Below are positions 1 to 64,000 of a stretch of DNA of 64,000 nt, piece by piece. Numbering within the stretch: position 1 is the stretch's first letter; each line of letters starts with the position of its first letter. The notes beneath the pieces are model-generated. The model did no database searches, was not told the DNA's origin, and saw only the letters and a program-made list of their open reading frames with translations. The stretch comes from Chelatococcus caeni (lineage in GTDB: Bacteria; Pseudomonadota; Alphaproteobacteria; Rhizobiales; Beijerinckiaceae): positions 62,001 to 126,000 of the forward strand of contig NZ_JACIEN010000003.1 in NCBI RefSeq assembly GCF_014196925.1, written 5' to 3'. The translations under genes and the position numbers were made by a program.

Positions 1-1368
1 GATGCGGAGGGCCTCGACGACCACACGCGGCACAAGGCGCAGTTCTACGTGCGCCAGATCGCGAGCGCGCTCGCCCCGTCGAACTTCATCGCGACCAATC
101 CGGAGCTCATCCGCACCACCTTGCGCGAGAGCGGCGCCAACCTTGTGCGCGGCATGCAGATGCTGGCCGAGGACGTGGAGGCCGGCGGCGGCCAGCTCAA
201 GGTGCGCCAGTCGGACCCGCACCGGTTCGAGGTCGGCACCAACCTCGCCAACACGCCGGGCAAGGTCGTCTTCCGCAACGAGCTCATGGAGCTCATCCAG
301 TACAGCCCGACGACCGAGAAGGTGCTGCGCCGGCCGCTTCTCATCGTGCCGCCGTGGATCAACAAGTACTACATCCTCGATCTCAACCCCGATAAGTCCT
401 TCATCCGCTGGGCGGTGGCGCAGGGGCTCACCGTCTTCTGCATCTCCTGGGTCAACCCGAACGAGCAGCTGGCCGAGAAGAGCTTCGAGGACTACATGCG
501 CGAGGGCATCTTCGCCGCCCTCGACGCCGTCGCCCGCAACACGGGCGAGGAGGAGGTCTCGGCCGTCGGCTATTGCGTCGGCGGCACCCTGCTCGCGGCG
601 ACGCTCGCCTTCATGGCGGCGAACGGCGACACGCGCATCGCGGGCGCCACCTTCCTGACCACCCAGGTGGACTTCACCCATGCCGGCGATCTCAAGGTCT
701 TCGTCGACGAGGACCAGATCAAGGCCATCGAGCAGGAGATGGCCAAGCGCGGCTATCTCGAGGGCTCGCGCATGGCCACCGCCTTCAACATGCTGCGGCC
801 GAACGACCTGATCTGGCCCTATATCGTCAACAACTACGTGCGCGGCGTCTCCCCGCTGCCGTTCGACCTGCTCTACTGGAACTCCGATTCCACGCGCATG
901 CCGGCAGCCAACCACTCGTTCTACATGCGCGAGTGCTATCTGAGGAACAACCTTGCCAAGGGCCGGATGAACTTCGGCAACACGCGGCTGGAATTGTCGG
1001 ACGTCACCATTCCGACCTATCACCTCGCCACGCGCGAGGACCACATCGCCCCTGCCCGGTCGGTCTTCCTCGGCTCGCAGCTCTTCGGCGGGCGCATCCG
1101 CTTCGTGCTTGCCGGCTCAGGCCACATCGCCGGTGTCGTCAATCCGCCGGCCAAGCCCAAGTACCAGCACTGGGTCAACGGCAAGCCGCGCGGCGAGCTC
1201 GACGACTGGCTGAAGGAGGCGCAGGAGGTGCCCGGCTCCTGGTGGCCGGACTGGATCGACTGGATCGCCGCCCAGAGCCCCGAACGGGTCAAGGCGCGCG
1301 ACCCCGCCGAGGGGCCGCTCGAGCCCCTGTGCGACGCCCCCGGCACCTATGTGAAGATGCGGGACTGA
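1..1368 (+). CDS. phaC: Class I polyhydroxyalkanoate synthase, C-terminal part (5' truncated by window edge)
   Basis: This enzyme polymerises (R)-3-hydroxyacyl-CoA into PHA on cytoplasmic carbon granules. The reading frame is open from base 1 ([16 protein letters not shown]), so the true start lies upstream; about 455 residues are visible of the roughly 600 usual for class I. The lipase-like box GYCVGG is present with the nucleophile Cys codon at 574-576. The triad Asp is in the motif REDHIAP (codon 1039-1041) and the catalytic His in SGHIAG (codon 1123-1125). The aromatic-rich segment [12 protein letters not shown] is typical of the family. A strong hairpin with a pyrimidine tail follows 19 bases after the stop, so the transcript probably ends here. 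Family assignment is very secure; substrate range cannot be read from the sequence. Confidence 0.97.
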
Positions 1369-1386
1369 GGCGGGACGCCGACGCGC

Positions 1387-1420
1387 AAAGGCCGGCGGTC
1401 GCCCGCCGGCCTTTCCTCTT
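1387..1420 (+). terminator. Intrinsic terminator after phaC
   Basis: The arms AAAGGCCGGCGG and CCGCCGGCCTTT (1387-1414) form a 12-bp stem with a 4-base loop, followed by CCTCTT. It sits just past the phaC stop. It is nearly symmetric, so it could also act on transcripts from the convergent fadL gene. Confidence 0.8.
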
Positions 1421-1486
1421 GCCCGAGCTTCTTGCCCGAGCCGGCGACCGGCCCGGGCCTTCGCATGGGCAATCCGGGAAAAGCGA

Positions 1487-2794
1487 TCAGTACTTGCGCA
1501 CGATCGGCGCGGGGATCGGCTTGGCCGGCTCGTCCCAGCGGTACTTGAGCGCCACGGAGACGATATCGACCGACGGCTTGACCTCCGCGACGAAGGGCAG
1601 CGCCGCGAACTGCGGATTGCCCGGCACCAGGCGGATGTCCGTGTCCTTGACGAAGATATGCGTGTAGCCGATGTCGAACGACAGCTGCTCGTTCCACTGG
1701 TAGGTGGCGCCGATCGAGGCCCACAGGCGGTCGTTGTCCGGGATGCGCACGTCACGCGTGCGGTCGGTGATCGGCGAGAGCTCGTAGCCGAGGCCGGCCC
1801 TGAGGGCGAGCTGCTCCGTCATCTGGTATTCGGCGCCGACCGAGAAGAACCAGCCATCCCGGTAGCTGAAGGGGAGCGCCGTCACGGCGGTACCGGTGAT
1901 CGCGCTGGTGACGGGAACGATGTTGAGCCGGCTCCAGTTGGTCCACTCGACGCCCGCCATCACCTTCCACTGTGGCGACAGGCGCTGCGAAACGCCGAAG
2001 GTCAGCACTTCGGGCAGGTTCACGTTGGCCTTGATGGGGGCGACCGTGGTCGGCCCCAGCCGCATGTTGCCATCGAGCTGGTGGCGGATCGAGGATCGGA
2101 AGCCGAGGCCGATCTCGGTGCCCTCGAGCGGCGTGAGGGTGAGGCCGAGCGTATAGCCGACGCCATAGGCATCGCCCTCGAGGATGGCGGCCGGCGCAAG
2201 CGGCGACAGGCCGAGCGCGCGCTTCAACGTCACGTCGAGATACTGCACCTGCAGCCCGACACCGATCGACAGCCAGTCGGTGACCTTGTAGCCGATCGTC
2301 GGCGTGACGTTGATGGAGAAGGCCTTCGACGAACGCCCATAGGTCTGGCCGGCCCAGTTCTGGTCCGGCTTGGTGATGAAGCCGTAGGGCGAATTGATCG
2401 ACACGCCGAGCCAGAGCCGGTCGTTGACCTGATAGCTCGCATAGGTGGCCGGCACGACGGCCGTCTGGCCGATATTGCCGGACCCGACGGGGGTGCCTCC
2501 GAGCGCGCCGACGAGGCCGAGGGTCGGCAGGTCCGGATTGATCTTCGCCTCGGGGAAGATCACCGACGCATGGCCCTCGAAGCGGAAGCCAGGGCTCATG
2601 GTGATCGTCGCCGGGTTCCAGAACATCGACGAGAGACCGGCAGAACCGGCCGCAACGCCGGAGAATGACATGCCCTGCCCGGTGGCGCTCTGCTCACGGA
2701 TGGCGAACGAGCCGGCCTGCGCTTCGGCCGCAGCAACGATCAATGAAACTGAACAAATGGCCGTCCACGCAAGAAATTTCTGAGAATCCCTCAT
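1487..2794 (-). CDS. FadL/OmpP1/TodX-family outer-membrane transport protein
   Basis: This is a 435-residue outer-membrane beta-barrel of the FadL/TodX family, which takes up long-chain fatty acids or other hydrophobic compounds. The N-terminus is a clear Sec signal peptide (charged start, hydrophobic stretch, AEAQA-GSF cleavage region). The mature protein begins with the family's hatch-like segment, including SATGQGMSFSGVAAGS and SSMFWNPA, which matches the FadL NPA motif. The rest is alternating hydrophobic strands, and the protein ends in an aromatic residue (RKY) as expected for Bam-dependent insertion. It is convergent with phaC and divergent from the FAH-family gene. The neighbouring PHA gene is compatible with lipid or fatty-acid metabolism, but the ligand is unknown. 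Confidence 0.9.
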   Translation of the reverse strand: MRDSQKFLAWTAICSVSLIVAAAEAQAGSFAIREQSATGQGMSFSGVAAGSAGLSSMFWNPATITMSPGFRFEGHASVIFPEAKINPDLPTLGLVGALGGTPVGSGNIGQTAVVPATYASYQVNDRLWLGVSINSPYGFITKPDQNWAGQTYGRSSKAFSINVTPTIGYKVTDWLSIGVGLQVQYLDVTLKRALGLSPLAPAAILEGDAYGVGYTLGLTLTPLEGTEIGLGFRSSIRHQLDGNMRLGPTTVAPIKANVNLPEVLTFGVSQRLSPQWKVMAGVEWTNWSRLNIVPVTSAITGTAVTALPFSYRDGWFFSVGAEYQMTEQLALRAGLGYELSPITDRTRDVRIPDNDRLWASIGATYQWNEQLSFDIGYTHIFVKDTDIRLVPGNPQFAALPFVAEVKPSVDIVSVALKYRWDEPAKPIPAPIVRKY

Positions 2795-3202
2795 GGATGT
2801 TCCCCTGACCCATACGTCCCACGGAGGCGTCTGTTACTTGCGAGCGCCCTTGATTCGCATGCTGCCAAGGCCAACTTGGACAATCAATATAGTGACAAGC
2901 TCCCGGACAGTTTGTTTGCAAACTGACATTTCAGTGAGAGGCCCGGGAAAACCATGCCGAAATGCGCCGATTGCTGCAGCGCACAACACGAACTCGGCCG
3001 CCCCCGATATAGTTCACATGGAAACCATAATGGTTTTTCCGTCCGCCCACAGGTCCTTCTCGCCTGCGGAAAAAGCGTGCGGCTGGCGACTTTTCGCCCG
3101 ATGTGACATTACCGCAACAAGCATCGGTTACGCGCCGCGCGCATCGGACCTGCACCGATCCGGCTTGCGATCGACGCCCGGGCGCAGCACACTCCGCCCC
3201 GC
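2795..3202. other. Divergent control region between fadL-like gene and FAH-family gene
   Basis: About 400 bases contain no convincing gene. Two inverted repeats stand out. One is CAGTTTG-N4-CAAACTG (2908-2925), which lies 16 bases upstream of a minus-strand -10-like TATATT (2886-2891) and so covers the expected -35 region of the fadL-like gene. The other is AAACCAT-A-ATGGTTT (3022-3036) in the middle of the region. The region is less GC-rich than its neighbours, as expected for promoters. An open frame at 2793-3206 has no homology I recognise and no ribosome binding site, and I regard it as noise. Confidence 0.5.
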
Positions 3203-3216
3203 TTGAAACGTTTCAA
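3203..3216. promoter_or_regulatory. LacI-family-type operator overlapping the ribosome binding region
   Basis: TTGAAACGTTTCAA is a perfect 14-bp palindrome with the central CG step typical of LacI/GalR-family operators (the core TGAAACGTTTCA resembles cre-type sites). It ends 3 bases before the GGAGG ribosome binding site and 14 bases before the ATG of the FAH-family gene, so a bound repressor would block transcription at or just after the start. No LacI-family regulator gene is in this window. Confidence 0.6.
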
Positions 3217-3230
3217 TTGGAGGATACCCC

Positions 3231-4079
3231 ATGAAGTTGGTGCGCTACGGCAATCCGGGCGCGGAAAAGCCGGGCATCGTCGACGCCGAGGGCACGGTCC
3301 GCGACATCTCCGGCATCGTCCCCGACCTCGCCGGCAAGGCTCTCACCAAGGCCTCGCTGGCGCGCATCGCCGCCGTCGACCCGAAGACCCTTCCCGCCGT
3401 GCCGGCCGGCACGCGCCTCGGCCCCTGCGTCGGCAACGTGCGCAACTTCATCGCGGTGGGCCTCAACTATGCCGACCACGCGGCGGAGACGAACTCGCCG
3501 ATCCCGAAGGAGCCGATCCTCTTCAACAAGGCCCCGTCCTGCATCGTCGGCCCCAATGACGACGTGATCGTGCCGCGCGGCTCGCAGAAGACCGACTGGG
3601 AGGTCGAGCTCGCCATCGTCATCGGCGAGGAGGCGTCCTACGTCGAGGAGAAGGACGCGCTCAACTACGTGGCCGGCTACTGCGTCTGCAACGACGTGTC
3701 GGAGCGCGAATACCAGATCGAGCGCGGTGGCCAGTGGGCCAAGGGCAAGGGCTGCCCCACCTTCGGACCGCTCGGCCCCTGGCTCGTCACCACCGACGAG
3801 ATCAAGGACGTGCAGAACCTTTCCATGTGGCTCGAGGTGAACGGCGAGCGCGTGCAGGACGGCTCGACGAAGACCATGATCTTCGCCGTTCCCTTCCTCG
3901 TGTCCTACATCTCGCAGTTCATGAAGCTCGAGCCGGGCGACGTCATCACCACCGGCACGCCTCCCGGCGTCGGCATGGGCATGAAGCCGCCGCGCTTCCT
4001 CAAGGGCGGCGAGGTCGTGGCGCTCGGCATCGAGGGCCTCGGCACGCAGAAGCAGCAGGTGCGGGCTTACGAGGGCTAA
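3231..4079 (+). CDS. Fumarylacetoacetate hydrolase (FAH) family protein
   Basis: This 282-residue cytosolic enzyme belongs to the FAH superfamily, whose members hydrolyse or decarboxylate beta-diketo or oxo acids using a divalent metal. The N-terminal domain of about 60 residues is followed by the catalytic core. Seen in the core are GLNYADHAAET, the metal-ligand motif DWEVELAIVIG, and the closing motifs GDVITTGTPPGVG and LKGGEVVALGIEGLG. The start is fixed by TTGGAGG 8 bases upstream of the ATG. Closest named subfamilies are ureidoglycolate lyase and 2,4-diketo-3-deoxy-L-fuconate hydrolase; the LacI-like operator favours a sugar-acid role, but this is inference. It appears to be transcribed alone and converges on argC. 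Confidence 0.88.
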   Translation: MKLVRYGNPGAEKPGIVDAEGTVRDISGIVPDLAGKALTKASLARIAAVDPKTLPAVPAGTRLGPCVGNVRNFIAVGLNYADHAAETNSPIPKEPILFNKAPSCIVGPNDDVIVPRGSQKTDWEVELAIVIGEEASYVEEKDALNYVAGYCVCNDVSEREYQIERGGQWAKGKGCPTFGPLGPWLVTTDEIKDVQNLSMWLEVNGERVQDGSTKTMIFAVPFLVSYISQFMKLEPGDVITTGTPPGVGMGMKPPRFLKGGEVVALGIEGLGTQKQQVRAYEG

Positions 4080-4092
4080 GGCAATCGGCAGT

Positions 4093-4142
4093 AGGCCGTC
4101 GGCAGTCGTGAGATGTGTCGACTGCCGATCTGCCGACGGCCT
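4093..4142. repeat. Palindromic CGGCAGTC-type repeat between convergent genes (possible bidirectional terminator)
   Basis: The outer arms AGGCCGTCGGCA (4093-4104) and TGCCGACGGCCT (4131-4142) pair perfectly. A nested alternative pairs CGGCAGTCG (4100-4108) with CGACTGCCG (4119-4127). The right arm overlaps the argC stop codon. The motif CGGCAGT is shared with the element between rpoA and rplQ, which suggests a dispersed repeat rather than a purpose-built terminator. Confidence 0.6.
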
Positions 4143-5118
4143 AGACTCCCAGCATCAACCGGATGTTCTGCACCGCCGCGCCCGAGGCGCCCTTGCCGAG
4201 ATTGTCGAGCCGGGCGACGAGCACCGCCTGCCGCCGCGCCTCGTTGGCATAGACCCTGAGCTCCAGCCGGTCGGTGTCGTTGAGCGCCTCGGGCTCGATC
4301 TTGCCGCCCGTGACGCTCGCATCGTCCTGCCGGGCCACCGAGACGAGCTCGCTCACCGCATAGCGCGTGGCGAGCACCGCCTGCAGGTCGGCTCCCGTCG
4401 GCCGCTCCGGCAGGGTGTCGAGGTGCAGCGGGATCGACACCAGCATGCCCTGGCGGAAGTTGCCGACCGAAGGCACGAAGATCGGCCGCCGCGAGAGGCC
4501 GCAATAGGCCTGCAGCTCCGGCAGGTGCTTGTGCTCGAGGCCGAGGCCGTAGAGCTCGAAGGACGGCGCCGTGCCCGCCTCGTAGGCCTCGATCATCGTG
4601 CGGCCGCCGCCGGAATAGCCGCTGACCGCATTGACGGTGACGGGATAGTCCGCCGGCACGAGCCCGGCGTCGACGAGCGGCCTCAGAAGCGCGATCGCCC
4701 CCGTCGGATAGCAGCCCGGATTGGACACCATGCGCGCCCCGGCGATCGCCGCGCGCTGGCCCGGCGTCATTTCGGCGAAGCCGTAGACCCAGCCCGGCGC
4801 CACCCGGTGGGCGGTGCTCGCATCGAGCACGCGCGGACCGGCCTCTCCCAGGGCCTCGACGAGCGCCACCGTCTCCTTGGCGGCCGCGTCCGGCAGGCAG
4901 AGCACGACGAGGTCGACGTCGGCGAGCAGCGCCTTCTTCGCCTCCACGTCCTTGCGCAGCTCCGGCGCGATGGACCTGAGCTCGACCTGCGGCAGCGCCG
5001 AGAGCCGCTCGCGGATGCCGAGGCCCGTGGTGCCGGCCTCGCCGTCGATGAAGACGCGCGGCGCCCGCGCACCCGCAGCCTTGGCCCGGGCGGGATTGAG
5101 AAGCGAGGTGTCGTTCAT
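4141..5118 (-). CDS. argC: N-acetyl-gamma-glutamyl-phosphate reductase
   Basis: ArgC reduces N-acetylglutamyl-5-phosphate to the semialdehyde with NADPH, the third step of arginine biosynthesis. The sequence shows the nucleotide-binding segment [18 protein letters not shown] near residue 20 and the catalytic cysteine motif [13 protein letters not shown]. At 325 residues it fits the shorter type 2 AGPR family. I chose the ATG at 5118 because CAGGAG lies 6 bases upstream. The open frame continues to 5265, but the added residues read through the terminator region and do not match the family. Upstream lie a candidate arginine-responsive leader and then speB. Confidence 0.95.
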
Positions 5119-5198
5119 GGACGGCTCCTGACGATTGTCCGGGCGACGGTTTTCGAGCGTTTGCTGGTGGTAACAGAAGATGGGGACGAAATTGCAAC

Positions 5199-5224
5199 AA
5201 AAAAGCCGCGCTTCAAGCGCGGCT
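5199..5224 (-). terminator. Intrinsic terminator in the argC leader (candidate attenuator)
   Basis: On the minus strand AGCCGCGCT-TGA-AGCGCGGCT forms a perfect 9-bp stem with a 3-base loop, followed by six T residues counting the last stem base (5204-5199). It lies between the 21-codon leader ORF and argC, about 80 bases before the argC ATG, so transcripts reaching argC from the leader promoter must read through it. Confidence 0.85.
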
Positions 5225-5248
5225 CCGATCACGACACGCGAGGTCGCG

Positions 5249-5314
5249 TCATCGCACGCGCGCAAGGGCGGCGCGGCGGCGTCGGTTCAGCGTGGTGTGC
5301 GCGACGGTGATCAT
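5249..5314 (-). CDS. Putative arginine-rich leader peptide of argC (21 aa)
   Basis: This short ORF reads [10 protein letters not shown], then four consecutive Arg (CGA CGC CGC CGC), then AALARVR and a TGA stop. Six of its 21 residues are Arg. Its ATG is only 8 bases from a well-formed -10 box, so the transcript would be leaderless or nearly so, and no Shine-Dalgarno is seen. A perfect intrinsic terminator begins 25 bases after the stop codon, and argC follows. Candidate pairings in the leader RNA include codon bases GTCGCG (5300-5305) with CGCGAC just after the stop (5243-5248), GATCAC (5307-5312) with GTGATC (5227-5232), and a small ACGCG/CGCGT hairpin after the stop (5236-5249). The layout equals that of amino-acid attenuators. 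Function is inferred; Arg codons are common in GC-rich DNA, so conservation must be tested. Confidence 0.6.
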
Positions 5315-5322
5315 GGGGCACG

Positions 5323-5351
5323 CTTATCCGGGAAAGCGGCGCCGGTGTCAA
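5323..5351 (-). promoter_or_regulatory. Sigma-70-like promoter for the argC leader
   Basis: On the minus strand a consensus -35 TTGACA (5351-5346) is followed by a 17-base spacer and GATAAG (5328-5323, 4 of 6 matches to TATAAT). The expected start point is at or within a few bases of the leader ATG at 5314. A perfect -35 with ideal spacing is rare in this window. Confidence 0.75.
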
Positions 5352-5413
5352 TGACGACCCGGCCAGTCTCTCCCGTTCGCGGGGAGGGTTATCGCACATC
5401 AAGCTCGAGGTCA

Positions 5414-5560
5414 TGATCCTCCCCCGCATGGGGGGGTGGCGCTGCGCAGCAGCGACGGAGGGGGCCGCGGGGCTCAGATTGGGAACACCGTCTCCGGTCT
5501 TGACCCCACCCGTCTCGGTCCTGCGGACCGATCCACCCTCCCCTGGAAGGGGAGGGATCA
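5414..5560. repeat. 147-bp dispersed element with terminal inverted repeats, copy 1
   Basis: This stretch matches 18364-18510 over its full 147 bases with scattered substitutions, mainly in one internal block. The ends are inverted repeats of each other: TGATCCTCCCC at the left and GGGGAGGGATCA at the right. Each end also folds locally (CCTCCCCC with GGGGG at the left, CCCTCCCCT with AGGGGAGGG at the right). There is no coding capacity and no obvious target-site duplication. It resembles MITE or REP-like intergenic elements. Confidence 0.75.
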
Positions 5561-5583
5561 ACATCGCTCGTCCACATCAATTC

Positions 5584-5689
5584 CCCTTCCCTTGCAGGGA
5601 GGGGGTCGGGGCGGGGTCGTGACGCAAGAACACGGCCTCCCGCATGCGGCACCCCCCCTATCCCTCCCCGCAAGGGGGAGGGAAACCAC
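5584..5689. repeat. Second GC-rich palindromic element downstream of speB
   Basis: Between the 147-bp element and the speB stop lie further hairpins: TCCC-TTGCA-GGGA (near 5587-5601) and CCCTCCCC (5662-5669) with GGGGAGGG (5675-5682). The second hairpin ends 8 bases before the speB stop codon and would act as its transcription end. It belongs in style to Rhizobiales intergenic palindromes; no second copy is visible here. Confidence 0.5.
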
Positions 5690-6652
5690 TCACCCGCGCG
5701 CCCGCTCGGCGAGGATCTGCAGGTAGTGCTGCACCACCGTCGCGCCGGCGATGGCGGTGATGTCGGCATGGTCGTAGGGCGGCGCCACCTCGACGAGGTC
5801 CATGCCGCGCCAGTCGATGTCGCGCAGGCTCCACAGCACCATCAGCGCCTCGGCGCTCGAAAGGCCGCCGGCGACCGGGGTGCCCGTGCCGGGTGCGAAG
5901 GCGGGATCGAGCGCATCGATATCGAACGACAGGTACGCCGGCCCCTCGCCCACCCGCTCGCGGATGCGCTGGGCGATGCCGGCGACGCCGAGCCCGCGCG
6001 CCTCGTAGGCATCGACGATGGCGATGCCGAAATCGTCCGGCGCGACGGTGCGGATGCCGATCTGGATGGAGCGCGAGCAGTCGATCAGCCCCTCCATCTC
6101 GGCGCGGGTGACGAAGGTGCCGTGCGAGGTACCCTCGCCGTCGTCCTCCCAGGTGTCCTGGTGGGCGTCGAACTGCACCAGCGCCAGCGGCCCATGCTCG
6201 GCCACATGGGCGCGCAGCAGCGGCAGCGTGATGGAATGATCACCGCCGAGCGTCACCAGATGGCATCCGGCCGCGACGATCTCCGCCGCCTGCGCCTCGA
6301 CGAGGCCGTGCACCTGGTCGAGCCGGCGATAGTCGAACGAGCAGTCGCCCCAGTCGATCACCGTGAGCGCCTCGAAGGGATCGAGCCCGGAGGGAAACTG
6401 CGGATCGCCGTCGAAGATCGCGGAGGCGCGGCGCAGCGCCTGCGGCCCGAAGCGCGCGCCCGGCCGGTTGGACGTGGCGCAATCGAACGGCACGCCCCAC
6501 ACGACGACATCCGCCGCCGACAGATCGCGGCTGTAGCGCCGGCGCATGAAGGACAGCGCCCCCGAATAGGTCGGCTCGAGCGAGCCGCCGTCGAGCGGAC
6601 CGAGAAAGGCGTTGTCCGTCGGGCGCGGGCGGATCGAATCGTTGCGGCTCAC
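5690..6652 (-). CDS. speB: Agmatinase / ureohydrolase-family protein
   Basis: This 320-residue ureohydrolase (arginase/agmatinase superfamily) probably converts agmatine to putrescine and urea. All the binuclear manganese motifs are present: GGDHSIT, FDAHQDT and SFDIDALDPAFAPGTGTP. The start is a GTG at 6652 with GAGGAGA 4 bases upstream; the frame is open further upstream but without similarity. It lies upstream of argC on the same strand, separated by repeats and the candidate arginine leader. The speB-argC neighbourhood links arginine synthesis and breakdown, and the same pair is, as I recall, adjacent in Sinorhizobium meliloti. Guanidinobutyrase or another guanidino substrate is possible. 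Confidence 0.9.
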   Translation of the reverse strand: MSRNDSIRPRPTDNAFLGPLDGGSLEPTYSGALSFMRRRYSRDLSAADVVVWGVPFDCATSNRPGARFGPQALRRASAIFDGDPQFPSGLDPFEALTVIDWGDCSFDYRRLDQVHGLVEAQAAEIVAAGCHLVTLGGDHSITLPLLRAHVAEHGPLALVQFDAHQDTWEDDGEGTSHGTFVTRAEMEGLIDCSRSIQIGIRTVAPDDFGIAIVDAYEARGLGVAGIAQRIRERVGEGPAYLSFDIDALDPAFAPGTGTPVAGGLSSAEALMVLWSLRDIDWRGMDLVEVAPPYDHADITAIAGATVVQHYLQILAERARG

Positions 6653-6678
6653 GGCGTCTCCTCGCAGCATTTTGCCGA

Positions 6679-6706
6679 AGGATAGCCGGCACCCGCGCCG
6701 CATCAA
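6679..6706 (-). promoter_or_regulatory. Candidate promoter for speB
   Basis: On the minus strand TTGATG (6706-6701), a 16-base spacer and TATCCT (6684-6679) lie 26 bases before the GTG start. The match is moderate. Confidence 0.4.
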
Positions 6707-6788
6707 GCGTGGGGCGGCGACACGCAGCGCCTCACATCGGCGCGAGACGCCATTGGCAGGCCCGCCCCGTCGAGCTATGGGCGGTGCG

Positions 6789-7367
6789 ATGACGCGCGCA
6801 CGCTCCCTCTCCCGCCGCTCCCTCATCGGCGGCCTCGCAGCCCTCGCCGCCCCTGCTCTGCCCGCCCGCGCCGCCCCCTCGCTCCGGCAGGGCGGCAGCC
6901 AGTTCGTCTGGCTGGAGCCGCGCCGGCAGATGCCGGCGCTCGCCCTGACCGATGTCCGGGGCCGCCGGCACACGCTCGCGCCGGATGGGCGCGTCCATCT
7001 CCTCAATTTCTGGGCGAGCTGGTGCCCGCCGTGCCGGGAGGAGATGCCGCGCCTCGAGGCCTTCGTGCGGACGATCGATGCGCAGCGCCTCAACGTCGCC
7101 GCCATCTCCTTCGACCGGGAGGGCACCAAAGTGGTCGCGCCCTTCCTGAAGCGCCACGGCATCGAGAAGCTCCCCGTCTTCGTCGATCCCGAGGGGGACG
7201 TCGCCTATTCGGACGCCGGCAACCGCAAGGGCGCACCATTCGCCCTCTACGGCATGCCCATCACCTACCTCGTCGACCGCAACGGCGACATCGTCGGCTA
7301 CATCTCCGGCGCGGTGGACTGGCTGCAGCCCGACGCCGAGGCCTTCCTCGCCGCCTTCATGGCCTGA
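6789..7367 (+). CDS. TlpA-like periplasmic thioredoxin-fold protein
   Basis: This 192-residue TlpA/ResA-type thiol-disulfide oxidoreductase probably acts in the periplasm. The N-terminus has SLSRRSLIGG followed by a hydrophobic run and ALPARA, which looks like a Tat-type or Sec signal peptide. The thioredoxin fold follows, with the active site WASWCPPCREEMP and the cis-proline region YGMPITYLVDRNG. An in-frame ATG at 6777 is an alternative start; neither has a strong ribosome binding site. Cytochrome c maturation or oxidative repair are typical family roles, but the neighbours (speB, acylphosphatase) give no clue. Confidence 0.88.
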   Translation: MTRARSLSRRSLIGGLAALAAPALPARAAPSLRQGGSQFVWLEPRRQMPALALTDVRGRRHTLAPDGRVHLLNFWASWCPPCREEMPRLEAFVRTIDAQRLNVAAISFDREGTKVVAPFLKRHGIEKLPVFVDPEGDVAYSDAGNRKGAPFALYGMPITYLVDRNGDIVGYISGAVDWLQPDAEAFLAAFMA

Positions 7368-7379
7368 CCTGCGCCGCGC

Positions 7380-7682
7380 CTACACCGTCGGCAGCACCGT
7401 GAACCCATCCGCCGCGCTCCCCGGCGCGAGCGCGCTCCCCGTTTCGTCATAGCGCTCGATGGCCTCGACCCGCGCACCGAGCGGCCCCGCGCGGCAAGCC
7501 GCGAGCATCGCCTCCACGGCATCGGCCGGCCCGGCGAAGACCGCCTCGACGAAGCCCTCGCGCCGGTTGCGCACCCAGCCCGCAAGCCCCCGCGCCCCCG
7601 CCTCGCGCGCCGTCCAAGCCCGATAGCCGACGCCCTGCACGCGACCCTTGATAACGGCATGGACGATGACGCGGGAGGTCAT
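7380..7682 (-). CDS. acyP: Acylphosphatase
   Basis: This 100-residue protein hydrolyses acyl phosphates. The diagnostic motif GRVQGVGYRAWT near residue 13 carries the catalytic Arg of the family. WVRNRREGFVEAVFAG follows, with the conserved Asn in the position of the second catalytic residue. Its length is typical. It converges on the thioredoxin gene with a 12-base gap. Confidence 0.93.
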   Translation of the reverse strand: MTSRVIVHAVIKGRVQGVGYRAWTAREAGARGLAGWVRNRREGFVEAVFAGPADAVEAMLAACRAGPLGARVEAIERYDETGSALAPGSAADGFTVLPTV

Positions 7683-7778
7683 GGCTCTCGGCTCGATCTC
7701 GTCTGCATCGTCACAGCGTAGCAGGCGCTCCTTGCGGCACCAATCCCGCCATCACCTCGCAGCGTAGGATTTTTTTCA

Positions 7779-7806
7779 TTGACCGGCCAAATTTGTTCCC
7801 TATATG
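7779..7806 (+). promoter_or_regulatory. Candidate promoter of the beta-helix protein gene
   Basis: TTGACC (7779-7784), a 16-base spacer and TATATG (7801-7806) sit in an unusually AT-rich stretch preceded by seven T residues. The ATG is 31 bases downstream, with CAGGAG in between. Confidence 0.5.
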
Positions 7807-7837
7807 TTCCTATCGCCATCCAAACAGGAGTTGCTTC

Positions 7838-9238
7838 ATGACCGCCACGTCCTTGAACGCTGCCGATTTCGGCCTCACGCCCGGCGCCTCCTCCGATCAG
7901 TCGAATATTCTGAACACAGCCATTGATGCAGCTGCCACGCAGCGGCTACCGCTGTTCATCCCGGCCGGCACCTATCGGATCACCGAAGCTGTGGTCGACA
8001 AGGCGGTCGAGATCTATGCCCAATCGGGCAGCGCGGCCTTCATCCCGGTCAGCGGGAGCGAGACCTGCCGCTTTGCCATCGCACCCGCATCCGGCCGGCT
8101 CGCCGATGTAACGCTGCGAGGCCTGCGGATCGACGGCCAGCACGCACCATTTCCGAACGGATACGGCACTCCCGGCCTGATCAACGCAAGCAAGTGCGAT
8201 CGCCTGCAGATCATTGATTGCCAGGTCGTCAACTCCGGTGCCAGTGGCCTCTTCCTCTGGCAATGCGGCGGACGCGTCCAAGGCTGTGAAGCCAACGGCA
8301 ACGCTTCGCGCGGCATTTTCTCCGTCGATGCCACGGGGCTCAGCATTCTGTCCAACCGCCTCGACGGCAATCAGGACAATGGCATCGCCGTCTGGCGGTA
8401 CAGCATCGGTCGGGACGGCACCATCGTGCGCGGCAATCGGATCCGCAACACCGGCAACGTCTCGGGCGGCACCGGTCAGTATGGGAACGGATTCTCATCC
8501 TACCGCGCCAACAATCTAATCGTCGCGGAAAACGAAATCACCTCCTCCGCTTTTTCCGCCATCCGGCTGAACAGCTGCAGCGCCAGCCAGGTGATCAACA
8601 ACCAGTGCTTCGATGCACCGGAGGTCGCGATCTATGTCGAGGCACCGAACGGCTCCAGCAATCCCGCCATCGTCTATGACGGAGGCATCGTGTCGGGCAA
8701 TATCGTCGATCTCTGCGGGGTCGGCATTTCCGTCACCAATGTGGATGCCGGCGGCCGCCGTGCCGTCGTCGCCAACAATCAGGTGACCCGGGCGCGCAAC
8801 AACACGATTACCTATCCGGGCGGTTCATATCAGACCTATGGAAAAGGCATCGGCGGCCAAGGCGACGTACTGATCACCGGCAATATGGTCGAGGATGTGG
8901 AGGCCTTCGGAATCTCGGTGTTCCCGACCAACGTCAACAGCGGGAAGCTCGGCAACCAGAAGATCTTCGATTCGGTCACGGGCAATACGGTCAAGAAGTG
9001 CGGCGGTGGCATTGCACTGGTCAACAGCGATGCCAACCATGGACGCATTCTGGTCGGCGGCAATATCATCAACGATTACAAGACCGACGGCAGTGGTGTG
9101 TCCGGCGCCATCGTTCGGGCTACCTATAATGGCGCGACGGACAGCGTGCAGCGGGTTCCCGGTTCGCCGGATCTCGGAAATGACACGACGTCGAGCTTGA
9201 GCAACGTCGTCCTTTACCGCAACTACGCCTTCAACTGA
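7838..9238 (+). CDS. Right-handed parallel beta-helix repeat protein (TIGR03808-like)
   Basis: This is a 466-residue protein with a pectate-lyase-3-type opening (NAADFGLTPGASSDQSNILNTA, read as two stretches) followed by the loop PAGTYRIT. About ten helix turns rich in Asn, Gly and Val follow, such as VSGNIVDLCG, ITGNMVEDVE and VGGNIINDYK. The pattern resembles TIGR03808, a Rhizobiales family usually carrying a twin-arginine signal. No signal peptide is visible here, although a start upstream cannot be excluded. CAGGAG 7 bases before the ATG fixes the start. Base and codon use look less GC-biased than the neighbours, which suggests transfer or unusual selection. Enzyme activity and location are unknown. 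Confidence 0.75.
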   Translation: MTATSLNAADFGLTPGASSDQSNILNTAIDAAATQRLPLFIPAGTYRITEAVVDKAVEIYAQSGSAAFIPVSGSETCRFAIAPASGRLADVTLRGLRIDGQHAPFPNGYGTPGLINASKCDRLQIIDCQVVNSGASGLFLWQCGGRVQGCEANGNASRGIFSVDATGLSILSNRLDGNQDNGIAVWRYSIGRDGTIVRGNRIRNTGNVSGGTGQYGNGFSSYRANNLIVAENEITSSAFSAIRLNSCSASQVINNQCFDAPEVAIYVEAPNGSSNPAIVYDGGIVSGNIVDLCGVGISVTNVDAGGRRAVVANNQVTRARNNTITYPGGSYQTYGKGIGGQGDVLITGNMVEDVEAFGISVFPTNVNSGKLGNQKIFDSVTGNTVKKCGGGIALVNSDANHGRILVGGNIINDYKTDGSGVSGAIVRATYNGATDSVQRVPGSPDLGNDTTSSLSNVVLYRNYAFN

Positions 9239-9245
9239 TGGACTT

Positions 9246-9274
9246 GCGCATGGGCTGCTCTGCAGCCCATGCGC
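9246..9274. terminator. Hairpin between convergent genes
   Basis: GCGCATGGGCTGC (9246-9258), a 3-base loop and GCAGCCCATGCGC (9262-9274) make a perfect 13-bp stem. It stands 7 bases after the beta-helix gene stop and 3 bases before the pccA stop. There is no T tract, so it may act as a bidirectional barrier. Confidence 0.6.
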
Positions 9275-9277
9275 CCC

Positions 9278-11281
9278 TCACGAAAACTCCAGAATCACCG
9301 CATCCACCGCGAGGCTGTCGCCCTCCTTGGCGTGGATCTTCGCGACGGTGCCGTCGCGCTCGGCCTTGAGCACGTTCTCCATCTTCATCGCCTCGACGAT
9401 GGCGAGCGTCTCGCCGGCCTTGACCTCCTGGCCCTCGGCGACGGCGATGGCCTTGACGAGGCCGGGCATGGGGCAGAGCAGCTGCTTCGAGGTGTCGGCC
9501 GCCACCTTTTCCGGCATCAGGGCGGCAAGCTCGGCCTCGCGCCGGGTATAGACGCGCGCCTCCGTCGCCGTGCCCGCATGGGCGAGCGCCACGCCGTTGA
9601 GGATCGGCCGCACCTGCACCGCGATCGCCTTGCCGTCGACGCGGCCCTGCCACACCGGCTCGCCGGGGCGCCAGGACGAGGCGACGGCAACCGTGCGCCC
9701 GTCGGCGAAGGCGAGAACGAGAGCTCCGTCCCTGTCGTCGATGGTGAGCGGGACGGCCTCGCGGCCCAGCATCACCACCCGCTCGCGCTCGAACCTGACG
9801 GGCTTGGCCGAGCGCAGCTGGCCCGAGATGCGGCGCTTGCGCTCGTTGAACAGATGGTCAATGGCCGCCGCCACCGCCGCAAGATGGATGGCGACCTCCC
9901 CTTCCGGCTTCGGCATGGCGAAACCCTCGGGAAACTCCTCGGCGATGAAGCCTGTCGACAGGTGCCCCTCCTGCCAGCGCGGATGGGCCATCAGCGCCGA
10001 GAGGAAGGGGATGTTGTGGCGGATGCCGTCGATGGCGAAGGCATCGAGCGCCCGCTGCTGGGCCGCGATGGCGGCCGCGCGCGTCGGCGCGTGGGTGATC
10101 AGCTTGGCGATCATCGGGTCGTAGTAGATGGAGATCTCACCCCCCTCCACGACGCCCGTGTCGTTGCGCACCCGCGCCCCGTCCGCCTCGCCCTCGGCCG
10201 GCGGGCGATAGGTGACGAGCCGGCCCGTCGAGGGCAGGAAGCCGCGCGTCGGGTCCTCGGCATAGACGCGGCTCTCGACGGCCCAGCCGTCGAGCCGGAT
10301 GTCTTCCTGCGAAAAGCGCAGCTTCTCGCCGGCGGCGATGCGGATCATCTCCTCGACGAGGTCGATGCCGGTGACCATCTCGGTCACCGGATGCTCCACC
10401 TGCAGGCGGGTGTTCATCTCGAGGAAGTAGAAGGAGCGGTCCTGGCCCGCCACGAACTCGACCGTGCCGGCCGAGTCGTAGTTCACCGCCTTGGCGAGCG
10501 CCACCGCCTGCTCGCCCATCCTGCGGCGCGTCGCCTCGTCGAGCAGCGGCGAGGGCGCCTCCTCGATGACCTTCTGGTTGCGGCGCTGGATGGAGCACTC
10601 GCGCTCGCCGAGATAGACGACGTTGCCGTGCTTGTCGCCGATGACCTGGATCTCGACGTGGCGCGGATCGGTGATGAACTTTTCCACGAACACCCGGTCG
10701 TCGCCGAAGGAGGACGCCGCCTCCGAGCGGGCGCGGGCGAAGCCCTCCGCCACCTCGGCCGCCGAATAGGCGATGCGCATGCCCTTGCCGCCGCCACCGG
10801 CAGAGGCCTTGATCATGACCGGATAGCCGATGTCGTCGGCGATCCTCACCGCCTCCTCCGGGCTCTCGATGACGCCGAGGAAGCCCGGCACGGTCGAGAC
10901 CTTCGCGGCATTGGCGAACTTCTTCGATTCGATCTTGTCGCCCATGGCCTCGATGGCCTTGGGATTGGGCCCGATGAAGGTGATGCCGGCGCTTGCCAGC
11001 GCCTCGGCGAAGGCCGCCCGCTCGGACAGGAAGCCGTAGCCCGGATGCACGGCCTCGGCTCCGGTCTGCCGGCACGCCTCGACGATCTTCTCGATGACGA
11101 GATAGGACTGGGCAGCGGGCGCCGGCCCGACGAAGACGGCCTCGTCGGCCATCTCCACATGCAGCGCGTCCCTGTCCGCTTCGGAGAACACCGCCACCGT
11201 CCCGATGCCCATGCGACGCGCCGTCTTGATGACCCGGCAGGCGATCTCGCCGCGATTGGCAATCAGGATCTTCGAGAACAT
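9278..11281 (-). CDS. pccA: Propionyl-CoA (acyl-CoA) carboxylase alpha subunit: biotin carboxylase plus biotin carrier
   Basis: This subunit carboxylates its own biotin with ATP and bicarbonate, then hands the carboxyl group to the beta subunit to make methylmalonyl-CoA. Domains in order: biotin carboxylase N-terminal domain (MFSKILIANRGEIACRVI), ATP-grasp domain with GGGGKGMR and the EMNTRLQVEHPVTE motif, C-terminal carboxylase domain, a linker typical of PccA, and the biotinyl domain with AMKMEN near residue 630. The length of 667 fits PccA. Its partner pccB is encoded 5.3 kb away, after six intervening genes. A good promoter lies immediately upstream. Role in the PHA-linked propionyl-CoA/methylmalonyl route is inference. 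Confidence 0.93.
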   Translation of the reverse strand: MFSKILIANRGEIACRVIKTARRMGIGTVAVFSEADRDALHVEMADEAVFVGPAPAAQSYLVIEKIVEACRQTGAEAVHPGYGFLSERAAFAEALASAGITFIGPNPKAIEAMGDKIESKKFANAAKVSTVPGFLGVIESPEEAVRIADDIGYPVMIKASAGGGGKGMRIAYSAAEVAEGFARARSEAASSFGDDRVFVEKFITDPRHVEIQVIGDKHGNVVYLGERECSIQRRNQKVIEEAPSPLLDEATRRRMGEQAVALAKAVNYDSAGTVEFVAGQDRSFYFLEMNTRLQVEHPVTEMVTGIDLVEEMIRIAAGEKLRFSQEDIRLDGWAVESRVYAEDPTRGFLPSTGRLVTYRPPAEGEADGARVRNDTGVVEGGEISIYYDPMIAKLITHAPTRAAAIAAQQRALDAFAIDGIRHNIPFLSALMAHPRWQEGHLSTGFIAEEFPEGFAMPKPEGEVAIHLAAVAAAIDHLFNERKRRISGQLRSAKPVRFERERVVMLGREAVPLTIDDRDGALVLAFADGRTVAVASSWRPGEPVWQGRVDGKAIAVQVRPILNGVALAHAGTATEARVYTRREAELAALMPEKVAADTSKQLLCPMPGLVKAIAVAEGQEVKAGETLAIVEAMKMENVLKAERDGTVAKIHAKEGDSLAVDAVILEFS

Positions 11282-11314
11282 GGACGCTTCCCTGATGATC
11301 GTTTCCCCTCTCCG

Positions 11315-11343
11315 CTTCTAGACGAGAGCGTCGGGGGCGACAA
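11315..11343 (-). promoter_or_regulatory. Candidate sigma-70-like promoter for pccA
   Basis: TTGTCG (11343-11338), a 17-base spacer and TAGAAG (11320-11315) are followed by the pccA ATG 33 bases on. Matches are 4 of 6 in each box. Confidence 0.5.
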
Positions 11344-11363
11344 TTGCGGCGAAAGACGGATGC

Positions 11364-12653
11364 TCATCCGGGCATTTGTGCAGAGGCGGCGAGAAGCCCG
11401 GCGGCGAGCGCGGCAAGCGCGAGGAGGGATACGAGGCTGAAGCGCCCGGCATAGGCCGCCCCGCCCAGCGTCGCGGCATAGACGCACTTGGCGATCGTGT
11501 TGCTGCCGACGGCGATGGCGATGGCGATTGCCCCCGCGCTGAGGGCGAGCCGGTCGGGCACGAGGCCGGAGACGCCGAGCGACACCGCATCGACATCGGC
11601 AAGGCCCGAGACGGCGGCAACGGCATAGACACCGACGGCACCGAGATGCTCGGCCGCCAGATCGCCCACCACGCGCACGAAGGCGAGCAGCGCGGCGAGC
11701 TTCAGCACCTCGCCGAGCTCGAACGGGTTGCCGCCTTCGGGGGCGGCCGATGGCGCCGGCGCCCCCTCCCGGCGGGCGAGCAGCCAGGCGCCGGCGACGA
11801 GCACGGCGGCTCCGAGCCCGAGGCCCGGCACCAGCAGCCGGCCGAGTTCAGGCGCCACCACCGTGACGATGACGGCCGTGCGGATGAAGGACACCGCCCC
11901 CGCCGCGAGCGCGCCGGCGGCAAGCGGCAGCGCCGCCTCCCCCGCCCGGGCGAGCCGGGCATTGGCGAGCGTCACCGCCGTGGAGGATACGAGCCCGCCG
12001 GTGGCACCGGCGACGAGCCGGCCACGTTCAGCGCCGAAGAGCTGCACCGCGACATAGCCGAGAAAGGACACGCCGGCGAGGATGATGGCGAGCAGCCAGA
12101 CCCGCGCCGGGTTGAGCCCCATGAGCTGCGGCAGCGGCTCGTCGGGGATGAGCGGCAGCGCCACGAAGGTCATGACGGCGAGCACGATGGCGGAGCGCAG
12201 CTCGCTCCAGCGCATGCGCCGCAGCAGCGCGTGCAGCACCTCGCGGCTGGCGAGAAGCGCCGTCATGACGACGGCCGCGGCCCCTGCGAAGGCGGGATCG
12301 CCGAGGACGGCGAGTGCCCCGAGCGCGAAGGTCGCCTGCCCCGCGACGACGCCCGTGACGCTGAAATTGGCGTCGGCCTCGGCCTCGCGGCGCTTGAACG
12401 TGATGAGCGCGGCCGACAGTACGGCGAGCGCGGCCATGAGGACGATCGCCGCCACCGGCGCGTTCTGCGGCGCCAGCGCCTGCGCCATGATCGCCGCGAT
12501 ACCGCCGAAGAAGCCGAACAGCGCGAAGGTGCGCACGCCTGCGGTGCGGCTGCCGGCCGGCGCGTCACGCTCGCGCCAGTGGCGCTCGATGCCAACGAGA
12601 AGGCCCACGGCGAGGGACACCGCGAGCCTGTAGAAGAGATCGTTGAGGTCCAT
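11364..12653 (-). CDS. MgtC/SapB family membrane protein with DUF4010 domain
   Basis: This 429-residue inner-membrane protein has an MgtC-like N-terminal half with the family pattern RLAVSLAVGLLVGIERHW and AGVRTFALFGFFGG, and a C-terminal DUF4010 half. About a dozen hydrophobic segments are visible. MgtC proteins are linked to magnesium limitation and modulation of ATP synthase; the MgtC-DUF4010 fusion has no established function. It lies 80 bases upstream of pccA on the same strand, with the pccA promoter in the gap, so it may be transcribed separately. Confidence 0.85.
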   Translation of the reverse strand: MDLNDLFYRLAVSLAVGLLVGIERHWRERDAPAGSRTAGVRTFALFGFFGGIAAIMAQALAPQNAPVAAIVLMAALAVLSAALITFKRREAEADANFSVTGVVAGQATFALGALAVLGDPAFAGAAAVVMTALLASREVLHALLRRMRWSELRSAIVLAVMTFVALPLIPDEPLPQLMGLNPARVWLLAIILAGVSFLGYVAVQLFGAERGRLVAGATGGLVSSTAVTLANARLARAGEAALPLAAGALAAGAVSFIRTAVIVTVVAPELGRLLVPGLGLGAAVLVAGAWLLARREGAPAPSAAPEGGNPFELGEVLKLAALLAFVRVVGDLAAEHLGAVGVYAVAAVSGLADVDAVSLGVSGLVPDRLALSAGAIAIAIAVGSNTIAKCVYAATLGGAAYAGRFSLVSLLALAALAAGLLAASAQMPG

Positions 12654-12712
12654 GCGCAGACTGCGTCATTGCGCGCATGGCTTGTAAAGGGAAATGATGC
12701 GCACGCTGCCGT

Positions 12713-13168
12713 TCAGGCCGCGGCGAAGCGGCGCGGCATGGCCTTCGCCGGCTCGCCCACAGCCCGGCGCAGGCGGTTGCCCTGGCCGCGCAGCAGGAAG
12801 GCGAGCAGCACCTCGTCCACCTGCTGGGCCTCGCGCACCACCTCCATGCCGATGCGCAGCGCGTTGACCGTCGGTCCGCCGCCGGCGCCGAGCGAGGTGA
12901 CCAGCCAGTGCGCATCCTCGCCGCGCACGATGCCGGTGGGACGCTCGCCCCAAACGACGAAATCGACCACCATCGCCACGAGGCAATCGGCGAAGGATGC
13001 ATCCTGATCCTTCACCGCGCGGTCGAGCGCGATCAGCACATCGGCTTCTTCGCGAAATGCGATGCCATCCGGCAAGATCTCACGCTGCAGATGCGCCACG
13101 TCCTTCGCAGTAATGCGCTGACGGTCGAGGATCTCGTCGACGAAACGGAAGAAGTTCTTGTTGAGCAT
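12713..13168 (-). CDS. Conserved hypothetical protein, 151 aa
   Basis: I do not recognise a named family. The ATG at 13168 (MLNKNFFRFVDEIL) is preceded by GGGGAGG, 9 bases upstream, which is a strong ribosome binding site. The protein is soluble and mostly helical by composition, with an acidic middle (REEADVLIALDRAVKDQDAS), the motif DFVVWGERPTG, and a basic C-terminus. No signal peptide or membrane segment is visible. It is divergent from the dioxygenase gene and upstream of the MgtC gene. Confidence 0.7.
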   Translation of the reverse strand: MLNKNFFRFVDEILDRQRITAKDVAHLQREILPDGIAFREEADVLIALDRAVKDQDASFADCLVAMVVDFVVWGERPTGIVRGEDAHWLVTSLGAGGGPTVNALRIGMEVVREAQQVDEVLLAFLLRGQGNRLRRAVGEPAKAMPRRFAAA

Positions 13169-13459
13169 TGTTTGACGCCTCCCCGGCATTCTTTGCGCCG
13201 GTGTGATTGCTTCCTGTCACGAACGATCCTGCGCCCAACCACTCGCCAAGTTCTTAACGGCCAATCGTGAATCTTTGTTCAGGTTAAGCGTTGTTGACGG
13301 CCCGTGGTTGACGGAAAATCACCGTCATCGGTGCAACTGTCGCCATCATGCCGAGGTTCCCGTCTTGCAGCGGTGCAAGAGGCATTTGCGCGGCTAGGGA
13401 TTTGCGCTGCCGTCGCCATCTGGCAGCAAGAGCGGCAACAGCAGCCAGGGAGCAGAGCC
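13169..13459. promoter_or_regulatory. Divergent promoter region with TTGACGG repeats
   Basis: This 291-base region separates the unknown gene (minus) from the dioxygenase (plus). TTGACGG occurs twice in direct order (13294-13300 and 13308-13314). The second copy also forms an inverted repeat with CCGTCA (13322-13327). Such an arrangement suits a dimeric regulator, but no regulator gene is adjacent. Confidence 0.35.
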
Positions 13460-14389
13460 ATGGCACGTTCGGCAGGCATTCACCACGTCACCGCGATCGC
13501 GAGCGACCCGCGGCGCAACCTCGACTTCTACACCCGCGTTCTCGGGCTGCGCTTCGTCAAGAAGACGGTGAATTTCGACGATCCCAGCACCTACCACTTC
13601 TATTTCGGCGACGAGGAGGGCAACCCCGGCACCATCCTCACCTTCTTCCCGTGGTCGCACGTGGCGCCGGGACGGCCGGGCGTCGGCCAGACGCTGGAAA
13701 CCGCCTTCCTCATCCCCGAGGAGGCGCTCGGCTTCTGGACGGAGCGGCTCATTACCCTCGGCGTCACGCACGAGGCGCCCACGAGGCGCTTCGACCGCAC
13801 GGTCCTGCCGTTCCGGGATCCCGACGGCATGCGCCTGGCGCTCGTCGCGACGCCTGGCCTCGTCGGGAAGGCCTGGACGACGGGCGACATCCCGGCCGAG
13901 GTCGCCATCCGCGGCTTCGCGGGCGTGACGCTGCTCGTCGACCGGCCGGAGCCGACGGCGGCGGTCTTGACCGAGGTCTTCGGCTTCGTGGAAGCCGGCC
14001 GCACGGAGAACCTCGTCCGCTACCGGGGCGAGGCCGAGGTCGGCGGCTATGTGGACCTGCGCATCGCCGGCGGCTTCCTGCCCGGCACCATGGGCGCCGG
14101 CTCGGTGCACCATGTCGCCTTCCGGGCCGCGGGCGACGCGGACCAGGCGGCGATGGCGAAGGCGCTGCGCGAGAAGCTCGGCATCGCCGCGACGGAGCAG
14201 AAGGAGCGCAACTATTTCCGCTCCGTCTATTTCCGGGAGCCCGGCGGCGTCATCTTCGAGATCGCCACCGACGATCCGGGCTTTGCCATCGACGAGAGCC
14301 TCGAGGCGCTCGGCACCTCCCTCAAGCTGCCGCCCTTCTACGAGAAGGACCGGGAGCGGATCGAGGCCGTCCTGCCCGCGCTCGACTGA
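13460..14389 (+). CDS. VOC-family ring-cleaving dioxygenase (hydroquinone-dioxygenase-like, MhqO/LinE type)
   Basis: This 309-residue protein carries two vicinal-oxygen-chelate modules. The first begins GIHHVTAIASDPRRNLDFYTRVLGLRFVKK and the second contains GSVHHVAFRA. Metal ligands are expected at the His of each HHV motif and at the Glu in PGGVIFEIATDDPGF. The start at 13460 has GGGAG 7 bases upstream. It is followed after 62 bases by an alpha/beta hydrolase gene, the same pairing seen in the MhqO/MhqD quinone-detoxification genes of Bacillus. Detoxification of hydroquinones or catechol-like compounds is therefore likely but not proved. Confidence 0.85.
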   Translation: MARSAGIHHVTAIASDPRRNLDFYTRVLGLRFVKKTVNFDDPSTYHFYFGDEEGNPGTILTFFPWSHVAPGRPGVGQTLETAFLIPEEALGFWTERLITLGVTHEAPTRRFDRTVLPFRDPDGMRLALVATPGLVGKAWTTGDIPAEVAIRGFAGVTLLVDRPEPTAAVLTEVFGFVEAGRTENLVRYRGEAEVGGYVDLRIAGGFLPGTMGAGSVHHVAFRAAGDADQAAMAKALREKLGIAATEQKERNYFRSVYFREPGGVIFEIATDDPGFAIDESLEALGTSLKLPPFYEKDRERIEAVLPALD

Positions 14390-14410
14390 GCCGGACCATC
14401 AACCCCGTGA

Positions 14411-14438
14411 GCCGTGCCCGCCCTCGCGCGGGCACGGC
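14411..14438. other. Hairpin between dioxygenase and esterase genes
   Basis: GCCGTGCCCGC (14411-14421) and GCGGGCACGGC (14428-14438) form a perfect 11-bp stem with a 6-base loop. It lies in the 62-base gap of a probable operon and ends 13 bases before the downstream ATG. No T tract follows, so mRNA stability or translational tuning is more likely than termination. Confidence 0.55.
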
Positions 14439-14451
14439 AGGAACAATTGCG

Positions 14452-15057
14452 ATGAGCGACTTCATCCATCACTACGAAGCCGGCGGCGCCGAGCGCCCGC
14501 CGCTCCTCCTGCTGCACGGCACGGGCGGCGACGAGCATGACCTCGTGCCGCTTGGCCGCACGCTCGCCCCCGGGGCGGCGCTCCTGTCGCCGCGCGGCAA
14601 GGTGCTGGAGAACGGCATGCCGCGCTTCTTCCGCCGCTTCGGCGAGGGGCGGTTCGACGTCGAGGACATCAAGCTCCGCGCGGCCGAGCTCGCCGCCTTC
14701 GTCGAGGAGGCCCGCGAGCGCTACGGCATCGCGCAGCCAATCGCGCTCGGCTTCTCCAACGGCGCCAACATCGCCGCGGCGATGCTGCTGCTCGCGCCGG
14801 AGGCGCTTGCCGGGGCCGTCCTCCTCAGGGTCATGACGCCGCTGGTGCCGGACGTGCTGCCGGACCTTGCCGGCAAGCCCGTGCTGATGCTGTCGGGTTC
14901 GGCCGATCCGATCGTCCCGGCCGACGATGCGGCGCGGCTCGCCGGCCTGCTGCGCGAGGCGGGCGCGACGGTGCAGCACCAGGTGCTGCCGGCCGGGCAC
15001 GGCCTGACGCAGGCGGACGTCAATCTCTCCGCACGCTGGCTGGCCGAGGCCGCTTGA
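14452..15057 (+). CDS. Alpha/beta hydrolase (phospholipase/carboxylesterase family, MhqD-like)
   Basis: This 201-residue serine esterase has LLLLHGTGGDEHDLV (oxyanion region), the nucleophile elbow GFSNGAN, the acid region SGSADPIVP and the His motif AGHGLT. The length is right for the carboxylesterase 2 family. It is cotranscribed with the upstream VOC dioxygenase and probably cleaves esters or ring-fission products of the same pathway. An intrinsic terminator follows 24 bases after the stop. Confidence 0.88.
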   Translation: MSDFIHHYEAGGAERPPLLLLHGTGGDEHDLVPLGRTLAPGAALLSPRGKVLENGMPRFFRRFGEGRFDVEDIKLRAAELAAFVEEARERYGIAQPIALGFSNGANIAAAMLLLAPEALAGAVLLRVMTPLVPDVLPDLAGKPVLMLSGSADPIVPADDAARLAGLLREAGATVQHQVLPAGHGLTQADVNLSARWLAEAA

Positions 15058-15081
15058 AGAGCCCTCGAAGGATAGGCAAGG

Positions 15082-15120
15082 CCCGAAGCGCGGATCGCCC
15101 CGCTTCGGGTCTTCCTTTTT
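15082..15120 (+). terminator. Intrinsic terminator after the dioxygenase-esterase operon
   Basis: CCCGAAGCG (15082-15090) and CGCTTCGGG (15101-15109) form a 9-bp stem with a 10-base loop, followed by TCTTCCTTTTT. Confidence 0.85.
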
Positions 15121-15225
15121 GCGCCCTCGCCGCCTCCGTCACCCGCAGCCTCGCGTCCCCTGCAAGGCTCGCCCGGCAGCCCTGACCCGCAGCCGCTTGC
15201 CAATCACCGAAGAGCAACGGAGTGT

Positions 15226-16479
15226 GTGGCGTCGGCCCCGACGGCCGGGCGCTCCACCGAGGGGGAACAAGAATTGGCACAGGTTGCGGCACGCAGGTCG
15301 CCGGCGCGCGACGATGCGCTCGACAAGGCACTCCGGCTTCTCGAAACACTGCCGCTGGTCGACGGCCACAACGACCTGCCATGGGTGATTCGCGAGGACG
15401 CCCGAGCCCGCGGCGACGTCCTCGCCTACGACCTGACCCGCGAGCATCAGGACGGCGACACCGACATCCCCCGCCTCCTCGCCGGCCGCGTCAGCGCCCA
15501 GTTCTGGGCTGCCTTCATCCCGACCTATGTGCCCCATCCCGGCCGCACCACGCTGGAGCAGATCGACGTCATCCTGCGCTTGCAGGAGGCGCATCCCGAC
15601 GTCTTCATGCCGGCGACGAAGGCGAGCGACATCGCGAAGGCCAAGAAGCTCGGCAAGATCGCCTCCTTCATCGCCGTGGAGGGCGGCGTCGGCCTCGAGA
15701 ACAGCCTGGCGCCGCTGCGCGTCTGGCACGCCGCCGGCGCGCGGCTGATGACGCTCTGCCACAACGAGACGCTGGACTGGGTCGATTCCGCCACCGATGC
15801 GCCGCGCCACGGCGGCCTCACTGCCTTCGGCCGCGCCGTGGTGCGGGAGCTCAACCGCCTCGGCATGATCGTCGACTGCGCCCATGTCTCGCACGACGTC
15901 ATGCGCCAGGTGCTCGACGTCTCGCGCGCGCCGGTCGTCTTCTCCCACTCGAATGCCTTCGCCCTGTGCGACCACCCGCGCAATGTGCCCGACGACGTGC
16001 TCGCCCGCGTCAAAGGCAACGGCGGCATCGTCATGGCGACCTTCGTGCCCGACTTCATCGGCCAGCAGTCGCGCGACTGGATGCGTCCGCTGAAGGACGA
16101 GTACGGCAAGAGCCGCCACGACATCGACATGGGAGCGGCGGTCGCGGCCCGCGCGCGTGACGCGGGCCCGTGGCCGCGCGGCACGCTCGAGCAGCTCTGC
16201 GATCACACCGAATATATCGCCGACAAGGCCGGCCTCCGGCACGTGGGCATCGGCTCCGACTTCTTCGGCGGCCCGACGCCGCCGGGCCTGGAGGACGCGA
16301 GCCGCTTCCCGCACCTCCTCGCCGAGCTCATCCGCCGCGGCTGGTCGGACGACGCCATCGCCGGCATCGCCTCGCGCAATTTCCTGCGCGTCTTCCGCAC
16401 GGTGGAGCGCATCGGACGCGAATTGCGCAAGAGCGAGAAACCGGCGCTGGGGACGGTGGAGGATTTTGACGGACGGTAG
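15226..16479 (+). CDS. Membrane (renal) dipeptidase family protein, peptidase M19
   Basis: This zinc dipeptidase-like protein is up to 417 residues long. The zinc motif DGHNDLPW lies near residue 45. The later ligands are the Glu in AVEGG and the His residues in TLCHNET, DCAHVS and FSHSNA, and the substrate region GIGSDFFGG is also present. No signal peptide is visible, so it is probably cytosolic. The GTG at 15226 is close to GGAG with only 3 bases between; a TTG at 15274 preceded by GGGGGAA is a reasonable alternative start, and homology would begin after either. It stands alone, flanked by a terminator and a palindromic repeat. Confidence 0.88.
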   Translation: MASAPTAGRSTEGEQELAQVAARRSPARDDALDKALRLLETLPLVDGHNDLPWVIREDARARGDVLAYDLTREHQDGDTDIPRLLAGRVSAQFWAAFIPTYVPHPGRTTLEQIDVILRLQEAHPDVFMPATKASDIAKAKKLGKIASFIAVEGGVGLENSLAPLRVWHAAGARLMTLCHNETLDWVDSATDAPRHGGLTAFGRAVVRELNRLGMIVDCAHVSHDVMRQVLDVSRAPVVFSHSNAFALCDHPRNVPDDVLARVKGNGGIVMATFVPDFIGQQSRDWMRPLKDEYGKSRHDIDMGAAVAARARDAGPWPRGTLEQLCDHTEYIADKAGLRHVGIGSDFFGGPTPPGLEDASRFPHLLAELIRRGWSDDAIAGIASRNFLRVFRTVERIGRELRKSEKPALGTVEDFDGR

Positions 16480-16519
16480 GCGCCGGCCCCAGATAACCGG
16501 TTCACGCGAACCCTTTCCG

Positions 16520-16618
16520 CCCGTCGTGGCCGGGCTTGTCCCGGCCATCCACGCCTTTTCAGCCGAGCGCGAGCGTCGCGGCGTGGATGCCCGCGACAAG
16601 CGCGGGCATGACGACGGG
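16520..16618. repeat. GTCATGCCCG-type palindromic intergenic element, copy 1
   Basis: The outer ends CCCGTCGT (16520-16527) and ACGACGGG (16611-16618) are perfect inverted repeats. Inner arms ATCCACGCC (16547-16555) and GGCGTGGAT (16580-16588) pair as well, and GGCCGGG...CCCGGCC pairs within the left half. The element fills the gap between two convergent genes (dipeptidase and pccB), where it can end transcription both ways. It resembles 58658-58748. Confidence 0.7.
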
Positions 16619-16634
16619 AACTGTACGATCCCCC

Positions 16635-18167
16635 TTAAAGCGGAATATTGTCGTGCTTGCGCCAGGGCTGCTCGGCCTTCTTGGCGCGCAGCATGGCGAG
16701 GGCGCGGGCCACGCGCCGGCGCGTCGAATGCGGCATGATCACCTCGTCGATATAGCCGCGCTCGGCCGCGACGAAGGGCGACATGAAGCGGTCCTCGTAT
16801 TGCTTCGTGCGCGCCGCGATCTTCTCCGCATCACCGATGTCCTGGCGGAAGATGATCTCGACCGCGCCCTTGGCGCCCATCACCGCGATCTGCGCCGTCG
16901 GCCAGGCGTAGTTCACGTCCCCGCCCACATGCTTCGAGGCCATGACGTCATAGGCGCCGCCGAAGGCCTTGCGCGTGATGACGGTGACGAGCGGCACGGT
17001 CGCCTCGGAATAGGCATAGAGCAGCTTCGCCCCGTGCTTGATGAGCCCGCCGTATTCCTGCGCCGTGCCGGGCAGGAAGCCGGGCACGTCGACAAGGGTC
17101 AGGATCGGGATCTCGAAGGCGTCGCAGAAGCGCACGAACCGCGCCGCCTTGCGCGAGGCATCCGCGTCGAGCACGCCGGCGAGCACCATCGGCTGGTTGG
17201 CCACGACGCCGACGGTGCGCCCCTCGAGCCGGATGAATCCGGTGATGATGTTCCTGGCGTAAGCCTCTTGGATCTCGAAGAAATCGCCCTCGTCCGCAAT
17301 CTTCAGGACGAGTTCCTTCATGTCGTAGGGCTTGTTCGGGTTGTCCGGCACGAGCGTGTCGAGCGACATCTCCACCCGGTCCGCCTCGTCCTCGGTCGGC
17401 CATTCCGGCACGCCCTCGGTGTTGTTGGCGGGCAGGAAGTCCATCAGCCTGCGGATCTGCAAGAGCGCCTCGACGTCGTTGTCCCAGGCCCCGTCGGCGA
17501 CGGAGGACTTCGTCGTGTGCACCTTGGCGCCGCCGAGCTCCTCCGACGTGACCGTCTCGTTGGTCACGGTCTTCACCACGTCCGGCCCGGTCACGAACAT
17601 GTAGCTCGTGTCGCGCACCATGAAGATGAAGTCGGTCATCGCCGGGGAATAGACGTCGCCGCCGGCGCAGGGACCCATGATCACCGAGATCTGCGGGATG
17701 ACGCCCGAGGCGACCACGTTGCGCTTGAAGACCTCGCCATAGCCGCCGAGCGCCGCGACCCCCTCCTGGATGCGGGCGCCGCCGGCATCGAACAGGCCGA
17801 TGACCGGCGCGCGCATCTTCACCGCCATGTCCTGGATCTTGGTGATCTTCTGCGCGTGCGTCTCGGAGAGCGAGCCGCCGAAGACGGTGAAGTCCTTGGC
17901 GAAGACGAAGACGGTGCGGCCGTTGATGGTGCCCCAGCCGGTGACGACGCCGTCGCCCGGGAACTTCGTCCCCTCCATGCCGAAGTCGACGCAGCGGTGC
18001 TCGACGAACATGTCGAACTCCTCGAACGAGCCCGTGTCGAGCAGCAGGGCGATGCGCTCGCGCGCCGTGAGCTTGCCGCGCGCATGCTGGGCGGCGATGC
18101 GCTTCTCGCCGCCGCCGAGGCGCGCCCCGGCGCGCCGTTCTTCGAGCCTCTCGAGGATGTCCTTCAT
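16635..18167 (-). CDS. pccB: Propionyl-CoA carboxylase beta subunit (carboxyltransferase)
   Basis: This 510-residue carboxyltransferase moves the carboxyl group from biotin on PccA to propionyl-CoA. Two crotonase-like halves are seen. The N-terminal half has [15 protein letters not shown] and [17 protein letters not shown]. The C-terminal half has the [20 protein letters not shown] and [15 protein letters not shown] motifs. The start at 18167 has GGGGAGG 6 bases upstream. Length and motifs match PccB rather than AccD. It is transcribed separately from pccA, with six genes between them. Confidence 0.95.
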
Positions 18168-18363
18168 GCGCCTCCCCCACGGTCGGTTCCTTGTCGCCTG
18201 CGTGATTAGCACGCCGGCAAAGCCGCAGGAACCGATACGGTAGGCGGATAAGTGCAAGGCCGCTTAGGCGAGAGGCTCGGGACGTCCGAAGCACCGGCGC
18301 GGGGACGGCCGAACCTTCCTCTCCCCGCCGATGGCGGCATTATCGCAGAAGAACCCGGTACCT
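18168..18363. other. pccB upstream region
   Basis: This is the first half of a 381-base gap. It contains an imperfect inverted repeat around GGTTCCTTGTCGCC and GGCAAAGCCGCAGGAACC (18183-18232), 16 bases before the pccB start, but no promoter I can place with confidence. Confidence 0.3.
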
Positions 18364-18510
18364 TGATCCTCCCCCGCATGGGGGAGGTGGCGCTGCGCAG
18401 CAGCGACGGAGGGGGCCGCGGGGCTCAGATTGCAAGCCCCGCTCCCAGCCTTGACCCCACCCGTCTCGGTCCTGTGGACCGATCCACCCTCCCCTGAAGG
18501 GGAGGGATCA
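18364..18510. repeat. 147-bp dispersed element with terminal inverted repeats, copy 2
   Basis: This is the second copy of the element at 5414-5560, in the same orientation, with equal length and the same ends (TGATCCTCCCC and GGGGAGGGATCA). The two differ mostly in one block near the middle (18433-18460) and at single bases. It lies between ATP12 and pccB, both on the minus strand. Confidence 0.75.
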
Positions 18511-18548
18511 GCTCGCCCTGACGTGGGTGAGGGCTGCCATGCGGGATT

Positions 18549-19340
18549 TCAGTGGATCGCCTCGAGCATACGCGCCGCCGCGGCGAAGTCGCGCCAGCGC
18601 ACGGCCCGGCGGGCGAGCGCCTCCTCGTCCTCACCCCAGATCTCCATCTGCACCTCTTCGTCGAGATGCGCGGCCCGCCAGCCCGCCTCCGCCGTCAGGT
18701 GACCGCGGGCGACGGCGAGCGCAATGACGGCGGAGCCGCTGAGCGTCGTCAGCACATGGAGCGCGGCGAGCGCCAGGGGAATGTCGAACCGGGCCACCGC
18801 GGCGGCCGTGGCGGAAAGCGATGCCTCGGGCTGGGCCACGAACATCACCCCCTCGACGAGCACGAAGCGCGCGCCGAGCGCTTCCCGCGCCCAGGCGAGG
18901 ATCGGGTCCCAGATCTCCCTTTGGCGCGCGACGAGCCGCTCCGGCCCCTCGGCGCGGTAGCACAGGAGGTCCGAGCCGGCATATTTGACGACATCGGCCG
19001 CCACCGCCGCCATCTCGCGCGCCACGCCGTCGATGGCGGAATTGGCGAGCCGCGTCAGCGGCATCGTCGCGGGGTCGATCTGCTCGCCCTGCGCCGCCCA
19101 TTCGGCCGCCACGGCTTCGCCGGCCGCCCGCGTCGGCAGCGCCAGGAGCGCCCTGCCGGGCGTGCGAGCCGGACGCCCGTCGAGCACGAGGACGAAACCC
19201 TCCGCGCGCTCCTCCACCGCCGCCTCCTTGTAGAAGCGGCGCGGCAGGTTCGCCTTCATCGACTGCTGGGCCACCCGCATCGGATCGCGCACGGTCTCGC
19301 CGTCCGTGGGAAACCAGTCGCTGGTCAGTTCGTCACGCAT
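18549..19340 (-). CDS. ATP12-family F1-ATPase assembly chaperone
   Basis: This 263-residue protein belongs to the ATP12 family, which in mitochondria and alphaproteobacteria binds the alpha subunit of F1 during ATP synthase assembly. The family patterns are visible: RRFYKEAAVEE near residue 35, VLDGRPARTPGRALLALPT, ANSAIDGV, and DLLCYRAEGPERLVARQ. The restriction of this family to alphaproteobacteria and mitochondria helps place the organism. It is the most distal gene of the minus-strand series starting with degP; a gap of 98 bases separates it from the HAD gene. Confidence 0.92.
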   Translation of the reverse strand: MRDELTSDWFPTDGETVRDPMRVAQQSMKANLPRRFYKEAAVEERAEGFVLVLDGRPARTPGRALLALPTRAAGEAVAAEWAAQGEQIDPATMPLTRLANSAIDGVAREMAAVAADVVKYAGSDLLCYRAEGPERLVARQREIWDPILAWAREALGARFVLVEGVMFVAQPEASLSATAAAVARFDIPLALAALHVLTTLSGSAVIALAVARGHLTAEAGWRAAHLDEEVQMEIWGEDEEALARRAVRWRDFAAAARMLEAIH

Positions 19341-19438
19341 GATGCGTCCTTAACACGAAGAAGCCGGCGCGGCGACGCGGAAGCGATTCCACGCCAATGA
19401 CTTGCAGGCAAAAGCGGAATCTGCGACCGAGCCGCCGG

Positions 19439-20119
19439 TCACACCGCCGCGCCGAGGGCCCGGGCTGAATCAGAATGGGCAAGAACGGCCGCAAGTTCTT
19501 CAATCGACTCCACAATCACCTGCGCCCCCGCCTCCCGCAGGGCATCGACCCGGCAATAGCCCCAGCCGACACCGACGGCGCGGCAACCGGCGGCCCGCGC
19601 CATCTGCATGTCATAGGTGCTGTCGCCGATCATGACGGTCTCGCCCGGCAGAGCACCCACCTCCCCCATCGCCTGTTCGAGCATGGCGGGATGGGGTTTT
19701 GATGGCGCATCGTCCGCCGTCTGCACGCTGGCGAAGAGCCTGTGCCAGCCGTGGGCATCGAACAGCCGGCGCACCCCGCGCTGCGACTTGCCGGTGGCGA
19801 TGCCGAGGAGATGATCCTGCCGCCCCGCAAGGTCGCGCACCAGCGCATCGGCCCCGGCAAAGAGCGGTGACGCGAGCGCCGGCTCGGCGAGAAGCCGCGG
19901 GAAGGCCACCCGATAGGTCGCCTCCAGCGCCGCATGCGGCCCATCCGGCCCCGCAAGCGCGCGAAAGGTCTCGGCGAGCGACAGGCCGACGGCCGAGAGC
20001 ACCTGCTCCCGGCTCGGCGCCGGCAGGCCATGCGCGGCAAAGGTCGCCTCCTGCGCGGCCACGAGCAGGTTCTGGCTGTCGACCAGCGTGCCGTCGATGT
20101 CGAAGACGAGGAAGCGCAC
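19439..20119 (-). CDS. HAD-superfamily hydrolase, subfamily IA (phosphoglycolate-phosphatase-like)
   Basis: This 226-residue HAD phosphatase has motif I FDIDGTLVDSQN at residue 6, motif II IATGKSQ, the motif III Lys in SKPHPAM, and motif IV GDSTYDMQMA. The GTG start at 20119 has GGAGGAG 5 bases upstream. It begins 2 bases after the stop of the pseudouridine synthase gene, so translation is probably coupled. The cap domain is the helical C1 type. Substrate is unknown; the pairing with an Rlu enzyme is common in alphaproteobacteria. Confidence 0.9.
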   Translation of the reverse strand: MRFLVFDIDGTLVDSQNLLVAAQEATFAAHGLPAPSREQVLSAVGLSLAETFRALAGPDGPHAALEATYRVAFPRLLAEPALASPLFAGADALVRDLAGRQDHLLGIATGKSQRGVRRLFDAHGWHRLFASVQTADDAPSKPHPAMLEQAMGEVGALPGETVMIGDSTYDMQMARAAGCRAVGVGWGYCRVDALREAGAQVIVESIEELAAVLAHSDSARALGAAV

Positions 20120-20121
20120 GG

Positions 20122-21405
20122 CTACTCCTCCGGCGCCTCGACGATCGGATCGTAGCCGCCCGTATCGAAGCCCAGCAGGTTCCACGACTGCTGCATGTGC
20201 GGCGGCAGCGGCGCCGTCACGTCGATGGGCTTGCCCGTGCGCGGATGCGGGATGACGATGCGCCGCGCCAGCAGATGCAGCCGGTTCTGGATGCCGCCCG
20301 GCAGTTCCCAGTTCTCGACGTTGAAATATTTCGGGTCGCCGACGATCGGGTGGCCGATATGGGCCGTATGTGCGCGCAATTGGTGCGTGCGCCCGGTCAC
20401 CGGCTTCAGCGACAGCCACGAGAGCTTCTGCGCCGCCGTGTCCACGACGGCGTAATAGGTGACGGCATGGCTCGCCCCCTCGTCGCCGTGCAGGGCGACG
20501 CGCATGCGGGCATCGCCGTCGAGCGCCTCCTCCTTGGCGAGATAGGTCGAGACGCGGCCCTGCCGCACGCGCGGCACGCCGGCGACCAGCGCCCAGTAGA
20601 TCTTGCGCGCCGAGCGCGAGCGGAAGGACTTGGCGAGCGTCGTCGCGGCAAAGCGCGTCTTGGCGATGACGAGGCAGCCGGCCGTGTCCTTGTCGAGCCG
20701 GTGCACCAGGCGCGGCTTCTGGCCCTCGGCATCGCGCAGCGCCTCCAGCATGCCGTCGACATGGCGCGTCGTGCCCGAGCCGCCCTGCACCGCAAGGCCC
20801 ATGGGCTTGTTGAGCACGAGGACGTCCTTGTCCTCGTAGAGCGTGATGGACTTGAGGAAGGTGGCGTCGCTCTCGTCCTTCGCCGGGGTGCGGGCGGCGG
20901 GCTTCTTCTCCTCGAGCTTGAGCGGCGGCACGCGCACGCTCTGGCCCGCCTCGAGCCGCTCGTTCGGCTTGGCGCGCTTCATGTCGATGCGCAACTCGCC
21001 CTTGCGCACGATGCGCTGGATATGGGTGAAGGCGAGCTGCGGGAAACGGGCGACGAGGAAGCGGTCGAGGCGCATGCCCGCTTCATCCGGCGCGACCGTC
21101 AGGGTCTGCACGCCGGTAACGAGCGTCTCGGTCGCTGCCGCCTTGGCCGCCGCCTTGGTGCCCGCCTTGACCGAAGATGCCGGCGCCTGCCCTGCGCGGG
21201 GCGTCTTGGCGGGGGTCGCCGCCTTCGCGCGCTCGAGACCGCGCGTGCCGCGCGCAGGCCCCTTGCCCGCACCCTTCGCTGTGCCCGGCGCCTTGCCGGC
21301 GCCCTGAGCCGCCGGCCGGCCCGCGCGCGCCTGCCCGCGGCCGTTGCGCGTCGACGGGCCGGAGCGCGGGCCTGAGCCGCCGGAGCCGGTTCTCGTGTTC
21401 TTCAT
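20122..21405 (-). CDS. RluC/RluD-like 23S rRNA pseudouridine synthase with low-complexity N-terminus
   Basis: This protein converts uridines to pseudouridine in 23S rRNA. Residues 1-95 are a Gly/Ala/Lys/Arg/Thr-rich, probably disordered and basic extension. The S4 RNA-binding domain follows (GMRLDRFLVARFPQLAFTHI), then the RluA-family catalytic domain with the active-site Asp in LVHRLDKDTAG and the RTHQLRAH motif. At 427 residues it is about 100 longer than the E. coli enzymes because of the extension. RluC is more likely than RluD by overall form, but the target cannot be fixed. Confidence 0.9.
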   Translation of the reverse strand: MKNTRTGSGGSGPRSGPSTRNGRGQARAGRPAAQGAGKAPGTAKGAGKGPARGTRGLERAKAATPAKTPRAGQAPASSVKAGTKAAAKAAATETLVTGVQTLTVAPDEAGMRLDRFLVARFPQLAFTHIQRIVRKGELRIDMKRAKPNERLEAGQSVRVPPLKLEEKKPAARTPAKDESDATFLKSITLYEDKDVLVLNKPMGLAVQGGSGTTRHVDGMLEALRDAEGQKPRLVHRLDKDTAGCLVIAKTRFAATTLAKSFRSRSARKIYWALVAGVPRVRQGRVSTYLAKEEALDGDARMRVALHGDEGASHAVTYYAVVDTAAQKLSWLSLKPVTGRTHQLRAHTAHIGHPIVGDPKYFNVENWELPGGIQNRLHLLARRIVIPHPRTGKPIDVTAPLPPHMQQSWNLLGFDTGGYDPIVEAPEE

Positions 21406-21478
21406 GCGATGCTCCGAATGCAGCCGGGCCTGGCGTCGTCGCGCCCTGCCCCGTCGATAGCCTCTTCAGCGGGCAAAG

Positions 21479-22786
21479 TCACCGCCGCCGCTCGGCCCTC
21501 AGCTTTTCCCACCACTCCAGCCGCTTGCGGATCTCGCGCTCGAAGCCGCGTTCCACCGGCTCGTAGAAATGCTGGCGCCCGAGCTTCTCCGGCCAGTAAT
21601 CCTGCCCCGAGAAGGCGTCCGGCTCGTCGTGGTCGTAGGCGTAGCCGGCGCCGTAGCCCTCGTTCTTCATGAAGCGCGTCGGCGCGTTGAGGATGGTCAT
21701 CGGCGGCATGAGGGAGCCACCCTCCTTGGCCGCGCGGCTCGCTGCCTTGAAGGCGACGTAGGCCGCGTTCGACTTCGGCGCGGTGGCGAGATAGATCACC
21801 GCCTGCGCCAGTGCCAGTTCCCCTTCCGGCGTGCCGAGGAAGTCGTAGGCCTCCTTCGCCGCATTGGCGACGACGAGGGCCTGCGGGTCGGCGAGGCCGA
21901 TGTCCTCCACCGCCATGCGCACGAGGCGGCGGGCGAGGAACAGCGGGTCCTCGCCCGCGTCCAGCATGCGGGCGAGATAATAGAGCGCGGCGTCGGGATC
22001 GGAGCCGCGGATCGTCTTGTGCAGGGCCGAGATGAGGTTGTAGTGCCCGTCCTGCGCCTTGTCGTAGATCGGCGCCCGCCGCTGCACGATGTCCTGCAGC
22101 TTGGCCGTGTCGAAGACCTCGCCCTCGCCCGCGGCACGCCAGATCTCTTCCGCGAGCGTCAGTGAGGCGCGCCCGTCCCCGTCGGCCATGCGCACGAGCG
22201 ACAGCCGCGCCTCCGCATCGAGCGGCAGCGGTTTTCCCTCGATTTCCTCGGCCCTTGCGAGGAGCTTCTGAATCGCTTCCTCATCGAGGGCCTTGAAGGT
22301 CATCACCCGGGCGCGGGAGAGGAGCGCGGCGTTGAGCGAGAAGGACGGGTTCTCCGTCGTCGCGCCGACGAGCGTGATGGTGCCGTCCTCCATCACCGGC
22401 AGGAAGGCATCGAGCTGCGCCCGGTTGAAGCGGTGGATCTCGTCGACGAAGAGCAGGGTGCCCTGCCCCGCGGCGCGGCGGCCGCGGGCCGTCTCGAAGG
22501 CCTTCTTGAGGTCGGCGACGCCGGAGAAGATGGCCGACATCGGCTCGAAGACGAGCTTCGTCTCGCCGGCGAGCAGCCGCGCGACGGTCGTCTTGCCGGT
22601 TCCCGGCGGTCCCCAGAAGACGAGCGAGCCCACCGACCCGGAGCGCAACAGGCGCGTCAGCGCCCCGTCCGGCCCGACGAGATGGTCCTGCCCCACGACC
22701 TCGGCGAGGCGCTGCGGCCGCAGCCGGTCGGCGAGCGGTCGCGGCGCCTCCTTGTCCAGCCCCGCAGCCCCGAAAAGATCGCTCAT
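21479..22786 (-). CDS. rarA: Replication-associated recombination factor RarA (MgsA) AAA+ ATPase
   Basis: RarA is a clamp-loader-like AAA+ ATPase acting at stalled replication forks. The 435-residue sequence has Walker A GPPGTGKTT near residue 60, Walker B TLLFVDEIHRFN, sensor 1 GATTENPSF, and the tetramerisation region LHKTIRGSDPDAALYYLARML. It starts 9 bases after the degP stop, which indicates a shared transcript. Confidence 0.95.
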   Translation of the reverse strand: MSDLFGAAGLDKEAPRPLADRLRPQRLAEVVGQDHLVGPDGALTRLLRSGSVGSLVFWGPPGTGKTTVARLLAGETKLVFEPMSAIFSGVADLKKAFETARGRRAAGQGTLLFVDEIHRFNRAQLDAFLPVMEDGTITLVGATTENPSFSLNAALLSRARVMTFKALDEEAIQKLLARAEEIEGKPLPLDAEARLSLVRMADGDGRASLTLAEEIWRAAGEGEVFDTAKLQDIVQRRAPIYDKAQDGHYNLISALHKTIRGSDPDAALYYLARMLDAGEDPLFLARRLVRMAVEDIGLADPQALVVANAAKEAYDFLGTPEGELALAQAVIYLATAPKSNAAYVAFKAASRAAKEGGSLMPPMTILNAPTRFMKNEGYGAGYAYDHDEPDAFSGQDYWPEKLGRQHFYEPVERGFEREIRKRLEWWEKLRAERRR

Positions 22787-22795
22787 CGCGCCCGC

Positions 22796-24199
22796 TCAGC
22801 CCCCGAGCACCGTGGTGAAGACCTGGCCCTTGCGGTTGATGGTCAGCTCCCAGTAGCGGGCGCGCTGGCTCGTCGCGCGGGCGAGATCCCGCGAAGAGGC
22901 GATCTTCGCGCCATTGATCGCCATGATGACGTCGCCCTTCTGGAAGCCGAACTGCGCCGCCGGGCTGCCCTCCGCGAGCTCCGAGACGACGGCGCCGTTC
23001 TCCGCCTGCTCGAGATACAGCTCCTCGACCACGGCGGGCGACAGGTTGACCGCCGTGATGCCCGTCAGCGGCGTACGCCCGCCGACCGTGACCGGATCGC
23101 GCGGCGGATCCTCCGGCGCGGCGACGAGCGAAACCGAGAGCACCTCCTCCTTGCCGCCGCGCAGCACCGTCAGCGGCAGGGTGCCGCCGATCGGCCGGGT
23201 CGCGAAGCGGTAGCCGAAGCCGTCCGGGTCGTCGATCGGCTGCCCGCCGACGGCGGTGATGAGGTCGCCGCGCCTGAGCCCGGCCTTGGCCGCCGGCCCG
23301 CGCTCGTCGACCGAGGCGACCAGCGCCCCCGCCGGCCGCGGCAGGCCGAGGCTTTCCGCGATGTCGCTGGTGACCTGCTGCAGCCGTGCGCCGAACCATG
23401 GCCGGCGCACGGCGGCGCCGCCGTTGCGCGCCGATTCGACGACGACGCGCACCATGGCCGAGGGAATGGCGAAGCCGATGCCGTGGCTGCCGCCGGAACG
23501 CGAGAAGATGGCCGTGTTGATGCCCACGACCTCGCCGCGCATGTTGACGAGCGCCCCGCCGGAGTTACCAGGGTTGATGGCCGCATCCGTCTGGATGAAG
23601 GACTGGAAGTCGCTGATGCCGACCTGGGTGCGGGCGAGCGCCGACACGATGCCCTGCGTCACCGTCTGCCCCACCCCGAACGGATTGCCGATGGCGATGA
23701 CGAAATCGCCGACCTCGAGCCCTTCGGAATCCCCGAAGGCGAGCGCCGGGAACGGCCCCTTCTCCGCAAGGCGGAGAACGGCGAGGTCCGTCCGCGGGTC
23801 GCGCAGCACGATGTCGGCGGCGAATTCGCGCCGGTCGGCGAGCGCCACCTTCACCTCCGTCATGCCCTCGATTACGTGGTTGTTGGTGACGACGAGGCCG
23901 GACGGGTCGACGATGACGCCCGAGCCGAGCGAGCGCTGCACCCGCTCGCGCGGCACGCCGAAGCCGCCGTCCCCGAAGAAGCGGCGGAAGAAAGGATCTT
24001 CGAAGAAGGGATTTGACGGCCGCTTCTCGACGCGCGCGCCATAGACGTTGACGACGCTCGGCGCCGTCTTTTTGACGACCGGCGCGAGCGAGAGCTGTAC
24101 CTGCGCCCTGTCGGCGGGCACCTGGCGCTCCTGCGCCGGCGCCGGCCCTGCTGCGATGAGGGCCGCGACGAGGGCAGGAAGGACAAGCGAACGATGCAT
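22796..24199 (-). CDS. Periplasmic Do-like serine protease (DegP/DegQ type)
   Basis: This is a HtrA-family protease and chaperone for misfolded envelope proteins. The N-terminal hydrophobic signal peptide ends in APAQA-like residues (PAPAQE). The trypsin-like domain has His in TNNHVIEG, Asp in RTDLAVL and Ser in NPGNSGGAL, so the triad is intact. Two PDZ domains follow, the first including RRGDLITAVGGQPI and the second QKGDVIMAINGAKI. Starting at the ATG at 24199 gives 467 residues; the frame is open 49 codons further, but that part lacks a signal peptide. It lies downstream of the rplQ terminator and begins the degP-rarA-rlu-HAD series. Confidence 0.92.
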   Translation of the reverse strand: MHRSLVLPALVAALIAAGPAPAQERQVPADRAQVQLSLAPVVKKTAPSVVNVYGARVEKRPSNPFFEDPFFRRFFGDGGFGVPRERVQRSLGSGVIVDPSGLVVTNNHVIEGMTEVKVALADRREFAADIVLRDPRTDLAVLRLAEKGPFPALAFGDSEGLEVGDFVIAIGNPFGVGQTVTQGIVSALARTQVGISDFQSFIQTDAAINPGNSGGALVNMRGEVVGINTAIFSRSGGSHGIGFAIPSAMVRVVVESARNGGAAVRRPWFGARLQQVTSDIAESLGLPRPAGALVASVDERGPAAKAGLRRGDLITAVGGQPIDDPDGFGYRFATRPIGGTLPLTVLRGGKEEVLSVSLVAAPEDPPRDPVTVGGRTPLTGITAVNLSPAVVEELYLEQAENGAVVSELAEGSPAAQFGFQKGDVIMAINGAKIASSRDLARATSQRARYWELTINRKGQVFTTVLGG

Positions 24200-24340
24200 C
24201 GATGGTGTCTCGCTGTGCTGCCGTGGACAGATCCGGAAAGTTCTCACCGGCAGATATAGTTTCCCGCGCGATTGCGCGCAAAGCGGGGCGCGTCCCCCGC
24301 GCCCCGCCTTTCCTTCAGGGAGCTGGACCGCAGCGGCGCA

Positions 24341-24367
24341 AAACAAAAGGGCGGCCGAAGCCGCCCT
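24341..24367 (-). terminator. Terminator of the ribosomal protein/rpoA operon
   Basis: On the minus strand AGGGCGGC (24367-24360), loop TTCG and GCCGCCCT (24355-24348) are followed by TTTGTTT. This is a typical UUCG-capped intrinsic terminator 26 bases after the rplQ stop. It closes the 37-kb minus-strand cluster. Confidence 0.9.
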
Positions 24368-24392
24368 CCTTCAACGCAGACGAGGCGAAGGC

Positions 24393-24818
24393 TCAGCTCT
24401 CGCTGGCCTCGACGACCTCTTCCTTCTGCGTCGGGCCCGAATCCTGGCCCTTGGCATCGACGTCGCGGTCGACGAACTCGATCACGGCCATCGGCGCGTT
24501 GTCGCCGTAGCGGAAGCCCGCCTTCAGCACGCGCGTGTAGCCGCCATTGCGCTCCTTGTAGCGCGGGCCGAGCACGTCGAAGAGCTTCTTGACGAGGGCG
24601 ACGTCGCGGATCTGGGCGATCGCCTGGCGGCGGGCGTGCAGGTCGCCGCGCTTGCCGAGGGTGACGAGCTTCTCGACCACCGGGCGCAGGTCCTTCGCCT
24701 TGGGCAGCGTGGTGACGATCTGCTCGTGCTTGATCAGCGCACCGGCCATATTGGCGAACATCGCCTTGCGGTGCTCGGACGAGCGGTTGAAACGACGATG
24801 CGCGAAACCGTGACGCAT
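24393..24818 (-). CDS. rplQ: 50S ribosomal protein L17
   Basis: L17 sits near the exit-tunnel side of the large subunit. The 141-residue sequence starts [20 protein letters not shown], the conserved L17 opening, and has the region [26 protein letters not shown]. The acidic tail after residue 120 is an alphaproteobacterial extension. It is the last gene of the alpha operon. Unusually, a palindromic repeat separates it from rpoA. Confidence 0.98.
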
Positions 24819-24874
24819 GGCTCTCTCCTTGTCTCACGGCCGCCGTGCCAAGGTACGGCCGTCCATTGTTCTTG

Positions 24875-24946
24875 AGGCAGTCGGCAGTGGGCAGTCGGCA
24901 ATCGGAACCCAACTCCGACTGCCTAATGCCAACTGCCTATTGCCAC
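24875..24946. repeat. CGGCAGTC-type palindromic repeat between rpoA and rplQ
   Basis: AGGCAGTCGG (24875-24884) and CCGACTGCCT (24915-24924) form a 10-bp stem around a 30-base loop. Extra partial units (GGCAGT, GTCGGCA, GCCAACTGCC, TTGCCACT) surround it. It abuts the rpoA stop codon and shares the CGGCAGT unit with 4093-4142. Sited within an essential operon, it must be read through. Confidence 0.7.
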
Positions 24947-25963
24947 TCAGTAGTGTTCCTCGAAGCGCTTGGCGAGCTCGTCGATGTTGTCCGGCGGCCA
25001 GCCGCTCACTTCCATGCCGAGGTGCAGGCCCATGGAGGCGAGCACTTCCTTGATCTCGTTGAGCGACTTGCGGCCGAAGTTCGGCGTGCGCAGCATCTCG
25101 GCTTCCGTCTTCTGGATGAGGTCGCCGATGTAGACGATGTTGTCGTTCTTGAGGCAGTTGGCCGAACGCACCGAGAGCTCGAGCTCGTCCACCTTCTTGA
25201 GCAGCGCCGGGTTGAAGGGCAGCTGCGGCGTCGAGACGGCAGCCTCCTCGCGGCGGGGCTCCTCGAAGTTGACGAACACGGCGAGCTGGTCCTGCAGGAT
25301 GCGCGCGGCATAGGCCACCGCGTCCTCCGGGCTGACGGCCCCGTTCGTCTCGACCGTCATCGTCAGCTTGTCGTAGTCGAGGATCTGGCCTTCACGCGTG
25401 TTCTCCACGCGGTAGGAGACCTTCTTGACCGGGCTGTAGAGGCTGTCGACGGCGATGAGGCCGATCGGCGCATCCTCGGGACGGTTGTGCTCGGCCGCCA
25501 CGTAGCCCTTGCCCGTGTTGACCGTGAACTCCATGCGGATCTCCGCGCCCTCGTCGAGCGTGCACAGGGCCAGCTCCGGGTTGAGGATCTCCACATCGCC
25601 GACCGTGGCGATATCGCCCGCGGTGACGACGCCCGGGCCCTGCTTGCGCAGCGTCATGCGCTTGGGGCCGTCGCCCTGCATCTTGACCGCGATGGTCTTG
25701 ATGTTGAGCACGATGTCCGTCACGTCCTCCCGCACGCCGGGAATGGACGAGAACTCGTGCAGGACGCCGTCGATGTGCACGGCCGTCACCGCCGCGCCCT
25801 GCAGCGACGACAGCAGCACGCGCCTCAGCGCGTTGCCGAGCGTCAGGCCGAACCCGCGCTCCAGCGGCTCGGCGACGACCGTCGCCACGCGCCTGGCATC
25901 GTCACCCGGCGACACCTCGAGCTTGTTCGGCTTGATGAGCTCTTGCCAGTTCTTCTGGATCAC
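24947..25963 (-). CDS. rpoA: RNA polymerase alpha subunit
   Basis: Alpha dimerises to nucleate RNA polymerase and contacts UP elements and activators. The 338-residue sequence has the N-terminal dimerisation domain ([25 protein letters not shown]) and a C-terminal domain with [12 protein letters not shown] and [12 protein letters not shown], the helices that bind DNA. Length is normal. It follows rpsK after 95 bases. Confidence 0.99.
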
Positions 25964-26058
25964 GACCGCACCTCATGCGTGTCTCAAACGTCGGGCGGGG
26001 CACGACAGCCTCGCCCGCTACAGGCGCGGCACGGCGGCTAAGCCGTGCCGGCAAGGCA

Positions 26059-26448
26059 TCAGACGCGCCGGCGCTTGCGCGGGCGGCAGCCGTTGTGCGG
26101 GATCGGCGTCACGTCGCGGATCGACGTCACCGTGAAACCCGCCGCCTGAAGCGCGCGCAGGGCCGATTCACGACCCGAACCCGGGCCGGACACCTCGACC
26201 TCGAGCGTGCGCATACCGTGCTCGGCCGCCTTGCGCGCGGCATCCTCGGCCGCGACCTGGGCCGCATAGGGGGTCGACTTGCGCGAGCCCTTGAAGCCCA
26301 TGGCGCCGGCGGACGACCAGGAGATCGTGTTGCCCTGCGCGTCGGTGATGGTGATCATCGTGTTGTTGAACGAGGCGTTCACGTGGGCGACGCCCGACAC
26401 GATGTTCTTGCGTTCACGGCGGCGAACGCGGGTGGCTTCTCTTGCCAT
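26059..26448 (-). CDS. rpsK: 30S ribosomal protein S11
   Basis: S11 lines the platform near the mRNA exit. The 129-residue protein has [40 protein letters not shown], and the conserved C-terminus [18 protein letters not shown]. It lies between rpsM and rpoA as in the alpha operon. The rpsD gene usually found after rpsK in enterics is absent, which is normal for alphaproteobacteria. Confidence 0.98.
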
Positions 26449-26547
26449 TCTTCAGGATCCTTCAAGCGCGCCCGTCACACCAGGCGCTCGGGATGATGTC
26501 CCCGAGGGGACGTACGACACGAGCCCGCACATGGCGGGCCCGCGAGA

Positions 26548-26916
26548 TCACTTCTTCTTGCCGGCGATCGGCTTGGACTTGCCCTTGCGGGTGCGCGCAT
26601 TCGTATGCGTGCGCTGGCCGCGGACCGGCAGGTTGCGGCGGTGACGCAGGCCGCGGTAGCTGCCGAGGTCCATGAGCCGCTTGATGTTCATCGACACTTC
26701 GCGGCGCAGGTCGCCTTCGACGAGGTAGTCGCGGTCGATCGTCTCGCGGATCTGCAGCACTTCCTGGTCGGTCAGCTCGTTGACGCGGCGCTCGGCCGGG
26801 ATGCCGACCTTCTCGCAGATCTCGCCCGCATTCTTCGGGCCGATGCCGTGGATGTACTGCAGCGCGATGACGACGCGCTTGCTCGTCGGAATGTTTACAC
26901 CAGCGATACGGGCCAT
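26548..26916 (-). CDS. rpsM: 30S ribosomal protein S13
   Basis: S13 binds the head of the small subunit and contacts the P-site tRNA and L5. The ATG at 26916 ([15 protein letters not shown]) gives the usual 122 residues and has GGAGA 5 bases upstream; an in-frame start 9 codons earlier is not needed. The basic tail ends in KPIAGKKK. A small hairpin (CCGGTCGG with CCGACCGG, 26930-26952) lies just ahead of the start. Confidence 0.98.
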
Positions 26917-27109
26917 TGCCGTCTCCATGTGCCGGTCGGACAACCCGACCGGGCGTTGTGGCCTGCGTCCGGTGGAGCCCGGCCCCTGCAGGCGTCAATA
27001 AGACGAGCGACACCGCCTCCTCTCGCGGAGGAAGCAGCATCGCTCATGAACGTAGGGCGCGTCCACTAACGCCTTGTCGAGGCAAAGTCAACCCACCCGG
27101 GAAAATCCG

Positions 27110-27694
27110 TCAGGCCGCGACGAGCACGCGCTCGATGTCCGCCGAGACCTTGTCGATGTCCTGCATGCCGTCGATCACGGCGAGCTGGCCCCGCTCCGCA
27201 TAATAGGGCGCGACGACCGCCGTATCGCGGTTGTAGGCCGCGAGCCGGGTCTTGAAGACCTCCGGATCGTCGTCCTTGCGCACGGCTTCGCCCCGGGCCT
27301 TCGTCTCCTCGGCCCGCTTCACGATGCGGCCGACGAGTTCGTCCTGGTCAACCTTGAGCTCGACCACGGCGTCGAGCTTGAGGCCCTTGCTCTCGAGCAG
27401 GCCGTCGAGCGCCTTCGCCTGGGCGACGGTCCGCGGAAAGCCGTCGAGGATGAAGCCCTTGCGCGCGTCCGGCTCGTCCAGCCGCTCGGCGACGATGCCG
27501 ATCACGATGTCGTCGGAGACGAGCTGTCCGGCATCCATGACCGCCCGGGCCTTCAGGCCGATCGGCGTGCCCGCGGCCACCGCGGCGCGCAGCATGTCGC
27601 CCGTCGAAAGCTGCGGAATGCCGTAGCGGGCGACCAGCCGCTTGGCCTGCGTGCCCTTGCCCGCTCCCGGCGGCCCCAACAGAATGAGCCTCAT
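27110..27694 (-). CDS. adk: Adenylate kinase (short-LID form)
   Basis: Adk interconverts ATP plus AMP and two ADP. The P-loop [16 protein letters not shown] is at residue 4; the AMP-binding [10 protein letters not shown] and [12 protein letters not shown] follow. The LID is short and has no zinc-binding cysteines, and the total length is 194, which is typical of alphaproteobacteria. Its ATG overlaps the secY stop by 3 bases within ATGA, so translation is coupled. Confidence 0.98.
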
Positions 27695-29025
27695 TTGCGC
27701 CTTGCCCCCCGCAACTTGGCCTTCTTCACCAACCCTTCGTACTGATGGGCGAGAAGATGCCCATGTACCTGCGCGACCGTATCCATGGTCACGCTCACGA
27801 CAATCAGGAGCGATGTGCCACCGAAATAGAACGGCAATGCGGCATAGGAGATGAGAATCTCCGGAATGAGGCAGATCAGCGCCAGATAGGCCGCGCCGAT
27901 CACCGTGATGCGCGTCAGGACCGTGTCGATATAGTCAGCGGTGCGCTCGCCGGGCCGGATGCCCGGAATGAAGCCGCCGTGCTTCTTGAGGTTGTCCGCG
28001 GTCTCCGTCGGGTTGAAGACGATGGCCGTGTAGAAGAACGCGAAGAAGACGATCAGCGCCACGTAGAGGATCATGTACGCCGGCCGGCCGTGGCCGATAT
28101 AGGCCGAGATCGTCGACAGGAGGCCGGTGCCCTGGTCCTGCGAGAAGGTGGCGATGGTCGTCGGCAGGAGCAGCAGCGAGGAAGCGAAGATCGGCGGGAT
28201 GACGCCGGCCGTGTTGAGCTTGAGCGGCAGGAACGATGTCTGCCCCTCGTACATGCGGTTGCCGACCTGGCGCTTGGGATAGTTGATCAGGAGCCGGCGC
28301 TGGGCGCGCTCCATGAAGACGATGAAGGCGATGACGCCGATCGCCATCACGATCACGCCGAGAATGAGGCCGGTCGAGACCGCGCCCTGCCGGCCGAGCT
28401 CGAGCGTGCCGGCGACCGCCGACGGCAGCTCCGCCACGATGCCGGCGAAGATGATGAGCGAAATGCCGTTGCCGATGCCGCGCGAGGTGATCTGCTCGCC
28501 GAGCCACATCAGGAACATGGTGCCACCCGTGAGCGTGATCACCGTCGAGATGCGGAAGAACATGCCCGGGTCCTGCACCACGTTGCCCGAGCTCTCGAGC
28601 CCGATCGCGATGCCATAGGCCTGGAACACGGCCAGGAGCACGGTCAGATAGCGCGTGTACTGGTTGATCACCTTGCGGCCCTGCTCGCCCTCCTTCTTGA
28701 GGGCCTCGAGCGTCGGCACGACGCTGGTCAGCAGCTGCACGATGATCGATGCCGAGATGTACGGCATGATGTTGAGGGCGAAGATGGCCATGCGGCCGAC
28801 CGCGCCACCCGCGAACATGTTGAAGAGGCCGAGCACGCCGGCCTGCGCCTGGCGGAAGATGTCCGCCACGGCGTTGGGATCGATCCCCGGCAGGGGAATG
28901 TAGGTGCCGACGCGATAGACGACGAGGGCGGCGAGCGTGAACCAGATCCGCTTCTTGAGTTCCTCGGCCTTGGCCAAGGCCCCGAAATTCAGATTCGCTG
29001 CGAGCTGTTCAGCTGCCGATGCCAT
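27691..29025 (-). CDS. secY: Preprotein translocase subunit SecY
   Basis: SecY forms the protein-conducting channel in the inner membrane. The 444-residue protein has ten hydrophobic segments. Seen are the plug/TM2 region [10 protein letters not shown] with [26 protein letters not shown] (cited in part), the cytoplasmic loop [21 protein letters not shown], and TM10 [15 protein letters not shown]. It is the penultimate gene of the spc operon and overlaps adk. Its partner secE is at 59317. Confidence 0.99.
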
Positions 29026-29112
29026 ATCGCTTCATCCCTTACGATCCCCCGCATGGACGCGGCGGCCGGAGAAGGCCCCAGCCGCCGCACCGTTGCTCAA
29101 GTGGGATCTAGC

Positions 29113-29589
29113 TCACGCTTCCACCACGGGCTGCGCGAGAATCTTCACCGAACCGCCGGCCTTCTCGATGGCCGAGACCGCGTTCTTGGACGCGCCGGCA
29201 ACCTCGAACACGAGCTTGGCGGTGAGCTCGCCCTGGCCGAGGATCTTCACGCCGTCGCGCGCACGGGCGCAGATGCCGGCGGCGACGAGCGCCTCGACCG
29301 TGACCGGAGCCGCGGCGTCGAGCTTGCCGGCATCGATCGCCTCCTGGACGCGGCCCACGTTGACCTCGTTGAGGTCACGCGAGAAGGGGTTCCAGAAGCC
29401 GCGCTTCGGCAGGCGCCGGTAGAGCGGCATCTGGCCACCCTCGAAGCCCTTGATGCGCACGCCCGAGCGGGAGGTCTGGCCCTTGACGCCACGCCCGCCG
29501 GTCTTGCCCTTGCCGGAGCCGATGCCCCGGCCGACGCGCATGCGCTTCTTGGTCGCGCCTTCGTTATCGCGAATGTCAGTGAGTTTCAT
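29113..29589 (-). CDS. rplO: 50S ribosomal protein L15
   Basis: L15 is a late-assembling 23S rRNA binder. The 158-residue sequence begins [20 protein letters not shown], followed by the Gly/Lys-rich segment [20 protein letters not shown] that threads into rRNA, and [17 protein letters not shown]. It lies between rpmD and secY with an 87-base gap before secY. Confidence 0.98.
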
Positions 29590-29602
29590 GGGTCTTCCCT
29601 CC

Positions 29603-29803
29603 TCACTGCTCGTCGACGACGCGCACGAGGTGCTTGACGCTCGCGATCATGCCGCGCACGGCGGGCGTGTCCTCGAGGGTCGAGCGGCGATGGAGCTTGT
29701 TGAGGCCGAGGCCGATCAGCGTCTGGCGCTGCACGCCGGGGCGGCGCAGCGGGCTGCCGGTCTGCACGACCGTGACGGTCTTGGCGGACTTCTTGTCAGT
29801 CAT
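29603..29803 (-). CDS. rpmD: 50S ribosomal protein L30
   Basis: L30 is a small beta-alpha-beta 23S rRNA binder. The ATG at 29803 ([20 protein letters not shown]) gives 66 residues and has GGGAGGG 6 bases upstream. The conserved core [24 protein letters not shown] is present. It follows rpsE after 14 bases. Confidence 0.97.
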
Positions 29804-29817
29804 CACCAGCCCTCCCC

Positions 29818-30381
29818 TCACGCGTCGGCGCCGGCGGCCTCGGCGTCGCCATCGCGACGACGGGCCTGGAGAGTGGAGACCTTGAGGCCGCGGCGGGCAG
29901 CCACCGAACGCGGGCTGTCCTCGCGCTTCAGCGCGTCGAAGGTGGCCCGCACGAGGTTGTACGGGTTCGACGAGCCGAGCGACTTCGCCACGACGTCGTG
30001 CATGCCAAGCGTCTCGAACACGGCGCGCATCGGGCCGCCGGCGATGATGCCGGTACCGGCCGGCGCGGCGCGCAGGACGACGCGACCGGCGCCCCAGCGC
30101 CCGGCGACGTCGTGATGCAGCGTGCGGCCTTCCTTCAGCGGCACGCGGACCATGCCGCGCTTGGCGGCATCGGTGGCCTTGCGGATGGCCTCCGGCACCT
30201 CGCGGGCCTTGCCGTGGCCGAAGCCGACGCGGCCCTTCTGGTCGCCGACGACGACGAGGGCGGCGAAGCCGAAGCGACGGCCACCCTTCACGACCTTGGC
30301 GACGCGGTTGATGTGGACCAGGCGATCCACGAACTCGCTGTCGCGCTCCTCGCGCTCACGCGGTTGACGTTCTCTAGCCAT
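29818..30381 (-). CDS. rpsE: 30S ribosomal protein S5
   Basis: S5 helps decoding fidelity and mRNA helicase activity at the entry channel. The 187-residue protein starts [11 protein letters not shown] at 30381, and has [23 protein letters not shown], the S5 hallmark, then [18 protein letters not shown] and the C-terminal [16 protein letters not shown] non-conserved tail rich in Arg and Ala follows. An unusually long 233-base gap separates it from rplR upstream. Confidence 0.98.
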
Positions 30382-30614
30382 ATCTTCTTCTCGACTGACG
30401 CGGGGCGGCTCCGCTCGCAAAACATGCCGCCTGTGGCAGACTCGTGCCTGCAATGTGGGACACACATGCAACGCACGAGCGCCGATGACAAGAGCCCAAC
30501 CAGACTCTGAAACGCAAAAGCGGTTGCGCGCCTTTGCGTTTCACAGGCCGTTCCGGCGACGGAAACGGGCGAAGTGCCGTCTCCGGCACTCCGCCCGCCC
30601 CCAATCCTCGAGCC
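30382..30614. other. Long structured gap inside the spc operon (rplR to rpsE)
   Basis: Ribosomal genes here are normally a few bases apart, but 233 bases lie between rplR and rpsE. The gap contains a perfect 11-bp stem TGAAACGCAAA (30508-30518) with TTTGCGTTTCA (30533-30543) around a 14-base loop. It has a GC content visibly lower than the flanking genes. I see no ORF with family similarity and no clear intrinsic terminator. It may hold a processing site, an internal promoter or an old insertion. Confidence 0.6.
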
Positions 30615-30977
30615 TCAGAAGCTGAGGCCGCCCTCGCGGGCCGCGTCAGCCAGGGCCTTCACGCGGCCGTGATAGATGAACGGTCCGCGGTCGAACACGA
30701 CTTCCTTCACGCCCGCCTTGACGGCGCGCTCGGCGATCAGCTTGCCGACGGCGGCGGCGGCCTCGACCGTCGCGCCCGTCTTGAGCTGCTCGCGCATGTC
30801 CTTCTCCATCGTCGAGGCCGCAGCCAGCGTACGGCCGGCGGTGTCATCGATGATCTGCGCGTAGATCTGCTTCGACGACCGGAAAACGCTCAGCCGCGGG
30901 CGGCCATTGGCGGCGGCGCGGATCGCGCGACGCACGCGCGCCGTGCGGCGTTCCGTCGCGTTGAGGTGCTTGCCCAT
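30615..30977 (-). CDS. rplR: 50S ribosomal protein L18
   Basis: L18 carries 5S rRNA to the central protuberance with L5. The 120-residue protein has an Arg-rich N-terminus ([25 protein letters not shown] in part), [23 protein letters not shown], and the C-terminal [24 protein letters not shown]. It starts 12 bases after the rplF stop. Confidence 0.98.
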
Positions 30978-30989
30978 CTCATCCGCTCC

Positions 30990-31523
30990 TTACTTCTTCT
31001 TGCCTTCCTTGCGGAAGATGAACTCGTCCGCGTACTTCACACCCTTGCCCTTGTAGGGCTCGGGACCGCGGAACCTGCGGATCTCCGACGCCGTCTGGCC
31101 GACCTGCTGCTTGTCGATGCCAGCGACGATGATTTCCGTCGGCTTGGGGGTCGTGATCGTGATCCCCTGCGGGATCTCGAAGTCGATGTCGTGGCTGTAG
31201 CCGAGCGACAGCTTCAGCACCTTGCCGGCAACGGCGGCCTTGTAGCCGACGCCGCTGATCTCGAGCTTCTTCTCGAAGCCCTTCGACACGCCCTCGACGA
31301 TGTTCGACACCTGCGAGCGCGACATGCCCCACAGGGCACGCGCACGCTTCGTCTCATCGCGCGGGTCGACCTTGATCGCCCCATCTTCCAGGACGACGGC
31401 AACGTCGTCGGGAACGACGAAGGACAGCTCGCCCTTGGCGCCCTTCACCTTGACCGTCTGGCCGTCGAGGTTGGCCGTCACGCCGGACGGCACCGCAACA
31501 GGCTTCTTACCGATACGAGACAT
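30990..31523 (-). CDS. rplF: 50S ribosomal protein L6
   Basis: L6 lies near the sarcin-ricin loop and factor-binding site. The 177-residue protein begins [20 protein letters not shown] and has the C-terminal signature [20 protein letters not shown]. Two tandem L6 folds are expected. It sits between rpsH and rplR as in other spc operons. Confidence 0.98.
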
Positions 31524-31559
31524 TTGGCCTCTCCGTGGTTCTAGTCCGTGCCCTGAAGA

Positions 31560-31958
31560 TCAGAAGACCTTGCAGAGCACTTCGCCGCCCACGTTCGTCT
31601 CGCGCGCCAGGTGGTCGGCCATGACCCCACGCGGCGTCGAGAGAATGGTGATGCCGAGGCCGTCGGCCACGCGCGGCATGGTGTCGACCGAGGCGTACAC
31701 GCGACGGCCGGGCTTCGATACACGCTCGATCGAGCGGATGACCGGCTCGCCGTCGTAGTACTTCAGCTCGATCTCGAACTCGGTGCGGCCGTTGCCGTAC
31801 TCGGTCGTCGAATAGCCGCGGATGTAGCCTTCGGACTGCAGCACGTCGAGGACGCGCGCACGCAGCTTCGAGCCGGGGGTGGAAACCTTGCCGCGACGGC
31901 GCATCTGCGCGTTGCGGATGCGGGTCAGCATATCGCCGAGCGGATCATTGATCGCCAT
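31560..31958 (-). CDS. rpsH: 30S ribosomal protein S8
   Basis: S8 binds the central domain of 16S rRNA and in E. coli represses the spc operon. The 132-residue protein starts [20 protein letters not shown] and ends with the S8 pattern [20 protein letters not shown] and the final motif GGEVLCKVF. Whether the E. coli type of autoregulation exists here is unknown. Confidence 0.98.
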
Positions 31959-31970
31959 GGGGGATCCTCC

Positions 31971-32276
31971 TTACCAGCTCGACTTCACAAGGCCGGGGAT
32001 GAGACCCTTCGACCCGAGCTCGCGCAGCGCGACACGCGACATCTTCAGCTTGCGGTAGTAGGCGCGCGGACGGCCCGTCACCTCGCACCGGTTGCGGATG
32101 CGCGTGGGGTTCGCGTTGCGCGGAACTTCCGCCAGCTTCAGGCGCGCCTCGAAGCGCTCCTCCATCGACATCGACTCGTCGTTGGCGATGGCGAGCAGAC
32201 GCTCGCGCCGGCCCGCATACTTCTTCACAAGCCGCTCGCGCCGCTTGTTCTTCTCGACTGAACTCTTCTTCGCCAT
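31971..32276 (-). CDS. rpsN: 30S ribosomal protein S14 (zinc-free, long form)
   Basis: S14 binds the head of the small subunit. The 101-residue protein starting [16 protein letters not shown] is the long, zinc-independent type: only a single Cys is present in [20 protein letters not shown] and no CxxC pairs. It ends [11 protein letters not shown]. It lies between rplE and rpsH with short gaps of 37 and 12 bases. Confidence 0.98.
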
Positions 32277-32313
32277 GTCTATCTCCGGTGTCCGCGTTTG
32301 AGAGAGAAGGCTC

Positions 32314-32886
32314 TCACTGCCGGAACGGGAAGTTGAAGTGCTTGAGGAGAGCACGCGCCTCCTCGTCGGTCTTGGCGGTGGTGCAGACGATGATGTCCAT
32401 GCCCCAGATCGCCTCGGCCTTGTCGTAGTTGATCTCGGGGAACACCAGGTGTTCCTTGATCCCGAGAGCAAAGTTGCCACGCCCGTCGAACGACTTCGGG
32501 TTGAGGCCGCGGAAGTCGCGCACGCGCGGGAGCGCCACCGTGATGAGACGGTCGACGAACTCGTACATGCGTGTCTTGCGCAGCGTGACCTTCGTGCCGA
32601 TCGGCATGTTCTCGCGCACCTTGAAGCCGGCGATGGCCTTGCGGGCACGCGTGATCACCGGCTTCTGGCCGGCGATGAGGCCGAGATCCTCGGCCGCCAC
32701 GGACGCCTTCTTGGAATCGTTGACCGACTCGCCGACGCCCATGTTGATCACGATCTTCTCGATGGCCGGAACCTGCATGGGGTTCTTGTAGCCGAACTCC
32801 TCGATGAGCTTCGGCCGCACGACCTCGTCGTAATGCTTCTTCATGCGCGGCGTGTAGGCCGCGTCCATCTTCGCCGTCTCAGCCAT
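32314..32886 (-). CDS. rplE: 50S ribosomal protein L5
   Basis: L5 binds 5S rRNA and contacts S13 in an intersubunit bridge. The 190-residue protein has [41 protein letters not shown] and the late motif [20 protein letters not shown]. Its start overlaps the end of rplX by 8 bases, so translation is coupled. Confidence 0.98.
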
Positions 32887-33196
32887 CGATCAGATCTCCC
32901 GAGCGCTTGGCGAACCGAACCTTGCGCCCGTCCTCGAGCACCTTGAAACCGACGCGGGTCGGCTTGCCGTCCTTGGGGTCGGCAACGGCGAGGTTGGACA
33001 GGTGCACCGGCAGCTCCTTGGAGATGATGCCGCCTTCCTGGTTCGCCGTCTGGCGCTGGTGGCGCTTGACGATGTTGACGCCGCGGACGAGCGCACGCTC
33101 CTCCTTCGGCATGACCTGGACGACCTCGCCGGAACGGCCCTTGTCGCGACCGGTCAGCACGACGACCTTGTCGCCCTTCTTGATCTTCGCAGCCAT
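32879..33196 (-). CDS. rplX: 50S ribosomal protein L24
   Basis: L24 starts 50S assembly by binding the 5' end of 23S rRNA. The 105-residue KOW-domain protein reads [20 protein letters not shown] near the start. The ATG at 33196 shares one base with the rplN stop (TGATG), while a GTG one codon earlier is also in frame. Overlap with both neighbours indicates tight coupling. Confidence 0.97.
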
Positions 33197-33564
33197 CACA
33201 GCACCTCGGGCGCCAGCGAAATGATCTTCATGTGGTTCTTCGCGCGCAGCTCACGCGGCACGGGCCCGAAGATGCGGGTGCCGACGGGCTCCTTCTGATT
33301 GTTGATCAGAACGGCCGCATTGCGGTCGAAGCGGATGACCGAGCCGTCGGCCCGGCGGATGTCCTTGGCGGTGCGCACGACGACCGCCTTCATGACGTCG
33401 CCCTTCTTCACGCGCCCGCGCGGGATGGCTTCCTTCACGGAGACGACGATGATGTCGCCGACGCCGGCATACTTACGCTTCGAACCACCCAATACCTTGA
33501 TGCACATCACGCGACGGGCGCCGGAATTGTCGGCGACGTCGAGATTGGTTTGCATCTGGATCAT
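33196..33564 (-). CDS. rplN: 50S ribosomal protein L14
   Basis: L14 forms an intersubunit bridge near L19 and is the first gene of the classic spc operon. The 122-residue protein starts [20 protein letters not shown], with the hallmark [21 protein letters not shown], and ends IISLAPEVL. It is preceded by an unusual 219-base gap after rpsQ. Confidence 0.98.
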
Positions 33565-33783
33565 GGCAACGATCCTTTCTCTGTCTCAAGCGGTTTCCGG
33601 CTCGGCCCTGCCTGCCGGACTACGCCTGACGGGGATCTCCCGTCCCCTCGCCTACGCATTAGCGCACGCTCCATAACCGAATGTCCGCCCCGGGGAAAGG
33701 GGGCGGACGCTCGGAAATGCTCGTGCAACCAGATAATCGTGGAACGGCCGGCGGATTTTCGCCCGCGCGGCCCGTCCAGATCC
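33565..33783. other. Gap between rpsQ and rplN (S10/spc boundary) with GC hairpin
   Basis: This 219-base gap marks the S10/spc boundary. It has a 9-bp hairpin, GTCCGCCCC (33683-33691) with GGGGCGGAC (33700-33708). No T tract follows, so full termination is doubtful. An internal promoter for the spc genes may lie here, but I cannot place one with confidence. Confidence 0.5.
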
Positions 33784-34026
33784 TCAGCCCTTGGTCGCCT
33801 CTTCGAGGACAATCCAGGACTTGAGCTTCGACAACGGCCGCGACTCCTCGATCCAGACGATGTCGCCGACCTTGAACTGGTTGTTCTCGTCGTGGGCGTG
33901 GTAGTTCTTCGTCCGGCGCACCGTCTTCTTGAAGAGCGGATGCGTGAACCGGCGCTCGACCTTGACCACGACGGTCTTGTCCTGCTTGTCGCTGACGACG
34001 ACGCCCTGCAATACACGTTTCGGCAT
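33784..34026 (-). CDS. rpsQ: 30S ribosomal protein S17
   Basis: S17 is an early 16S rRNA binder with an OB fold. The ATG at 34026 ([20 protein letters not shown]) gives 80 residues, the usual size. The conserved [21 protein letters not shown] and [13 protein letters not shown] follow. It closes the S10 operon genes. Confidence 0.98.
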
Positions 34027-34036
34027 AGTCGCCTCC

Positions 34037-34249
34037 TCAAGCCTTCGCTTCAGCGAGCTTGGCCCGCTGCAACGTGCGCACGCGCGCGATGTCCTTGCGG
34101 ACCTCATCGACGCGGGCGGTGTTCTCAAGCTGCCCCGTAGCACGCTGGAAGCGAAGATTGAACTGCTCTTTCTTCAACTTCACGAGCTCGTCCTGGAGCT
34201 GATCGACCGTCATGGTCTTGAGGTCGGAGAGCCGCTGCTTGGTCTTCAT
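34037..34249 (-). CDS. rpmC: 50S ribosomal protein L29
   Basis: L29 is a two-helix protein at the tunnel exit, near the binding sites of SRP and trigger factor. The 70-residue protein starts [20 protein letters not shown] at 34249 and has [20 protein letters not shown], the L29 signature. It lies 10 bases before rpsQ. Confidence 0.98.
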
Positions 34250-34260
34250 CTCCCGCTCCC

Positions 34261-34674
34261 TCACTCGGCAATGCGCTGGATGAAGCGCGTCTTGATCGGC
34301 AGCTTGGCCGCACCGAGACGCAGCGCCTCGCGGGCGATGTCCTCGGCGACGCCGTCGAGCTCGAACATGATGCGGCCGGGCTTCACGCGGCACGCCCAGT
34401 ATTCCGGCGCGCCCTTGCCCTTACCCATACGCACTTCGGTCGGCTTGTCGGTCACGGGCACGTCCGGGAAGATCCGGATCCACACGCGGCCGGCACGCTT
34501 CATGTGACGCGTGATGGCGCGGCGCGCGGCCTCGATCTGGCGCGCGGTGATGCGCTCCGGCTCGAGGGCCTTGAGGCCGAACTGGCCGAAATTCAGGTCC
34601 GTGCCGCCCTTGGCGACGCCATGGATGCGCCCCTTGAACTGCTTACGGAATTTCGTCTTCTTGGGCTGCAGCAT
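34261..34674 (-). CDS. rplP: 50S ribosomal protein L16
   Basis: L16 positions the A-site tRNA and is needed for peptidyl transfer. The 137-residue protein starts [20 protein letters not shown] and has [20 protein letters not shown] and [20 protein letters not shown]. The Arg in the last motif corresponds to the site hydroxylated in some bacteria; no hydroxylase gene is visible here. Confidence 0.98.
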
Positions 34675-34701
34675 TATCCTGCCTCCTGACCGCCGGCGGC
34701 C

Positions 34702-35409
34702 TTACGCCGCGGCCTCGCGACGGCCGCCGGAGCGCTGCCCGCCTTCATCGGCAAGCCGCTTGTCCTGCGCCATCGGATCGTGTTCGAGGATCTCGCCCTT
34801 GAAGATCCACACCTTGATGCCGCACGTGCCGTACGTGGTGAACGCCGTGGCCGTGCCGTAGTCGACATCGGCGCGCAGCGTGTGCAGCGGCACGCGGCCC
34901 TCGCGGTACCATTCCATCCGGGCGATCTCGGCGCCGCCGAGGCGGCCCGAGCAGTTGATGCGGATGCCCTCGGCCCCGAGACGCATCGCTGACTGCACGG
35001 CGCGCTTCATCGCGCGGCGGAAGGCGACGCGACGCTCGAGCTGCTGGGCGATCGACTCGGCGACGAGCGTCGCGTCGATCTCCGGCTTGCGCACCTCGAC
35101 GATGTTGATCGCGACGTCCGCGTCCGTCATCTTGGCCACGGTCTTGCGCAGCTTGTCGATGTCGGCGCCCTTCTTGCCGATCACCACGCCCGGGCGGGCG
35201 GAGTAGATCGTGACCCGGCACTTCTTGTGCGGACGCTCGATGACGATCTTCGACACCGCCGCCTGCTTGAGCTGCTTCATCAGGGCTTCGCGGATCGCGA
35301 TGTCCTCGTGCAGGAGCTTGCCGTACTCGCCCTTGTCGGCGAACCAGCGCGAATCCCAGGTCCGGTTGATGCCGAGCCGCAGACCGATCGGGTTGACTTT
35401 CTGTCCCAT
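34702..35409 (-). CDS. rpsC: 30S ribosomal protein S3
   Basis: S3 forms part of the mRNA entry tunnel with S4 and S5. The 235-residue protein starts [20 protein letters not shown], has the KH-domain motif [16 protein letters not shown], and the C-terminal motif [20 protein letters not shown]. Ends are normal for alphaproteobacteria. Confidence 0.98.
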
Positions 35410-35419
35410 CAGTTGCTCC

Positions 35420-35800
35420 TCACGCTTCCGCAGCGACTTCCCGAACCACGATGGTCAGGTTCGAGAACGGCTTCTCGATGCGCGCCCCGCGGCCGCGGGC
35501 GCGGGCATGGAAGCGCTTCATGACAAGCGACTTGCCGACATGGGCCTCGGCGACGACGAGGTCGTCGACGTCGAGGTCATGGTTGTTCTCGGCGTTGGCG
35601 ATGGCGCTCTCGAGCGCCTTCTTCACGTCGATGGCAATGCGCTTGCGGCTGAACTCGAGGTCGGCGAGCGCGGTCGAGACCTTCTTGCCGCGGATCAAAG
35701 CGGCAACGAGGTTGAGCTTCTGCGGGGAGACGCGCAGGTTGCGCGCCACCGCCTTGGCCTCGTTGTCGTTGAGCGCGCGGGTAGCGGACTGCTTACCCAT
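35420..35800 (-). CDS. rplV: 50S ribosomal protein L22
   Basis: L22 lines the exit tunnel; its hairpin loop is a macrolide-resistance site. The 126-residue protein has [20 protein letters not shown] and the tunnel hairpin [20 protein letters not shown] with no visible deletion. It starts 3 bases after the rpsS stop. Confidence 0.98.
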
Positions 35801-35803
35801 GGC

Positions 35804-36082
35804 TCACCTCCTCTTCGACTTCTTGTCCGCCGCGTGCCCGTAGAAGGTCCGCGTCGGAGAGAATTCGCCAAACTTGTGGCCGACCATCTCCTCGGTCACC
35901 AGGACCGGGACATGCTTCTGACCGTTGTAGACGCCAAACGTCAGGCCGACGAACTGCGGCAGGATCGTGGAGCGGCGGCTCCAGATCTTGATCACCTCAG
36001 AGCGACCGGAACCGCGAGCGGCCTCGGCCTTCTTGAGGAGGTAGCCGTCGACGAACGGGCCCTTCCAAACCGAACGTGCCAT
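35804..36082 (-). CDS. rpsS: 30S ribosomal protein S19
   Basis: S19 pairs with S13 in the small-subunit head. The 92-residue protein starts [20 protein letters not shown] and has the classic [20 protein letters not shown] and [15 protein letters not shown]. It lies between rplB and rplV. Confidence 0.98.
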
Positions 36083-36092
36083 CGCGCGCCCC

Positions 36093-36932
36093 TTACTTCT
36101 TCTTCCGCTGGTGGCGGCTCGTGACGATGAAATCGTCCGTCCGCTTGTTCGAGCGGGTCCTCTTGCCCTTCGTCGGCTTGCCCCACGGGGTCACCGGATG
36201 GCGACCACCGGAGGTGCGACCCTCACCACCACCGTGCGGGTGGTCGATCGGGTTCATCGTCACGCCGCGGTTGTGCGGCCGGCGGCCGAGCCAGCGCGAG
36301 CGGCCCGCCTTGCCGATCGAGGTGTTCATGTGGTCCGGGTTCGACACCGCGCCCACGGTCGCGAAGCACTGGCCATGGACCAGGCGCTGCTCGCCCGAGT
36401 TGAGACGCAGGATGACGTAGCCCTGGTCACGGCCGACGATCTGCGCGTAGGTGCCGGCCGAACGGGCCAGCGCGCCACCCTTGCCGATCTTCAGCTCGAC
36501 GTTGTGCACGATCGTGCCGACCGGGATGTTGCCGAGCGGCATCGCGTTGCCGGGCTTGATATCGGCCTGCTCGCCGGACATCACCACGTCGCCCACCGAC
36601 AGGCGCTGCGGCGCGAGGATGTACGACAGCGCGCCGTCCTCGTACTTCACCAGCGCGATGAAGGCCGAGCGGTTCGGATCGTACTCGATGCGCTCGACGG
36701 TGGCGGGCACGCCCAGCTTCTCGCGACGCTTGAAGTCGACGAGCCGGTAGCTCTGCTTGTGGCCACCGCCACGGAACCGCACGGTCACGCGACCGTTGTT
36801 GTTGCGGCCACCCGAACCGGACTTGCCCTCGGTCAGCGTCTTGATCGGCTTGCCCTTGTAGAGCTCCGAACGGTCGACGATGACGAGCTGGCGCAGGCCC
36901 GGCGTGACCGGTTTGAATGTCTTCAGAGCCAT
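36093..36932 (-). CDS. rplB: 50S ribosomal protein L2
   Basis: L2 is essential for subunit association and peptidyl transferase. The 279-residue protein starts [20 protein letters not shown]. The conserved [20 protein letters not shown] and the catalytic-region motif [20 protein letters not shown] are both intact. The C-terminus [14 protein letters not shown] is typical. Confidence 0.99.
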
Positions 36933-36952
36933 CGGCTCACTCCCTCACCTGC

Positions 36953-37249
36953 TCAAAGACCCGTCGTCACGTCGATCGTCTGGCCCTCGGCGAGGGTGAC
37001 GACCGCCTTCTTGACGTCGGAGCGCTGACCGACCATGCCGCGGAAGCGCTTGACCTTGCCCTTCGTGACGAGCGTGTTGACACCCGTCACCTTCACGTCG
37101 AACAGTTTCTCGACGGCCGCCTTGATCTGCGGCTTCGTCGCCGTCTTTGCGACCTTGAACACGACCTTGTTCTGCTCGGAGGCAGAGGTCGCCTTCTCGG
37201 TGATCACCGGAGCGACGATGACGTCGTAATGGCGCGGATCGATGCTCAT
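36953..37249 (-). CDS. rplW: 50S ribosomal protein L23
   Basis: L23 is the docking site for trigger factor and SRP at the tunnel exit. The 98-residue protein has [20 protein letters not shown] and the loop [20 protein letters not shown]. Its ATG overlaps the rplD stop by 4 bases (ATGA). Confidence 0.98.
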
Positions 37250-37866
37250 TTGAAGCGTGCCTCCAGCGCGTCCACGGCGGCCTTGGTCAGGACCAGCTTG
37301 TCCCGCCGCAGGATGTCGTAGACGTTGATGCCCTGGACCGGCAGCACGTCCACATTCGGGATGTTGCGGGCCGCCAGACCGAAATTGCCGTCCACCGCCG
37401 CGCCGTCGACGATCAGCGCGTTGGTCAGGCCGAGCTTGCCGAAACGCTCCTTGAGCGCCTTGGTCTTCGGCTCGTTCACCGCCGCAGCGTCGAGAACGAC
37501 GATCGATCCGTCCTTGGCCTTCGCCGAGAGGGCGTGGCGCAGCGCGAGCTGCCGCACCCGCTTCGGCAGGTCGTGGTCGTGATCGCGCACGACCGGGCCG
37601 AAGGCCTTGCCACCGCCGCGGAACTGGGGCGCGGAAGCCGCGCCGTGACGGGCGTTGCCCGTGCCCTTCTGACGGTAGAGCTTCTTGGTCGTCCGGCTGA
37701 TCTCGGAGCGGCCGAGCGTCTTGTGCGTGCCGGCCTGGCGCTTCGCCAGCTGCCAGCGCACGTAACGGTGGATGAGGTCGGCCCGCGGCTCAAGGCCGAA
37801 GATCGCCTCGTTGAGCTCGATCGAGCCGGCCTTGCCGCCGTCGAGCGTCGTCACGTCGAGCTTCAT
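37246..37866 (-). CDS. rplD: 50S ribosomal protein L4
   Basis: L4 lines the tunnel and, in E. coli, represses the S10 operon by binding its leader. The 206-residue protein has the extended-loop motif [20 protein letters not shown] and [20 protein letters not shown]. The ATG at 37866 shares one base with the rplC stop. Whether it autoregulates in this organism is not shown. Confidence 0.98.
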
Positions 37867-38588
37867 CACGCGCGCTCCTCACCTTCGATCGCCGCAGCGG
37901 CCTCGCCGTTGCCGCGCTCGCGGAACGCGCCCGGAACCGGGGCGTCCTTCGGCAGCGCGCGCTTGACCGCGTCGCGAACCATGATCCAGCCGCCGGCAAC
38001 GCCGGGGACCGCGCCCTGCACCAGGATCAGACCGCGCTCGACGTCCGTCTGGACGACGCGCAGGTTCTGGGTCGTGACGCGCTCGCTGCCGAGATGGCCG
38101 GGCATCTTCTTGTTCTTGAAGGTCTTGCCCGGATCCTGGCGGCCGCCGGTCGAACCGATGGAGCGGTGCGAGATCGACACGCCGTGCGAGGCGCGCAGAC
38201 CACCGAAGTTCCAGCGCTTCATGCCGCCGGCGAAGCCCTTGCCGGTCGTCACGCCCGTCACGTCTACGAACTGGCCGACGACGAAGTGGTCAGCCGTGAT
38301 CTCGGCGCCCACGGGGATGACGTGCTGCGGGTCGACCCGGAACTCGGCGAGACGCTTCTTCGGCTCCACTTCGGCAGCCGCGAAACGGCCGCGCTCGGCC
38401 TTCGACACGTTCTTGACCTTGGCCGTGCCGACGCCGACCTGCAGCGCGGTGTAGCCGTTCTTTTCCATCGTCCGGTGCGCGACAACCTGGCAATTGTCGA
38501 CCTTCAGGACCGTGACCGGAACATGTTCCCCGGCGTCCGTGAAGACGCGGGTCATGCCGACCTTCTTTGCAATGACGCCAGAGCGCAT
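37866..38588 (-). CDS. rplC: 50S ribosomal protein L3
   Basis: L3 reaches the peptidyl-transferase centre. The ATG at 38588 ([20 protein letters not shown]) gives 240 residues. The W-finger region [20 protein letters not shown] and the rRNA-binding [20 protein letters not shown] are present, including the Gln that is methylated by PrmB in other bacteria. The variable C-terminal tail is Glu-rich. Confidence 0.98.
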
Positions 38589-38634
38589 GAGCGTATCCTC
38601 TAAGGCGTTCCCGAGGCTGATGGGCAAAAGCCCA

Positions 38635-38943
<309 letters not shown>

Positions 38944-38977
38944 AACAGACCCCTTGGGCCGACCCCGAAGAAGACCG

Positions 38978-38996
38978 GCGCCGCGTGATGCGGCGC
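38978..38996 (-). other. Hairpin downstream of tufA, arms shared with the tufB copy
   Basis: GCGCCGC (38978-38984) and GCGGCGC (38990-38996) form a 7-bp stem with loop GTGAT. The same arms occur after the second tuf gene at 59925-59943, but there the loop is CTGGT. It may act as a weak terminator or mRNA stabiliser before rpsJ. Confidence 0.5.
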
Positions 38997-39013
38997 GCGG
39001 CCTTGTGCCTTGC

Positions 39014-40204
<1,191 letters not shown>

Positions 40205-40260
40205 CGTAGGGCTCCTTCAAAGGAACTCGACGTCAGTCGTGTCTCGTTCTCGTTTCAGGT

Positions 40261-42336
<2,076 letters not shown>

Positions 42337-42365
42337 TGTACGAGCTCCGTCCGATCTTGCGCCGA

Positions 42366-42875
<510 letters not shown>

Positions 42876-43247
42876 TTACTTCGGACGCTTGGCACCGTAC
42901 TTCGAACGGCGCTGCTTACGGTTCTTGACGCCCTGGGTGTCGAGGACACCGCGCAGAACGTGGTAGCGCACACCCGGAAGATCCTTGACGCGGCCGCCGC
43001 GGATCATGACCACGGAGTGCTCCTGGAGGTTGTGACCCTCGCCCGGGATGTAGCCGATGACCTCGAAACCGTTCGTCAGGCGCACCTTGGCAACCTTACG
43101 CAGAGCCGAGTTCGGCTTCTTCGGCGTCGTCGTGTAGACGCGCGTGCACACACCCCGCTTCTGCGGGCAGGCCTCGAGTGCAGGAACCTTGTTCCGGCTC
43201 TTCTGCGCCGTCCGCGGCTTGCGGATCAGCTGGCTGATCGTCGGCAT
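42876..43247 (-). CDS. rpsL: 30S ribosomal protein S12
   Basis: S12 monitors codon-anticodon pairing and is the streptomycin target. The 123-residue protein starts [20 protein letters not shown]. The two drug-resistance lysines are wild type, in [16 protein letters not shown] and [14 protein letters not shown]. The frame is open 65 codons upstream, but those residues have no similarity and the ATG at 43247 gives the universal length. It is the first gene of the str operon. Confidence 0.99.
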
Positions 43248-43590
43248 GCTTCGCTCTCTTCGCTTCGGCCTTCCGGCCGCTTGCCTAGACTGCTCCAACC
43301 GCACAGCACCGAAAGAAGCCGTGCGACCTTCCCGTTGATGCGGCAAGCGCGAACGCTCGGCCGCAAGCAAAACAAATCCGCGCCTTCGGCGGAATGCCTC
43401 CGGCGCGTTAGCCCGCAGAGGACCACGGCGGGCCGCGGTCATGCTCCTGATCTGACTCTACAAGCCTGACTTGCTGCCAGTCGGTGCTGAATTCGACAGC
43501 GTTTAGGACCTAAAGGTCAGGGCTGTTGCCCCGACAGAGAGACCTACGGCCTGCCGGAAGTGGGCGGGTTTTAACCTTTGAGTCGCCCTT
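43248..43590 (-). promoter_or_regulatory. rpsL (str operon) promoter and long leader
   Basis: On the minus strand TTGACG (43596-43591), a 17-base spacer and TAAAAC (43573-43568) make a good promoter, giving a leader of about 310 bases before rpsL. In the leader lies the near-palindrome TTTAGG-A-CCTAAA (43502-43514), overlapped by GACC-TAAA-GGTC (43507-43518). Such a long leader is compatible with S7-type or other autoregulation. Confidence 0.5.
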
Positions 43591-43736
43591 CGTCAATGTC
43601 TTTCTCGTTTGCAGCCTTCGATTTCCGGCTGGCGAGCGCCCGCTGCGGCTGCCTCGCACGATCTGCCAAGGCGGCGCCCTCCCCCGGCAACATTCGGGAA
43701 CCGGAGGCGGGCATCCGCGACATATCCGAAAAAGCG

Positions 43737-43764
43737 AAAGGGCCGCCCGGCGGGGCGGCCCTTT
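43737..43764 (-). terminator. Terminator downstream of rpoC
   Basis: AAAGGGCCGCCC (43737-43748) and GGGCGGCCCTTT (43753-43764) form a perfect 12-bp stem with a 4-base loop. On the minus strand a TTTCGCTTTTTC tail follows. It lies 22 bases after the rpoC stop. Confidence 0.88.
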
Positions 43765-43785
43765 CCTTGTCGTTGGCGAAGCGCC

Positions 43786-47979
<4,194 letters not shown>

Positions 47980-48155
47980 CGCCGTCTCCTCGGTTGCGGA
48001 GGCGCCGCCTGGGCGACCCGTCTCCGCCGGCATTTCATGCGGACATCGGGGCGTCCCCCGACATCGACGCTTGTTACGATGGGCCGCGGGCTCATGCCGT
48101 CCGCGGCCCCTTGTCCCTCACCCTCGCGCGGGCAACGCGGCGCCAGAGGCGCCGG

Positions 48156-52277
<4,122 letters not shown>

Positions 52278-52485
52278 GTTCGGTTCTCGCTCCTCACGCA
52301 CGGCTGACCGGGCGGTCCGGTCGTGCGGCCACCTGGCCGCCGGGTCAGCCGCTCCGCCCCTCGGCGGAACTTCATGTAGACCGCGCTAGCCGTCGCGCGG
52401 TTGACGGCGGGTTCCCGCCGCTTCTCGTGGACCTTCCGGCCCACCGTCGCCGTCAGGCCGGATGCCCTGCCAGCGACGACGCGAC

Positions 52486-52512
52486 GGCCCCGGGGAAAAC
52501 TCCCCCGGGACC
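52486..52512 (-). other. GC-rich hairpin between rplL and rpoB (possible attenuator)
   Basis: GGCCCCGGGGA (52486-52496) faces TCCCCCGGGACC (52501-52512); they pair almost perfectly around a short A-rich loop. It lies 44 bases after the rplL stop. In E. coli a partial terminator in this gap lowers rpoBC expression relative to rplJL; this hairpin could have the same role, although no good T tract follows. Confidence 0.5.
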
Positions 52513-52556
52513 GCCGCAATCTGCGATGCGGAGCCGCAGGACGCGGCCCCGGGACA

Positions 52557-52937
52557 TCACTTGAGCTCGACCTTGGCGCCGACCTTCTCGAGGGCAGCCT
52601 TGATCTTCTCGGCCTCGTCCTTCGGCGCGCCTTCCTTCAGCGGCTTCGGGGCGCCCTCGACGAGGTCCTTCGCCTCCTTCAGGCCGAGGCCCGTGATGGC
52701 GCGCACTTCCTTGATGACCTCGATCTTCTTGTCGCCGGCGGCGGCAAGAATGACGTCGAATTCGGTCTTCTCCTCGGCGGCCGGGGCAGCGGCGCCACCA
52801 GCGCCCGGAGCAGCGGCGACGGCCACGGCGGCAGCCGCGGAGACGCCCCACTTCTCTTCGAGCAGCTTGGCGAGCTCGGCCGCCTCGAGGACCGTGAGGT
52901 TCGACAGCTCGTCGACGAGTTTCGCAAGATCAGCCAT
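52557..52937 (-). CDS. rplL: 50S ribosomal protein L7/L12
   Basis: L7/L12 forms the mobile stalk that recruits translation GTPases. The 126-residue protein has the N-terminal dimer region [20 protein letters not shown], an Ala/Gly-rich hinge ([19 protein letters not shown]) and the C-terminal factor-binding domain [20 protein letters not shown]. It starts 48 bases after rplJ. Confidence 0.99.
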
Positions 52938-52985
52938 TGTTCAATTCCTGGATCGGTTCGATTTGGGTTCGGTTTTCACGCGGCC

Positions 52986-53504
52986 TCACGCCGCTTCGTC
53001 TCGCTTGGCATAGGCCCCGAAAACGCGCGCCACCTTAGCGGCAGGCGCGTTGACGACCTGAGCGATCTTCGTGGCCGGAGCCTGGATGAGGCCGACCAGC
53101 TTGGCGCGCAGTTCGTCGAGGGACGGCAGCGAGGCAAGCGCCTTCACACCGTCCGTATTCAGGGCAGTCGCGCCCATGGCCCCGCCGAGGATGACGAACT
53201 TGTCGTTCGCCTTGGCGAAATCCACCGCGACCTTCGGCGCCGCTACCGGGTCGCTGGAAAAGGCCAGCAACGTCGGCCCCTTGAGAAGGGGACCGATGGA
53301 AGCGACATCCGTGCCTTCGAGAGCGATCTTCGCGAGGCGGTTCTTCGCAACCTTCACGGTGGCGCCGACCTGCTTCATCTCGCGACGAAGCTTCTGCATG
53401 TCGGCAACCGTGAGGCCCGCATAGTGGGCCACGACGACAACGCCCGTGCTCTTGAACACATCGTTGAGCGTCGCGACGAGATCAGCTTTTGCCGCTCTGT
53501 CCAC
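52986..53504 (-). CDS. rplJ: 50S ribosomal protein L10
   Basis: L10 anchors L7/L12 to the ribosome and represses its own operon in E. coli. The likely start is the GTG at 53504 ([20 protein letters not shown]), with GGAGAG upstream and the usual 172 residues. The family motif [20 protein letters not shown] and [14 protein letters not shown] are seen. A leader of about 400 bases precedes it. Confidence 0.97.
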
Positions 53505-54069
53505 CTTGCTCTCTCCGGTTGACGGCGAGCACTCGCCCGCCGCCGGCTGCACATGCCGCCCGAATGCGACCCCGGCCAAAGGCCACGATCGCCGGACGGC
53601 GCTCGTGAGCCCTGTCCAACCGGATGCGCCAGAAACGCAACCGGCGAGTAGGTTCGAACCGACCACACCGCCGCCGGACGTGCCGGCGGCAATACGAACC
53701 AGTCTTCCCCCGTCTATGCAGGCATCGGAGCGAAATTACGCCGCCCGGAAAATCCGTTCGGCACCTGCAGTCTCGGACAGGACATAAGGCCGCGCAGGCA
53801 AAGGGTTACCCCTTGGCCTGCCGGCCTTCCACCGCCTGGTGACCCAGACGGAATTCGATGATGAATACGGGCAGAACCCTGTTCCCCCGCACCGGTCTCA
53901 CCAGACACGAACCGGTATTTAACGCCTCGCAGGCGGTTTGCCAAGGGGCATGCCGCAAGGAGACGCGCGAAAGGGCCGTGCCCGGCACCACCCCGACGCG
54001 CGGCCGGCCCGCAACGGACCCGCCCCGCGGCAGGGCTCGGACCGCGGCGAAGCACCGCGGCCCGCAATC
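53505..54069 (-). promoter_or_regulatory. rplJ-rplL promoter and 400-base leader
   Basis: On the minus strand TTGGCA (53944-53939), a 17-base spacer and TAAATA (53921-53916) form a good promoter in the 565-base gap between rplA and rplJ. The predicted leader of about 400 bases contains GCCGCCGG (53670-53677) with CCGGCGGC (53683-53690). Upstream, CCGCGG arms (54042-54060) form a hairpin after rplA. A long leader is where L10 would bind for autoregulation. No ORF in the gap has recognisable similarity. Confidence 0.6.
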
Positions 54070-54768
54070 TCAGGCGCCGACGACCGTCGACGGCTCCACC
54101 TTCACGCCCGGGCCCATCGTCGAGGAGATGGCGATGCGCTGGATGTAGGTGCCCTTGGCGCCCGAGGGCTTCGCCTTGGCGACCGCGTCGGCGAAGGCCT
54201 TGATGTTCTCGACGAGCTTGTCCGCGTCGAACGAGGCCTTGCCGATGCCGGCGTGGACGATGCCCGCCTTCTCGACGCGGAACTCGACCGCGCCGCCCTT
54301 GGCGGCCTTCACCGCGCCGGCGACGTCCATGGTCACCGTGCCGACCTTCGGGTTCGGCATCAGGCCGCGCGGGCCGAGCACCTTGCCGAGGCGGCCGACG
54401 AGCGGCATCAGGTCCGGCGTCGCGATGCAGCGGTCGAAGTCGATCGTGCCGCCCTGGATGCGCTCGAGCAGGTCCTCCGCGCCGACGATGTCGGCACCGG
54501 CGGCCTTGGCCTCGTCGGCCTTCGGGCCGCGGGCGAACACGGCGACGCGCACCGTGCGGCCCGAGCCGTTCGGCAGGTTGCACACGCCGCGCACCATCTG
54601 GTCGGCGTGACGCGGATCGACGCCGAGGTTCATCGCCACCTCGATCGTCTCGTCGAACTTGGCCGTAGCCCGCTCCTTGACGAGCTTCACGGCCTCCTCG
54701 AGCCCGTAGAGCTTGATGCGGTCGACGCCGGTGCGGCTTGCGGCCACGCGCTTTGCAATCTTAGCCAT
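54070..54768 (-). CDS. rplA: 50S ribosomal protein L1
   Basis: L1 forms the mobile stalk at the E site and represses rplK-rplA in E. coli. The 232-residue protein starts [20 protein letters not shown], with [20 protein letters not shown] and the signature [20 protein letters not shown]. It starts 11 bases after the rplK stop. Confidence 0.99.
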
Positions 54769-54779
54769 GATCGCTCTCC

Positions 54780-55208
54780 TCAGCCCACGACCTCGAGGCC
54801 CATCGAACGGGCCGAGCCTTCGATCATCGCCACCGCGGAATCGACGGTGTCGCAGTTGAGGTCCGCCATCTTCTTCTCGGCGATGTCGCGCAGCGCCTCG
54901 CGCGTGACCTTGCCGACGGTGCCGCGGCCGGGGGTCTTGGAACCCTTGTCCAGCTTGGCGGCCTTCTTCAGGAAGTAGGAGACCGGCGGCTGCTTCATGT
55001 CGAAGGTGAAGGAGCGGTCCTGATACACGGTGATGACCACCGGGATCGGCATGCCCTTCTCCATCTGCGCGGTCTTCGCGTTGAAGGCCTTGCAGAATTC
55101 CATAATGTTGAGGCCGCGCTGGCCGAGCGCCGGGCCGATCGGCGGCGACGGATTGGCCGCGCCCGCCGGCACCTGAAGCTTCACGTAACCCGTGATTTTC
55201 TTCGCCAT
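54780..55208 (-). CDS. rplK: 50S ribosomal protein L11
   Basis: L11 lies at the GTPase-associated centre and is needed for the RelA stringent response. The 142-residue protein has [20 protein letters not shown] and [20 protein letters not shown]. It normally follows nusG directly; here 3.5 kb of other genes intervene. Confidence 0.99.
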
Positions 55209-55519
55209 GGGATGCTCACTCGGCGTCGCCCGCCTGCCATGGCGTGCAACGCAAAGTCCGCCGCGCCACGAAAGACCGCAGGCGGCGGATGGTTGGTGAT
55301 CGCGGTTGCGGCCCGTTTGCTCCGGCTGGCGAACCGGACGGGCCTCCCGCGGATGGCTGTTCCAGCAAGGGAACGAGCGGTCGCCTACACCATCCGGGCC
55401 AGAAAGAAAAGGGCCTAGACGCCGCAGGACGCGACAGACGCCCCCCGACAGGGCGGACGCAATCGCCTTTGCTTGCCCGGTGTCCGTGCTAATATGGCAC
55501 TGAGCCCAAGAGGTTGAGC
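55209..55519. other. Divergent region between rplK and the cyclase gene
   Basis: This 311-base region must carry the rplK promoter (minus) and the cyclase promoter (plus). For the plus strand a TAATAT -10 box (55491-55496) precedes the cyclase ATG by 23 bases, with a weak TTGCTT upstream. I cannot place the rplK promoter with confidence. Small frames here have no support. Confidence 0.4.
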
Positions 55520-57358
55520 ATGGAACACAGGCTCGCGGCGGTGCTGGCAGCCGATATGGCCGGATATTCTCGGCTCATGGAGGCCGATGAGGCGGGAACG
55601 CTCGCGCGGCTTCGCACACACCGGATCGAGCTCATCGACCCCGCAATCGCCAAGAACAAGGGCCGCATCATCAAGACCACCGGCGACGGCATGCTGGTTG
55701 AATTCCGCAGCGTGGCCGACGCCGTGCGCTGCGCCGCCGAGGTGCAGCTCCGCATGCGCCGCCGCAACACCGACGTGCCGGAAAGCCGGCGCATCGAATT
55801 CCGCATCGGCATCAATCTCGGCGACATCATCTTCGACGAAGACGACATCTATGGCGACGGCGTGAACGTTGCCGCCCGGCTCGAGCAACTGGCCGAGGTA
55901 GGCGGGATCTACGTTACGCAGGCCGTCTACGAACAGGTTTCCGATCGGGTCGAGATCAGGTTCGAGGACCTGGGCGAGAAATCGCTCAAGAATATTTCAC
56001 GCCCGGTCCGGGTCTGGCGCGCCATGCTCGACGAGGGGACGGCGAGCCTCGGGGCCGGGATGGAACCGGCGCGCCGGAGCGTCGTCAAGCCGTCGATCGC
56101 GGTCATGCCCTTCTCCAACATGAGCGATGATCCCGAGCAGGAATATTTCGTCGACGGCCTGACCGAGGACATCATCACCGAGCTGTCGCGCCGGCACGAA
56201 CTGTTCGTCATCTCGCGCAACTCCACCTTCGTCTACAAGAGCCAGCCGGTGAACCTGCGCGAGGTCGCGCAGAAGCTGGGAGCCCAATATCTGGTGGAGG
56301 GCAGCGTCCGCAAAGCGGGCGAGCACCTGCGCGTCACCGCCCAGCTGATCGACACATCGAGCGACACGCACATCTGGGCCGAGCGGTACGACCGCAAGCT
56401 CGACGACGTCTTTGCCATCCAGGACGAGCTGACCGCTGCCATCGTCGCCACGCTGCCGGGTCGCGTCGAAGCCGCCCAGCAGGATCTGCTCGCGCGCAAG
56501 ACGCCGGCGAGCCTCGCCGCCTACGAGTGCGTGCTTGCCGCCAAGGTTCGCCACCACAAGAGCGATCGCGCCGAAAACGAGGAGGCGCTGAAGCTCGTGA
56601 CCCGGGCGGTGGAGCTAGACCCCGACTATGCCCATGCCCACGCCTGGCGGGGCTGCATCCTGGGCCAGGCCTGGGTCTACGGCTGGTGCGCCGACAAGGA
56701 GGCCACCTTCGAGGAGGTCGTCCGCGAGCTGGAGACGGCTCAGACGCTGGATGACAACGATGCGGACGTGCACCGGATACTGGCGGCCATCGACATCAGC
56801 CGCAACGACCTCGACAAGGCGCGCTACCACCAGGAACGGGCCCTGGCGCTCAATCCGAACTACGATCTCGTGGTGGTCCAGCAAGGCGAGTTCCTGACCT
56901 GGCTCGGCCGCCCGAAGGAAGGAGCCGACTGGATCGGGCGGGCGATGCGGCTGAACCCGCATCACCCCGAGCGCTTCTGGAGCCACCTCGGCAAGGCGCA
57001 CTTCACCGCCCGGGACTACACCGACGCGATCGAAGCCTTCATGCACCTGTCCAAGATGGATGCCGGCCAGCACGCTTTTGTGGCCGCAACCTACGCCTGG
57101 TTGGGGGATCACACCGCGGCAGCCGCCCATTACGCCCGGATGGCGAAGCTCGCACCGGACCTGACGGCCGAGGCTTTCCTCGCCACACTGCACTATGCGC
57201 GCGAGGATGATCTGGAACACGTCAGGGAAGGTTTGGCGACCGCTGAAGCGGCTCACGCCGGGCCGATGGGTTCGGCAGGCGCACGCGGTGCCGCCATGCC
57301 GCCGCCCAAACCCGCGGGCATCAGCCAGACCCCGACGCCGCCGGACAGCTGCAGCTAG
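55520..57358 (+). CDS. Class III adenylate/guanylate cyclase fused to FlgO/TolB-like and TPR domains
   Basis: This 612-residue signalling protein probably makes cAMP (or cGMP) in the cytosol. The N-terminal cyclase domain (residues 1-170) has the metal Asp in AADMAGYS, the second Asp in KTTGDGML and the transition-state residues in [16 protein letters not shown] central domain (about 190-330) reads [20 protein letters not shown] and [13 protein letters not shown], the TolB-like module common in rhizobial cyclases. TPR repeats follow ([15 protein letters not shown] and later). The C-terminal tail ([20 protein letters not shown]) is not a TPR and looks foreign. It is the only plus-strand gene in the translation cluster. 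Confidence 0.9.
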
Positions 57359-57405
57359 GCTTCAGCCCCGCCATCGAAACGCGGCGCAGCGGACGGATGC
57401 CGCCT

Positions 57406-57786
57406 TCAGGCGGCCGGCATGAAGCGGCGTGGCTCGCCGCCAAGTCTACGTGCCTCGCGCGTGAGGATGGCGTCGGCATCGAGCCCGGCGATCGGCTGCC
57501 CCGGATCGCGCGGCACCTCGCCCGCGAGCTGCAGCATGAGATAGCGACCGCAGCAGACCCTGAGAAACGAGGCGAAGTTCTCGACTTCGCCCCGCGCCTC
57601 CAGCAATTCCTCATAGAGGCGGCCGAGCAGCTGCGCCACGCTCATGCCGTCTCGCCCGGCGATCTCCTCGAGCACGCGCCAGTAGAGATTTTCCAGGCGC
57701 ACACTGGTCGAGAAGCCGTTGAGCCTGATCGACCGCAGCCGCGTCTCCCACAGCTGCGGATCGGCGCTCACGAAGAGCTTGCACAT
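57406..57786 (-). CDS. Ribbon-helix-helix domain protein (RHH_4-like)
   Basis: This 126-residue protein has a ribbon-helix-helix-like segment near residues 20-65: RSIRLNGFSTSVRLENLYWR then VLEEIAGRDGMSVAQLLGRL. These match the RHH_4 family found in alphaproteobacteria. A Cys-Cys pair occurs in RVCCGRYLMLQLAGEVP. It may bind DNA as a dimer, but no target can be inferred. It converges on the cyclase gene and is downstream of the DJ-1 gene. Confidence 0.75.
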   Translation of the reverse strand: MCKLFVSADPQLWETRLRSIRLNGFSTSVRLENLYWRVLEEIAGRDGMSVAQLLGRLYEELLEARGEVENFASFLRVCCGRYLMLQLAGEVPRDPGQPIAGLDADAILTREARRLGGEPRRFMPAA

Positions 57787-57881
57787 GGCCTTCCCTCCCC
57801 TCCTGTCGGCGCCGGCAGTCTAGCGCGACCGGCGGGGCGGAACGCAAGACGGCAGCGCGGGGCCGCGGCCGATTCCGCACC

Positions 57882-58466
57882 TCAGCCGTGGCGGATCTCG
57901 GTGCCCAGCACGGCGAGGAACTGCGCGATGAAGGCCGGATGGGCCGGCCAGGCCGGCGCGGAGACGAGGTTGCCGTCCGTCACGGCCGCGTCGATGGCGA
58001 TATCGGCATAGGTGCCGCCCGCAAGCTCGACCTCCGCCCTGCAGGCCGGATAGGCGGAGCAGGTACGCCCCTTCAGCACGCCGGCCCCCGCGAGGAGCTG
58101 CGCACCGTGGCAGATGGCCGCCACCGGCTTGCCCGCCTCGAAGAAGTGCCGCACGCAGGACACGACCGTGTCGTTGAGGCGCAGATATTCGGGTGCGCGG
58201 CCGCCGGGGATGACGAGGGCGTCGTAGGACGCGGGCTCGACCTCGGCGAAGGTGGCGTTGAGCGCGAAATTGTGGCCGCGCTTTTCCGAATAGGTCTGCT
58301 GGCCCTCGAAATCATGGATGGCCGTGGCGACCGCCTCGCCCGCCTTCTTGCCCGGGCAGACGGCATGCACGGTGTGGCCGACGGCGAGCAGCGCCTGGAA
58401 CGGCACCATGATCTCGTAATCCTCGCCGAAATCGCCGACGATCATCAGGATGCGCTTGCCTGCCAT
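57882..58466 (-). CDS. DJ-1/PfpI family protein
   Basis: This 194-residue protein of the class I glutamine-amidotransferase-like superfamily resembles PfpI proteases, glyoxalase III and protein deglycases. The nucleophile Cys is in [14 protein letters not shown], and the acidic partner is in [17 protein letters not shown] near residue 12. The start at 58466 has GGAGG 5 bases upstream; the open frame continues upstream into a minisatellite without similarity. It is transcribed with the RHH gene and sits between nusG and rplK. Confidence 0.88.
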
Positions 58467-58598
58467 TGTTTCCTCCCTTGCTGTCGCAAGCAGGAAGGCT
58501 ACAGGCGCGAGGCGATGCGAGGGTGTTATCCCGATAACACGAAAAGAACGGCGACGCGCGGCCCGTGAGGGTGGCAAGGCGGCGAAGCGCGAGGTGGC

Positions 58599-58643
58599 AA
58601 AGGGCTGGGTAGCAAAGGGCTGGGCGGCAAAGAGCTGGGCGGC
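58599..58643. repeat. Three-unit 15-bp minisatellite
   Basis: AAAGGGCTGGGTAGC, AAAGGGCTGGGCGGC and AAAGAGCTGGGCGGC follow one another without gaps. The unit length is a multiple of three, but neither strand has a supported gene here. A fainter related unit may precede it at 58584-58598. Confidence 0.75.
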
Positions 58644-58657
58644 CCGGCTCCACAAGC

Positions 58658-58748
58658 CGTCATGCCCGCGCTTGTCGCGGGCATCCATGCCCGGGAAAGT
58701 CGGGTAACATCAAAAACGCAGATGGCCGGGACGAGCCCGGCCATGACG
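58658..58748. repeat. GTCATGCCCG-type palindromic intergenic element, copy 2
   Basis: The ends CGTCATG (58658-58664) and CATGACG (58742-58748) are inverted repeats. The left half folds as GCCCGCG-CTTGT-CGCGGGC, the right half as GGCCGGG-ACGAG-CCCGGCC. It ends 22 bases after the nusG stop on the minus strand and could end the secE-nusG transcript. It is a relative of 16520-16618. Confidence 0.7.
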
Positions 58749-58770
58749 CTGACAGAACGCGAGCCTTCGG

Positions 58771-59304
58771 TCAGACCTTCTCGACCTGCCCGTATTCGAG
58801 CTCGACCGGCGTCGCGCGGCCGAAGATGGACACCGCCACCTTGAGCCGGGCACGGCCCTCGTCCACCTCTTCAACCACGCCGCTGAACGAGGCGAAGGGG
58901 CCGTCGGCGACGCGCACCTGCTCGCCCACCTCGAAGTGAAGCGACGACTTCGGCCGCTCGACGCCCTCGGCCACCTGGCCCTTGATGCGCTCGGCCTCGT
59001 GGTCCGGGATCGGCAGCGGCTTCGACTTGTCGGCGCCGAGGAAGCCCGTGACCTTCGGCGTGTTCTTGATGAGGTGATAGACCTCGTCCGTGAGGTCGCA
59101 CTTCACCAGCACGTAGCCGGGGAAGAACTTGCGCTCGGTGTCGATCTTGCGGCCGCGGCGCACCTCGACGACCTTCTCGGTCGGGACGAGGATCTCCTCG
59201 AACTTGTCTTCGAGCCCACGCTGCTGCGCCTGGTCGCGCAGCGACTGCGCCACCTTGTTCTCAAAGTTGGAATAGGCGTGGACAATGTACCAGCGATAGC
59301 TCAT
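58771..59304 (-). CDS. nusG: Transcription termination/antitermination factor NusG
   Basis: NusG binds RNA polymerase and links it to Rho or to S10 on the ribosome. The 177-residue protein has the NGN domain (RWYIVHAYSNFENKVAQSLR and FFPGYVLVKCDLTDEVYHLI) and a C-terminal KOW domain (GEQVRVADGPFASFSGVVEE). It starts 12 bases after secE. Confidence 0.98.
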   Translation of the reverse strand: MSYRWYIVHAYSNFENKVAQSLRDQAQQRGLEDKFEEILVPTEKVVEVRRGRKIDTERKFFPGYVLVKCDLTDEVYHLIKNTPKVTGFLGADKSKPLPIPDHEAERIKGQVAEGVERPKSSLHFEVGEQVRVADGPFASFSGVVEEVDEGRARLKVAVSIFGRATPVELEYGQVEKV

Positions 59305-59316
59305 GACTTTCTCCCC

Positions 59317-59514
59317 TCAGCGTCCGACACCGAGGATCAGGCCGACGCCGAAGCGGATGATCTGGTCGGCAGCGAGGAAGAACAGCGCTGCAATGATCAC
59401 CATGACAAAGACCATGGCGGTCGTGACCATGGTCTCCTTGCGCGTCGGCCAGGTGACCTTGGCCGCCTCGTTGCGGACCTGCTGCAGGAATTCGAACGGG
59501 TTCGTCTTTGCCAT
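59317..59514 (-). CDS. secE: Preprotein translocase subunit SecE (short form)
   Basis: SecE clamps SecY in the inner membrane. The 65-residue single-TM form starts MAKTNPFEFLQQVRNEAAKV at 59514. The conserved amphipathic WPTRKETMVTTAMVFVMVII and one hydrophobic span follow. It lies between tRNA-Trp and nusG, the normal order. Confidence 0.97.
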   Translation of the reverse strand: MAKTNPFEFLQQVRNEAAKVTWPTRKETMVTTAMVFVMVIIAALFFLAADQIIRFGVGLILGVGR

Positions 59515-59677
59515 CGTCCTCACGTCCGCGGGCTTCGCCCCCGCCTCTCGTCGCAACAGCGCGCGCGACCGCCTCGAATCACAACGCGGCGCGTGCCGTT
59601 GCGGTCACACGCCGTCAATCGGTCCCGGCACAAGCAGCCTTCTTGACACTGGGACAAGAGCCACTCGAAAGATCCGC

Positions 59678-59754
59678 TGGCAGGAGTGGAGGGACTCGAA
59701 CCCCCAACCCCCGGTTTTGGAGACCGGTGCTCTAACCAGTTGAGCTACACTCCT
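59678..59754 (-). tRNA. tRNA-Trp (anticodon CCA)
   Basis: Read on the minus strand, the acceptor arm is AGGAGTG/CACTCCT, the D-arm GCTCAACTGGTTAGAGC, the anticodon loop CTCCAAA with CCA, and the T-arm ends in GGTTCGAGTCC. The 3' CCA is encoded. It lies between tufB and secE, a common place for tRNA-Trp in alphaproteobacteria. Confidence 0.97.
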
Positions 59755-59924
59755 AGCGGAACCGGCGGATCGACGTCGCCCACCGGCTATGCCGCATCGG
59801 GTGGAAACCACCCGCTGCGGTAGAGGCGACGCGACCGCCGCCTCCTATATCCCATCGCCGCCGCTCAGCAAAGCCGCTTCGCGAGGCGGTGGAAATCACT
59901 TCGGGAAGGTCCCCGAAGAGACCG

Positions 59925-59943
59925 GCGCCGCCTGGTGCGGCGC
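59925..59943 (-). other. Hairpin downstream of tufB
   Basis: GCGCCGC (59925-59931) and GCGGCGC (59937-59943) have the same arms as the tufA hairpin, but the loop is CTGGT. A second hairpin, CTTCGGG (59899-59905) with CCCGAAG (59912-59918), follows on the minus strand. Together they may terminate tufB transcripts before tRNA-Trp. Confidence 0.55.
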
Positions 59944-59960
59944 GCGGCCTTGTGCCTTGC

Positions 59961-61151
<1,191 letters not shown>

Positions 61152-61392
61152 CGTAGGATCCTAGACGCCTCTGCACGTGTGGCTTTTGGGTTGCGGTCGA
61201 TTAAGACCCTTCGCCCCATACTTCAAGAGCGAATTTGCCTCGGGCCCGAGAATTTTCCCCATCGGGCCCCGAGGAACAGGTGGGCGAGCCTTTAGCCCGA
61301 GCCGGTCGAGATTGTCGAGTCCCCGTCCGCCCGCGCGCCATCTGCCGGCTTCGACCGCAGGAGAGCTCTGATCGAAACGATGCGGAAGGCGG
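61152..61392. other. tufB upstream region with palindromes
   Basis: This 241-base region between tRNA-Gly and tufB holds the perfect 12-bp palindrome CTCGGGCCCGAG (61239-61250). The sequence CGGGCCCCGAGG (from 61263) nearby is a near repeat. A weak minus-strand promoter candidate is TTGAAG (61226-61221), 16 bases, TTAATC. Cotranscription from the tRNA genes is equally possible. Confidence 0.35.
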
Positions 61393-61466
61393 TGGAGCGG
61401 GTGAAGGGAATCGAACCCTCGTCATCAGCTTGGAAGGCTGCTGCTCTACCATTGAGCTACACCCGC
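61393..61466 (-). tRNA. tRNA-Gly (anticodon TCC)
   Basis: On the minus strand the acceptor is GCGGGTG/CACCCGC, the D-arm GCTCAATGGTAGAGC, the anticodon loop CTTCCAA with TCC, and the T-loop GGTTCGATTCC. The 3' CCA is encoded (61395-61393). Confidence 0.97.
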
Positions 61467-61485
61467 GCACTGGCTGCTTCGGGAA

Positions 61486-61570
61486 TGGTGGAGGGGGTTG
61501 GATTCGAACCAACGTAGGCGTAGCCAACGGATTTACAGTCCGTCCCCTTTAACCACTCGGGCACCCCTCC
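61486..61570 (-). tRNA. tRNA-Tyr (anticodon GTA)
   Basis: This is a class II tRNA with a long variable arm. On the minus strand the acceptor is GGAGGGG/CCCCTCC, the anticodon loop CTGTAAA with GTA, and the T-loop GGTTCGAATCC. CCA is encoded (61488-61486). It lies 19 bases upstream of tRNA-Gly, so both are one transcript, possibly with tufB. Confidence 0.97.
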
Positions 61571-61765
61571 GACTCAATCCTCGGAAGCACCGCCGGGCGG
61601 CGCGCCGAGCCGCCGCATGCTTCACGAAAACCTTCGGAACGCGACGACGCCGACAGCGCGGGGCCTCTTATGGTGAGGCCGATCCCCGGTGTCAACACAA
61701 AACCAACTGGCATCCACGGCTCTCTCGTGCCACAGGAGGCTCAGCCAATCCCCGGACCAAGATCG

Positions 61766-62632
61766 ATGACCAGCGACAAGGCCCCGCCGGCCGGACAGAC
61801 GACCAGGAAACCAGCCCGCAAGGGAAAGCCGCCCACGACGGGCGGCCGCGGCCCGCGCTTCGGCAAGGCCGGCAAGCCGGGGGGCGGCCGGGGCGCGCCG
61901 CGCCGCGCCGGGCCGCCGGGCGCCATCGATGTCGCGATCCTCTACGGCTGGCATCCCGTCGTGGAGGCCCTCGGCAATCCACAGCGCCGCCCGCGCCGCC
62001 TGATGGCCACCGAGAACGCCCACAAGCGGCTGCTGGAGCGATTCGAGCACCTGCCGATCGCGCCCGAGATCGTCCGGCCCGGCGAGATCGACCGGCTGCT
62101 CGAGCCCGATGCCGTCCACCAGGGCCTGCTGCTCGAGGTCGATCCGCTTCCCTCCCCGGCCATCGATTCGCTGCCGGCGGATGCGCTCGTCCTCGTGCTC
62201 GACCAGATCACGGATCCGCACAACGTCGGCGCCATCGTCCGCACGGCGGCCGCCTTCTCCGTCGCGGCCATCGTCACCACGGCCCGCCACAGCCCGGCGG
62301 CGACGGGCGTGCTCGCCAAGTCGGCCTCGGGCGGGCTCGAGCACGTGCCCTTCATCGTGGTGCGCAATCTCGCCGAGGCCATGCTCGCCCTGCGCGAGCG
62401 TGGCTTCCAGCTCGTCGGCCTCGATTCGGCTGGGCCGGCGCCGCTCGGCGACATCCCCCTCGCACGCCCGCTCGGCCTCGTCCTCGGCGCCGAGGGCAAG
62501 GGGCTGCGCCAGCTGACCCGCGAGCGCTGCAGCGATCTCGCCCGCCTCGACATGCCCGGCGCCATCAAGAGCCTCAATGTCTCCAACGCCGCCGCCATCG
62601 CCCTCTATGCGGCGAGCCGCGCCGCCGGCTGA
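61766..62632 (+). CDS. rlmB: 23S rRNA (guanosine-2'-O-)-methyltransferase RlmB
   Basis: RlmB methylates the 2'-O of G2251 in the P-loop of 23S rRNA using S-adenosylmethionine. The first 50 residues are a basic Gly/Arg/Pro/Lys-rich extension. The SpoU substrate-binding domain follows from ILYGWHPVVEALGNP, then the SPOUT knot with DQITDPHNVGAIVRTAAAF, LVLGAEGKGLRQLTRERCSD and SLNVSNAAAIALYA. The ATG at 61766 gives 288 residues; an earlier in-frame start lies close to tRNA-Tyr and is less likely. It is divergent from tRNA-Tyr. Confidence 0.93.
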   Translation: MTSDKAPPAGQTTRKPARKGKPPTTGGRGPRFGKAGKPGGGRGAPRRAGPPGAIDVAILYGWHPVVEALGNPQRRPRRLMATENAHKRLLERFEHLPIAPEIVRPGEIDRLLEPDAVHQGLLLEVDPLPSPAIDSLPADALVLVLDQITDPHNVGAIVRTAAAFSVAAIVTTARHSPAATGVLAKSASGGLEHVPFIVVRNLAEAMLALRERGFQLVGLDSAGPAPLGDIPLARPLGLVLGAEGKGLRQLTRERCSDLARLDMPGAIKSLNVSNAAAIALYAASRAAG

Positions 62633-62651
62633 CCTGGGCGGCTGAACATGC

Positions 62652-62673
62652 TGCGCCGCACTATTGCGGCGCA
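62652..62673 (+). terminator. Probable terminator hairpin after rlmB
   Basis: TGCGCCGC (62652-62659), loop ACTATT and GCGGCGCA (62666-62673) form a perfect 8-bp stem 19 bases after the rlmB stop. The downstream sequence CTTAAGACTTT is only partly T-rich. Confidence 0.6.
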
Positions 62674-62961
62674 CTTAAGACTTTGGAATGACGACCAATT
62701 GTCGAGCGACAGATTAGAAGGCCGCTCTTAAGCTTTCACTCACCTTCCCGGCTGTGATCAGTCGCGAAAGCGGCGCGGGGCACTCCCCGTGCCGAATGAG
62801 GGAAACAGCCCGTTGTCGGGCGGCCGTGGGCGCCAGATCCACCGATCGTCTCGTCGATCGCAAGACCGCGCGGCAGAGGGCCGGAGGTCCGGCTGCCGTG
62901 CGGCGTTCGCTCGTCGCCTCGGCCGGCTGCAGGTCATGGAACATTCCAAGGAGCCTCGGCC
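62674..62961. other. Intergenic region upstream of the MHS transporter
   Basis: The 288 bases contain no supported gene. A short AT-richer part (62685-62740) is the likeliest promoter site, but I see no pair of boxes with proper spacing. Several GC hairpins lie closer to the transporter start. Confidence 0.3.
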
Positions 62962-64000
62962 ATGAGCATGGCAAACGCAACGGCGACGGGTGTCAAGGCC
63001 CGGCCGATGACCCGGGAGGAGAAGAAGGTCATCTTCGCCTCCTCGCTCGGCACCGTATTCGAGTGGTATGATTTCTATCTCTACGGCTCGCTGTCGGCGA
63101 TCATCGCCGCGCAGTTCTTCTCCGGCGTCAATCCGACCGCAGGCTTCATCTTCGCGCTGATGGCCTTCGCCGCCGGCTTTGCGGTGCGGCCCTTCGGCGC
63201 GCTCGTCTTCGGCCGCCTCGGCGACCTCGTCGGCCGCAAGTATACCTTCCTCGTCACCATCGTGCTGATGGGCCTGTCGACCTTCATCGTCGGTGTCCTG
63301 CCCACCTATGCGACGTGGGGCATTCTTGCGCCCGTCATCCTCATCATCCTGCGCCTCGTGCAGGGTCTGGCGCTCGGCGGCGAATATGGCGGCGCGGCGA
63401 CCTATGTCGCCGAACACGCGCCCCAGGGCCGGCGCGGCTATTACACCAGCTTCATCCAGACGACGGCGACGCTCGGCCTCTTCCTGTCGCTCATCGTCAT
63501 CCTCGGCACCCGCACCTATCTCGGCGAGGAAGCCTTCGCGGCCTGGGGCTGGCGCATTCCGTTCCTGATCTCCATCGTGCTGCTCGGCATCTCGATCTGG
63601 ATCCGGCTGCAGCTGCAGGAATCGCCCGCCTTCAAGCAGATGAAGGAGGACGGCACCCAGTCCAAGGCGCCGCTGACGGAGGCCTTCGGCACCTGGAAGA
63701 ACGCCAAGGTCGGCCTGCTCGCCCTCTTCGGCAGCACGTCGGGCCAGGCCGTCGTCTGGTACACGGGCCAGTTCTACGCCCTCTTCTTCCTCACCCAGAC
63801 GCTGAAGGTCGATGCCGCCACGGCGAACATCCTCATCGCCATCTCGCTCGCCATCGGCACGCCGTTCTTCATCTTCTTCGGCTGGCTGTCGGACAAGGTG
63901 GGCCGCAAGCCGATCATCCTCGGCGGCTGCCTGATCGCGGCGATCGCCTATTTCCCGCTGTTCAACGGCCTGACGAAGTTCGCCAATCCCGACCTCGCGG
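62962..64000 (+). CDS. MHS-family (MFS) transporter, 3' truncated by window edge
   Basis: This inner-membrane proton symporter belongs to the metabolite:H+ symporter family (relatives carry alpha-ketoglutarate, citrate, proline, shikimate). The ATG at 62962 has AAGGAG 8 bases upstream. After a short cytosolic N-terminus comes the family signature SSLGTVFEWYDFYLYGSLSA, then FGRLGDLVGRK (loop 2-3), RLVQGLALGGEYGGAATYVA (TM4-5) and GWLSDKVGRK (loop 8-9). The frame is open to the window end, giving 346 of the usual 430-550 residues. Substrate is unknown. Confidence 0.93.
   Translation, partial: MSMANATATGVKARPMTREEKKVIFASSLGTVFEWYDFYLYGSLSAIIAAQFFSGVNPTAGFIFALMAFAAGFAVRPFGALVFGRLGDLVGRKYTFLVTIVLMGLSTFIVGVLPTYATWGILAPVILIILRLVQGLALGGEYGGAATYVAEHAPQGRRGYYTSFIQTTATLGLFLSLIVILGTRTYLGEEAFAAWGWRIPFLISIVLLGISIWIRLQLQESPAFKQMKEDGTQSKAPLTEAFGTWKNAKVGLLALFGSTSGQAVVWYTGQFYALFFLTQTLKVDAATANILIAISLAIGTPFFIFFGWLSDKVGRKPIILGGCLIAAIAYFPLFNGLTKFANPDLA

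Follow-up and report, generated by a model that had tools for sequence, protein, structure and literature searches.

A 64,000-nucleotide stretch of the Chelatococcus caeni genome (the window) very probably carries, immediately ahead of argC, a conserved and arginine-specific ribosome-mediated transcription attenuator for arginine biosynthesis. The original prediction, made from this stretch alone, had read the locus as an arginine attenuator before argC, and comparative sequence evidence now strongly supports that reading. Such a switch would provide a testable answer to the question of how bacteria that lack the ArgR repressor adjust arginine synthesis. It is compact and recognisable by sequence, it is found in two proteobacterial classes (alphaproteobacteria and some betaproteobacteria) before argC, argJ or argD depending on the lineage, and its codon choice sharply predicts which tRNA would be sensed.

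Architecture of the leader upstream of argC

The elements of the locus are as follows.

5346..5351, minus strand: −35 box TTGACA, read from the sequence
5323..5328, minus strand: −10 box GATAAG, 17 nt from the −35 box, read from the sequence
5249..5314, minus strand: leader ORF of 21 codons plus stop, in a frame conserved among leaders; ATG at 5314-5312, 8 nt past the −10 box, and stop TGA at 5251-5249
5273..5284, minus strand: Arg run CGA CGC CGC CGC, the putative sensor, as judged from codon choice in 58 leaders
5249..5263, minus strand: ORF tail GCGCGCGTGCGATGA, including the stop; antiterminator strand as predicted by folding of the nascent RNA
5204..5224, minus strand: intrinsic terminator hairpin AGCCGCGCT-TGA-AGCGCGGCT, a perfect 9-bp stem with the loop TGA
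5199..5204, minus strand: terminator T run of six T, one of them inside the stem
4141..5118, minus strand: argC, N-acetyl-gamma-glutamyl-phosphate reductase of the argC_other type (NCBIfam TIGR01851)

Along the minus strand, promoter, short ORF, intrinsic terminator and structural gene thus follow one another in the layout of a ribosome-mediated attenuator. The promoter is sigma-70-like in sequence and, because the ATG follows the −10 box so closely, the leader mRNA is probably leaderless or nearly so. Two further Arg codons lie close to the end of the leader ORF. The structural gene was assigned through NCBIfam (TIGR01851, 399 bits against a cut-off of 230, E 1.2e-119), and its ATG, at 5118, is separated from the T run by 80 nt. 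Direct reading confirmed the promoter, its spacing, the 21-codon ORF, the Arg codons, the 9-bp terminator and the six T residues, all of which had been described before, and the architecture is, judging from the conservation counts given below, far beyond chance. Upstream of the leader, between 5380 and 5700, the window also contains dense short repeats of the CTCCCC..GGGGAGG type, which by eye are missing at the equivalent place in L003, a locus taken as C. composti.

Conservation of leaders upstream of argC in the family

A first survey covered 30 argC loci out of 41 genomes and identified the full architecture in ten of them (by eye and by script), including one, L028, in which the downstream gene is the other, type-1 argC. 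Among the remaining loci, one (L017) has an abbreviated version in which no clear terminator is seen, and in several argC comes after rpsI or an agmatinase-like gene. The ten leaders, from ATG to T run and with the promoter left out, were used to build a covariance model, R1, which matched at E ≤ 1e-3 in 135 of 397 genomes of the family. All 104 matches of at least 47 bits, ten of them the training sequences, lie just upstream of argC: the 97 that were checked by coordinates are all 14-135 nt from the argC alignment, and the other seven were seen as loci. Matches below 47 bits were checked in part. When 15 loci with scores of 36-43.4 bits were fetched (L098-L112), five proved to be leaders before argC (L098, L101, L105, L106 and L107), and the other ten had no argC within the 2 kb fetched. 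Seven further weak matches were rejected as leaders, since by eye they look like gene-end terminators. In the remaining 262 of the 397 genomes R1 found no match at E ≤ 1e-3, though this type of argC is present in 374 of the 397, and in one large genus (g9) there were just two matches, both weak; argC without a leader also occurs.

The promoter is preserved together with the ORF. Within a set of 58 leaders the −35 box is TTGACA in 57 and TTGACT in one; this set had been selected for these two hexamers, and 48 of its members were found by R1, a model built without the promoter. The commonest −10 hexamers at equal spacing in relatives are CATATC and CATATA. With the search limited to 28-34 nt, the distance from TTGACx to the ATG came out at 29-32 nt in all 106 leaders. 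As had been proposed as a check on relatives, the ATG, the Arg run, the stop and the terminator are kept while the remainder drifts, and this holds before argC, argJ and argD. At one of the weaker loci (L105, G198:C10) a stretch of some 115-120 bp was seen by eye to occupy the loop of the terminator in the argC leader and to separate the two arms, in what amounts to a natural disruption of the terminator.

Reading frame, codon choice and tRNA

In a count made without any ORF requirement, 118 of 120 distinct leaders have the core of the Arg run, CGAYG, in the frame of the ATG that the promoter sets; in the two exceptions the first CGAYG match is another one and the in-frame CGAYG comes later. 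Beyond the core the frame is open in 120 of 120 leaders, and a stop codon follows 7-18 codons past it. The residues ahead of the Arg run vary almost freely across genera. In the longest Arg run of each of the 58 leaders, which were chosen without requiring CGA, we counted 66 CGA, 58 CGC and 42 CGT codons and neither CGG nor AGR, and 57 of the 58 runs contain a CGA. By comparison, CGG and AGR together make up 45% and CGA 0.7% of the Arg codons in argC of the same loci, and the corresponding figures for a script-picked set of 40 ORFs in the window are 27% and 4.9%. These codon and frame counts are not independent, because the leaders are related to each other. Three leaders found by the covariance model before argC (L087, L097 and L101) encode Arg-Cys-Arg: they keep the CGA, in a core that reads CGA-TGC, and have no Arg-Arg pair.

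CGA, CGC and CGU are decoded by the anticodon ICG. A search of the genome turned up 45 tRNAs, in which tRNA-Arg is represented by the anticodons ACG, CCG, TCT and CCT and not by TCG, so that a single tRNA-Arg(ACG) would serve CGA, CGC and CGU. On the evidence of frame and codon choice, the leader ORF is very probably translated and would count tRNA. The stall model does not account for the Arg codons close to the stop, which may be no more than by-products of the GCGCG tail. More tentatively, since we hold this somewhat less likely to be right than wrong, the leader could be an isoacceptor-specific sensor of the charging of tRNA-Arg(ACG) alone, and possibly of its inosine modification too, with the disfavoured CGA deliberately placed to slow translation, within the run and again in the final position ahead of the stop. 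On that reading it would also be the general arginine switch of those proteobacteria that have no ArgR, lying before argC, argJ or argD according to lineage. A search for ArgR (PF01316) was negative in all 21 genomes searched, including that of the window, with controls positive in nine of 14; some other control of arginine synthesis is therefore to be expected.

Terminator and predicted antiterminator

In an alignment of 45 leaders all 315 cells of the seven-pair core of the terminator stem are paired, and both sides have changed at two pairs, although the full pairing is partly imposed because these leaders were chosen with a terminator pattern. We folded the nascent RNA of the 45 leaders as far as the 5' arm of the terminator, with a ribosome placed at one of two sites, the Arg run and the stop codon. 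A ribosome at the Arg run gave a mean pre-pairing of the 5' arm of 0.84, against 0.50 for one at the stop, and the value was greater in the former position in 43 of the 45 leaders; dinucleotide shuffles already reach 0.71, so that GC richness accounts for much of this pre-pairing and the excess is modest. The ORF tail and stop region are involved in 92% of the pairing of the 5' arm, and the duplex between tail and arm has a small excess of energy over shuffles (−10.2 versus −9.5 kcal/mol). In L088-L090 the tail has GCGGCTG in place of the usual GCGCG, which by eye is still complementary to AGCCGC of the terminator arm. Because there is so little variation in the terminator arm, the alternative pairing cannot be proven by covariation. 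A hairpin at the stop codon is weakly indicated (mean z −0.83 across the 45 leaders, 40% of them below −1).

These predictions make pairing of the ORF tail with the 5' arm of the terminator the most likely antiterminator. The 9-bp terminator is the stronger of the two structures, so any switching would have to be under kinetic control. As a mutually exclusive hairpin of the kind to be looked for by folding, this pair is predicted in 43 of 45 leaders, with high values in the shuffles too and scarce covariation. The case is otherwise with the pairings originally named, GTCGCG (5300-5305) with CGCGAC (5243-5248) and GATCAC (5307-5312) with GTGATC (5227-5232): both can be drawn in the window, but they are not conserved, and L004, taken as C. 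albus, has neither (by eye).

Leaders upstream of other arginine genes

To look beyond argC, GTDB species genomes were scanned with a DNA pattern made up of the Arg-run sequence and the terminator only, and hence blind to the downstream gene. The matches listed include at least 117 pattern loci, many in genera already met and some in the same genera as the covariance-model set. A script recovered the TTGAC-ATG-ORF architecture in 69 of the 117 loci among the matches listed, and the genes after these 69 are argC (62), argJ (three, all in Reyranella), argD (one), an unrelated gene (one) and the edge of the locus (two). In the argD case, L136, the ArgD frame breaks at residue 226, which places its ArgD under the curated cut-off. 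The unrelated case, L193 (5520-5670) from Hyphomicrobium sp. CS1BSMeth3, has an Arg leader before a cupin and a LysE-type exporter, and not a biosynthetic gene. The strict parse failed at 48 of the 117 listed loci; three of these (L218, L222 and L130) precede argC or argD and their leaders were found on reading, and the remaining 45 have none of the tested genes downstream or lie at a locus edge. Carriers by name are Bosea, Microvirga, Chelatococcus, Phreatobacter, Hyphomicrobiaceae MAGs, a Rhodobacteraceae MAG and Reyranella.

A second covariance model, R2, built from 45 leaders with the promoter included, matched at E ≤ 1e-3 in 62 of 297 genomes of the order and in 20 of 385 genomes of the class, several of the strong matches again being training sequences. 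The 20 order-level matches above 54 bits, assigned mostly by eye, comprise 18 before argC (the window's own included), one before argD (L265) and one before a RidA-family gene (L266); the five class-level matches above 84 bits comprise four before argC (again including the window's own) and one before argD, which is the L136 sequence again. One genome has two leaders, one ahead of argC and another ahead of argD. Within the alphaproteobacteria, argD leaders were found at L222 and L265, and both argC types, TIGR01851 and TIGR01850, are preceded by the leader. The RidA-family case (G993:C2) is an Arg leader, MSPYAINRRRQFENPARARGR, ahead of the RidA-family ORF on a contig that ends shortly after.

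A draw from the phylum brought up two argD leaders outside the class, with quite different terminators. In an ArgD search of 15 mostly betaproteobacterial genomes, seven had ArgD at E ≤ 1e-100, four of them named betaproteobacteria, and an Arg-rich leader ORF lies ahead of argD in all seven (those of L344 and L347 were spotted by reading the sequence directly). A known leader was the reason for choosing three of the seven; the four not known beforehand to have one are Cupriavidus necator, Paraburkholderia tropica, G1324 and Thiomonas FB-6. CGA-CGY-CGY is kept in six of the seven argD leaders; the Arg-rich ORF of Thiomonas is looser and has no TTGAC box. In two of the seven the −35 box is TTTACA. 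By eye, the betaproteobacterial leaders keep the Arg run while their tails differ and their terminators differ in six of seven. As judged by these linkages, the leader tracks a function, arginine synthesis, and not a single gene. The original description of a leader ahead of argC in Rhizobiales therefore stands as to argC and proved too narrow as to range, since leaders also precede argJ and argD and reach the betaproteobacteria.

Attenuation model and alternative explanations

Taken together, we propose that the transcript begins at the leader ATG or close to it and that a ribosome translates the leader while trailing the polymerase. With charged tRNA-Arg(ACG) in ample supply, the ribosome would get to the stop and mask the ORF tail, and the terminator would form ahead of argC. 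With charged tRNA-Arg(ACG) scarce, the ribosome would be expected to stall at the CGA-CGY-CGN run, leaving the ORF tail (GCGCG...CGATGA) free to pair, as folding predicts, with the emerging 5' arm of the terminator; the terminator would then be blocked and transcription would continue into argC, so that argC would respond to arginine. Support for this model comes from the promoter/ATG spacing, the frame, the Arg run, the codon choice, the terminator and the linkage to argC, argJ and argD, and from the folding, the tRNA set and the negative ArgR search; counting against it are the Arg-Cys-Arg leaders, the genes downstream of L193 and L266, the weakness of the antiterminator beside the terminator, the high pre-pairing of shuffles and the 262 family genomes without an R1 match.

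One alternative, which we consider highly improbable, is that the leader is the gene of a free-standing small RNA or arginine-rich micro-protein and that argC has its own promoter past the terminator. The 80 nt between the T run and the argC ATG in the window would allow this, and the trp leader peptide of Sinorhizobium meliloti has a published role in trans (PMC7298713), but the same architecture is found ahead of different arginine genes (two argC types, argJ and argD), the genome of the window has one R2 match at E ≤ 1e-3, and of the 92 leaders linked to argC, 16 have even the latest possible start of argC less than 45 nt past the T run, where a separate promoter would hardly fit. Even less probable, in our estimate, is a ribosome arrested by the nascent peptide acting jointly with a ligand (a polyamine, ornithine or an antibiotic) and not for want of charged tRNA, for which there is a parallel in Salmonella orf34, a leader that also has Arg-Arg and an Arg beside the stop and on which ornithine acts (PMC6386406). 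A sensor of peptide sequence would not need the restricted codon choice of the run, and five leader peptides gave no Pfam match at E ≤ 10, including to DUF2618, the orf34/SpeFL core, in a search whose HMMER filters may lose weak matches to such short peptides. In addition, the residues ahead of the Arg run are nearly free to vary between genera, and those of tunnel-sensing peptides are not so free.

Least probable of all is that the conserved CGAYG and GCGCG form an RNA element that binds a protein or metabolite, with the ORF incidental. The CGA is stricter than Arg sensing alone would demand, and the CGA-TGC cores of L087, L097 and L101 keep the nucleotide pattern while losing Arg-Arg, as such an element would allow; against it stand the position of the core, which shares the frame of the promoter-set ATG in all but two of 120 leaders and is followed by an open frame in every one, and the betaproteobacterial leaders, which by eye hold the Arg run despite other tails and, in six of seven, other terminators.

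Relation to known leaders

The enterobacterial his, leu, thr, ilv, phe and trp leader attenuators combine a codon run, a terminator and a competing antiterminator. They share this logic with the argC leader and differ from it in having Shine-Dalgarno sites, and we know of no Arg member among these classical leader-peptide attenuators. The orf34 leader of speF, also called SpeFL, is Rho-dependent and without an intrinsic terminator, whereas the argC leader has a perfect one. Like the argC leader, Salmonella orf34 has two consecutive Arg codons that sense arginine via ribosome pausing, and an Arg beside the stop; unlike it, orf34 controls a polyamine gene via Rho, exposure of a ribosome-binding site and RNase G, and in that report rare and frequent Arg codons acted alike and no intrinsic terminator was found (PMC6386406). 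Closer in lineage is rnTrpL of S. meliloti, a leaderless trp attenuator (PMC10117765) for which trans roles of both RNA and peptide are published (PMC7298713); rnTrpL/trpL senses Trp and sits before trpE, whereas the leader described here carries Arg codons and sits before argC. The uORFC-8-2 motif before cysS in Rhodobacterales, a predicted ribosome-mediated attenuator, is likewise a short uORF of alphaproteobacteria in which codons for the relevant amino acid stand in tandem, accompanied by a terminator, and differs in its Cys codons, in preceding a tRNA synthetase gene and in having the codons within the first stem (PMC8632094).

Several amino acids have leader-peptide attenuators, and we found none in print for arginine biosynthesis. 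In the open-access literature searched there was no Arg leader described before argC, argJ or argD, in keeping with the earlier remark that no such leader was known for argC in Rhizobiales, and arginine is not mentioned in the main text of a survey of premature terminators (PMC2965389) or in that of PMC6429828. An Rfam search of the window at gathering scores returned three tRNAs and no other RNA family; six weaker matches, with E up to 5, all lie under the cut-offs. One candidate, BcKCsr2 (RF02883), extends from the leader ATG to the terminator at 17.9 bits against a cut-off of 40 and was rejected: by eye, an above-cut-off Paraburkholderia member has no short Arg-run ORF from an ATG and no arg gene directly downstream.

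Other candidate leaders

The scans also brought up several other leaders. In L272 and L282, a leaderless ORF with an Arg run that contains no CGA lies before an FMN-binding (PF04299) gene, which is followed by argC. One R2 match of 35.9 bits (L235) precedes a crcB-like ORF and presumably resembles a fluoride riboswitch. In one large-genome genus of the order, leaderless ORFs rich in Thr and Lys, such as MFTTTKRTTKTTTAPGARGGVRA, are followed by a terminator before asd (L236, L269, L270, L271, L273 and L281; the asd assignment for L236 is by TIGR01296), and these are candidate attenuators by their sequence. A Thr/Lys-rich sORF, SEP5, in the 5'-UTR of a so-called aspartate dehydrogenase gene of Sinorhizobium has been suggested to be a leader (PMC10117765). 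Finally, at L244 (G674:C15:6826-6993) a leader ORF with six consecutive Thr codons is followed by a terminator and then by thrS (TIGR00418).
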